Of a DNA stretch of 41,813 nucleotides, positions 1 through 41,813 are shown piece by piece; the first letter of the stretch is position 1, and every line of letters starts with the position of its first letter. The stretch comes from Saprospiraceae bacterium (GTDB lineage: Bacteria; Bacteroidota; Bacteroidia; Chitinophagales; Saprospiraceae): assembly GCA_029252685.1 (NCBI GenBank), contig JAQXAY010000286.1, forward strand, positions 1 through 41,813. The letters are read 5' to 3'. A model generated the notes under the pieces. That model had not been told where the DNA came from. It saw only the letters and a list, made by a program, of their open reading frames with translations, and ran no database searches. A program made the position numbers and the translations under genes.

Positions 1-76
1 CCTTAAGCCAGGCATGTATTTCATACAGCTCAACACCTCAGAAGGTATTATGAGTCGAAAACTCATAATACAATAG
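1..76 (+). CDS. 3' end of a T9SS-sorted protein (partial at window edge)
   Basis: An open frame from base 2 ends at TAG (74-76) and gives 24 residues that match the last residues of the facing 116-4000 protein except for one Ile/Val change. They carry the closing strand pattern of a T9SS type A sorting domain (LKPGMYFIQL, then RKLIIQ). The rest of the gene lies outside the window. It is either a convergent paralogue of the subtilisin-like protease or an artefact of a fold-back read or assembly; the 1-191 inverted repeat covers it entirely. The coding frame is clear, but whether this is a separate gene is not. Confidence 0.5.
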   Translation, partial: LKPGMYFIQLNTSEGIMSRKLIIQ

Positions 77-78
77 AC

Positions 79-113
79 AAAAAAAGGTGAAGCTAAATGC
101 TTCACCTTTTTTT
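79..113. terminator. Bidirectional terminator between convergent genes
   Basis: An A-tract, an 8-bp stem GGTGAAGC/GCTTCACC (86-93 with 99-106), a 5-base loop and a T7 run. It works in both directions, and its loop is the centre of the 1-191 inverted repeat. Confidence 0.85.
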
Positions 114-115
114 GT

Positions 116-3100
116 CTATTGTATTACGAGTTTTCGACTCATAATACCTTCTGAGGTGTTGAGCTGTATGAAATACATGCCTGGCTTAAGGCTAGAAACA
201 TCCATAACATTTTCGATCGCTTCAGGTGTTATCACCTGAATAGATTTACCCCCCATGTTAATGATTTCTCCAGAGATAATTTCAAGATCTTCTGGATAAT
301 CTATTCGAACATAATCCGAGCTAGGATTAGGACTAAGTGTTACCGATAAGTCGCGCGTTGGGATATCTTCAGTAGATTCTTCATTTGTAATACTTGCTGA
401 ATCATCCTGAAGGTTGTCTCCCGATCCAATATAGACGATGTAGTCCTCTGTTTCTCCTCTATCATATACTTCACAGGCATCTGCACTATTGTAGTATTTA
501 AGTACCACTCTAAGTTTTCTGTAGCCCTCTGGTAAACCTGCAGGTATAGTGATTTTTGAAGATTTGACACTGTTGAAGTAAGTCATAGTCTTACGGATCA
601 TTTCATTAGACTCAAATACTCCATTCATGTTGTAATCCAAGAAGAATGAGAAGTAACATATCCCATTTTCTGGAGCATCTTTAGAGAAATATATGTAGTA
701 CTTGGAATCGTCTTCAAGGTTGATTACCTCATTGGTATAGTTAAGGTATCCACCATCATTTCCTGTAGTGTTTTCCACATTTGACATTGCGAAGTAATCA
801 ATCCACTCATTGGAGGAATCTAAGCCATAAGAATCGCAATATTCTCCTGGAAGTGCATAAGAAGTTGTTGTGAATTCTAGTAAATCAGACCAGCCAGAAT
901 TTTCTCCGGTAGAGCAATCTACCTGAAGCTGCGCCTCATAATTGGTTTCTGGCAAAAGATCATCAATGGTATAGGATAGCTGATCAATATCGGTTATCGT
1001 AGTCCATATTGTATTACCAGATGTTCTATATCTAAGCGTGTAAGTTTGTGCTAAGTTTGTAGAAGACCAACTTAGTGTAGCACTATTGAAACTAAGTGAA
1101 CTCACTTCAAAAGCATCTGGAAGATAACAGGTCGAATCAACTGGTGTTAGGAAGTTGTTTTTAAATGACCATGGTGAGTTTCCAACTTGACAAACTCCAG
1201 AAACCTGCCATTCGTAAGCCGTGTTTTCATCAAGATCTGTCAGGTAGTAATTCGCCTCGTCTATTGGGCTAATAGTATCCCATTCAGAAGAATCTACAGT
1301 TCTTAGTCGCAATTGATAATAAAGGTGGAGTGTGTCTTCATTCCAAAATAGCTCTACCTCAGTTGGATTGATAATAATAGACTCCAAGCCTGTAGGACTA
1401 TTACAGCCATTACTTGTGGTGAAACTTATTTGTTCGGACCATTCGGAATCTGAAAGTGAACAGTCAGAACGAATTTCAGCAATATAGCTAGTCGTTTCTT
1501 CCAGATCTGTGAGCAGGTATTCTGTAGTGTTGATATCACTTACAAAGGTCCAAGACCCTAAAGATGATTTTCTATATCTCAAATCATATACTTCAGCTTC
1601 AGACACTTCTGTCCAAGTTAAGCGCGCCGAATATTGTTCGATATCTCCTGCTTGAAGACCCTCAGGTGCTGGACATGGCTCTTCTTCTAGACAGGTGAAA
1701 ATTGTGCTTCCTGACCATGGAGAGTCTGTTGACTCTGCGCAATTGGAGGATACTTGTACTGTATATGTGCTGCCAGCTTGTAAGGCATTCAGGTTTACAC
1801 TTGTATTATTGTAATTTGGAATTATAGTCCAACTTGAAGTTCCAAGTAGCCTATATCTAATATCATAAGAATTAGCCTCTGCCACTGTACTCCAGTTTAT
1901 AGTAGCTGTGTTTATTCCTATGTTACTCGCAGAGACTGTGGACGGTGCATCACATTGAATTGAATTTCCTCCAAGGTCCACAGTATAATCTTCTACTTCA
2001 CCGTAAGCAAAAACTTCACAGGGCGAAGGGAATGCACTGTATTTTTGACTAACTCGCATACGGGTATTTCCCTGATAAGTTGTATTCGGAATACTTATGG
2101 TGCCTGATGCAGTTCCTGACGTTGGTCCTCCGGAGAAAATCTGCTCTCCTGGATCGTCAAAATCCATATCATTATTGAAGTCTATCCAAATCCTGTAATA
2201 TTCGTTATAAACTGTACCTGAAAACCCAGGACTTATAGATACAGGATAAGTATTTCCATTTGAAAGACTTATGATTTGATCGGTATGATCACTGTATCCA
2301 CTCGTTGCAGTTCCTGATGTATTCGTAAAGTTACCTAGTGAAAAACTATTGATCCATTCATAAAAAACACTATTTCCTTGGGAGTTGCAATATTGGGACG
2401 TGCCACCGCCACCGCCGCCGCCACCGCCGCCGCCGCCGCCGCCGGTGCAGTTTCCTCCAGCTTGCGCACAAAGCACAGCTTGATGGGCATTTGCTCTACC
2501 GTTGCCATATTGACTGTCAGGTCCAGTTGGTCCCATATCGTCTGCTGTTGTAGAGATAATAGATCTTACAGTACTTGATGTCAGGTTGGGATTTGCAGCA
2601 AGTGTAAGTGCAGCAACACCAGCTACAGCTGGACATGCTGCAGATGTACCACCAAAGCTATTTGTGTAATTGCTTGATGTATAACCTGCTGAGCCCATTC
2701 TGTCTGTACTTCTTACACCTGCAGCACCATTAGAAGGAGCTACAACGTCCAAGTCAGCCCCGTAGTTTGAATAATAAGAGCGGACACCTTTATTTGTAAC
2801 GGCTCCAACGGCTATTACTGAATCAAGGTTACCTGGGTAAGTTACGCAACTAAAATTATTATTTCCCGATGCAAAAACAATCGCACAACCTAAACCATTT
2901 CTGCCATTATTAGCGGCATTGTTAATTGCATTTGTTAGTACTGAAAAGTTTAGTGAGCAACTAGAATATCCCCATGAATTTGAAATCACATCTGCCCCAT
3001 TATTTACTGACCAATTAAAGGCAGCTGCAAGGTCAGAAGTAGATTCCCCACCATAGAAAATATTTACGGAGAAAAATTTAGAATCTGGTGCCAATCCTTT

Positions 3101-4000
3101 TACACCTAGATTGTTGTGTGATGCTGTAATGATACCTGCGCAAGGTACGCCATGCTTTCCAGAGCTTTTCGGAGTCCCATTTCCATTATTTGCTGGCGTA
3201 TAGCCAGTTAACAATCGACTGTTTCCATTTGCATCATTGAAGTCTTCGTGTCCTTCAAGTCCATCGTCAATTACTGCAATCTTTATATTAGGTGACCCTG
3301 TTGTAATTGCCCACGCCTCGGGGGCATCAACATCGCAGTCAACTTGTCCAGTATGTCCATCAATAGTCTGGCCTGTATTGTGCATTTGAAATTGATACGG
3401 ATATAGTGGATCACTGAATTTTGTGACCACAGCATAAAAATCAGGATGTGCATATTCAACCAATCCACTCTCTTTGATCTCGTTTGCCAAAGGTAGAATA
3501 TTGGTGATTTGATCTGTTTCGATCAAGACGTTCCCGAATTGCTCTTCTCTCACCCATGCTTGATGTTTTGATAGGTATTCTTCAAGCAAATTGAGACTAA
3601 TGCCTCGCTTTAGACGTAGAACAACCTTGTGTGTGTTCCAGAGTGGAAAACCATCTTCAAGTTTTAGTGCTGGGGAGATACTTTTGATATCCTTTGGATC
3701 AATACCAATAGCAGTTTTCCATTGTTCTGCTGATCGTTGTATACCGTCCTTTAGAAAAAGGATCATACTGTTTTTTGCCTCGTGTATCTCAATAGATTTC
3801 AGATCGTTATCTGTACTTATTCTACTTGCCTGAGTACTTACCGATGCAGTTGAATTTAAATGTACAATTACGGATGTGTAATCTTCTGTAAGTTCGATTT
3901 TTTCGTTGTTAGACCAATAATAATTGGACTGTGCGGTTGATGTTTGGAATAGGGATACCGTCAGAAACAGTGTCAAATTCCACAGATGTTGAATTTTCAT
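116..4000 (-). CDS. Secreted subtilisin/kexin-like serine protease with GEVED, FN3 and T9SS sorting domains
   Basis: 1294 aa. The order is: signal peptide (1-24, ending TAQS); a propeptide-like region (about 60-200); an S8 peptidase domain (about 215-510) with catalytic Asp near 244 (IAVIDDGLEGHEDF), His near 283 (HGVPCAGI) and Ser near 450 (GGTSAACPAVAG); a linker of 14 glycines (520-533); a GEVED domain ending YGEVEDY; four fibronectin type III repeats (about 683-1050, each starting near a Cys); a second GEVED domain ending RGETEDY; and a T9SS type A sorting domain (about 1217-1294). The IDDG..GHEDF signature resembles the kexin/furin branch. It should cross the outer membrane through T9SS and stay on the surface or be released, degrading external protein. 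The full triad suggests it is active; its substrate is unknown. Translation starts at the ATG just before the signal peptide. Confidence 0.93.
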   Translation of the reverse strand: MKIQHLWNLTLFLTVSLFQTSTAQSNYYWSNNEKIELTEDYTSVIVHLNSTASVSTQASRISTDNDLKSIEIHEAKNSMILFLKDGIQRSAEQWKTAIGIDPKDIKSISPALKLEDGFPLWNTHKVVLRLKRGISLNLLEEYLSKHQAWVREEQFGNVLIETDQITNILPLANEIKESGLVEYAHPDFYAVVTKFSDPLYPYQFQMHNTGQTIDGHTGQVDCDVDAPEAWAITTGSPNIKIAVIDDGLEGHEDFNDANGNSRLLTGYTPANNGNGTPKSSGKHGVPCAGIITASHNNLGVKGLAPDSKFFSVNIFYGGESTSDLAAAFNWSVNNGADVISNSWGYSSCSLNFSVLTNAINNAANNGRNGLGCAIVFASGNNNFSCVTYPGNLDSVIAVGAVTNKGVRSYYSNYGADLDVVAPSNGAAGVRSTDRMGSAGYTSSNYTNSFGGTSAACPAVAGVAALTLAANPNLTSSTVRSIISTTADDMGPTGPDSQYGNGRANAHQAVLCAQAGGNCTGGGGGGGGGGGGGGTSQYCNSQGNSVFYEWINSFSLGNFTNTSGTATSGYSDHTDQIISLSNGNTYPVSISPGFSGTVYNEYYRIWIDFNNDMDFDDPGEQIFSGGPTSGTASGTISIPNTTYQGNTRMRVSQKYSAFPSPCEVFAYGEVEDYTVDLGGNSIQCDAPSTVSASNIGINTATINWSTVAEANSYDIRYRLLGTSSWTIIPNYNNTSVNLNALQAGSTYTVQVSSNCAESTDSPWSGSTIFTCLEEEPCPAPEGLQAGDIEQYSARLTWTEVSEAEVYDLRYRKSSLGSWTFVSDINTTEYLLTDLEETTSYIAEIRSDCSLSDSEWSEQISFTTSNGCNSPTGLESIIINPTEVELFWNEDTLHLYYQLRLRTVDSSEWDTISPIDEANYYLTDLDENTAYEWQVSGVCQVGNSPWSFKNNFLTPVDSTCYLPDAFEVSSLSFNSATLSWSSTNLAQTYTLRYRTSGNTIWTTITDIDQLSYTIDDLLPETNYEAQLQVDCSTGENSGWSDLLEFTTTSYALPGEYCDSYGLDSSNEWIDYFAMSNVENTTGNDGGYLNYTNEVINLEDDSKYYIYFSKDAPENGICYFSFFLDYNMNGVFESNEMIRKTMTYFNSVKSSKITIPAGLPEGYRKLRVVLKYYNSADACEVYDRGETEDYIVYIGSGDNLQDDSASITNEESTEDIPTRDLSVTLSPNPSSDYVRIDYPEDLEIISGEIINMGGKSIQVITPEAIENVMDVSSLKPGMYFIQLNTSEGIMSRKLVIQ
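2402..2443 (-). repeat. GGC/GGT triplet repeat encoding 14 glycines
   Basis: Fourteen consecutive Gly codons (11 GGC, 3 GGT) form a pure GC island in AT-rich DNA and encode the linker between the protease domain and the first GEVED domain. A tract like this can change length by replication slippage in whole codons, so the linker may vary between strains without breaking the frame. Confidence 0.95.
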
Positions 4001-4311
4001 TTTCTTAATAATCTATTTTTGAATAAAAATTAGAAGTCCGTTCCACTACCTAAAGGAGAGTGGTGAGCATTATCACGTTAATAAGTTTAAATAGCTGTAT
4101 CGCTATACCGATGTAAGTTTTGCAAAACGAAATTTGGCAAGTAGATTATAGATCTATTTCTTTTGGCAGATCTTTCTGGTGTTGTACGTAGCCAGAAGAC
4201 TTTGAAGGGTGGATTTAGACTGTATACAAAAGATATATGTCTTTAGTATCAAATTTGATCGATACAAATATATAAAATTTTGTCATTTAGACGACTTCGT
4301 ATAGTGGAATT
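4001..4311. other. Intergenic region upstream of the protease gene
   Basis: 311 bases with no convincing gene. It must hold the promoter of the 116-4000 gene and the 3' end of the 4312-5874 transcript. A 12-bp palindrome ATCAAATTTGAT lies at 4248-4259. A minus-strand TATATTTG (4265-4272) matches the Bacteroidota -7 box TAnnTTTG, but I find no TTG at the right distance, so I do not call a promoter. No strong terminator hairpin is visible. Confidence 0.5.
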
Positions 4312-5874
4312 TTATAAAGTATTCTCGGAATAATTCCATTCTGACCAGTCTTGGTGGTGGTATTGGAAGAGGATGGGGTTGTCCAGTGTGTTGATTTTTA
4401 GTTTTTTTGGTTTTTGGTCTTTAGGGAAATAAAATAGTGATTCAACAGTCTCTGAATCTATGAATTTTAATTCTGTAGGAAATGTAAAAGATTGGATATT
4501 GGATGGTGATTTCTCCGCAAGGACAAATCCCCAGTCACCAAACGAGGGCACGAGCGCATGATATGGGCTTACTTTTTGGAAGCCAATACTTTTAATAGTT
4601 TCGGAAATGCACCAAAATGATCTAGGTGTATAAAAAGGGCTTGTTGCTTGCGTAACTAGACTTCCTGTGGGGGATAGGTTTCGGTAGCAAAGCTTATAGA
4701 ACAGGTCAGAATATAGTCGTGCTATAGATTCATTGACTGGATCAGGAAGGTCAGAAATTATGAAGTCAAATTGAGATGTATTTTTTTTTAGAAAGGTGAA
4801 AGCATCTTCACTAACCATTTTTACTTTAGGATGTGCCAGGCTGTTATTATTTATCTCTTTTAGAAAAGGATTGGTTTGTGCAAGATTGAAAACAGCGGGA
4901 TCAAGATCGACAATTACAATCGTATCTACCTTTGTGTATTTTAAAACTTCTCTAAGGGCTAGGCCTTCACCACCTCCAAGGATAAGCACTGATTGTATAT
5001 CATCTCTTAGTCCCATGGGCACGTGAACTAGTGATTCATGGTATCTATATTCATCTGCGCTGGACCATTGTATCACTCTGTCTATATACATGTTAATATT
5101 ATCACCACCTTTGGTTAGTATGATGTTTTGGTATGGGCTTTGCTCACTATAAATTACCGGATTCTTATAAATTCTATCATTCCAGTCAGCGAGAAAAACT
5201 TGAGCAGTGAGTAGTAGGAAGGTGAAGAATCCAAATACAGTTATCATTGCTATTATTAAGATTTGCTTCCGCTTCCATTTAGTTTCTTCTGAGAAGATCC
5301 AAAAGTTTAGAAACCCAATCCCTAGGTTTACCATTCCAAAGATCAAAGAAGATTTAAAGGTGCCAAGCCAGGGTAGTAGTATGAATGGGAATATTAGTGT
5401 TGCTATCAATGCTCCTGCATAGTCTAAGGATAGTACATTGGATAAGTTGATCTTGAGTGGATAATATTTTTTCATGATCCGAGTGATCAAAGGGATTTCC
5501 AAACCCGTCAATACACCGATAAGGATAATCATAAAGATCATCATAAAACTAAAACCCCAATTATCTACATATACAAAAGTGAGGTATAATAGCGGAACAG
5601 ATATACCTCCAACAAGCGCTAAAAGGATCTCTGTGATAATGAATTTTTGAATCAACTGCTCTTTAAAAAGCCTAGAAAGATAGGAGCCAAGGCCCATTGC
5701 TGCCATGTATACTCCTATTGTAATTGAGAATTGCTTGATTGAATCTCCTAAAAGATAAGTAGAAGTAGTACTGATCAGCAATTCATATATGATTGAGCAA
5801 AGTCCAGCAACAAATATTGAGAATACTAGGATTCTTTTTTTGAGTAGTTCTTCGGACTGATCCTTTCGATCCAT
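4312..5874 (-). CDS. Membrane-anchored aminopropyltransferase-like protein (spermidine synthase fold)
   Basis: 520 aa. The first 200 or so residues form six to seven hydrophobic segments. The C-terminal half is a Rossmann-type spermidine synthase domain with the nucleotide-binding LILGGGEGLALREVL (about 296-310), the acidic strand VIVDLDP (about 318) and a DLPDP motif where SpeE-type enzymes carry their catalytic Asp. Known family members transfer aminopropyl from decarboxylated SAM to a diamine; for the membrane-fused forms the acceptor is not settled. It is divergent from a YgiB-like/YgiC-like pair, a setting that points to polyamine synthesis or conjugation at the membrane. No SAM decarboxylase lies in the window. 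It could also be a methyltransferase-like relative with another acceptor. Confidence 0.8.
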   Translation of the reverse strand: MDRKDQSEELLKKRILVFSIFVAGLCSIIYELLISTTSTYLLGDSIKQFSITIGVYMAAMGLGSYLSRLFKEQLIQKFIITEILLALVGGISVPLLYLTFVYVDNWGFSFMMIFMIILIGVLTGLEIPLITRIMKKYYPLKINLSNVLSLDYAGALIATLIFPFILLPWLGTFKSSLIFGMVNLGIGFLNFWIFSEETKWKRKQILIIAMITVFGFFTFLLLTAQVFLADWNDRIYKNPVIYSEQSPYQNIILTKGGDNINMYIDRVIQWSSADEYRYHESLVHVPMGLRDDIQSVLILGGGEGLALREVLKYTKVDTIVIVDLDPAVFNLAQTNPFLKEINNNSLAHPKVKMVSEDAFTFLKKNTSQFDFIISDLPDPVNESIARLYSDLFYKLCYRNLSPTGSLVTQATSPFYTPRSFWCISETIKSIGFQKVSPYHALVPSFGDWGFVLAEKSPSNIQSFTFPTELKFIDSETVESLFYFPKDQKPKKLKINTLDNPILFQYHHQDWSEWNYSENTL

Positions 5875-5917
5875 AATTGTTTAGTTTGAATCCGAAAGTT
5901 AAGCTTTTGATCACTTA

Positions 5918-5936
5918 TTATGGATTTAGTCCATAA
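5918..5936. promoter_or_regulatory. Palindrome in the divergent intergenic region
   Basis: TTATGGA (5918-5924) and TCCATAA (5930-5936) are perfect inverted arms around a 5-base loop, placed between the divergent aminopropyltransferase-like and YgiB-like genes (5875-6023). It could be a shared operator, or chance in AT-rich DNA. No clear TAnnTTTG promoter is visible in either direction. Confidence 0.3.
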
Positions 5937-6023
5937 ATTTCATTCTTAGATATTTATTTTTTTGGGATCTGCCGATTATCAAGTAAATTCAATTTTTTAT
6001 TACTAGGAATTAATTAAAATTCT

Positions 6024-6620
6024 ATGTTTCTCAGAAAAAATGGAAATCGCTATGCTGCCGCTTTGAGCTTTGGTCTCTTTATGGCACTTACAGCATGTAA
6101 TTTTGAACAACCCGAGCAACTTTCCGAAGAGGTTGTGCTCAGTCAAGGTATTCAAACCTCAGTAGCAGAGGTACTGCCAGATTCTTTCTTGATTACTGAC
6201 GAGGTAATAATGACTAATCCGGATTCATCAAGAGTGGTAGCTGAATATCTTGATGGTCGTGTAGATACAGTGTATGTAAAAGAAATTCAAGAACAGCACA
6301 ATCATTATCATGGAGGTGGTTCTTCCTTCCTAATGAATTATCTTTTCTTCCGTGCAATTACTGGAGGATATATGGGGTATCATTTTGGTAGGCCTTACAA
6401 TTATACACCAAATTCAAGATACTACAGGAATCAGAGTACCTACAATAGAGTGCGAAATACAACAGGTTCTAATATCACAAATACCATGCGCAGAAAACCT
6501 GCCAGTTCCTCAAGAGGCGTTGGATCATCAGGTACATCCAGAACTAAAACTACACGACCATCATCTGGTCGCAGTGGGTACGGTCGAAACAGTGGTTCAT
6601 CAAGGTCTTATGGTGGATAA
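6024..6620 (+). CDS. YgiB-like lipoprotein with low-complexity C-terminus
   Basis: 198 aa. A hydrophobic N-terminus ends in a lipobox-like LTAC (Cys25), so the mature protein is probably lipid-anchored. A His/Gly patch (HNHYHGGG) comes mid-protein, then a short hydrophobic stretch, then about 60 residues of Ser/Arg/Gly/Thr-rich sequence ending SRSYGG. The layout (small lipoprotein with a Ser/Gly-rich tail, directly before a YgiC-like ATP-grasp gene) matches the ygiB/ygiC pairs of other bacteria, though sequence similarity outside the tail is weak to the eye. The stop codon overlaps the next gene by 11 bases, implying translational coupling. The function of this family is not established; its positive tail could be a target or docking site for its partner enzyme, which is inference. 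Confidence 0.7.
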   Translation: MFLRKNGNRYAAALSFGLFMALTACNFEQPEQLSEEVVLSQGIQTSVAEVLPDSFLITDEVIMTNPDSSRVVAEYLDGRVDTVYVKEIQEQHNHYHGGGSSFLMNYLFFRAITGGYMGYHFGRPYNYTPNSRYYRNQSTYNRVRNTTGSNITNTMRRKPASSSRGVGSSGTSRTKTTRPSSGRSGYGRNSGSSRSYGG

Positions 6621-7791
6621 ACAATTAGTAAGAGCGCCAAAGATATCTCAGGATAGACTTCGAGATATGGGCTTGGAATGGTTTTATGGTACATCGGAAT
6701 GGGATTATCTTTCGGATGATCTCTTAGTCCTTTCGGAGGATCAAGTAGCTGCATATCAAGAAGCATCGGAGGAGTGTTTGGATTTGATTTCCAGAGCAAC
6801 TAAGCATGTTATTGAGCAATCCAAATATGCCGAATTGGGATTTAATTCTAGAGTAGCTAAGCTTGTCGAATATTCATGGAATCACAAAGGGCATCTTCAT
6901 TTTTTGGGAAGACTAGATTTTGCTGGAGGGCTTGAAGGTCAAGGTATTAAATTGTTGGAATACAATGGAGATACCTGTAGTATGATGCCTGAATCTTCTG
7001 CTTTACAGTTTGAGCAGAAAATGGCAAGTGGTTTTTCTGGTAATGGACAGTTTAATCATATCTATCAGGATATTGTAAAGCGATTTACAGAGCTTTTAGA
7101 TTCGAATCCCGACAAGCATCCTAGTTTATTGCTTAGTCATATGGGGCACCCTGAAGATCGTTTGAATATTGACTTTCTTTATGCTGCAGCCCACGATGCT
7201 GGTTTCGAAGTTGTGGACATCTCTGCCATTGAGCAGGTTGTTTTTTCTCCCGATGAAGGAATTTTCTTAGAGAAGGATAGTGGCTATGTAAAGTATGACT
7301 TTTGGTATAAAATGCTTCCTTGGGAGTATACAGTCAATCAAGAACCTGAGTTGTACGATCTTTTAGAGCAAATCATTATGAATGATCTTGCAATCGTAGT
7401 GAATCCACCTTACTCCATGATTTATCAAAGTAAAGGGCTTCTGAAGTTGCTGTATGATTTGTATCCAGATTCGCCTTACCTTTTGCCAACATATTCTAAT
7501 CCAGTGCGATTAAGAGGTCGGGCATTTGTTGAGAAACCTTATTTTGGTTTAGAGGGCGAAAATATTAGGATTTTTGATCGAGATAATGAGGAATTAGAGT
7601 CAAATACAGGAGACTTTGGTCATAATCCAATGGTCTACCAAGAATACGTTCCGCTAAACAAGGACTCCAATGAAAATATCTATCAGGCAGGCGTATTTCA
7701 TGCTTCAACAACCAATGGTTTATCCTTCCGAAGGATTGACGGATTGATTATAGATGAAGATGCTGAGTTTGTAGGTCATGTTATCGAATAA
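6610..7791 (+). CDS. YgiC/YjfC-like glutathionylspermidine synthase-family ATP-grasp ligase
   Basis: 393 aa from the ATG at 6610 (MVDKQLVRAP), close to the 386 aa of E. coli YgiC. The frame is open further upstream (to 6352), but that part is a shadow of the YgiB-like gene; the 6610 start gives the family N-terminus with the DMGLEWFYG and EYNGDTCSMMPE segments. Other typical stretches are WYKMLPWE, NPPYSMIYQSKGLL and the C-terminal FRRIDGLI. Enzymes of this family form an amide between a carboxylate and an amine; the classical one joins glutathione to spermidine, but YgiC-type proteins lack the amidase half and their substrate is unknown. The overlap with a YgiB-like gene and the divergent aminopropyltransferase-like gene support a polyamine-linked ligase. 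Confidence 0.88.
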   Translation: MVDKQLVRAPKISQDRLRDMGLEWFYGTSEWDYLSDDLLVLSEDQVAAYQEASEECLDLISRATKHVIEQSKYAELGFNSRVAKLVEYSWNHKGHLHFLGRLDFAGGLEGQGIKLLEYNGDTCSMMPESSALQFEQKMASGFSGNGQFNHIYQDIVKRFTELLDSNPDKHPSLLLSHMGHPEDRLNIDFLYAAAHDAGFEVVDISAIEQVVFSPDEGIFLEKDSGYVKYDFWYKMLPWEYTVNQEPELYDLLEQIIMNDLAIVVNPPYSMIYQSKGLLKLLYDLYPDSPYLLPTYSNPVRLRGRAFVEKPYFGLEGENIRIFDRDNEELESNTGDFGHNPMVYQEYVPLNKDSNENIYQAGVFHASTTNGLSFRRIDGLIIDEDAEFVGHVIE

Positions 7792-7827
7792 AAAAATGGC
7801 TTGAATCAAATTCAAGCCATTTTTTTT
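7791..7827. terminator. Bidirectional terminator between convergent genes
   Basis: Stem ATGGCTTGAA/TTCAAGCCAT (7796-7805 with 7811-7820), a 5-base loop, flanked by A6 and T8. It ends the YgiC-like gene and, on the other strand, urocanase; both stop codons lie inside or at the edge of the tracts. Confidence 0.9.
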
Positions 7828-9856
7828 ATTTAACAACCTTATCTAAAAGATTTTCGTCTGTAAGATTTGGTATAGTAACCTTCAGATTTGGATTTTGATC
7901 CATGGCCCGTTTGATAGCAAAAATTGCTTCCTCATTTCTTGCCCAACTTCTCCGAGCAATGCCATTATTAACGTCCCAATGCAGCATTGAACTTAAGCGT
8001 CTCTCACTATCTGAGGAGCCGTCAATAAGCATCCCAAATCCTCCGTTGATTACTTCACCCCAGCCAACACCACCGCCATTGTGAATAGACACCCATGTTG
8101 CTCCTCGGAAGCTATCTCCAATCACATTTTGGATAGCCATATCCGCAGTGAATCTCGATCCGTCATAGATGTTAGACGTTTCTCTAAATGGAGAATCTGT
8201 ACCAGACACATCATGGTGATCTCTTCCAAGAACGACAGGACCTTTCAAGCGTCCATCTGCAATTGCATCATTGAATGCCTTTGCGATCTTGATTCGTCCT
8301 TCTGCATCAGCATAAAGAATTCTAGATTTGGATCCAACTACAGGTATGTTTACATCTGCAGCATCAATCCATGTTATATTATCTTGTAATTGGCCTTGTA
8401 TTTCTTTTGGAGCATCTTTTAAGATCTCTTTTAGCACATCTCCTGCAATCTTGTCTGTCATATCAAGATCTTCTTTTAGACCAGATGCGCAGACCCATCT
8501 AAAGGGTCCAAATCCATAGTCAAAACACATAGGACCCATGATGTCTTCTACATAGGATGGGTATTTGAATATTCCTTCTTCTTTATTTTTCCAGATATCA
8601 GCTCCGGCCTCACCCGCTTCTTTCAAAAATGCATTTCCATAGTCCCAAAAGTACATGCCTTTATCAACGAGTTTATTGATAGCGTCAACATGTCTTTTCA
8701 AAGTGTCTCTAACCTCTGCCATGAAACGGATTGGATTCTCATTCATCAGTTCTTCTGCCTCTTCAAATGAGTATCCGATCGGCGTATATCCAAGGTCATT
8801 GATATTGTGTAATGAGGTTTGATCTGAGCCCAGTTCTATTTTGACATCTCGCTCAACGAATTTTTCCCAAAGTTCAACAATATTACCATGGTAGATAAGC
8901 GCAATAGCCTCTTTGCTGGCTTTACATGCTAACATGCGATCCGTGAGGGCATCTGCATCTTTATAGACATTTTCTTCAAGGATGTAGCCGTCTGTGATAC
9001 GTTGTTTAACGGCATCATCATCAGTTTCTGCAATCACTCCAACAGCTCCAGTTATTATAGCGGCAAGTGCTTGAGCACCGGACATTCCGCCTAGGCCGGA
9101 TGTGATGTAGCAAGCTCCTGCAAGATTATCTTCTCCTAATCCCATCTTTCTTCCTGCATTAAGAAGTGTGATGGTTGTTCCGTGGACGATACCCTGTGGG
9201 CCAATATACATGAATGAACCAGCAGTCATCTGTCCATAGGAAGTTACTCCTAAGGCATTGTATTTATTCCAGTCTTCTTTTTTTGAATAATTAGGGATCA
9301 TCATACCGTTAGTGACAACTACCCTCGGTGCATCTTTATGTGATGGGAAAAGGCCCATAGGATGGCCTGAGTACAATACCAATGTTTGCTCATCATTCAT
9401 CTCTGCAAGATATTTCATGCAAAGTCTATACTGAGCCCAATTTTGGAATACAGCACCATTCCCGCCATAGGTGATTAGTTCATGTGGGTGTTTTGCAATG
9501 GTGTAATCCAGGTTGTTTTGGATCATTAGCATTATAGATGCTGCCTGCTTAGATTTAGCTGGATAATCTTCGATTGGTCGAGCCTCCATGGTATATTCAG
9601 GACGCAGTCTATACATGTATATACGACCATATTTATCAAGTTCTTGCATGAATTCTGGTGCAAGGATTTCATGGTGTTCTTCAGGGAAATACCGAAGGGC
9701 ATTTGCCAAGGCAAGTTTTCTCTCTTTGAGCGTGAGTACATCTTTGATGACTCTTCTTGGAGCATGACTTACCTGTGCATCAAGTGTTTGAGCCGCTGGT
9801 AGATGTTCTGGTATTCCTTCTAGAATAGAATCTTGAAATTGACTGACAGTCTGCAT
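7826..9856 (-). CDS. hutU: Urocanate hydratase, long (animal-like) form
   Basis: 676 aa. It hydrates urocanate to imidazolonepropionate, the second step of histidine breakdown, using tightly bound NAD+. The NAD-binding TSGLGGMSGAQA, MGPMCFDYGFGPFRWVCASG and GATWVSIHNGGGVGWGE signatures are intact, as is SRDHHD-like GRDHHDVSGTDSPFRE. Common bacterial HutU proteins have about 555 residues; this one has an extra N-terminal segment (ALRYFPEEHHEILAPEF) and internal additions, giving the same length as animal urocanase. No other hut gene is adjacent, so histidase, imidazolonepropionase and the last step must be encoded elsewhere. It stands alone between a terminator and the sigma-factor unit. Confidence 0.96.
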   Translation of the reverse strand: MQTVSQFQDSILEGIPEHLPAAQTLDAQVSHAPRRVIKDVLTLKERKLALANALRYFPEEHHEILAPEFMQELDKYGRIYMYRLRPEYTMEARPIEDYPAKSKQAASIMLMIQNNLDYTIAKHPHELITYGGNGAVFQNWAQYRLCMKYLAEMNDEQTLVLYSGHPMGLFPSHKDAPRVVVTNGMMIPNYSKKEDWNKYNALGVTSYGQMTAGSFMYIGPQGIVHGTTITLLNAGRKMGLGEDNLAGACYITSGLGGMSGAQALAAIITGAVGVIAETDDDAVKQRITDGYILEENVYKDADALTDRMLACKASKEAIALIYHGNIVELWEKFVERDVKIELGSDQTSLHNINDLGYTPIGYSFEEAEELMNENPIRFMAEVRDTLKRHVDAINKLVDKGMYFWDYGNAFLKEAGEAGADIWKNKEEGIFKYPSYVEDIMGPMCFDYGFGPFRWVCASGLKEDLDMTDKIAGDVLKEILKDAPKEIQGQLQDNITWIDAADVNIPVVGSKSRILYADAEGRIKIAKAFNDAIADGRLKGPVVLGRDHHDVSGTDSPFRETSNIYDGSRFTADMAIQNVIGDSFRGATWVSIHNGGGVGWGEVINGGFGMLIDGSSDSERRLSSMLHWDVNNGIARRSWARNEEAIFAIKRAMDQNPNLKVTIPNLTDENLLDKVVK

Positions 9857-9950
9857 AAATCAAATAATTTAAGTTTTACAGACTCAAAAATAGTCAAAAC
9901 TTTAAAGCTTATGGGCTTTGGACCTATATATTGACCAAATACTTGCTTTT

Positions 9951-11066
9951 CTATTTCAATTTGTATTTAAGGCCTAATCCGAAGGAATAGTTATTGAATA
10001 ATTTGGGGTCTAATGCTGGTGTTGAAGAGCCGTATCGACCAGTAATATTTAAGCTGATTCTTTTGGATAGCTCTCTGTTGATAGCTGTATAGATCCCCCA
10101 ATTATTACCTCTTACACCTTGTTGAGGAATTATTTGCTCATAGAATAAGCCACTTTCGAAATTCCACTTTTTAACTTTTACTATAGCCGAGACTCCAAGG
10201 TTATTGCTGAAGATGAAGTTTCTTGTAAAGTTGCTGTAGCTGTTTCTGAGGTCAGCCTCGGAGGAAATAGATATATAAGAACTAGTGTCTTCGTTTATTG
10301 ATATTATATTAGAACTATCTTCCAAGGCCAACAGCTTATTGTTAGATCTGCTATTGTAAGCGGAAAGGGTATAATTGAAATTCAAGGATATCTTTTTATT
10401 TAGAACTTTACATACGTTAATACCCGAATATAGACGATTGTTGAAATTCGTAAACAGTAGTAATGAGTTCGGTAATCTCTCATATCCAGCTTGTAAATCT
10501 AAGTGCCATAGCTTAGTACCAGTATTCTTAATTTCTAAGGCAGGAATCATGGGCTCAATAGTGAGCTCGGGTATTTTATTTGCTATCGTATTTATTAAAC
10601 TAGGTCTTACTAATCGGGTAGTTTGTTTCTGCTGAATAAAATGTTTACGATTGGGTATTTGGGGACTTACGGATATTTTACGATAGTCTTTTTTTGTGAT
10701 TAGCGGATTAGATAACTCATAGATATCGTTTGAAAATTTAGTTTTGTTGTTTTCTAGTGTTGTATTTGTGATTCTATTACTTATTTGTTTTTCAATCCCG
10801 AAACCAGGTTTTGTGTTTAAGCTTAGGCTGTCAAGTTTTATTGTATTTGAAGTACCTAAAGTAGCTACTACAAGTACAGCAATGATCCCAAGGGATCTAA
10901 AAATACCCTGTCCTGATATTCCATTTCGAGAAGGTGCTAGGCCACCTGTGGCTTTATCCTCGTCTTCATTCAGGAGCATTTCCATCTTATTCCAGCTATC
11001 TTCAGAAAAAGGATAGTTGAGATCTGCTAATTTTCGTTCTATGTTTGAATTCCCTCCTTTTTTCAT
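9951..11066 (-). CDS. Single-helix membrane protein with C-terminal beta-barrel-like region, ECF sigma partner
   Basis: 371 aa. Residues 1-50 are charged and look cytoplasmic, with the pattern KLADLNYPFSEDSWNKMEMLL (Trp25); one hydrophobic helix follows (about 56-73); then a polar linker; from about 199 to the end the sequence alternates in short beta-strand-like, aromatic-ended stretches, finishing in FGLGLKYKLK, as in small outer-membrane barrels. The start overlaps the sigma factor stop by four bases (ATGA), so the two are translationally coupled. By position and N-terminal layout it is probably the anti-sigma factor for 11063-11623. A second unit of the same design is at 39654-41490. No known anti-sigma domain is recognised by eye; the role is inferred. 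Confidence 0.65.
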   Translation of the reverse strand: MKKGGNSNIERKLADLNYPFSEDSWNKMEMLLNEDEDKATGGLAPSRNGISGQGIFRSLGIIAVLVVATLGTSNTIKLDSLSLNTKPGFGIEKQISNRITNTTLENNKTKFSNDIYELSNPLITKKDYRKISVSPQIPNRKHFIQQKQTTRLVRPSLINTIANKIPELTIEPMIPALEIKNTGTKLWHLDLQAGYERLPNSLLLFTNFNNRLYSGINVCKVLNKKISLNFNYTLSAYNSRSNNKLLALEDSSNIISINEDTSSYISISSEADLRNSYSNFTRNFIFSNNLGVSAIVKVKKWNFESGLFYEQIIPQQGVRGNNWGIYTAINRELSKRISLNITGRYGSSTPALDPKLFNNYSFGLGLKYKLK

Positions 11067-11623
11067 CCCCTATTAGTTTCAGTCAAATAATATGCTAGTT
11101 TTTTCTTCAACAATTTTCTTCCCTGTGAAACATGCCATTTTGAAGTGCCTTCAGGAATAGATAGTTTTTTTGCTATCTCATGGTGTTTGTAACCTTCTAT
11201 TGTATAAAGATTGAAAACTACATTAGTCAATCCAGGTAGTGTTTGTATAGCCTTTAAGAGGTCCTCTGCTTTTAGCTTATCTAATACATTTTCCGTAAGT
11301 GCTGGTTCTTGTATTTCTTCTATTTGAAGTTGATTACTATGTTTCTTATTCTTTCTTATTTCATCAAGCGCGGAGTTGATCACTATTCTTTTAACCCATC
11401 CGTAGAAGCTATGCTCCTTATTGTGGCTTTCAATTTTAGTAAAGACTTTTAGAAAGCTATTATTAAGGATAAATGTTGCCATATCCTCATCTTTTGAATA
11501 GCGTAATGCAACGGCAAACATAGAGCTATACATTTGCTTGTATAGATACTTTTGAGCCAGTCGATCCTTTCGGATGCAACCTTCTACAAGTTCCTCTAGT
11601 GTGCTTTGATCGTTGAATTTCAT
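11063..11623 (-). CDS. ECF-type RNA polymerase sigma factor
   Basis: 186 aa with sigma region 2 (about 20-90, including YSKDEDMATFILNNSFLKVF and FYGWVKRIVINSALDEIR) and region 4 (about 120-180: LPGLTNVVFNLYTIEGYKHHEI, then a helix-turn-helix ending VSQGRKLLKKKL). Region 2.2 is less canonical than usual, with ATFILNNSF in place of the common LLQETF-like stretch. It heads a two-gene unit with the membrane/barrel protein at 9951-11066. It probably directs RNA polymerase to a small envelope-related regulon; its targets cannot be read from this window. Confidence 0.92.
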   Translation of the reverse strand: MKFNDQSTLEELVEGCIRKDRLAQKYLYKQMYSSMFAVALRYSKDEDMATFILNNSFLKVFTKIESHNKEHSFYGWVKRIVINSALDEIRKNKKHSNQLQIEEIQEPALTENVLDKLKAEDLLKAIQTLPGLTNVVFNLYTIEGYKHHEIAKKLSIPEGTSKWHVSQGRKLLKKKLAYYLTETNRG

Positions 11624-11680
11624 AAATTCCTATTCACCCTAATGACGTTGAATGCAATTAAAGGGTTGGAATAAAATAAA

Positions 11681-11709
11681 AAAAGTTGGCTATGCAGCCA
11701 ACTTTTTAA
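11681..11709 (-). terminator. Terminator of the VOC gene
   Basis: Stem GTTGGCT/AGCCAAC (11685-11691 with 11696-11702) with a 4-base loop. On the minus strand it is followed by T7, and it overlaps the VOC stop codon region. Confidence 0.85.
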
Positions 11710-12776
11710 TCTTTTACTCGATTCATTGCTAGTAATTTAAGCATCCAATTTGGTAATGCTTTTGAAGGTTTTCTTTTTCTTAGATCGAGAAACCAACCAA
11801 TTTTTTTTGCAATTGGAATTTTATGGGTCTCCACAAACTCTATGAGTGCTCCGTCTGGGTCTTCGATATATGCAAAGTTTCCAGCAGCTTCTCCCATATC
11901 AAACGAATCCATTGCTGCTGAACTATCCACCGTAAAAGGATGGCCTAGTTTGGCACATTTGTCACGTAGTTCAGGCATGCCCTTTATGTCAAAGCATAAA
12001 TGGATATATCCCAGATCTCCCCACAACCTATCTTTGAAGATTAACTGTGGTGTTCGATCTAGAGCTTGTACCAATTCAATTTGGGATTGGCCAAGCATAT
12101 TTGAGAATGGGCCTTGTCTTTCCTGACTATGCGCAAGCAATACACGACGATATTTTTTATCTCCAGATGCTAGTGGCTTAAGATCTTCAAAATGATCGGT
12201 ATCGTCACTAAGTATCGTGTCATAACCGAGTATCTCCTTATAAAATTTTAAGGATTTTTCCATGTCGCTTACACCGATTATGCAACCGTAAGAACCACCG
12301 AAGTAGTCGCCATTTCTTCTAAACCAGTTATTAGATTCTACAGCCTCAAAAATGTTGCCATAGGGGTCTTTCGCGAAAAAGTGCTTTTTGCCATTTGTAT
12401 TCATGGAAACTGATCCTAATAGGTCAACGCCTTTAGCATCAAGATCTGCATATGCTTTATCTACATCTGTGCATTTAAATTTGTTGATATTAAGTCCTAG
12501 GTCTCCAAGCTGAATTTCAAATGCTGCTGGCTGGGGCGTTCTTCCAACATATTGCCAGATTTCAAGGCCACCGCCTCCTTGTCCGCTTAAGGCAAGAATA
12601 GCATGTCTTGATTGTGGTTGGTTAGCGGTATAGGGAAGCATTAGTTTTGCTTCCGCTGCCTCCTCGAACATTTTGATATCTACTTTTAGGGTTTTCCTAT
12701 ACCAATCAAATGCTTCTTGAACATTTGGGATACCTATCCCCATTTGCTGGATACCAGAAATTAATGGTAAACTCAT
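11706..12776 (-). CDS. Double VOC (glyoxalase/dioxygenase-fold) protein
   Basis: 356 aa with two VOC modules: residues about 7-150 (GIGIPNVQEAFDWYRKTL ... KDPYGNIFEAVES) and about 160-325 (YGCIIGVSDMEKSLKFYKEILGY ... DPDGALIEFVETH), then a basic tail. Each module ends in the usual Glu metal ligand; the His normally opening a module is replaced in module 1 (QQMGIGI), while module 2 has a candidate in GYIHLCFD. The superfamily includes glyoxalase I, extradiol dioxygenases and antibiotic-binding proteins, so the substrate is open. It lies just downstream of the CapB-like gene, but a terminator separates them, so a shared pathway is possible but not shown. Confidence 0.8.
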   Translation of the reverse strand: MSLPLISGIQQMGIGIPNVQEAFDWYRKTLKVDIKMFEEAAEAKLMLPYTANQPQSRHAILALSGQGGGGLEIWQYVGRTPQPAAFEIQLGDLGLNINKFKCTDVDKAYADLDAKGVDLLGSVSMNTNGKKHFFAKDPYGNIFEAVESNNWFRRNGDYFGGSYGCIIGVSDMEKSLKFYKEILGYDTILSDDTDHFEDLKPLASGDKKYRRVLLAHSQERQGPFSNMLGQSQIELVQALDRTPQLIFKDRLWGDLGYIHLCFDIKGMPELRDKCAKLGHPFTVDSSAAMDSFDMGEAAGNFAYIEDPDGALIEFVETHKIPIAKKIGWFLDLRKRKPSKALPNWMLKLLAMNRVKD

Positions 12777-12787
12777 TGGTCAATAAT

Positions 12788-12820
12788 TAAAAAAGCGATA
12801 CTGTGGAGGGTATCGCTTTT
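12788..12820 (-). terminator. Terminator of the CapB-like gene
   Basis: Stem AAAAGCGATAC/GTATCGCTTTT (12791-12801 with 12810-12820), an 8-base loop, and a T run on the minus strand. The VOC gene begins just after it. Confidence 0.88.
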
Positions 12821-12843
12821 AGTATTTTATTAAATAGTAAAGC

Positions 12844-14082
12844 CTAGCTCTGGTGCATTACGTTGTCATACGCTCCAGACTCTAGCTTTTGCTTAATGTC
12901 TTTGAAGGCTACAAGCGTTCTGTCGATATCCTCCTGGTTATGTACAGCAGTTGGAATTAGACGAAGAAGGATCATGCCTTTAGGAATTACTGGGTATGTT
13001 ACGATCGAACAGAAGATACCGTGATTCTCTCTAAGATCCTTAACTAATACCATTGCATGCATTTCATCACCTTCAAGATATACTGGAGTCACACATGAGT
13101 TTGTGTTACCAATATCAAAGCCTTCTGCTTTAAGGGCAGATTGAAGTGCATCAACATTTTTCCAAAGGTTTGCTTTGAACTCAGGTTGAGTTCTCAACAT
13201 TTCAAGACGCTTAATGTTACCTTTTACTACTGGCATAGCCAATGATTTGGCAAACATTTGCGATCTCATATTATACTTCAGGAATTCAATTACATTCTTA
13301 TCACCTGCAAGGAAAGCACCGAAGCTCGCCATTGATTTTGCAAATGTTGAGAAGTAGATGTCTATGTCATCCTGAACACCTTGCTCTTCACCAGCACCAG
13401 CACCAGTCTCACCAAGTGTTCCGAATCCATGCGCATCATCTACAAGAAGTCTGAATTCAAATTTATCTTTAAGGTCAACTATCTCTCTTAATTTTCCTTG
13501 ATCACCACGCATTCCGAATACACCTTCAGAGATCACTAAGATAGAACCACCAGTCTTTTCGATCATAGCAGTTGCACGCTCAAGATTTTTCTCAAGGCTT
13601 TCCATGTTGTTGTGCTCAAAAGCGAATCGCTTACCGTGATGCATACGAACACCATCTACAATACAAGCATGACTTTCTGAATCGTATACAACTACATCTT
13701 GACGATCAAGTAGTGCGTCGATAGCAGACATAATACCTTGGTAACCGAAGTTTACAAGTACAGCTGTTTCTTTTTTAACGAAGTCAGCTAATTGCGTTTC
13801 AAGTACACCATGCAGGTCTGTATTACCAGACATCATCCTTGCACCCATAGGGTAGGCAATACCAAATTCAGCAGCAGCTTCGCCGTCTACCTTTCTAATC
13901 TCAGGGTGGTTTCCTAAACCTAAGTAATTGTTGATACTCCAACAAACAACTTCTTTCCCGTTGAAGTGCATACGATTAGACAATTCCCCTTCTAGTTTTG
14001 GGAAAATGTAATATCCCTCAGCGACGTCCGCAAATTTCCCTAGCGGTCCTCTATTTTTTCTAATCTTTTCAAACAAATCCAT
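12844..14082 (-). CDS. Alpha-oxoamine synthase, probable cysteate fatty acyltransferase (CapB-like)
   Basis: 412 aa from the ATG at 14082 (MDLFEKIRKNRGPLGKF). The frame runs open to 14190, but those 36 extra residues do not resemble the family. It is a PLP-dependent enzyme of the serine palmitoyltransferase/KBL/AONS family: the glycine-rich NYLGLGNHPEIRK, SESHACIVDGVRMHHG, VDDAHGFGTLGETG and the PLP-lysine motif STFAKSMASFGAF (Lys249) are all present. These enzymes condense an amino acid with an acyl thioester and release CO2. In gliding Bacteroidota one subgroup uses cysteate to make the capnine backbone. The neighbouring upstream cysteine-synthase-like gene, which could supply cysteate, makes that activity more likely here than sphingolipid or biotin synthesis. 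Substrate assignment is inferred from context. Confidence 0.75.
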   Translation of the reverse strand: MDLFEKIRKNRGPLGKFADVAEGYYIFPKLEGELSNRMHFNGKEVVCWSINNYLGLGNHPEIRKVDGEAAAEFGIAYPMGARMMSGNTDLHGVLETQLADFVKKETAVLVNFGYQGIMSAIDALLDRQDVVVYDSESHACIVDGVRMHHGKRFAFEHNNMESLEKNLERATAMIEKTGGSILVISEGVFGMRGDQGKLREIVDLKDKFEFRLLVDDAHGFGTLGETGAGAGEEQGVQDDIDIYFSTFAKSMASFGAFLAGDKNVIEFLKYNMRSQMFAKSLAMPVVKGNIKRLEMLRTQPEFKANLWKNVDALQSALKAEGFDIGNTNSCVTPVYLEGDEMHAMVLVKDLRENHGIFCSIVTYPVIPKGMILLRLIPTAVHNQEDIDRTLVAFKDIKQKLESGAYDNVMHQS

Positions 14083-14315
14083 AGCAATAAAATTATTAAG
14101 TCCTGACCTTGAACGGTTTGAATAAAAGGCACATAAACTTAGTTCGGTAATTCTCAGTTCTGTAGACTCCAGTCTACTGAAAAAAATCAATGTAAAAATA
14201 GGTAATTATTCTACAAACTAAACTACTACTGCTTATAATTTTATGAAAGAGTGCTTTTAGATAGTATGAGACTTTACACAAATATTATAATACTTCAGTA
14301 TCGATAGGCTTCAAA

Positions 14316-14348
14316 ATAAAAAAGCCCCTTTTTAAAAGGAGCTTTTTT
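14316..14348 (-). terminator. Terminator of the CapA-like gene
   Basis: A long A/T-flanked hairpin, AAAAAAGC-CCCTTTT facing AAAAGGAGCTTTTTT with one G-A mismatch, ends in T6 on the minus strand just after the stop at 14350. Confidence 0.8.
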
Positions 14349-14349
14349 A

Positions 14350-15357
14350 TTACATGAATCCCTGTTCTTCCATCCAGGAGTCATTAAATATTTTTCCAAA
14401 GTATTTACTTCCGTGGTCTGAGAATAATACGACTACCACATCATCTTCGGAGAGTTGATCTGCACATTGCATGAGGCCTTTTAGCGCAGCACCTGCAGAA
14501 TATCCAACCAGGATACCTTCTTCTGATGCCAATTTCCTTGCCATCATTGCAGCTTCATCGTCTTTTACTTTCACAAATTCATCTACTCGATCAAATAATA
14601 CGTTGTCTGGAATGATGTTTTTTCCTACAGCTTCGAGTTTGTAAGGATAAATTTCTTCCGGATCAAATTCTCCAGTTTCGTGGTATTTTTTCAAAACAGA
14701 TCCATATGCATCAACACCAATGACCTTGATCAATGGGTTTTGGTCTTTCAAGTAAGAACCAGTTCCACATAGTGTTCCTCCAGTTCCACATGCTGCAATA
14801 TAATGAGTAACCTGTCCTTGAGTTTGATTCCAAACCTCAGGTCCAGTACTTGCGTAATGTGCCTTGTAATTATCTGTATTGTAATATTGGTTGATATAGA
14901 AAGAATTTTCTATCTCATTTTCTAAGCGTTTCGCCACAGAATAGTAAGACTTTGGATCATCCGATTTAACATTTGTTGGACAAATGATAAGTTCAGCGCC
15001 AATTGCCTTTAGGGCCTGTCTTTTTTCTGTTGATATTTTTTCTGGAGCAGTAAGTATACATTTATACCCTTTTACAGCACAGGTCATAGCAACGCTGAAG
15101 CCTGTATTGCCTGATGTAGATTCTATGATAGTGCCTCCTGGTTTGATAACCCCTCTTTCCTCTGCAGCTTCTATTGTATGAATAGCTATTCTATCCTTCG
15201 CACTTAAGCCAGGATTGAATGATTCTATCTTTGCGTATACTGTACAAGGAAGATCTTTGCAAATTCTGTTCAGGCGAACCAATGGAGTGTTTCCAACAGT
15301 GTCTAGAATAGATGCGTGCCTTCCGTGAATACTAACTGGCTTTTTACTTACTAACAT
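14350..15357 (-). CDS. Cysteine-synthase-family PLP enzyme, probable cysteate synthase (CapA-like)
   Basis: 335 aa, fold-type II PLP enzyme. The PLP lysine is Lys54 in NPGLSAKDRI; the substrate loop is STSGNTG; the phosphate-binding loop is CGTGGTLCGTGSYL; GYSAGAALKGL comes near the C-terminus. Ordinary O-acetylserine sulfhydrylases have NPagSVKDR before the lysine; the GLSA variant here suggests a shifted specificity. In capnine-producing Bacteroidota, CapA makes L-cysteate from O-phosphoserine and sulfite, and CapB then acylates it. The two genes are adjacent here, in the order CapA-like then CapB-like, each with its own terminator. Cysteine or cystathionine synthesis remains the alternative. 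Confidence 0.72.
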   Translation of the reverse strand: MLVSKKPVSIHGRHASILDTVGNTPLVRLNRICKDLPCTVYAKIESFNPGLSAKDRIAIHTIEAAEERGVIKPGGTIIESTSGNTGFSVAMTCAVKGYKCILTAPEKISTEKRQALKAIGAELIICPTNVKSDDPKSYYSVAKRLENEIENSFYINQYYNTDNYKAHYASTGPEVWNQTQGQVTHYIAACGTGGTLCGTGSYLKDQNPLIKVIGVDAYGSVLKKYHETGEFDPEEIYPYKLEAVGKNIIPDNVLFDRVDEFVKVKDDEAAMMARKLASEEGILVGYSAGAALKGLMQCADQLSEDDVVVVLFSDHGSKYFGKIFNDSWMEEQGFM

Positions 15358-15552
15358 GCTTTAGTAGTTTATTTTCAGATTGTAAAATTAAGCATCTTGG
15401 CTAAGACTTGAAAAATATTTAATTGTTTTGTTGTTTTTTTTGTCAATATCTAAAAATAACACCTTTTTGTTAGATTTTATTTAAAATATCGGATTCTTGT
15501 TTGATTTTATTTAGTGTAAGCTTAACTGGGATTAAATTGAGCCTATAAATTT

Positions 15553-16995
15553 ATGGAAACTAAGTCAATGAATTTGTCCGGGTTTGTTATTTTTGAAGGG
15601 TTTAAAAATAAATACATGCCAAACCGCTTAATAACTTTTCTTGTTCCAGTTCTTTTTATAGTCTTTTGTTTCAAGATGGTAGACAATCAAAAGGCTGTTG
15701 ATAGAAAGGTCCATTATTTCCAATATGATCAGGCGGGTTACTACAGTTATCTACCTGCTGTCTTTATTTATAATCAGGATTGGACCTTTAGTTTTTTTGA
15801 TACCAACGGAATGAGTTCAGCTCAGTTTTTGAAAGATGTTAATGGAGTTCGTTTTAATAAATATCCAGTAGGGGTAAGTGTTTTACAGGCTCCATTTTTT
15901 TTGGGAGGACATCTTGTGGCTGGTTTGAATGGCGATGCTCAGAATGGATTCACAAAGCCTTATCGTAGGGCAGTTTTTTTAAGTGTATTATTCTACGTCA
16001 CTTTAGGGCTTTTAATTTTGAGGAATGTTTTGTCTAGGTATTTTTCCAACTGGACAGTCTTTTTTAGTTTGGGGGTTATTGCATTAGGGACTAATTTAAT
16101 CTTTTATACCACCCATGAACCTCTGATGTCCCATGCCTATTCTTTCTTTATTTTTTCTTGTCTAGTAATGCTTTCGGACCAGTATTACCGAACACAAAGA
16201 GGGCGTTATTTATTGTTGATGGGAGTCTGCGCAGGATTTGTACTGTTGACAAGGATTCCAAATGCGATTGTATTCTTAGTTCCAGTCCTATGGGGCATAG
16301 AAAGTAGAGCGAATTTAAAAGCGCGATTTTTATCCTTTTGGTCCAACCGCCTATCTGTTTTTGGTGCAATAGGTCTTACCTTCCTAGTATTTCTGCCGCA
16401 GCTACTTTATTACAAAGCGGTATTGGGGTCATTTTGGATAGATTCATATGGCAATGAACGCTTTTTCTTTGGAGATCCTTTGATTGGAAAACTCTTTTTT
16501 TCATTTCGTAAAGGGCTTTTGATTTACACACCTCTAGTTGGCTTTGCTTTTTTAGGATTATTCTTTTTGAAGCGCTTTTTCAAGGCAGGTTTTTTAGCGG
16601 TAACTACATACGTTATCATTCAATTATACCTAGTAAGTTCTTGGGGCTGTTGGTGGTATGGCGGTGGCTTTAGCATGCGGCCATTTGTAGAGAGCCTTGC
16701 TCTATTAATATTTCCTTTGGCAGCTCTTATAGAGTGGAGTCGATTAAGATATTGGTCAAAATTTGTTTTTGTAGGTTTATTAATCCCGTTTTTTTGGCTA
16801 CAGGAATTACATTTACATCAGTACTGCAAATCAATTATCCACAATGATTCTATGTCTAAGGAGTCTTATAAAGTTATTTTTGGTAAGCGTTACCCAATAG
16901 GACAGGAAGCCATGGATAAAAGGGAAGAATATCTTTTAAGGCCGGATCCAGGACGTGTAAATCACGATGCTGTGTTTCGAAAAGAAATGAAATAA
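15553..16995 (+). CDS. Polytopic membrane protein, GT-C glycosyltransferase-like
   Basis: 480 aa (459 from the alternative ATG at 15616, MPNRLITFLVP, which places the first helix right at the start and may be the true start). There are about ten to twelve hydrophobic segments. A loop after the first helix contains YDQAGYYSYLPAVF, which resembles the first periplasmic loop of GT-C enzymes that use polyprenyl-linked sugars, with an acidic residue as possible catalytic base. A second loop has the aromatic-rich GSFWIDSYGNERFFFGDP. No established family is certain. It ends 14 bases before the tricorn-like protease gene, so the two are likely co-transcribed; I see no functional reason for that pairing. 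Confidence 0.6.
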   Translation: METKSMNLSGFVIFEGFKNKYMPNRLITFLVPVLFIVFCFKMVDNQKAVDRKVHYFQYDQAGYYSYLPAVFIYNQDWTFSFFDTNGMSSAQFLKDVNGVRFNKYPVGVSVLQAPFFLGGHLVAGLNGDAQNGFTKPYRRAVFLSVLFYVTLGLLILRNVLSRYFSNWTVFFSLGVIALGTNLIFYTTHEPLMSHAYSFFIFSCLVMLSDQYYRTQRGRYLLLMGVCAGFVLLTRIPNAIVFLVPVLWGIESRANLKARFLSFWSNRLSVFGAIGLTFLVFLPQLLYYKAVLGSFWIDSYGNERFFFGDPLIGKLFFSFRKGLLIYTPLVGFAFLGLFFLKRFFKAGFLAVTTYVIIQLYLVSSWGCWWYGGGFSMRPFVESLALLIFPLAALIEWSRLRYWSKFVFVGLLIPFFWLQELHLHQYCKSIIHNDSMSKESYKVIFGKRYPIGQEAMDKREEYLLRPDPGRVNHDAVFRKEMK

Positions 16996-17009
16996 TTTAA
17001 CCATTTTAT

Positions 17010-20000
17010 ATGAATTCTACTTTAAAGTTAATATCGAGCTTGATGCTTTGCCTTTTTGTAGGTCAATTAGTATCGGCACAAAAAAATTGGGTAAGAACAC
17101 CTGCTGTTTCTCCAGACGGAAGCAGAATTGCCTTTTCTTATCAAGGAGATATATGGGTTGCAAAAGCTGATGGAAGTGACGCTAGGCGTATGACTGTGCA
17201 TGAAGCTTATGAATCCAATCCCCAATTTAGTCCAGATGGGCAGAAGATTCTTTTTGTCGGAAATAGATTTGGAAATAATGATTTATATGAGCTTTCTGCC
17301 TCAGGCGACGTAGTTCGGCTAACCTTCCATAGTACTTACGACATCAATGGTCGCTATGATCAAAACGGGAATATTCTATTTAATTCTAGAAGATTAAATG
17401 TTCATGTTGAGCGTGAACCTGAGGTTCAGATTTTAAGAAAAAATTCTGCGACTCCAGAGCGCTTTATGGCAGGTTTGGGGTATAATCCAAGTGCATCTTC
17501 AGATGGTCGTTATGTTGCTATCGAGCGAGGTTCTTGTAGGATACAGCGTGAAGCTTATCGCGGTCCTGCTCAACGGGATATTTGGATTTATGATACGAAG
17601 GAAGATTCTTATGAGCAGTTGACAAAGGATGAAGGTCAGGATATCATGCCTAATTGGACATCTGATGGTATGCTTTATTTCTTGAGTGCCCGAAATGGAA
17701 AGTATAATATTTACAGACAAAACTGGGCTTCCAGCCAAAGCATTGAGCTACAAAAGGTGAGTTCTTTCAAGGAAGATGGAATTCGCTATTTTAATGTTTC
17801 TGATAATGGGAAGTATGCTATCATCGAGCTTGCGGACGAATTGAGATTGATGGATTTGAAGAAAGGGGGTAAAGGTACACTTGTAGACTTAAATCTTCCT
17901 AAAGATAGCAGGTATGATAGCTATGAGCATAAGACGTTTAGAAATGGTTTAGGAGAGTATTCTATTTCTCCTGATGGAAAAAAGATGGCAGCTACGATTA
18001 GGGGGGAGGTTTTTATTTTTGAAAATGACAAAGAGAATAAGGTCACTAAAAATATTTCGAACAGCCCTTTCAGAGATCAAAATGCAGAATGGTTAAATGA
18101 CTCGACCTTGCTTTTTCTTTCAGACAGAACTGGCGAACGCGATTTATATATGGCATTTTCTTCCGATACAAGTAGAACCAATTTGCTAAAGAGCTACAAG
18201 GTTGAAATAAAAAAGATAAGAGATACCGATGATGATATGGCCTCTTTTATCCTTTCTCCTGACCGAACAAAAGTTGTACTTAGGGATGGAAGAGGAAAGA
18301 TGAGTGTAGCTGATATTTCAGACTCTACAGGAATACAAAATGAACTTGTATTATTAGATTCTTGGGCAACGCCATCTGGGATAAATTGGAGCCCAGATAG
18401 CAAATGGCTAGCATATTCAAAAGCTGATCTTGACTTCAATAGTGAGATTTACATTCATAAGGCCGATGGCTCAGGATCACCTATAAATATTTCTATGCAT
18501 CCACGTACTGATTCAAATCCAGTATGGAGTCTAGACGGAACAAAACTTGGTTTTGAATCTATCCGAAACAATGGTGACTCAGATTTATGGTTTGCCTGGT
18601 TGAAAAAGGAAGATTGGGAGCGAACAGATGCTGAATGGGATATGAAGGATTCCGAACAAAAGAAGTCAGATAGTATAGTTGTAGACATTGATTTGGATAA
18701 TATCTATCGAAGATTGGTGCAAGTAACTAGTCTTGCTGGGAATGAACGCAATCTTACCATCTCAAAAGATGGAGAGACCTTCTTGTTCACTACTAATGGT
18801 AGAGGCCGCGCAGGCGCAGGAGGTAAATCGGTACTTATGTCTATTAAATGGGATGGAAGTGATCTCAAAGAACTGAATAAATCGGGTAATATTTATGGTT
18901 TGACTTATGATCATTCTTCGAACAAATATTATTACCTAAACAGAGGGAATATTTATAAATCTGATAAAGGATCTAAAGGCGATAAAATTGCTTTTACAGC
19001 GAAAATGGATGTTCTGAAATATGAAGAACGTGGTCAGATTTTTGATGAAGCTTGGAGAGCATTAAATGATGGATTTTATGATCCGCAATTTCATGGTCAA
19101 GACTTTGATGCATTAAGAAAAAAATATAGACCAAGAGCATTAGCTGCATCTACTCAACAGGAATTTAGGCTTCAGTTTAATGAAATGATTGGTCAGCTTG
19201 ATGCATCGCATATGGGTATGAATGGATCCAATCCAGAGGAAACACAACGTGAGCGAACAGGTTTGATCGGTGCTGATCTGGAAGCTGAAGAAACAGGGTA
19301 TAGGGTTGTTAATGTTGTACCAGGTAGCCCAGCAGATCGTGAAGAATCTAAATTGGAAAATGGTGATTTGATTCTCTCTGTTAATGGTAAGCGCGTTTCG
19401 GCTTCCTCGAATTTTTATATGCATTTACAAGATCTTGCTAACACGAAAGTTCTTCTTGAGCTTGTTGATAAGAATGGAGCAGCCCGCGAAGTGCTCATTA
19501 CTCCGGTGTCTTCGTTGAGAACGGTGCTTTATGATGCATGGGTGAGTGAAAGAAGAAAGTTGACAGAGGAATATTCGGATGGTAAGTTAGGATATATACA
19601 TATTCGTGGAATGAACTGGCCAAGTTTTGAAAACTTTGAACGTGAACTAATGGCTTCCGGTTACGGTAAAGATGGTATAGTAATAGATGTTCGATTCAAT
19701 GGAGGAGGATGGACTACAGATATGATGATGGCTGTATTAAATGTGCGTCAGCACTCTTATACGGTTCCACGTGGTGCTACAGATAATTTGGAAAAAGACA
19801 ACAAGCGATTTGCTGACAACTATCCTTATGGAGAACGACTGCCACTTTCGAGTTGGACTCGTCCTTCTATTGCTTTGTGTAATCAGAACTCTTATTCCAA
19901 CGCTGAGATTTTCTCCCACGCCTTCAAGGCACTAGGACATGGCAAACTAGTTGGAGTACCTACCTTTGGAGCTGTGATCTCAACTGGTGGTAAAGGTTTG

Positions 20001-20180
20001 ATTGATGGCTCTTATGTTCGTATGCCATTTAGAGCTTGGTATGTAAAATCAACGGGTGAGAATATGGAACATGGACCAGCGGTTCCTGATGTAATCCTGC
20101 ATAATACTCCAGACTCAAAGTCCAAAGGACTGGATGAACAATTGAAGAAGGCAGTAGACCTGCTTCTAGAGGACATTTAA
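17010..20180 (+). CDS. Tricorn-like S41 protease, secreted
   Basis: 1056 aa. It has a signal peptide (1-23, VSAQ), then two beta-propeller regions built of TolB/WD-like repeats (about 25-640, many SPDG, SPDS and DG.. motifs), a helical segment (about 665-740, EAWRALNDGFYDPQFHG), a PDZ domain (about 755-840, VVPGSPADREESKLENGDLILSVNG in pieces) and an S41 peptidase domain (845-1045). Ser963 in NSYSNAEIFSHAFK lines up with the tricorn nucleophile, followed by GKLVGVPTFG; the acidic GENMEHGPAVPD is near the end. Archaeal tricorn degrades peptides in the cytosol; the signal peptide indicates the periplasm or surface here. A terminator follows at once. Confidence 0.92.
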   Translation: MNSTLKLISSLMLCLFVGQLVSAQKNWVRTPAVSPDGSRIAFSYQGDIWVAKADGSDARRMTVHEAYESNPQFSPDGQKILFVGNRFGNNDLYELSASGDVVRLTFHSTYDINGRYDQNGNILFNSRRLNVHVEREPEVQILRKNSATPERFMAGLGYNPSASSDGRYVAIERGSCRIQREAYRGPAQRDIWIYDTKEDSYEQLTKDEGQDIMPNWTSDGMLYFLSARNGKYNIYRQNWASSQSIELQKVSSFKEDGIRYFNVSDNGKYAIIELADELRLMDLKKGGKGTLVDLNLPKDSRYDSYEHKTFRNGLGEYSISPDGKKMAATIRGEVFIFENDKENKVTKNISNSPFRDQNAEWLNDSTLLFLSDRTGERDLYMAFSSDTSRTNLLKSYKVEIKKIRDTDDDMASFILSPDRTKVVLRDGRGKMSVADISDSTGIQNELVLLDSWATPSGINWSPDSKWLAYSKADLDFNSEIYIHKADGSGSPINISMHPRTDSNPVWSLDGTKLGFESIRNNGDSDLWFAWLKKEDWERTDAEWDMKDSEQKKSDSIVVDIDLDNIYRRLVQVTSLAGNERNLTISKDGETFLFTTNGRGRAGAGGKSVLMSIKWDGSDLKELNKSGNIYGLTYDHSSNKYYYLNRGNIYKSDKGSKGDKIAFTAKMDVLKYEERGQIFDEAWRALNDGFYDPQFHGQDFDALRKKYRPRALAASTQQEFRLQFNEMIGQLDASHMGMNGSNPEETQRERTGLIGADLEAEETGYRVVNVVPGSPADREESKLENGDLILSVNGKRVSASSNFYMHLQDLANTKVLLELVDKNGAAREVLITPVSSLRTVLYDAWVSERRKLTEEYSDGKLGYIHIRGMNWPSFENFERELMASGYGKDGIVIDVRFNGGGWTTDMMMAVLNVRQHSYTVPRGATDNLEKDNKRFADNYPYGERLPLSSWTRPSIALCNQNSYSNAEIFSHAFKALGHGKLVGVPTFGAVISTGGKGLIDGSYVRMPFRAWYVKSTGENMEHGPAVPDVILHNTPDSKSKGLDEQLKKAVDLLLEDI

Positions 20181-20182
20181 CT

Positions 20183-20218
20183 AAAAAGCCTCAGTCTTAT
20201 AAGACTGAGGCTTTTTTA
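20183..20218 (+). terminator. Terminator after the tricorn-like gene
   Basis: Stem AAAAAGCCTCAGTCTT facing AAGACTGAGGCTTTTT (20183-20198, 20201-20216) with T6; the strongest hairpin in the window. Confidence 0.92.
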
Positions 20219-20355
20219 TATGTTAAAAAACTATGTCAGAGTCATTTTAGGCTTTGTCAGTAAACTAACATTCTGTATCCTATCAAAGGGTTTAAATTAG
20301 CGATCTAACCTTGGGCTAATACTGATCATAACACTGAACGTATAATCCCTAGTCC

Positions 20356-22134
20356 ATGAAACTTATTTACCCCTTTTTTTTCCTATGCATTTCTATTATG
20401 CTAGATGCCCAGGTAGGTCCTGCAGGCATTTGTGATCTCGACGATGAAGATTTACTTTTCTGGTTCAGTCCAGAATATGGTTTGTCTGATTCTAGCGGAT
20501 ACATTACTTCTTGGAGAAGTAGAGCGAGTCATTTATTAGATTCATCTGATGGTTTACCAGGTATATTGTTGGAGCAGGCTAATGCGGCCCGAAGCCCTTT
20601 CTACGCTCTTGACACCAAAGGTCGTTCATCTTATGTTGAATTTGATGGTATAGATGACTTTTTAGAGGCAGAAGAATTTGATGACCTTATCAACACCAAG
20701 ATGTCAGTATTGATGGTTTTTCGATATACGGAGTTAGATACTAGCCACTCTGCAATCTTTGCGGGCCATCCTACTTCTAGCGATTATAGTTGGCAGCTTG
20801 CTTATAAAGGCGGTAGTATTCGAGTGTATAATGGCTTTGGTGGAATATCTACTAATATTAAAATAGAATCTACGCCAGATGAAGATTGGCATATTTACTA
20901 CGTTGAAATTGATGATTACAATATGTCCGTTTATCTAGATGGTGCTTATATTGATAATGAAAGCAGCCTTGTCGATGAAATGCAAAAGCTATATACTGTT
21001 AAGCTTGGAGAGAATAGAGAGTCCAATATCTATGCAGAAACAAATCTTGGAGATGTCGTAGCTTTTGGGCGAATCCTCAATGATTTTGAGCGCATCCGAT
21101 TATTTAATTCCTTCTCCGCCAAATATGATATTCCACTTGCTTATCAAGATTACTTTGACGAAGGGCTTTCATCTGAGTATGGTCTAAATGTGATCGGTGC
21201 GGGTAAATATAATGAAGATCCTTATCTACAAGTAAAAGGAGAGAATGGATTGTCTATCGTTCTGAATTCAGGTGTTGAAAATGGAGAAATGTTTTTTGTG
21301 GGTCAATCTAATTTAGGTTTAGATAATAGTGTAGCGAATATTCCAAGTAATCTCTCGCTACGACTCAAGCCAACTTTTGCTTTTCATGAAAACGGCCATA
21401 TTGGATCAGTCTCCTTTTCCATTGACTCCTCAATAATTGATAATTCACTTGAGGGTACTATAAAAATGATCGTCTCTTCAGATACCTTATTTACAGATTC
21501 TGACACAGAATACGATATGGCTTTGAGTGAAGGATCCTATTCTTCGGATATTGATTTTGATCCCAATTCTATTTCGTATGCCATAATTGGCTCTGTCAAT
21601 ATGCCTTTGTTTATTTCGCTGCTCAATTTTGATGCCTTTTATGACCTTAGGTCTAAGGCGAATGTTCTAGAATGGAATCTGGAGAGTAACGGTGATCCAT
21701 ATACGATATATCCAGAGAAGAGTTTGGATGGAGTCTCTTGGTCTTCGCTATCGAGTATTTCAGTTCAATGTACAGGTACTTGCAGTGATTCTTATGTGGA
21801 TGATGATGCTGGATCCTCATCCATGTACTATAGATTAAGAATAGTGGGTGCTAATGGGGATTTAAAATATTCAAGAATGGAGCGACTGATGGCAGAGCAA
21901 GAAAGGATTCGACATGCATTTTATCCAAATCCAAATTCAGGGAAGCTGCAGTTTTATAATCGTAAAAGTGGAAATCTTAGGATCCGAACCCCTGAAGGCA
22001 AGCTTGTCTTACAGTGTGCACTTCTCAATGAAAAAGAGGTGAATTTAGAAGCCTTGGATGCAGGACTTTATTTTTTGCAGTTGGAATCTTTGGATAATAC
22101 CGTGATTTATCAACGATTGATGATTCAAAACTAG
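20356..22134 (+). CDS. Secreted lectin-like protein with T9SS sorting domain
   Basis: 592 aa. A signal peptide (1-19, LDAQ) is followed by a concanavalin/LamG-type region (about 25-255): VEFDGIDDFLEAEEF, MSVLMVFRY, WHIYYVEIDDYNMSVYLDG and GDVVAFGRILNDFERIRL form the usual strand order, and FNSFSAKYDIPL closes it as in Bacteroidota LamG proteins. A central beta-rich region of unknown type and an FN3-like stretch (about 430-505) follow. The C-terminus is a T9SS type A sorting domain (FYPNPNSGKLQF ... LDAGLYFLQLES ... YQRLMIQN). It is probably a surface or released carbohydrate-binding or adhesive protein. No catalytic motif is seen. It forms its own unit, from the terminator at 20183 to the one at 22166. 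Confidence 0.85.
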   Translation: MKLIYPFFFLCISIMLDAQVGPAGICDLDDEDLLFWFSPEYGLSDSSGYITSWRSRASHLLDSSDGLPGILLEQANAARSPFYALDTKGRSSYVEFDGIDDFLEAEEFDDLINTKMSVLMVFRYTELDTSHSAIFAGHPTSSDYSWQLAYKGGSIRVYNGFGGISTNIKIESTPDEDWHIYYVEIDDYNMSVYLDGAYIDNESSLVDEMQKLYTVKLGENRESNIYAETNLGDVVAFGRILNDFERIRLFNSFSAKYDIPLAYQDYFDEGLSSEYGLNVIGAGKYNEDPYLQVKGENGLSIVLNSGVENGEMFFVGQSNLGLDNSVANIPSNLSLRLKPTFAFHENGHIGSVSFSIDSSIIDNSLEGTIKMIVSSDTLFTDSDTEYDMALSEGSYSSDIDFDPNSISYAIIGSVNMPLFISLLNFDAFYDLRSKANVLEWNLESNGDPYTIYPEKSLDGVSWSSLSSISVQCTGTCSDSYVDDDAGSSSMYYRLRIVGANGDLKYSRMERLMAEQERIRHAFYPNPNSGKLQFYNRKSGNLRIRTPEGKLVLQCALLNEKEVNLEALDAGLYFLQLESLDNTVIYQRLMIQN

Positions 22135-22165
22135 AAGGTAGGATTTACAATTGTTCGTTATACTG

Positions 22166-22194
22166 AAAAAGGCTTTCCAAATTGGAAAGCCTTT
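22166..22194. terminator. Bidirectional terminator between the lectin-like gene and tRNA-Asn
   Basis: Stem AAAGGCTTTCC/GGAAAGCCTTT (22168-22178 with 22184-22194). The minus strand has a clean T5 after it and so ends the tRNA transcript; the plus side has only a short broken T run. Confidence 0.8.
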
Positions 22195-22198
22195 CTTG

Positions 22199-22272
22199 CG
22201 CCTCAGGTAGGGCTCGAACCTACGACCTACGGATTAACAGTCCGCCGCTCTAACCAGCTGAGCTACTGAGGC
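22199..22272 (-). tRNA. tRNA-Asn (GTT)
   Basis: A full cloverleaf on the minus strand: acceptor GCCTCAG/CTGAGGC (22266-22272 with 22200-22206), D-arm with AGCTCAGCTGGTTAGAG, anticodon loop CTGTTAA giving GUU, variable loop, and T-arm containing GGTTCGAGCC. The CCA end is not encoded, as is common in Bacteroidota. The discriminator base is G. Confidence 0.97.
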
Positions 22273-22296
22273 CTTTACTTTTCCATTAAAGCGATG

Positions 22297-22328
22297 CAAA
22301 TTTATACTAAAGGTTTATACTTTGCAAA
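22297..22328 (-). promoter_or_regulatory. Sigma-A-type Bacteroidota promoter of tRNA-Asn
   Basis: On the minus strand TTTG (22325-22328), a 20-base spacer and TAAATTTG (22297-22304) match the Bacteroidota consensus TTG-N17-23-TAnnTTTG exactly. Transcription should start near 22290, about 18 bases before the tRNA. Confidence 0.72.
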
Positions 22329-22430
22329 AAAAAAATTACCTAAAATAAAAAAAGATAAAAGTATCAATTTGTTATTTTTGCAAATCTTTGTAAATCACTA
22401 AGTTGGTTTTTAATATAATAAAAAATAAAT

Positions 22431-23345
22431 ATGAGCTTATTAACTGTTGGAACAGTAGCTTTCGATTCTATTGAGACTCCTTTTGGTAAGGCGGAACGCA
22501 TTGTGGGTGGGGCAGCAACCTTTATTGGACTATCTGCTTCGTATTTTGTTGATCAGGTGAATGTTGTATCTGTGATAGGAGATGACTTTCCTAAAGAGGT
22601 ACTTCAGGATATGGAGAAGCGAGGGATCAACTTGGAAGGACTTCAGGTGAAAGAAGGTGAAAAGTCATTCTTTTGGGAAGGTAAGTACCACAACAATATG
22701 AATTCAAGGGATACATTGGATACACAATTGAATGTACTAGAGAATTTTGATCCGGTATTACCAGATGCTTATAAATCACCTTCTTTTTTGATGTTAGGAA
22801 ATCTAACTCCAGCTGTTCAGATGCGTGTCTTAGAGCAATTAGAGTCTAAGCCTAAGTTGACAGTAATGGATACGATGAACTTTTGGATGGATATTGCCTG
22901 GGATGAATTGTTGGAGGTAATCAAGAAGGTAGATGTTCTTATGATCAATGATGAAGAGGCACGACAGCTTTCTAAAGAGTATTCTCTTGTATCTGCAGCA
23001 AAGAAGATTCTTACTATGGGGCCAGAGTATCTTGTGATCAAAAAAGGGGAGCATGGAGCATTACTATTTCACAAAGATGAGATTTTTTCTGCACCGGCTT
23101 TACCTCTAGAGACGGTATACGATCCTACAGGTGCTGGAGATACTTTTGCAGGAGGTTTCACAGGATATCTTGCAAAGTGCCAAGAGGTTGATTTTGAAAA
23201 AATGAAATCTGCTATCATTTATGGATCTGCTATGGCGTCCTTCACAGTTGAGAAGTTTGGCATAGAGCGTCTAGCTGAATTGACAAAGGATGAAGTACAA
23301 GAGCGAGTTGACCAATTTGTTAAGTTGGCAAGTTTCACTGTATAA
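22431..23345 (+). CDS. PfkB-family sugar/nucleoside kinase
   Basis: 304 aa, ribokinase fold. The N-terminal VGTVAFDSIETPFG and the GGAATFIGLSASYF segment form the substrate side. DPTGAGDTFAGGFTGYL is the PfkB signature 2, with catalytic base Asp237 and the anion hole GAGD. It phosphorylates a sugar or nucleoside hydroxyl with ATP; adenosine, ribose and fructose kinases share these motifs, and the substrate cannot be fixed from sequence alone. It is a single-gene unit, closed by a strong terminator shared with rlmN. Its promoter lies in the 158-base gap shared with tRNA-Asn, but no exact TTG/TAnnTTTG pair is visible on this strand. Confidence 0.9.
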   Translation: MSLLTVGTVAFDSIETPFGKAERIVGGAATFIGLSASYFVDQVNVVSVIGDDFPKEVLQDMEKRGINLEGLQVKEGEKSFFWEGKYHNNMNSRDTLDTQLNVLENFDPVLPDAYKSPSFLMLGNLTPAVQMRVLEQLESKPKLTVMDTMNFWMDIAWDELLEVIKKVDVLMINDEEARQLSKEYSLVSAAKKILTMGPEYLVIKKGEHGALLFHKDEIFSAPALPLETVYDPTGAGDTFAGGFTGYLAKCQEVDFEKMKSAIIYGSAMASFTVEKFGIERLAELTKDEVQERVDQFVKLASFTV

Positions 23346-23347
23346 AT

Positions 23348-23380
23348 AAAAAAAGCCCCGATTTTTCGGGGCTTTTTTTA
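23348..23380. terminator. Bidirectional terminator between convergent kinase and rlmN
   Basis: Stem GCCCCGA/TCGGGGC with a TTTT loop (loop at 23362-23365), flanked by A7 and T7. The last bases include the rlmN stop codon. Confidence 0.92.
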
Positions 23381-24430
23381 TTCTTTGTTTGCAAGTTGTC
23401 CACAGGCGGCATCAATATCACGTCCTCTTGACTTTCGGACGGTAACCATAATTCCTTTTTTTCTCAAGTAAGAGGCAAAGGCATCTACCTTTTTTGCATC
23501 AGATCTTGAGAACTCAGAACCATCAATTGGATTATACTCAATTATGTTGATTTTGACAGGGAAGTCTGTACATAATTTAGCCAGTCTTCTCGCATCATCG
23601 ATACTATCATTATAATTCTGAAAAGAAATGTATTCGTAACTGATCTTATTGCCCGTGTTGGTATGGAAATACTGAAGGCTATCCATTAAAATTTCTAGAT
23701 TGTTCTGCTCATTAATCGGCATGATCTCATCGCGCTTAGTGTCATCCGCAGCGTGTAAAGACAGTGCAAGATTAAAACGAACCTGATCATCTGCTAGCTT
23801 TTTGATCATCTTTGCAATGCCTGCTGTACTGACTGTAATCCTTCTTGGGGACATGCCCATACCTTCTGGGGAGCTTATCTTATCAATGGATTCAAGTACG
23901 TTTTTATAGGCAAGTAGGGGCTCTCCCATACCCATGTAAACAATATTGGTTAGTTGATGTCCAAAGTGTTCTTCAGCTTGTTTGTTGACCAGATGCACTT
24001 GGTCATAGATCTCGGAGGCATCAAGATTTCTTAATCGCTTCATACGTCCAGTAGCACAGAATTTGCAGGTTAGTGAACAACCAACCTGAGAAGATACACA
24101 GACTGTGAATCTGTTGTCTCCAGGTACAGGAATTAGAACTGATTCTATAAGGTGACCATCATGCAGTTTAAAACGAGATTTGATTGTCCCGTCTGAACTC
24201 TTTTGCATTTTATCTAGTGTAATGGCATTGATTATAAAATACTGCTGCAGTTTATCTCTAAGTGGCTTAGATAGATTGGTCATCTCTTCAAAACTATGCG
24301 CTCCTTTTTCCCACAGCCATTGGTAAATCTGCTTGGCACGAAACTTCTTTTCGCCCATCTCCTCTAAAGCTGTAATAAGGTCTTCCTTACTCAACTTTCT
24401 AATATCCGTCCTTACGATTTCTTGTACCAT
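23378..24430 (-). CDS. rlmN: Dual-specificity RNA methyltransferase RlmN
   Basis: 350 aa radical SAM enzyme that methylates C2 of A2503 in 23S rRNA and A37 in some tRNAs. The 4Fe-4S cysteines are Cys118, Cys122 and Cys125 (CSLTCKFC); VYMGMGEPLLAYKNV is the GEP segment; ISPRRITVS-like MSPRRITVSTAGI follows; the second catalytic cysteine is Cys343 in DAACGQLA near the C-terminus. The N-terminal helical RNA-binding region (ALEEMGEKKFRAKQIYQWLW) is complete, and the length is usual for the family. It is encoded alone. Confidence 0.97.
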   Translation of the reverse strand: MVQEIVRTDIRKLSKEDLITALEEMGEKKFRAKQIYQWLWEKGAHSFEEMTNLSKPLRDKLQQYFIINAITLDKMQKSSDGTIKSRFKLHDGHLIESVLIPVPGDNRFTVCVSSQVGCSLTCKFCATGRMKRLRNLDASEIYDQVHLVNKQAEEHFGHQLTNIVYMGMGEPLLAYKNVLESIDKISSPEGMGMSPRRITVSTAGIAKMIKKLADDQVRFNLALSLHAADDTKRDEIMPINEQNNLEILMDSLQYFHTNTGNKISYEYISFQNYNDSIDDARRLAKLCTDFPVKINIIEYNPIDGSEFSRSDAKKVDAFASYLRKKGIMVTVRKSRGRDIDAACGQLANKE

Positions 24431-24474
24431 GGAACAAAGATAAGGACTTCATTTGAATTCGTTTAGAAAAATAA

Positions 24475-24508
24475 AAAAGAGCGATGCTTTAAACAGTATC
24501 GCTCTTTT
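24475..24508 (-). terminator. Terminator of the duplicated M48/barrel operon
   Basis: Stem AAAAGAGCGATGC facing GTATCGCTCTTTT (24475-24487, 24496-24508) with an 8-base loop and T6 on the minus strand. It lies immediately after the last gene of the four-gene operon. Confidence 0.85.
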
Positions 24509-24511
24509 GTC

Positions 24512-25366
24512 TTAGAGTAGCATATATTGAATACCCATGGAGAAGTTTAACTTGAGATATGTAATCAATCTCATTCTTTCTATTAAAATATCATTGACTG
24601 AATAGTTATCAAGACTTAGGTAAAAATGTTCTTCAAAACTATTGAAATTTAGATCTAAATTTCTTTCCCCAGATGTATTTGTTCTTAGGATAATTGGTAT
24701 TGAAAATCGACAATCGATATTCAGTAACAAATTTTGTGTTAATGGAATATTTCTACCCGCATTAAGAGAAACACTTAAAAAGGATTTTGTTGTTGGCTCG
24801 GTGAGTATTATGGGATATTTTACACCTGCTAAAAGAGCATTCCCTACTTCTTTTTGAATATTTAAAATATTGTATTCTAAGCCAAATGATTTGTAGGAAC
24901 CAATTGGCGCCATAGAAAGTCTGTCGGATTTTTTGAATTCAAGAAAAATAGATCTAAGATACACCCCTGTGGTCTTGACTGATTCAGCAGTAGGCACTAA
25001 GTTCATATTGATTCTATATGGTAAATTGAATATGCCTCCGGTAAGTGTTTGTAACACAGGAATCCGTTTTGTTCTTATACCTGCTCTTAAAGATTTTTTG
25101 TGTTTATAAGCATAATTTAACGAAATCTCAGGACTTATAATCCGAATAGATGCAAATCTTAGATTATTTAATACTTCGAGGTTTTCACCAATCAGGCCAT
25201 CTTTAAGACTATTACTTGCCAGATAATAATTGGAATATCTGTGGTAAATTCCATTAACCTGGATTCCAAATTTTTTTCCAAAATAACCTTGTTGAGCTAG
25301 GCTTGGGGTCACAAGAAGAATGAACAATATAGACGCTAATCCAAATTTGTGTATTGATCTTTTCAT
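24512..25366 (-). CDS. Small outer-membrane beta-barrel-like protein, copy B
   Basis: 284 aa with a signal peptide (1-24, PSLAQ) followed by GYFGKKFGIQVNG and many short alternating strands, ending MGIQYMLL. It shares start and end patterns with the 27562-28347 protein: Q(N/Q)G(F/Y)(Y/F)GK(R/K) after the signal peptide, the central APIG(T/S)Y element, and a final IQY(L/M)L. Both probably form small barrels in the outer membrane or act as soluble beta proteins. It is the last gene of the operon, two bases after the protease-like gene at 25369-27540, so each M48-type gene is followed by one of these. I recognise no family by name. Confidence 0.65.
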   Translation of the reverse strand: MKRSIHKFGLASILFILLVTPSLAQQGYFGKKFGIQVNGIYHRYSNYYLASNSLKDGLIGENLEVLNNLRFASIRIISPEISLNYAYKHKKSLRAGIRTKRIPVLQTLTGGIFNLPYRINMNLVPTAESVKTTGVYLRSIFLEFKKSDRLSMAPIGSYKSFGLEYNILNIQKEVGNALLAGVKYPIILTEPTTKSFLSVSLNAGRNIPLTQNLLLNIDCRFSIPIILRTNTSGERNLDLNFNSFEEHFYLSLDNYSVNDILIERMRLITYLKLNFSMGIQYMLL

Positions 25367-25368
25367 TT

Positions 25369-27540
25369 TTAATTATTGCTTAAGGTGGATTGAAGGTTAT
25401 ATAATTCAGATTCTAAAAAGATCTTACTGGCTTTTATATTTTTTCTAGTAAAATAATTTTGAATAAGTAATCCTTTCTCTAAATCATAAATAGTGCAATT
25501 GACATAAGTTGAGGATTTTTGAAATAATTTTTTTTCCAAAATCTTAATCATATAGGAAGGAACTAATAATTCTGATAGGTGATCGAGAGATGTAATTCCA
25601 AAATCTTTGCCAATTGCATGTATTATGGTTAATGTAGTTATGTGTTCGAAATCGTACGCTTTTAGAATGTCTTCTACGATATCTTGATTTGAAAATTTAT
25701 ATTTTATTTTGTTCCCAATTAAATCCATTTCAGCTACAAATCGAACTAATTCGCTTTTTTGGTTATATAAGGCTACTGATTCACTTTGTAGGGGATTGCA
25801 GAATTTGGCGTTAAACAGTTGATTTTTTTTGCCTATAGACTGCTCTATGTACTTAGATTTAGAAATAGATGCAGCAACATCGATACTTTTTGATTTACTT
25901 TTATATTTAATAAAATCAGAATTAATTAGTAGCGTGTTGTTATAGTTTTTACTTGGATTGATATATGTACCGTCTTCTAAATCCGCATAAATGATTTCAT
26001 CTTCTCCATCGTAATAACTATCACTCCCACCATTTAAGAATTGGTCCATTTTTGAGAGTTTAGTGCTATCTAGAGATGCAATAAATGCGGGCCTTATATA
26101 TTCACTGGACTGGGATCCACTAGCTTTTTTTGAATTGACTTCTTGCTCTTTTACTCTTAGTCTTCGTTTTGCTCTTATCCGTTCAGTTCGAGAAAGATTA
26201 ATCGTATCTATTTCTGCCAATTCATTTGTGATGTCTATGGTATCAGGTTTAGATATTAAAGATGCACTTGTTATTCGGGTGAATCTTGCAATGTCTTTTT
26301 GTATTTCTTTTTGGTATTGTTTGATAACATGATCCTCAGGAAAATTTGCTTGTATAGAATCAATCAAGGTCAGTGTTATAAGGTTAAGCTCTTCTTTGGT
26401 GAGCTTGTTTATGAAATTATTGAACGTGGAATAATCGCCTTTTATCCTCCTATCCTTGTTTTTAATTTTTGACCATTTCTTTGAGTTTGAAAATGCAGAT
26501 AATGCATAGAATCCTCGAACTAAAGCATAATTAACAAAGTAATTATCTGGATGTTTTCGCTTACAGATAAGACTGTAATAGATAGCTTTTTTAATATTAC
26601 CACGGTTAAGTTCATGATTGATCAGTTGAAATCTGGCAAGCGTTTTTATTTCGTCAAAGTCTTTATTGTTGGTGAGGAAGACCTTATTAGATACAGATGC
26701 TTCATCATAGGCAGTTTCAAGTTTTTTGATTTGATTTTGAAGGCCTTCGTGATAACTTCTATATGTTTGATTGGATTCTTTTATGGTAGCTGGTTGATAG
26801 TTATCTTCTAAATCTTTAGCTTCAAATTTGATACCAGAAATTGCAAGATCTTCAGCACTGATAGGACTAGATTCTATAACAAATTTACTGGTCTCTAATT
26901 TCTGAAGAGCTGTTATACTTGCATTTGGGTTCAAGCCGAGTTTTATCAATAATTGTAGCGCTTGTTTATTTGAGTTATTATTGATGCTTAGATCTTGAAT
27001 AATAAGTTCCTCCGCAATTATTTCATCCGTATGAAATATGGATTTATAAGATTCATTTAGGTTCGGATTAATATCGAAACTATATCCTTTAGCTTCGTTT
27101 GAAGTTCGACCCAGCATAGCTTTTCCCTTTCCCATAAAAAAGATCAACTCCGCCTCGTTTTCTAAGCTTGCAATCAATCCAGTTGTTAGAAATACAAGTT
27201 TTTCATGGTTGTGAAAAACAGCAGGGACATTTGATTTTACAAGTAGAAATTGTATGCCATCAAAGTCATTAAGAAACTTAGTTTTGAGCTGATTTAAATG
27301 ATTAGAAATGGGGTCATTGAATACGTAACTTCCCTCTTTTAAAAGGACCTTTAACATGTATTCATTATAAGCCACGGCCTTGTTTTTATTATCAGATATT
27401 CCTTCTGTGCTACTGAGATTTTTTAGGTATGTTGGCACAGGGGCTTGAGCTTTTAAGCTTCTGAATTCAGAAATGTTTTGTTGTCCGTGCGTGCTTATGT
27501 AGGGCCATAAGCAGCAAAGGAATATAGATAAATATCTCAT
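25369..27540 (-). CDS. M48-type protease paralogue with lost active site (pseudo-protease)
   Basis: 723 aa with a signal peptide (1-19, ending THGQ). It follows the plan of the 28353-30518 protein along its whole length: FRSLKAQAPVPTYL after the signal peptide, SNVPAVFHNHEKLVFLTTGLIASLENEAELIFFMG in the peptidase core, a central helical part, a F.nGGsDsYyDg motif (about 500) and a matching C-terminal region. Where the active paralogue has HEISH, this one reads KGKAM (residues 138-142), and the EADxxG glutamate motif is degraded to an EELIIQD stretch. It cannot bind zinc in the usual way, so a chaperone-like or regulatory role is more likely than proteolysis. The frame is intact over 2.2 kb, arguing against simple decay. 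Confidence 0.8.
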   Translation of the reverse strand: MRYLSIFLCCLWPYISTHGQQNISEFRSLKAQAPVPTYLKNLSSTEGISDNKNKAVAYNEYMLKVLLKEGSYVFNDPISNHLNQLKTKFLNDFDGIQFLLVKSNVPAVFHNHEKLVFLTTGLIASLENEAELIFFMGKGKAMLGRTSNEAKGYSFDINPNLNESYKSIFHTDEIIAEELIIQDLSINNNSNKQALQLLIKLGLNPNASITALQKLETSKFVIESSPISAEDLAISGIKFEAKDLEDNYQPATIKESNQTYRSYHEGLQNQIKKLETAYDEASVSNKVFLTNNKDFDEIKTLARFQLINHELNRGNIKKAIYYSLICKRKHPDNYFVNYALVRGFYALSAFSNSKKWSKIKNKDRRIKGDYSTFNNFINKLTKEELNLITLTLIDSIQANFPEDHVIKQYQKEIQKDIARFTRITSASLISKPDTIDITNELAEIDTINLSRTERIRAKRRLRVKEQEVNSKKASGSQSSEYIRPAFIASLDSTKLSKMDQFLNGGSDSYYDGEDEIIYADLEDGTYINPSKNYNNTLLINSDFIKYKSKSKSIDVAASISKSKYIEQSIGKKNQLFNAKFCNPLQSESVALYNQKSELVRFVAEMDLIGNKIKYKFSNQDIVEDILKAYDFEHITTLTIIHAIGKDFGITSLDHLSELLVPSYMIKILEKKLFQKSSTYVNCTIYDLEKGLLIQNYFTRKNIKASKIFLESELYNLQSTLSNN

Positions 27541-27561
27541 TATGATTTTTTGAGGTTTTCT

Positions 27562-28347
27562 TTAATATAGAAGGTATTGAATAGAAAATAACAGTCTTGG
27601 TAAATTTCTTTGGAATCGCACTGCGTCAAATTGTAGTGCGTTTTCAATATTACCATACTGAGATTCAGGGATTGTAAAATTACCGGATAATTCATTCTGC
27701 TCCAGCTCTACTTTTTCTTGAGTTAAACGAAAAGACAGAAAAGTGGTATTATCTAGTAAATAAATTCCATTAAATCTTAGGTGTATATCTAGTAATAATC
27801 GTTTACCTAATGGAATTACTTTACCCATTGTAATGTAATAGTCGTTTATGAAGAAATCAGTTTGAATAGTTTGTTCCAGAGGAATCTGATAGTTAGTCCC
27901 ATTTTCCCTTTGAGCTTCAATAGTGCCTCTATTCATACTGTATTTATTGATCCCTATTCCAATACCAAGGTATGTTCCAATAGGAGCATAGCTATTTTTT
28001 CTAAAAAGTCTTTGTTCTAAGAATATTGATTGTACTTGTTGAATGGGAAAACTAACTTCAGTAAATAAATCTTCATAATAATTCATTCCCTCGGTCTTAA
28101 AATTGATCCTTCTTAGGTAATCAACTTTACCCGCTGAGTAATCAATAGCAAACTGCCCTCTGCCTCCCATTGCATATCTTAATCCTAGATTTAATGTTGG
28201 CTTGGCTGTTTTGATAGCCGGCAAAAAGTTTGGTCTGTTTAACAGTACTGCACCAGCAACACTTAGGCGTTTCCCATAAAACCCATTTTGAGCTTGGCAA
28301 AAACCGATAGATACGAAGAATAATAGCAGGTATATAAACTGTTTCAT
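27562..28347 (-). CDS. Small outer-membrane beta-barrel-like protein, copy A
   Basis: 261 aa with a signal peptide (1-19, CQAQ), then NGFYGKRLSVAGAVLL and about eight to ten strand-like segments (for example YLGIGIGINKYSM, LLLDIHLRFNGIYLL), ending LLFSIQYLLY with a C-terminal aromatic as in barrel proteins. It starts 5 bases after the active M48-type gene and precedes its degenerate copy by 21 bases. It is a distant paralogue of the 24512-25366 protein. A role as dedicated partner or substrate of the adjacent protease is inference from the repeated pairing. Confidence 0.66.
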   Translation of the reverse strand: MKQFIYLLLFFVSIGFCQAQNGFYGKRLSVAGAVLLNRPNFLPAIKTAKPTLNLGLRYAMGGRGQFAIDYSAGKVDYLRRINFKTEGMNYYEDLFTEVSFPIQQVQSIFLEQRLFRKNSYAPIGTYLGIGIGINKYSMNRGTIEAQRENGTNYQIPLEQTIQTDFFINDYYITMGKVIPLGKRLLLDIHLRFNGIYLLDNTTFLSFRLTQEKVELEQNELSGNFTIPESQYGNIENALQFDAVRFQRNLPRLLFSIQYLLY

Positions 28348-28352
28348 GGTTA

Positions 28353-30518
28353 TTATTTAATGCTTAGGGTTTCGTTTAATTCGATAAGTTCCTGCCCTAT
28401 TAAGATTTTATAAGGGGTGTTTTGGTTTTTCTTGAAATAAAAATATTCAAGCCTGTCTTCGTTTGCATTGAAAATCGCAGCAGCGGTAAAGAGGGCTTTC
28501 TTATTGAATATTATATCGTATAATCTAACATGTCCAAGCTTTGGCAGAAATAGAATCCAATAACCTAAAGGGTTAAGAGCTCTTGTATTTCCAACAGTAA
28601 AAGAGAAACAATTAAGTGTTGAAAAATAATTCGTCTTGTATTTATTTTGGAGTACTGTTATTTGGTCGTGGAAATTTGAATGAAAATTAAAATCTGAGCT
28701 TACTGGTCCAACATCATTCATCCAAAGCATAATTGTGGCTAAATCATTATACGCTTCTATGTCCTCTTGTCTCATAAGACTTCTGTCAAGGATTTGAATA
28801 CCTTTATAATAATCTGTATCCGTAAGATGATTTATCATAAAACCTTTTTTACGCTCATTTTTTAAAAGGTTGCTGTTGAATTTATAACCTTTGAATCCAG
28901 CATAATTTGGTGAGATGTATAAAATGTTTTTATAGTTTGTTTGTGGGAATTTGCCATAGATTTTATTCGGAAGCTTCGAATAATCTGCTCGTAGGAAATT
29001 GTAACCATCGTCTTGGTAATCATCTCCTCCACCGTCGAAGAAATTTGCTCCATACTCCTTAATGTCTTTTTCTGAGAAGGCAGTGTTAAAGTATTCTTCC
29101 AAGTAGTTGTACTCTTCTTCCGTAGGCGTGTCATAAGAGCTTGAATTGTCTGTGCTCGTTTCGGTTTTGGGTCTGTTAAAATGGTCTGTTTTGATATTTG
29201 TATAGATTTTACAATTCGATGCGATAAGGTCAAAATAGGTTTTCACCTCCTTGTCTTCAGGGAATTTTTTAAGAGCATCAATTGCCTTGGATGCAGCAAT
29301 TACATTGACTCCTTCCTTAGAAATGGAATTAAAGTAATTATACAAATAAGATATTTCACCTTCATCGTTGCCGTTGATCTCAAAACATAGTTCAGTCTCT
29401 TCAGCATTAAAGAGGGTAGCTAAACCATACAAGGCTTTCAATTCGGATAGCAAAATGAATCTATTTGATGGCATATCCTTTTTTACCATGTTGATATGAT
29501 ATATGGCGCGGATATAATTTTTATCAACTAAATAATTGTTGATTAGAGATAAACGGGCAAGGTTTCTCGCTTTAAAGAATCTGTCTTCGCTGATAATAAA
29601 TTTTGCTCTGTTAGCCTTGTCGTATAAATCTATAACATTATAAGATTCTTCAATTCTAGTCTTGATATTAGGGTGGGTATGATCGGAATCATCATAATCT
29701 TCAACTGCCGTGATTTCATTATATTCCTTATAAAGAATTGAATCAGGGATATGAAGATGTCCACATTGAAGATGGGATTTGTCAAATTTTCTGTCTTCAA
29801 TTGGAAGATAAGAGTACATCAAAATGTAAAAGGCATTTTCTATTGCTTCAAAGTCATAATCACTATCCGCATAGAGTTCGATGCCTCTTTTATCTGCTTC
29901 TAATTCTTGAGTTTTTTTGTACTTATGGACATTCTTTATGAGGTTTTTATTTCTGCGTGAATTTTTTGAGTTTAAATCATTCTCACCATCATCTATTCCT
30001 TCGTCAAGGTCTAATTGAAATTTTAGGGCATGTTTTTCAGTATAATGACTGATTTCATGGGCCATAATAAATGCAAGTTCGGCTTCGCTTTCCATCTGAG
30101 CGATAAGTCCAGAGGTGAAAAAAATTAGGCCTTGTGGTGTGGTGAATGCATTTGGTATATCAGACTTTAAGGTAAATATTTGTAGCTCCTTAGCTAACTT
30201 TGGCTTGTCTTTTAAAAGGTAAGCGGCAATATCTTCTAAGTATTTGGAAATCGTATCATTAAAAACGATTTGACCCTGATTGACAAAGAAATCTACAGTG
30301 TAGGCAGTTGATAAGGCGAAGTCTTTTAGATCAGACTTGTTAGTTACCTCGGCTTCAAGCTTTTTGAGGTTTTTTTCGTATCTGGATTCGAGGGGTTCAA
30401 GCAGAATATTTGGGATTGGACCCTCAGCTTTTAAAATTCTAAAGTTTTCTATTTCTTTTTGAGCATTGCAAAAAAATGCCAAAATTAGAAATACGAACAG
30501 GGGTAGACTGTATTTCAT
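28353..30518 (-). CDS. Secreted M48-family metalloprotease with unknown C-terminal domain
   Basis: 721 aa with a signal peptide (1-19, CNAQ). The peptidase core carries HEISH (His154, Glu155, His158) inside AFIMAHEISHYTEKHAL, and the third zinc ligand Glu207 in ELEADKRGIELY, the M48 arrangement. Before the core lies TLKSDIPNAFTTPQGLIFFTSGLI, the usual strand of the fold, as in periplasmic M48 enzymes such as BepA. A helical, repeat-like region follows (about 300-440). The last 220 residues, from FFDGGGDDYQDDGYNF (about 495), match only the paralogue in the next pair and no domain I know. It is the first gene of the four-gene operon. Probable periplasmic or outer-membrane-associated protease involved in envelope protein quality control. 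Confidence 0.85.
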   Translation of the reverse strand: MKYSLPLFVFLILAFFCNAQKEIENFRILKAEGPIPNILLEPLESRYEKNLKKLEAEVTNKSDLKDFALSTAYTVDFFVNQGQIVFNDTISKYLEDIAAYLLKDKPKLAKELQIFTLKSDIPNAFTTPQGLIFFTSGLIAQMESEAELAFIMAHEISHYTEKHALKFQLDLDEGIDDGENDLNSKNSRRNKNLIKNVHKYKKTQELEADKRGIELYADSDYDFEAIENAFYILMYSYLPIEDRKFDKSHLQCGHLHIPDSILYKEYNEITAVEDYDDSDHTHPNIKTRIEESYNVIDLYDKANRAKFIISEDRFFKARNLARLSLINNYLVDKNYIRAIYHINMVKKDMPSNRFILLSELKALYGLATLFNAEETELCFEINGNDEGEISYLYNYFNSISKEGVNVIAASKAIDALKKFPEDKEVKTYFDLIASNCKIYTNIKTDHFNRPKTETSTDNSSSYDTPTEEEYNYLEEYFNTAFSEKDIKEYGANFFDGGGDDYQDDGYNFLRADYSKLPNKIYGKFPQTNYKNILYISPNYAGFKGYKFNSNLLKNERKKGFMINHLTDTDYYKGIQILDRSLMRQEDIEAYNDLATIMLWMNDVGPVSSDFNFHSNFHDQITVLQNKYKTNYFSTLNCFSFTVGNTRALNPLGYWILFLPKLGHVRLYDIIFNKKALFTAAAIFNANEDRLEYFYFKKNQNTPYKILIGQELIELNETLSIK

Positions 30519-30582
30519 TTGTAGACGAAGGTTTTTATTGACTGAGATTATTTTTATTAATCACAAATTATAAAAATGTTGG

Positions 30583-30612
30583 TAAAAAAAAAAGGCCCTT
30601 AAGTAGGGCCTT
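30583..30612 (-). terminator. Terminator of pckA
   Basis: Stem AAGGCCC/GGGCCTT (30592-30598 with 30606-30612), a 7-base loop, and an uninterrupted T10 on the minus strand. Only 64 bases separate it from the M48 gene start, so that operon's promoter must be very close to the gene. Confidence 0.88.
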
Positions 30613-30620
30613 CTTAATTT

Positions 30621-32231
30621 TTAGCTTATTCCAATTTTTGGAGCAGCTTCCATTATCTCTTTATTCGCTTTATCACTGAATTGTTCAAAATTCTCGATAA
30701 AGGCTTGAGCTAATTCATTTGCTTTGTTGTCGTAGGCATCTTTGTCAATCCAAGTGTTCCTTGGATTCAACAAATCATCAGGTACATTAGGACAAGCAAC
30801 AGGTATCTCTAAACCAAAAATTTCTTGAGTTTCAAAATTCTGTTCTGCTAAAGAGCCCTCTAATGCAGCTGTTATCATTGCTCTAGTCAATTTAAGCTTC
30901 ATTCGGTTTCCAACGCCATATGAACCACCAGTCCATCCTGTATTCACCAACCAGATGTTTACATTATGGTCATTCATCTTTTCACCAAGCATTTCTGCGT
31001 ATTTAGTAGGATGTAGTGGTAGGAATGGAGCACCAAAACAAGCAGAGAATGTCGTTTGTGGCTCAGTAACACCTTCCTCAGTACCGGCAACTTTAGCAGT
31101 GTAACCTGAAATGAAGTGATACATTGCTTGACCTTTTGTAAGTTTTGATATTGGAGGTAATACGCCAAATGCATCACAGGTCAAAAAGAAAATATTCTTT
31201 GGATGACCACCCTTTGATGGACTAAGCGCATTGCTAATATGCTCGATTGGGTAAGAAACTCTTGTATTCTGAGTGATTGTACAATCTTCAAAATTAGGTG
31301 TCTTACCATCGGCTTCGAAACCAATGTTTTCTAGAATTGCTCCTGGCTTGATTGCCGCAAAGATATCTGGCTCTTTTTCTGGAGTCAGATCTATCGTTTT
31401 TGCATAACAACCTCCTTCAAAGTTGAACACACCTTCTTTAGACCAGCCATGTTCATCATCACCTATCAAACCTCTGTTAGGATCTGCCGATAATGTTGTT
31501 TTTCCTGTTCCTGAAAGTCCAAAGAAGATTGCTGTATCTCCGTCTTTACCCTGATTTGCTGAGCAATGCATAGAAAGAATATCACGCTCGTAGGGTAGGA
31601 CACAGTTTAGTACAGAGAAGATTCCTTTTTTGATCTCTCCTGTATATCCTGTACCACCTATAATAATTGTCTTGTCACTAAAATTAACAATCGCAAAATT
31701 AGATTGCCTTGTTCCATCTACATCAGGATTAGCTAGGAATCCAGGAGCGTTAAGAATAGTCCATTCTGGTGTGAAGTTTTCTAATTGTTCTTTAGATGGT
31801 CTAAGGAACATGTTACTAGCAAACTGATTACTCCAAGGGTATTCATTGATTACTCTGATGTTTAGCTGATAGTTTTCATCAGCACAAGCATAGGCATCTC
31901 TGACATAAATTTCTTTGTCAGAAAGGTAATCTGCAATCTTATTTTTGAGCGAAAAGTATTTTTCTGAATCGAAAGGAATATTAATTGAATTCCAATCAAC
32001 CATGCCGCTTGTAAGATCATCCTTTACAATGAATCGATCTTTAGGGGAGCGACCTGTGAATTTTCCAGTTTTGATCACCAATGCTCCCTTGTCTGACAAG
32101 GTTCCCATGTTTTTATCCTGGGCATGTTGCACAAGTTCTTCTGGCGATAAGTTCCAATAGGCCGTATCAAATGAGTTAAGGCCTGAATCAGAAAGATTTG
32201 CATCGGGTGTTTTGTATCCGAATTCTTTCAT
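30621..32231 (-). CDS. pckA: Phosphoenolpyruvate carboxykinase (ATP)
   Basis: 536 aa. It converts oxaloacetate and ATP to PEP, CO2 and ADP, the entry step of gluconeogenesis. The kinase-1a P-loop GLSGTGKTTLS (about 236-246) is followed by the metal-binding GDDEHGWS; FTGRSPKDRFIVKD near the N-terminus is the substrate-binding RSPKD region; NTRVSYPIEHISN and GWTGGSYGVGNRM are also family signatures. The length is typical of ATP-type enzymes. It is a single-gene unit with its own terminator. Confidence 0.97.
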   Translation of the reverse strand: MKEFGYKTPDANLSDSGLNSFDTAYWNLSPEELVQHAQDKNMGTLSDKGALVIKTGKFTGRSPKDRFIVKDDLTSGMVDWNSINIPFDSEKYFSLKNKIADYLSDKEIYVRDAYACADENYQLNIRVINEYPWSNQFASNMFLRPSKEQLENFTPEWTILNAPGFLANPDVDGTRQSNFAIVNFSDKTIIIGGTGYTGEIKKGIFSVLNCVLPYERDILSMHCSANQGKDGDTAIFFGLSGTGKTTLSADPNRGLIGDDEHGWSKEGVFNFEGGCYAKTIDLTPEKEPDIFAAIKPGAILENIGFEADGKTPNFEDCTITQNTRVSYPIEHISNALSPSKGGHPKNIFFLTCDAFGVLPPISKLTKGQAMYHFISGYTAKVAGTEEGVTEPQTTFSACFGAPFLPLHPTKYAEMLGEKMNDHNVNIWLVNTGWTGGSYGVGNRMKLKLTRAMITAALEGSLAEQNFETQEIFGLEIPVACPNVPDDLLNPRNTWIDKDAYDNKANELAQAFIENFEQFSDKANKEIMEAAPKIGIS

Positions 32232-32269
32232 AAAAATTGGTATTTTATATTTGGTAGAACTAAAAATAA

Positions 32270-32330
32270 AACGTCGAGTAAGATTTGTAAACCTCTGTAT
32301 TCCAAAAGTAAATAAAGCTAACTCGACGTT
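32270..32330. promoter_or_regulatory. 10-bp inverted repeat upstream of pckA
   Basis: AACGTCGAGT (32270-32279) and ACTCGACGTT (32321-32330) are perfect inverted arms 41 bases apart, between pckA and the TonB receptor gene. A minus-strand TACTTTTG (32303-32310) between the arms fits the -7 box, with TTG at 32335-32337, but the 24-base spacer is longer than usual. The arms could be a two-site operator or the stem of a leader RNA structure. Confidence 0.45.
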
Positions 32331-32411
32331 CTTTCAATTTGTTTGAACAAAATTAGAAGTTTCTTTTCTAAATCCAACTAACATTAGCCAATATTTAACC
32401 AAATAAAGACA

Positions 32412-34943
32412 TTAATAGTTGAAAATCACCCCTAAGCCTATATTTCTGCCCGCTGCACTCAGTCCAGAGGAGAATGTTCTATAATGGCGATCAAATACAT
32501 TCTCAACGGATAAGAAAACCCTTTGTTTATCTGTACTCCAGCTTACATATAGATTTAAGGTTTGCCAAGCAGGAAGATCTTTATAAACTGGTTCACCGTC
32601 CTCAAAGTCAACAAAACCGTACTCTAAATTATCGGAGGAACCTTCGCGATCTATTAAATAATTTCCTCCGGTATCGCTGGAAATAGTTAAAACTTCATAG
32701 TCCTTTATTCTTTTTTTATTGTTAAAACGATGTACTAGAGCACATTCGAAACGATTAAGTTTCCATTCTATTCGACCGTTTCCATAAAGTGGAGGGATAT
32801 GGCCCATGGCTACAAGTGTATCAATATTGTTCGTGGCATCTAAATAATTATACCGCCCTTGGGTATATCCAAGAGTATAGTTTACTTCTATTGTCGAGCT
32901 AATTGGGATGCTCAGATTTCCTGTGAAGCCATAGATGAATCCATTAGAGGCATTGATATTTGCAAGGCTGGTAAAGCCCGGTATTAGCACTTCTTCTGTA
33001 GGTTTTCTAACGAGTAAATCGTTTACTAAGGTGTAATATAGGTTGCCGCTATAATTTAACTTAGACCTAGATCTTTTAAACGATAATTCAGCAGTATATG
33101 TCTTTTCAGGTGTGATGTTAGGGTTGGGGACATTGACAAAATCTCCTTTAATCCTAATTTTTCCAAGGTCATCTATGTTTGGCGCTCGAAACGCATTGCT
33201 AAGTGAGGCATTTAATTCTGATTTTTTGGAGATCTTATGCTTATAGGCAATGGAACCTACTAAGGCCTTATTGTTTATAGTTAACGAACCGTCCTTATAA
33301 TTTGCTGGCCAGCTAAAATCTTCTGTGTCCTCAAAGATTAATTTTGTGTAATGGCCTGATCCTCTTAGACCTATATTGAGCTGGTTTTTGCCAGATTTAC
33401 CACGGATCATATAGTTGGTGAATAATCCTAAGTTATTAGAATTGGCAAGGCCAGAAGGGTATCTACTAAAGAAGCTTGCAGGCTGGTCTCCATAGATGTT
33501 TTCGGTGAAGCCAGTGGAGTTCAATTGATTTAATTGAGCATCTAGGCCATAAAATATGCGCTGGCCAGTCACTTTCTTTATCTTTTTCTGAAAAACCCAA
33601 GTACCACTCCATACATCTAATTGTTCCATGTTATGGAATCTGTCTCCAGCATTAAATCTTCTATTGATCCTACTTTCTTCGATGTTTTGATAAGCCAACG
33701 TAAGCCTACTTTCATCAAATAGCTTTGTAGGATTGGTATAATTCATTTGAGCAGAGGCTAAAGTTCTATTCTGAGGACCGTAATACCATTCAGCAAACGT
33801 GAATGTATCCCCATTCTTTTCAGATAATTGGTCATACCTAGGGATATCCGAGGAACTCGAAAATTGAACATTGAGATCCAATTGAAAAACAGGATTGGGT
33901 TTGTAAGTGAATTTTTGGAGTATATCTAATTGCTCATAAGCAGTTCCTTCTAATACATGCGATTGGTCAGCAGTAGAATCTTCAGGATTCTGGTTTGATA
34001 CCATAGTATCCATATTATTCACGATACCTTGATAATTAAATCTTCTCCAAGTATCAGGCACATTTTCAATGTTTCTTTTACCTGCTTTTAGCGTGTTGAA
34101 ATCGGAGAGGCTTATGATAGATAAGCTCGCGAATTTCTTTCCACTAATCTCGTTAACACTTGAAAAAACTGTTCCGTTATTAGCACTGTTGTAGGAGGTG
34201 CTTAAAGAACCTTTATATGTTCTTATTGTTTCCTTATCCTTCAACTTAGGTTTGCGTGTTCTATAATGAATAACGCCGCCCAATGCATCTGATCCGTAAA
34301 GCAGAGATGCAGGACCTTGAATGATTTCGGCTTGTTGAAGTGCTTGATTGCTTAGCGTTATAGAATTTTGCAGATGCCCAGATCGGTATATTGCATTATT
34401 CATTTTTACCCCATCTACTACGAGCAGTATTCTGCTTGCTTCGAAGCCTCTTAGTACTGGACTCCCGCCGCCCATTTGTGATTTTTGAACAAAAACTTGC
34501 CCGCTGTTAGCTAATAAGTCAGCAGGGGTTTGTGCTTGGAAAGAACCAAGACTTTCCGGTTTTAGAATTTCTATGGATTTGATTTGTTGACTTAGAGGTC
34601 TTTTATCATCTCCTACAAGCACAAACTCATCAAAAAAGAAGTTGATTGGCTTGAGTTTTATTTTGTCGACTTGAAGAGATTTTAGTTCAAGTTCTCTTAC
34701 TTGGTATCCGTAAAAACGGATTGTAATAGTGCTTGTATCAGGAAACACAGAAAGATCTATCAGGCCTCCTTCATCTGAGAGTACGGAATACTCAAGATCA
34801 CTTGTGTATGCTGTGGCCCCTATGATAGGTTGATCAAAGTCGTCTATTATCTGAAGTGATTGTGCATGCAATGTATTCCCAAATAGGATTGCAGTTAATA
34901 TAATGGTAGGGAATAAACAAATTGCTTTAAGGCTAAGATGCAT
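32412..34943 (-). CDS. TonB-dependent outer-membrane receptor, haem/hemoglobin-type plug
   Basis: 843 aa with a signal peptide (1-28, LHAQ), a carboxypeptidase-regulatory-like domain (about 30-110), a plug (about 120-230) and a 22-strand-type barrel ending in GLGVIFNY. The plug segments SPVLRGFEASRILLVVDGV and NNAIYRSGHLQN are like those of the hemoglobin/transferrin receptor group, and the end of the barrel has RTFSSGLSAAGRNIGL. It imports a bulky ligand, perhaps haem, using TonB energy, although no haem-binding His pair can be assigned by eye. The start overlaps the histidine kinase stop by 11 bases, so both proteins come from one transcript. Confidence 0.9.
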   Translation of the reverse strand: MHLSLKAICLFPTIILTAILFGNTLHAQSLQIIDDFDQPIIGATAYTSDLEYSVLSDEGGLIDLSVFPDTSTITIRFYGYQVRELELKSLQVDKIKLKPINFFFDEFVLVGDDKRPLSQQIKSIEILKPESLGSFQAQTPADLLANSGQVFVQKSQMGGGSPVLRGFEASRILLVVDGVKMNNAIYRSGHLQNSITLSNQALQQAEIIQGPASLLYGSDALGGVIHYRTRKPKLKDKETIRTYKGSLSTSYNSANNGTVFSSVNEISGKKFASLSIISLSDFNTLKAGKRNIENVPDTWRRFNYQGIVNNMDTMVSNQNPEDSTADQSHVLEGTAYEQLDILQKFTYKPNPVFQLDLNVQFSSSSDIPRYDQLSEKNGDTFTFAEWYYGPQNRTLASAQMNYTNPTKLFDESRLTLAYQNIEESRINRRFNAGDRFHNMEQLDVWSGTWVFQKKIKKVTGQRIFYGLDAQLNQLNSTGFTENIYGDQPASFFSRYPSGLANSNNLGLFTNYMIRGKSGKNQLNIGLRGSGHYTKLIFEDTEDFSWPANYKDGSLTINNKALVGSIAYKHKISKKSELNASLSNAFRAPNIDDLGKIRIKGDFVNVPNPNITPEKTYTAELSFKRSRSKLNYSGNLYYTLVNDLLVRKPTEEVLIPGFTSLANINASNGFIYGFTGNLSIPISSTIEVNYTLGYTQGRYNYLDATNNIDTLVAMGHIPPLYGNGRIEWKLNRFECALVHRFNNKKRIKDYEVLTISSDTGGNYLIDREGSSDNLEYGFVDFEDGEPVYKDLPAWQTLNLYVSWSTDKQRVFLSVENVFDRHYRTFSSGLSAAGRNIGLGVIFNY

Positions 34944-36108
34944 GTACTTTTTTTACCAAAGGTATACTTATTCTAAAGGTTGTTTTTACATTTTCGCTTG
35001 ATTCTTTGACAAATATTTTCCCATTATGATAATTAGATACGATCCGTTTTGCAAGGGATAGTCCAAGGCCCCAACCTCGTTTTTTAGTGGAATATCCTGG
35101 CTTGAAGACAGTCTTGAATTTATTGGAAGGAATGCCTTTTCCATCGTCCGATATATCGATATGAACCCAATTTTGATCTGCATGTATTGAACCTGAGATA
35201 AGACCTTCTTTGCCAATTGAATCCAGCGCATTTCGTAGTAAATTCTCCATAACCCAATCGAGTAGATGTAGGTTGACTTTTCCATAAAGCCCTTTTGATT
35301 CTTGCTTGTTTATTTCGAATCTTACTTTTCGTGGAGCTCTCTTTTCTATGTATGCGAAGTTCTTCTCTAAGACAGGACTCAATTCTTGGATACTTAATTC
35401 GGGCTCTGATCCTATTTTGGAGAATCGATCGGCAATCAAGTCCAATTTTGTTAAGTCATTTGCTATTTCATCAGCTATTTCTTTAATTTCTTCGTCTTGC
35501 CCTCGGATAAATTTTAAATGTTCAACCCAGCCTAAGATTCCTGAGATTGGTGTTCCTAATTGATGAGCAGTCTCCTTTGCCATGCCAACCCAAACTCTAT
35601 TCTGTTCAGCCTTTCTGATAGAAGAAAACGCTACATATCCAATAGCGATAAAAGTGGCAATAAGGAAAATTTGAATGAGAGGAAAAAAGCTCAGGTAATC
35701 TATGAAGATGGAAGATTCATAATAAAGCATTTGACCTCCATCATCTACGATAGGTTCTGCCCCTGATTCAATTAAAGCATTAAGTCTTTTTCTTAAATAG
35801 GTAGTATCGGAATCATTTTTTTCTCCAAAATTGATGCCGTCTGTAATCTGTCCAGTATGGGAAACGAGGATTACAGGAATGGATTTATTGCTTTGAAGGA
35901 TATGCAGAGGAAGTGAATAGTCCTCTTGCCCGCTTGGACTATTTATTGCATTAACAGCAACAAGGATATTCTCAGCTCTTGTCTTTTCATCTTGCGATAG
36001 GACATCAACAATGTTTTTGGTGTAGATCAAAGATCCTATTATTATTAGTGTGCCAAAGGCAGCTAAAAATAGCTTCCACCAAGATTTTTTTTCAAAAAGT
36101 TGTTTCAT
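34933..36108 (-). CDS. Sensor histidine kinase, no response regulator adjacent
   Basis: 391 aa. It has a first transmembrane helix (about 13-33), a periplasmic sensor region of roughly 105 residues, a second helix (about 138-160), and a kinase core with the H-box ETAHQLGTPISGIL (His182), N-box ENLLRNALDSI, G1 DDGKGIP, F-box-like FKPGYSTKKRG and G2 GLGLSLAKRI. All catalytic boxes are intact. The AHQLGTP H-box is common among Bacteroidota. It is the first gene of a two-gene unit with a TonB-dependent receptor, suggesting it senses the same nutrient or reports on uptake. Its response regulator must be encoded elsewhere. Confidence 0.93.
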   Translation of the reverse strand: MKQLFEKKSWWKLFLAAFGTLIIIGSLIYTKNIVDVLSQDEKTRAENILVAVNAINSPSGQEDYSLPLHILQSNKSIPVILVSHTGQITDGINFGEKNDSDTTYLRKRLNALIESGAEPIVDDGGQMLYYESSIFIDYLSFFPLIQIFLIATFIAIGYVAFSSIRKAEQNRVWVGMAKETAHQLGTPISGILGWVEHLKFIRGQDEEIKEIADEIANDLTKLDLIADRFSKIGSEPELSIQELSPVLEKNFAYIEKRAPRKVRFEINKQESKGLYGKVNLHLLDWVMENLLRNALDSIGKEGLISGSIHADQNWVHIDISDDGKGIPSNKFKTVFKPGYSTKKRGWGLGLSLAKRIVSNYHNGKIFVKESSENVKTTFRISIPLVKKVHAS

Positions 36109-36254
36109 TTACTCTGGGTAAGTTTTTTCCTATTTAACGTAATTATCCCATTTTGGTATGTTCTACCGTACTAAAATAAGTTTAATACAATGAAAGTTTA
36201 TAATTAATGGATGCTTAAAAAGACTTAGCTAACAAGAATAATCCATTGAAAATC

Positions 36255-36284
36255 TTTGAAAACCAAAGGTCTTACTTAAATTTG
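36255..36284 (+). promoter_or_regulatory. Bacteroidota promoter of the UDP-glucose dehydrogenase gene
   Basis: TTTG (36255-36258), an 18-base spacer and TAAATTTG (36277-36284) match the consensus TTG-N17-23-TAnnTTTG. Transcription should start near 36290, leaving a leader of about 85 bases. Confidence 0.6.
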
Positions 36285-36373
36285 TGCACTTTTTATGATA
36301 GATCCTAGACGAAAATAGTATAAGCTTCGTTACTTAATGGATGAATATCATTTGACCTTAAAATACATAAAGA

Positions 36374-37699
36374 ATGAATATTGCAGTTGTTGGAACTGGT
36401 TATGTTGGATTAGTATCAGGAACATGTTTTGCTGAGACAGGAAATAACGTGATCTGTGTGGATATTGATGCTAAGAAGGTGGAGCGAATGCGTAATGGAG
36501 AAATTCCAATTTACGAACCTGGGCTTGATGTGTTGTTTGAGCGAAATACAAATCAGGGTAGATTAACATTTACAACTGACCTTGCTGCTGCTATAGAAGA
36601 TGCGGAGATTATCTTTCTTGCACTTCCTACACCTCCGGGAGAAGATGGATCTGCTGATCTTTCCTATATTCTAGGTGTTGCCTCCGATCTTTCTAAGATC
36701 ATAAAATCATATAAAGTTATTGTAGACAAATCTACCGTGCCAGTAGGTACCGCAGAGAAAGTACACGCCATACTTGCAGATAATCTTTCACCAGAATTAT
36801 TCGATGTAGTTTCAAATCCCGAATTTTTAAGGGAAGGAGTTGCTGTTGACGATTTCTTGAAGCCTGACAGAGTTGTGGTGGGAACATCTTCAGATCGAGC
36901 AGCGAAGGTAATGCAAACGCTTTACACACCTTTTGTTCGTCAGGGGAATCCTATTTATATTATGGATGAGCGCTCTGCCGAAATGACTAAGTATGCTGCA
37001 AATTCTTACTTAGCAACTCGTATCACCTTTATGAATGAGATTGCAAATCTTTGTGAGCAAACAGAAGCAAATGTAGATCATGTTCGCTTGGGGATGGGCT
37101 CTGATACACGTATTGGAAAACGCTTCCTTTTCCCAGGTGTTGGCTTCGGAGGGTCTTGTTTTCCTAAGGATGTTCAAGCTTTAGGTCGCACAGCTAAGCA
37201 ATATGATTATGATTTCAAATTGCTCAATGCGGTATTGGATGTGAACAGTAAGCAGCGATTGAGAATTTTCGAAAAACTCGAGGCTTTCTTTGGAGATCTT
37301 AAAGGTAAAAAGATTGGTATTTGGGGACTTGCATTTAAGCCTGAAACAGACGATATCAGAGAGGCTCCAGCCTTATATACGATAGAGCGACTAATTGAAG
37401 CTGGTGCTGAGGTAAAGGTGTTTGATCCCGAGGCTATGGATAATGTGAAGGGAGTTTTTGGGAATAAGATCAAATATGCATCGGATCAATATGACGCACT
37501 TGTCGAGGCTGATGCTTTAGCAATCATGACTGAATGGGCCTTGTTTAGAACACCAAGTTTTGATGCAATGGCAAAACTTATGAATGGTAAGAATATCTTT
37601 GATGGCAGGAATCTATATGACCTAGACTATGTTCAAAAGTCTGGATTTTACTACGAGTCAATAGGTAGGAACAAAGTAGAACAAAAAGAGAAAGTGTAA
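36374..37699 (+). CDS. ugd: UDP-glucose 6-dehydrogenase
   Basis: 441 aa. It oxidises UDP-glucose to UDP-glucuronate with two NAD+, supplying uronic acid for capsule or exopolysaccharide. The N-terminal Rossmann GTGYVGLVSG, the central VDKSTVPVGTA, the catalytic Cys262 in FGGSCFPKD, and the C-terminal GLAFKPETDDIREAPA domain are all present. UDP-ManNAc dehydrogenase shares this fold, but the FGGSCFPKD and DDIREAPA forms favour glucose. It stands alone here; no glycosyltransferase, Wzx or Wzy gene is adjacent. Confidence 0.94.
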   Translation: MNIAVVGTGYVGLVSGTCFAETGNNVICVDIDAKKVERMRNGEIPIYEPGLDVLFERNTNQGRLTFTTDLAAAIEDAEIIFLALPTPPGEDGSADLSYILGVASDLSKIIKSYKVIVDKSTVPVGTAEKVHAILADNLSPELFDVVSNPEFLREGVAVDDFLKPDRVVVGTSSDRAAKVMQTLYTPFVRQGNPIYIMDERSAEMTKYAANSYLATRITFMNEIANLCEQTEANVDHVRLGMGSDTRIGKRFLFPGVGFGGSCFPKDVQALGRTAKQYDYDFKLLNAVLDVNSKQRLRIFEKLEAFFGDLKGKKIGIWGLAFKPETDDIREAPALYTIERLIEAGAEVKVFDPEAMDNVKGVFGNKIKYASDQYDALVEADALAIMTEWALFRTPSFDAMAKLMNGKNIFDGRNLYDLDYVQKSGFYYESIGRNKVEQKEKV

Positions 37700-37719
37700 C
37701 TTATTTAGAAAAAATAATT

Positions 37720-37757
37720 AGGGCAGTAGGGAGAAATTCTTACTGCCCTTTCTTTTT
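37720..37757 (+). terminator. Terminator after ugd
   Basis: Stem GGGCAGTA/TACTGCCC (37721-37728 with 37741-37748), with a weaker inner AGAA/TTCT pairing, followed by TTTCTTTTTT. Confidence 0.82.
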
Positions 37758-37802
37758 TGTTAATTTTAAAGGTGCTCCGAAATATTAGTTAAACAATTCG
37801 TT

Positions 37803-38450
37803 ATGAAAAATGTCATAATCCTTGTGATCGCTGTTGTATTGTGTTTGTTGTCATGCTCAAAGCCAAAATTATCTGAGGTTAAGATTACAGATGATTCAGG
37901 TAAGGTTCTTGAATTGTATTCTATGGATTTAGAGACCAAAATGAAGCAGGGAACTTACACTACTTTTTATCCAAGTGGTACCATTTCATCAGTATCAAAC
38001 TATGTGAATGATACTTTGGAAGGGAAGAAAGTATGGTACTTCGAAAATGGTAAAACTGAAACCGAGGAAAACTTTAGACGAGGAGCTTACGAAGGGGCCT
38101 TTAAGGCTTATTTTGAGGATGGTTCTAAGCTTCAAGAAGGACAGTTTAAAAACAATATGCCCTCAGGTCTGTGGCTTACTTATTATGCAAATGGCAATTT
38201 GAAAGAACAAGTAAGTTTGATTGAAGGAATGGAGAATGGGCCATTTGAAGAGTATACTGAGGATGGGATAATAAAAACAAAAGGAACATATAGAAACGGT
38301 CCAAAGGAGGATGGATTATTGGAGTTGTTTGATACTTCAGGTGAACTTGTTAAGAAGATGCTTTGCAAGAATGGTATCTGTCAAACAACATGGACAAAGC
38401 AGGACGGCGAAAAACAAATAGACGAGACTCTTTTTGAAATACTAGAATAA
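37803..38450 (+). CDS. MORN-repeat lipoprotein
   Basis: 215 aa. A signal peptide with lipobox LLSC (Cys18) makes it a probable outer-membrane lipoprotein. The rest is built of MORN/YwqK-like repeats: GTYTTFYPSGTISS, GKKVWYFENGKTE, GAFKAYFEDGSKLQEG, GLWLTYYANGNLKE and GPFEEYTEDGIIKTKG. Such repeats form a beta-strand ribbon and often mediate protein or lipid contacts; in genome annotations they are called YwqK-like antitoxins without evidence in Bacteroidota. It ends 8 bases before porQ, so the two are likely co-transcribed, and a link with the T9SS attachment complex is possible. Confidence 0.82.
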   Translation: MKNVIILVIAVVLCLLSCSKPKLSEVKITDDSGKVLELYSMDLETKMKQGTYTTFYPSGTISSVSNYVNDTLEGKKVWYFENGKTETEENFRRGAYEGAFKAYFEDGSKLQEGQFKNNMPSGLWLTYYANGNLKEQVSLIEGMENGPFEEYTEDGIIKTKGTYRNGPKEDGLLELFDTSGELVKKMLCKNGICQTTWTKQDGEKQIDETLFEILE

Positions 38451-38458
38451 GGAACAAC

Positions 38459-39535
38459 ATGATGAATTATTTGAGCAGAGGTCTTATTACTTTTAGCTTG
38501 TTAGTAACAAGTAATGTACTTTTCAGCCAGCTTGGTGGGCAGGGATTATATGCTTTTCTTGAATTGCCAGCTAATGCCAGGGTAGCCGCACTTGGGGGAC
38601 ATGCAAATGGAGTTGTTGATATGGATCCAGCCCTCAGCTGGGTCAATCCAGCATCAAGTAATAAGTTGAAGAGCGGTGGGATATCCTTTACTCAAAGCTA
38701 CCTTTTTGAAGATATATCTCATGGCAGTTTTCTGTACAATCATCATATTGATAAGTGGGATCTAAATCTTCATGGAGGTGTTCGTTATATCAATTATGGC
38801 GAATTTACAGGACGTGATGCAACAGGAGCTTTGACAAATAATTTCGAAGCCTCAGAGGTTGCATTAATGATAGGTCTTGGTAAAAGACTATATGAACGAT
38901 TAGCTGTTGGTGCTAATTTGATGTACATAAATTCTGCAATGGAAACCTATAGTTCAAATGCAATTGCAGCAGATCTAGGTCTTATTTATTCCGTAGATGA
39001 AAAACGATTATCTTTTGCCCTTTTATTAAAGAATGCAGGATGGCAGTTGAATAGTTATACGCCTGGTCAAAAAGGAAATCTGCCAACAGATCTTCAGCTT
39101 TCCTTCACAAAACGATTAGAATACCTTCCGTTTAGATTTAGTATTCTTTATCATCATCTAAATCGCTGGGATATCAATTATTATGATGCCGATTTAGAAC
39201 CTGAGATCCTTATCCTAGGCGGTTCGGAAGAGATTTCAGAGCCAAATTTGGGTTTGGACAATTTTCTGCGCCATTTTTCAATAAATGGAGAACTTTTAAT
39301 AGGTGAAAAAGAAGGTTTGCGCCTTCAGTTTGGATATAATCATCTAAGGCAAAGAGAAATGCAATTAGTAAGTTGGTCAAGCTTAAATGGACTCTCACTG
39401 GGCCTCGAGCTAAAACTTAATCGATTTCGCTTTGGCTACTCAAGAGGAAGATATCATTTAGCCGGTAGCTCTAATCAAATTTCTATCTCCACTAACATCA
39501 ACCGATTTGGTAAAAACAAGCTTGCAAGGAATTGA
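38459..39535 (+). CDS. porQ: Type IX secretion protein PorQ
   Basis: 358 aa with a signal peptide (1-23, LFSQ), then GGQGLYAFLELPANARVAALGGH, the family's N-terminal signature (listed here in parts: GLYAFLELP and ARVAALGG). The remainder alternates in strands ending in RFGYSRGRYHLAGSSN, as in PorP/PorQ/FadL-type barrels. In T9SS, PorQ is part of the attachment complex with PorU, PorV and PorZ on the outer membrane, where cargo sorting domains are cleaved and joined to A-LPS. Several T9SS cargo genes are in this window (116-4000, 20356-22134), but no other T9SS component. Confidence 0.9.
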   Translation: MMNYLSRGLITFSLLVTSNVLFSQLGGQGLYAFLELPANARVAALGGHANGVVDMDPALSWVNPASSNKLKSGGISFTQSYLFEDISHGSFLYNHHIDKWDLNLHGGVRYINYGEFTGRDATGALTNNFEASEVALMIGLGKRLYERLAVGANLMYINSAMETYSSNAIAADLGLIYSVDEKRLSFALLLKNAGWQLNSYTPGQKGNLPTDLQLSFTKRLEYLPFRFSILYHHLNRWDINYYDADLEPEILILGGSEEISEPNLGLDNFLRHFSINGELLIGEKEGLRLQFGYNHLRQREMQLVSWSSLNGLSLGLELKLNRFRFGYSRGRYHLAGSSNQISISTNINRFGKNKLARN

Positions 39536-39551
39536 TAATTAGCATGAAGGA

Positions 39552-39583
39552 TTGAGTATTAATCTAAATTCTTCTTACTTTAG
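39552..39583 (+). promoter_or_regulatory. Candidate promoter of the second sigma unit
   Basis: TTG (39552-39554), a 21-base spacer and TACTTTAG (39576-39583), one base off TAnnTTTG, lie between porQ and the sigma gene start. Confidence 0.4.
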
Positions 39584-39620
39584 AAAGCACTCAGGCAGCG
39601 TTTGTGCCCATTTTTTAATC

Positions 39621-39639
39621 TAACAATATAGCATTGTTA
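39621..39639. promoter_or_regulatory. Inverted repeat before the sigma factor start
   Basis: TAACAAT (39621-39627) and ATTGTTA (39633-39639) are perfect arms around a 5-base loop, 14 bases before the TTG start. It could be an operator or a weak hairpin affecting translation. The first arm also contains the in-frame TAA that bounds the open frame. Confidence 0.4.
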
Positions 39640-39653
39640 AAGAATGCCTCAAG

Positions 39654-40211
39654 TTGACAGAGAAAAAACTCATAGAATCTTGTTTGAAGGGGGACTCAAA
39701 AAGTCAGAAAGAACTTTTTGATCTTTTTGCTGGTAAAATGTTTACGCTATGCAAAAGGTACGCGCGCACTTCTCAAGAATCTGAGGATATGTTACAAGAG
39801 GCTTTCGTGAAGGTTTTCAATAGTCTCGATAAGTTCAGTTTCAAAGGCTCCTTTGAAGGTTGGATTCGTCGGATTGTCGTAAACACTTGTCTTAGATACC
39901 TTGAAAAAGAGAAAATCTCATTTGATGATATTGCACTTGTTGAGTACTCCTCATCAAATGTAATTCAATCTTCTGCTATCGATCATCTCGCTGAGGAAGA
40001 GTTGTTGCGATTAATAGCTTCGCTTCCAGATGGGTATAAAATGGTCTTTAATCTTTATGTTATTGAAGGTTATAGTCATAAGGAGATTGCAGAGATGCTT
40101 GGGTTTGGAGAAAGTACTTCAAGGTCTCAGTTAGTCAAGGCAAGAAAATTATTAAAGGAATTATTAATCCAGCATAACGAAATATTTTATGAAAAAGGAG
40201 AAGTTGGATGA
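39654..40211 (+). CDS. ECF-type RNA polymerase sigma factor, second copy
   Basis: 185 aa with region 2 (SQESEDMLQEAFVKVFNSL, FEGWIRRIVVNTCLRYLE) and region 4 (LPDGYKMVFNLYVIEGYSHKEIAEML, ending LVKARKLLKELL), in each case more canonical than the first sigma factor at 11063. It starts at TTG 39654: a stop codon in this frame at 39621-39623 leaves no ATG, and the nearest ATG (39643) is in another frame that stops after about 25 codons. It overlaps the following membrane/barrel gene by 23 bases. It matches the 11063-11623 factor in length, the VFNLY.IEGY motif and partner type, so the two modules are paralogous. Confidence 0.92.
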   Translation: MTEKKLIESCLKGDSKSQKELFDLFAGKMFTLCKRYARTSQESEDMLQEAFVKVFNSLDKFSFKGSFEGWIRRIVVNTCLRYLEKEKISFDDIALVEYSSSNVIQSSAIDHLAEEELLRLIASLPDGYKMVFNLYVIEGYSHKEIAEMLGFGESTSRSQLVKARKLLKELLIQHNEIFYEKGEVG

Positions 40212-41490
40212 TAGCTTAAGGCATAAGTTGAGTTCTTATGAATCTACAGTCCCAGAACATCTTTGGGAAGGTGTAGCTAGTCGCCTTGAGCAAAGAGGAA
40301 AAGTAAAACCAGCCTTTTGGCTATTGCATAGGACTAAGATTGCAGGAATCGCTGCTAGCCTTGTAGTAGGTGTGGTAGGATATAGTCTTATCTTTGATAA
40401 GAAAGTCGAGGATTTGGATGGCACTTCAAGCGGTATTGAATTGGTACAAAATCAATCTTCCAATATGGAAATTGTAAATGCAGAGGAAGTGTCTTTATAT
40501 GAGATTGAAAATCTAGACCAAGTCATTAATGATATAAGTGAAGTGCCACCAGTTGATAAGGCAGAAAACTTCACTTCTGAGGGAGCTAATCAGAATAGCT
40601 CAAATCTTGCTGTTTTTCAAGAAGAAGTGGATTTTAATACGGAAGATAATGTTGCAAGTAGCGGTTTAGCTTTTGAAAAAGAGCTTTATCTCGTTCAACA
40701 CCTGCCTTCAAAATCTGGCCTTCTAGAGCCAAAAATTAATCTTTTTAACAAGGACCAACAATGTGCTGATTTTAGGGAAACTAAAAATAATTTCTACTGG
40801 AGTATGTCCTATGCACAGGATTTTCCTATTCGTAAAATTGAAACAGCTACAAATGATTTGCAAGATTACGTCTACTTAAGAGAGTCTACGGAATCCTTAC
40901 TAAACGCATTTAGTATCAATATGAATCTTGGGCTTGGCTTGAGAAATGGCTTGAATATTCGTTCAGGACTAATTTACTCAAGATTAAATGAGCGGTTCAG
41001 TCATGACTTAGTAAGTGGTGAAGAAATTGTAATTGTGCAGGAGGTTGATCAGGAAGGTAATTTAATTGTTTCGGATACAACTCGAAATCCTATTTACACC
41101 AATGTTTCAAATAATAACCTATATGAAACTTTAGATATACCATTACTTTTTGGTTATGAAAAGTCTAATGAAAAATTTGGTATGGGTTTCTACACAGGAT
41201 TATTGTTTAACCTTGTGTTTAGTAAGTCAGGGACTATCATATCACCTGTTAATCAAGAAGATGTAGTAAGCCTTTCTAGTTCAGGAGATGCAGGAGACTA
41301 TTTTAATAAAAATCTAGGACTTAGCTACTATGCATCTGCTGTCGTGAGCTATAGGCTTACGAATAGAATGCAGTTGAAATTTGAGCCTTATTTTAGGTAC
41401 ACTCCTAAGTCTATTTCAAATTCAAATTATAGAGTCAATCAAAGCTACTATATGTTTGGAGGTCAACTCGGGTTAAGATATTATCTTTAA
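40189..41490 (+). CDS. Single-helix membrane protein with C-terminal beta-barrel-like region, second copy
   Basis: 433 aa. A charged N-terminus (1-48) with KLSSYESTVPEHLWEGVA (Trp26) precedes one hydrophobic helix (about 49-68), then an acidic, low-complexity linker (70-200), then strand-like segments from about 205 to the end, closing in YMFGGQLGLRYYL. The plan, with an aligned Trp 24-30 residues before the helix, is that of the 9951-11066 protein. The 23-base overlap with the upstream sigma factor suggests tight coupling. Likely a membrane-bound anti-sigma factor, with a barrel-like region that may sense the outer membrane or cell surface; neither is proven. Confidence 0.66.
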   Translation: MKKEKLDDSLRHKLSSYESTVPEHLWEGVASRLEQRGKVKPAFWLLHRTKIAGIAASLVVGVVGYSLIFDKKVEDLDGTSSGIELVQNQSSNMEIVNAEEVSLYEIENLDQVINDISEVPPVDKAENFTSEGANQNSSNLAVFQEEVDFNTEDNVASSGLAFEKELYLVQHLPSKSGLLEPKINLFNKDQQCADFRETKNNFYWSMSYAQDFPIRKIETATNDLQDYVYLRESTESLLNAFSINMNLGLGLRNGLNIRSGLIYSRLNERFSHDLVSGEEIVIVQEVDQEGNLIVSDTTRNPIYTNVSNNNLYETLDIPLLFGYEKSNEKFGMGFYTGLLFNLVFSKSGTIISPVNQEDVVSLSSSGDAGDYFNKNLGLSYYASAVVSYRLTNRMQLKFEPYFRYTPKSISNSNYRVNQSYYMFGGQLGLRYYL

Positions 41491-41503
41491 GCTATAGAGC
41501 TGT

Positions 41504-41534
41504 AAAAAAGCCATTCATTATGAGTGGCTTTTTT
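41504..41534. terminator. Bidirectional terminator after the second sigma unit
   Basis: An A6 tract, an imperfect stem GCCAtTCA/TGAgTGGC (41510-41517 with 41521-41528) and T6. It would also end transcripts entering from the right, such as that of the broken gene at 41554. Confidence 0.85.
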
Positions 41535-41553
41535 ATTTATGAGAAAAGTCTTC

Positions 41554-41709
41554 TCAAATTTTATTCTTGGCAGATTTTCTATTACTCCATTCAACTATTT
41601 GTTCTTGCTTGAATACCTGGGCAAGTAGGGCATGAGCACAGAAAATATAATCTTTAATTTTATAAGTGTCTGATATGCTCTCTGTATGTTCGAAAGTCCA
41701 CTTTTTTAA
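41554..41709 (-). pseudogene. C-terminal fragment of an unidentified gene
   Basis: On the minus strand an open frame of 51 codons ends at TGA (41554-41556) beside a terminator. Its translation looks like a real protein C-terminus (KDYIFCAHALLAQVFKQEQI, then VEWSNRK). An in-frame TAA at 41710-41712, inside the palindrome at 41700-41719, closes it upstream, and there is no ATG or GTG start. The segment coding SDTYKIKD recurs in coding frame, on the other strand, at the window edge (41790-41813), so it belongs to a repeated gene family. I cannot name the family; a transposase remnant is possible. The absence of a start suggests a broken gene or a frameshift. Confidence 0.42.
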
Positions 41710-41813
41710 TTAAAAAAGTTCTTTTGGTTTGGTTCTAAAAATTAGAAGGACTGATTATCAAATAGTGAAGTATAGTTTCTAAGAGTAGGTCAGACACTTA
41801 TAAAATTAAAGAT
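41650..41813. repeat. Inverted repeat at the right edge (24-bp or longer arms)
   Basis: Bases 41650-41673 are the exact reverse complement of 41790-41813. The right arm is cut by the window edge and may be longer. The interval of 116 bases holds a 20-bp perfect palindrome ACTTTTTTAATTAAAAAAGT (41700-41719), a hairpin TTCTAA/TTAGAA near 41733-41747, and AGTCC/GGACT arms (41695-41699 with 41748-41752). Both arms read as SDTYKIKD in their coding strand, so they may be two gene copies facing each other rather than ends of a transposon. Confidence 0.9.

Follow-up and report, generated by a model that had tools for sequence, protein, structure and literature searches.

The window, by which the whole analyzed stretch of 41,813 nucleotides is meant, contains a two-gene unit, as yet without a name, twice in tandem, each copy being composed of a protease and a small barrel. 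The four genes are located on the minus strand in the transcription order A721, barrel 1, A723 and barrel 2, with gaps of 5, 21 and 2 bases; thus, the reading frames, the order and the spacing of the four-gene operon claimed in the first-pass annotation were found. The active-type M48-TPR-CTD protease A721 (28353..30518, 721 aa, where CTD is the C-terminal domain) was delimited by its reading frame, Pfam and a structure model, and barrel 1 (27562..28347, 261 aa), having an N-terminal GFYGKR and a later APIGTY motif, by a profile and a model. The dead M48-TPR-CTD protein A723 (25369..27540, 723 aa) was recognized by homology to A721 and alignment, and barrel 2 (24512..25366, 284 aa), a homologue of barrel 1, by alignment and a profile. 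The kinship claimed for both pairs was borne out, as A721 and A723 aligned over their full length with 21% identity (E 6e-31), and the barrels shared 33% identity over 99 residues (E 4e-8).

The terminator that had been claimed at the operon end was also seen when the sequence was read by eye, as a hairpin on the minus strand (24475..24508) with an 11-pair stem running from 24508 to 24475, a 12-base loop and a T run. The hairpin scan was limited to loops of 8 bases or fewer, and this hairpin was thus outside its list. The scan did record a terminator-like hairpin between an upstream gene of 536 aa and the operon (30589..30615, minus strand). Six terminator-like sites were counted in the window against a mean of 4.1 in shuffled sequences, hence the scan alone was regarded as weak evidence.

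A721 was assigned to the M48 peptidases, since it matched Pfam M48 (PF01435) with 76.7 bits against a cut-off of 20.3 and carried HEISH (residues 154-158; 30045..30059, minus strand, located by alignment columns) and E205 in conserved columns. E205 lies within an ELEAD motif beyond HEISH and corresponds to the third zinc ligand of M48 enzymes. The M48 domain (residues 109-291) is followed by TPR-like helices (~311-440) and by the CTD (~529-721). The N-terminus was judged by eye to be a signal peptide, which points to a probable periplasmic location. Apart from A721, a 283-residue frame on contig C183 was the single Pfam-M48 match of the 3.4-Mb host genome, in which the window is contig C136.

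The structure models of A721 and of the barrel were each built from an alignment of four sequences. The A721 model had a mean pLDDT of 50.4, the M48 and TPR parts being better, and the CTD part was weak because of the four sequences behind it. When this model was compared with solved structures by Foldseek, E. coli BepA was the top match (E 1.9e-6), and a VIA comparison with BepA gave Z 16.4 and an rmsd of 3.4 over 206 aligned residues; the matches of the two programs included 6ait and 6sar. The architectural part of the proposed BepA analogy, an M48 domain and then TPR-like helices, as in BepA (YfgC, an M48 family protein of E. coli), was thereby upheld. By sequence, BepA ranked second behind another M48 peptidase (E 1.4e-10, profile positions 73-164, ~90 residues), and the BepA equivalog model NCBIfam NF052400 was matched with 47.7 bits (residues 80-164), far below its cut-off of 570. 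Judging by the model, A721 is BepA-like in architecture, and by the score it is not a BepA equivalog. In contrast to BepA, the unit described here adds a CTD of ~200 residues, a neighboring barrel gene and a dead paralogue.

The CTD of A721 (28356..28934, minus strand) was delimited by alignments, split loci and the low-confidence model. No Pfam family was matched by the CTD of more than one of 64 members, the best hit being DUF6340 (E 0.0038), and no PDB sequence matched it below E 0.17. A VIA comparison of residues 523-721, in which pLDDT was mostly below 50, gave Z values of 8.7 for FlgT, 6.8-7.9 for TolB, 6.7 for HpaA and 6.1-6.7 for PelC, where values below 8 are common according to the warning of the tool itself. 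Foldseek, run with the whole A721 model and giving no matched ranges, weakly listed GNA1162, CsgG and LpoB (E 0.05-0.3). We take the domains of all these proteins to share one fold type, and the low-confidence model suggests that the CTD is TolB-N/PelC/FlgT-like. The CTD may share its fold with the TolB N-domain, FlgT, PelC and HpaA, and its separate forms are of lipoprotein-like character, yet it differs from them in lacking a Pfam family or PDB sequence match and in being fused to a protease. The CTD, the split loci and the lipoproteins encoded near related units are additions to the first-pass annotation. Those separate forms were found in four split loci (L053, L100, L101 and L112), where a CTD gene of 227-247 aa stands between an M48-TPR gene and a barrel gene. 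The M48-TPR part of these loci stops early (463-492 aa), being fragmented into three ORFs in L100. At the contig start of L111, a CTD piece and then a barrel were found, the protease part being out of view. A lipobox was present in all four separate CTD genes by a loose pattern and in two of them by a strict pattern, while none of the 64 fused proteases had a strict lipobox. Domains that stand alone in certain genomes and form part of a fusion in others are usually parts that work together.

Barrel 1 was modeled with eight long strands (mean pLDDT 65, four sequences) and is a candidate 8-stranded barrel, its model being matched by the N-domain of OprF (Z 15.4), OmpW (Z 14.5) and OmpA (Z 14.3). 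The barrels were predicted to be of the outer-membrane type. The modeled fold of barrel 1 resembles that of the OmpA/OmpW/OprF-type 8-stranded barrels, but the barrels form a sequence family of their own that is tied to an M48 protease gene. The scanned barrel members had only weak Pfam and NCBIfam matches under the cut-offs, so no family was assigned, and no PDB sequence matched below E 0.47. Barrels were also multiplied on their own, with two at L072, three at L091 and three at L110. Since the three barrels of L110 (genome G031) stand beside lipoproteins and no recognized protease, the barrel may have a separate function.

A723 matched no Pfam family over the cut-off, PF01435 included. In the family alignment, HEISH of A721 stands opposite KGKAM of A723, and ELEAD opposite NNNSN, so that K, G, M and N occupy the H, E, H and E columns and both the zinc ligands and the catalytic Glu are gone. 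The aligned His-Glu-His was retained in 61 of the 64 fused proteases, and the third-ligand Glu with the Asp in 62; the exceptions were A723 and its orthologue in the congeneric genome G001, which lost all of these residues, and one partial row that stops short of the first motif. A723 is therefore classed as a non-catalytic M48 homologue. Because the same loss is seen in A723 and in the G001 orthologue, the active site was lost before the species split.

In the genome G001 all four genes recur with unchanged order and flanking genes, the operon being divided between two contigs within the gene of the dead protease (loci L036 and L037). This gene has an open frame in the window, as have both of its pieces in G001. 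Protein identities between the window and G001 were 72% for A721, 57% for barrel 1, 81% for barrel 2 and 48% for A723, the last measured on the piece from one contig, which makes A723 the most diverged of the four proteins between the congeners. This divergence could be decay. A third genome of the genus (G002, 87% complete) matched neither the protease nor the barrel profile. A mobile origin was considered and rejected, as a search of A721 against plasmids gave three partial M48 matches (cover ≤20%) and a search of A723 against phages gave none.

The occurrence of the two gene types was followed across genomes, as the first-pass annotation had proposed, by using profile A1 for the protease part outside the M48 domain and profile A2 for the barrel. 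The whole A721 query matched 88 of 100 relatives at E 0.001, mostly over a short M48 stretch, while in the search of relatives, own genome included, A1 matched 15 of 100 and A2 16 of 100. Among 396 genomes drawn evenly from the order, A1 was matched by at least 56, A2 by at least 56 and both by at least 50 (odds ratio 464; Fisher p ~1e-49, a value that overstates independence because the genomes are related). Some of the 56 protease matches were weak or covered the TPR part only (G352, G387). A2 had been built from genes picked for adjoining a protease, hence the counting was repeated without the genomes used for building the profiles, and A1 was then found in 46, A2 in 46 and both in 41 of 385. 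In the scans of the order and the phylum, 4 first-look candidates for A1 or 6 for A2 were scored per genome, and the counts are therefore lower bounds; with this scoring, the phylum-wide draw of 395 genomes gave matches to A1 and A2 in the own genome and in none of the other 394. A metagenome-assembled genome titled Flavobacteriales (L035) had a protease of 740 aa and, 15 bases on, a protein of 284 aa that could be aligned with the barrels of the window, with 24% identity to barrel 1.

A same-strand barrel adjoined 51 of the 64 fused proteases, the two of the window included, at a gap of 927 bases at most. Out of these 51 barrels, 47 lay within 100 bases and 47 downstream; the median gap was 5 bases, and 14 overlapped the protease gene by 4 bases. 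Among the 13 remaining proteases, four end less than 300 bases from a downstream contig edge (L057, L083, L093 and L096), the one at L060 has an upstream barrel found by the profile and missed by ORF calling, and in G031 and G204 a barrel is encoded elsewhere in the genome, away from the protease. In the genus g58, which accounts for six of the 64, a different, non-barrel protein of 227-237 aa is encoded downstream of the protease. The 64-set left outside two proteases (G393:C30, with the same score as G336, and G358:C1:272062) and three loci (L054, L107 and L108) where an M48-type protein without a recognized CTD stands beside a family barrel. The barrel of G243:C103 was a profile match absent from the ORF calls. 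The profiles used to annotate the fetched loci included A723 and both barrels of the window among their rows.

The distances between proteases and between barrels were correlated over 48 pairs (r 0.74, the best of 2000 shuffles being 0.42), a correlation that is in part due to the shared ancestry of the genomes. The nearest neighbor was common to protease and barrel in 30 of the 48 pairs and in at most 6 in 500 shuffles. When barrels were swapped within six genomes having two pairs, r was clearly lower in five and hardly so in G024, and the true pairing ranked only 7th of 64 assignments. In two genomes with two units each (G101 and G114), L071/L076 and L070/L077 were sisters in both trees, so that the two types of unit were kept distinct by proteases and barrels alike. 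Taken together, the co-occurrence, the adjacency and the distance correlation support the functional partnership that had been claimed for each protease and its barrel: the pairing is well shown, and contact between the two proteins remains predicted.

The tandem order of the two units is plain, and their origin from one duplication is likely. Free trees united the copies of the window and their orthologues, with SH-aLRT of 99 for the proteases and 95 for the barrels, under a warning of long branches; the protease tree was built without five rows (L055, L057, L058, L062 and L113) and the barrel tree without six (L055, L011, L041, one of L109, L114 and L102). However, when one copy of the window was left out, the other copy received different nearest rows (chosen subsets of 27 and of 35-37 rows), and in the AU test, made on a chosen subset of 29 rows, a dead copy held with another clade gave a likelihood 5.6 above that of the free tree, this alternative placement not being rejected (p-AU 0.62). 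The duplication of one unit suggested in the first-pass annotation thus agrees with the free trees, whereas the sisterhood of the proteases was rejected as a proof of a lineage-specific duplication. On contig G065:C87, a fused protease truncated at the contig start precedes a barrel by 1 base, and a complete active protease comes 85 bases further on; therefore, tandem proteases exist in more than one lineage, and the barrel of L040, counted as upstream, is also downstream of another protease.

We proposed that the window encodes two tandem modules for outer-membrane assembly or quality control, the second of them without proteolysis, and this reading was given slightly less than an even chance. 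The precedent is BepA, which according to PMC8423444 both assists and degrades the outer-membrane barrel LptD. By this proposal, the TPR helices and the CTD would dock the protease on the inner side of the outer membrane next to its own barrel, and outer-membrane cargo would be assisted and policed by the module during folding or delivery, much as LptD is by BepA. The cargo might be the own barrel or proteins handled together with it. A723 would keep the docking and chaperone part and have dropped the cutting part; hence, unit 1 would assist and degrade, and unit 2 would assist or scaffold only. More tentatively, the units may be seen as a machine of one Bacteroidota order, in which a protease-TPR protein and a TolB-N/PelC-like lipoprotein domain, either fused or separate, act with a dedicated barrel, with lipoprotein clients encoded alongside in some lineages, and which was doubled in the genus of the window, one protease having become a non-proteolytic arm that still works with its own barrel.

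A different service was considered, because a strict lipobox was in excess among the genes sharing a same-strand run with the units: it occurred in 15 of 46 of these run-mates and in 28 of 585 background ORFs from these loci, where the 15 are not independent events since the loci of family f8 are close kin. Namely, the module may deliver or mature surface lipoproteins, the barrel serving as a platform for their export or anchoring, and cargo encoded in the neighborhood being handled by the protease together with the CTD. Three kinds of lipoprotein, unlike one another, recur beside the units: a protein of ~240 aa after the barrel (f8), one with DGIxNGxExGxDCGG (L047 and L099) and one with QYEGPYxD (L061, L064 and L110). 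A precedent is offered by the structure of the Flavobacterium BAM complex, for which PMC12611786 describes the outer-membrane protein BamG, related to FadL, as an anchor of the surface lipoprotein BamH, both being conserved across the phylum. The Bacteroidota BAM (BamG/BamH/BamM/BamP), as presented in PMC12611786 and PMC12578637, combines barrel and lipoprotein parts in outer-membrane protein biogenesis and in this parts list resembles the present units, but the present barrel is a small one that turned up solely in one order and the genome titled Flavobacteriales; the terms 'M48', 'BepA' and 'metalloprotease' were not found in the text available from the two papers. The operon of the window and most loci have no lipoprotein among the run-mates, and the lipoprotein service was judged rather unlikely.

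It was considered very improbable that the barrel serves as a channel or receptor whose passing substrate is processed by the protease, as in a small secretion or sensing system with the dead copy as the receptor. The small barrel model, the match of the CTD model to PelC and a weak Foldseek match of the whole A721 model to CsgG (E at least 0.06) are consistent with such a system, PelC and CsgG belonging to outer-membrane transport systems, but 8-stranded barrels are usually without an open pore, and a cargo gene common to all loci was not seen among the fetched ones. Plain co-expression, in which the genes of an envelope operon are read together without mutual contact and the dead protease would be a duplicate in decay, was considered improbable as well. 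It would agree with the dead copy being the most diverged of the four genes, adjacency does not show contact, and the within-genome swap test was weak; on the other hand, the joint presence and absence in 396 genomes, the tight adjacency and the matching sister pairs of two-unit genomes argue for a partnership, and the dead frame has stayed open in the window and in a congener differing at about half of its residues.

No description of the protease-barrel unit was found in the open-licence literature, and the BAM complex of the host phylum has only just been described. If the assembly or quality-control reading is true, a BepA-like protease has been tied by evolution to one small barrel gene. 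The same machine would be available in fused and split forms, and one genus would offer a natural catalytic knock-out beside the active form, so that the way in which M48 proteins divide their work between chaperone and protease would become directly testable.

The last gene of the four-gene operon, encoding the 284-aa small barrel (barrel 2), was compared between two congeners (window 24512-25366, minus strand, versus L037:1811-2659, one of the two contig pieces that carry the same gene order in a congeneric genome). A low dS of ~0.40 was obtained for barrel 2, whereas the dS of the adjoining 350-aa gene (23378-24430) was saturated between the same two congeners and no value was computable. 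The protein encoded by this neighbouring gene was nevertheless 94% identical between the congeners, far above the protein conservation of barrel 2. An abrupt rise in DNA identity between the window and L037 was also observed close to the barrel 2 start. This pattern looks like a recent transfer of the barrel 2 gene between species.

The window also encodes a 1294-aa subtilase (119-4000) with GEVED, fibronectin III and, for sorting, a Por_Secre_tail domain, and a 1056-aa tricorn-like S41 protease (17010-20180) with WD40-like repeats and a PDZ domain.

The genes beside the barrel were also recorded at other loci. In family f8, the barrel was followed by a lipoprotein-like gene (L066, L068, L069, L078, L080, L081, L082, L084 and L086), the product being 234-247 aa, or 161 aa at L066, close to the contig end. 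An unrelated lipoprotein carrying DGIxNGxExGxDCGG repeats followed the barrel at L047 and L099. Lipoprotein-like proteins of 291-297 aa, with QYEGPYxD or a near form close to the Cys, adjoined the barrel at L061, L064 and L110; the last locus (genome G031) held three barrels and two lipoproteins without a recognised protease. In genus g58 (L050, L051, L058, L059, L062 and L113), a 227-237 aa protein of a different kind followed the protease in the usual place of the barrel, and its start resembled a signal peptide in the sequences inspected.

A cut fused protease, a barrel and a complete active protease formed one run at L040:2-4203 (G065:C87); this tandem belongs to a different family within the order. 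M48-type proteins of 743-771 aa without a recognised C-terminal domain adjoined a family barrel at L054, L107 and L108, and this pairing is a third architecture.
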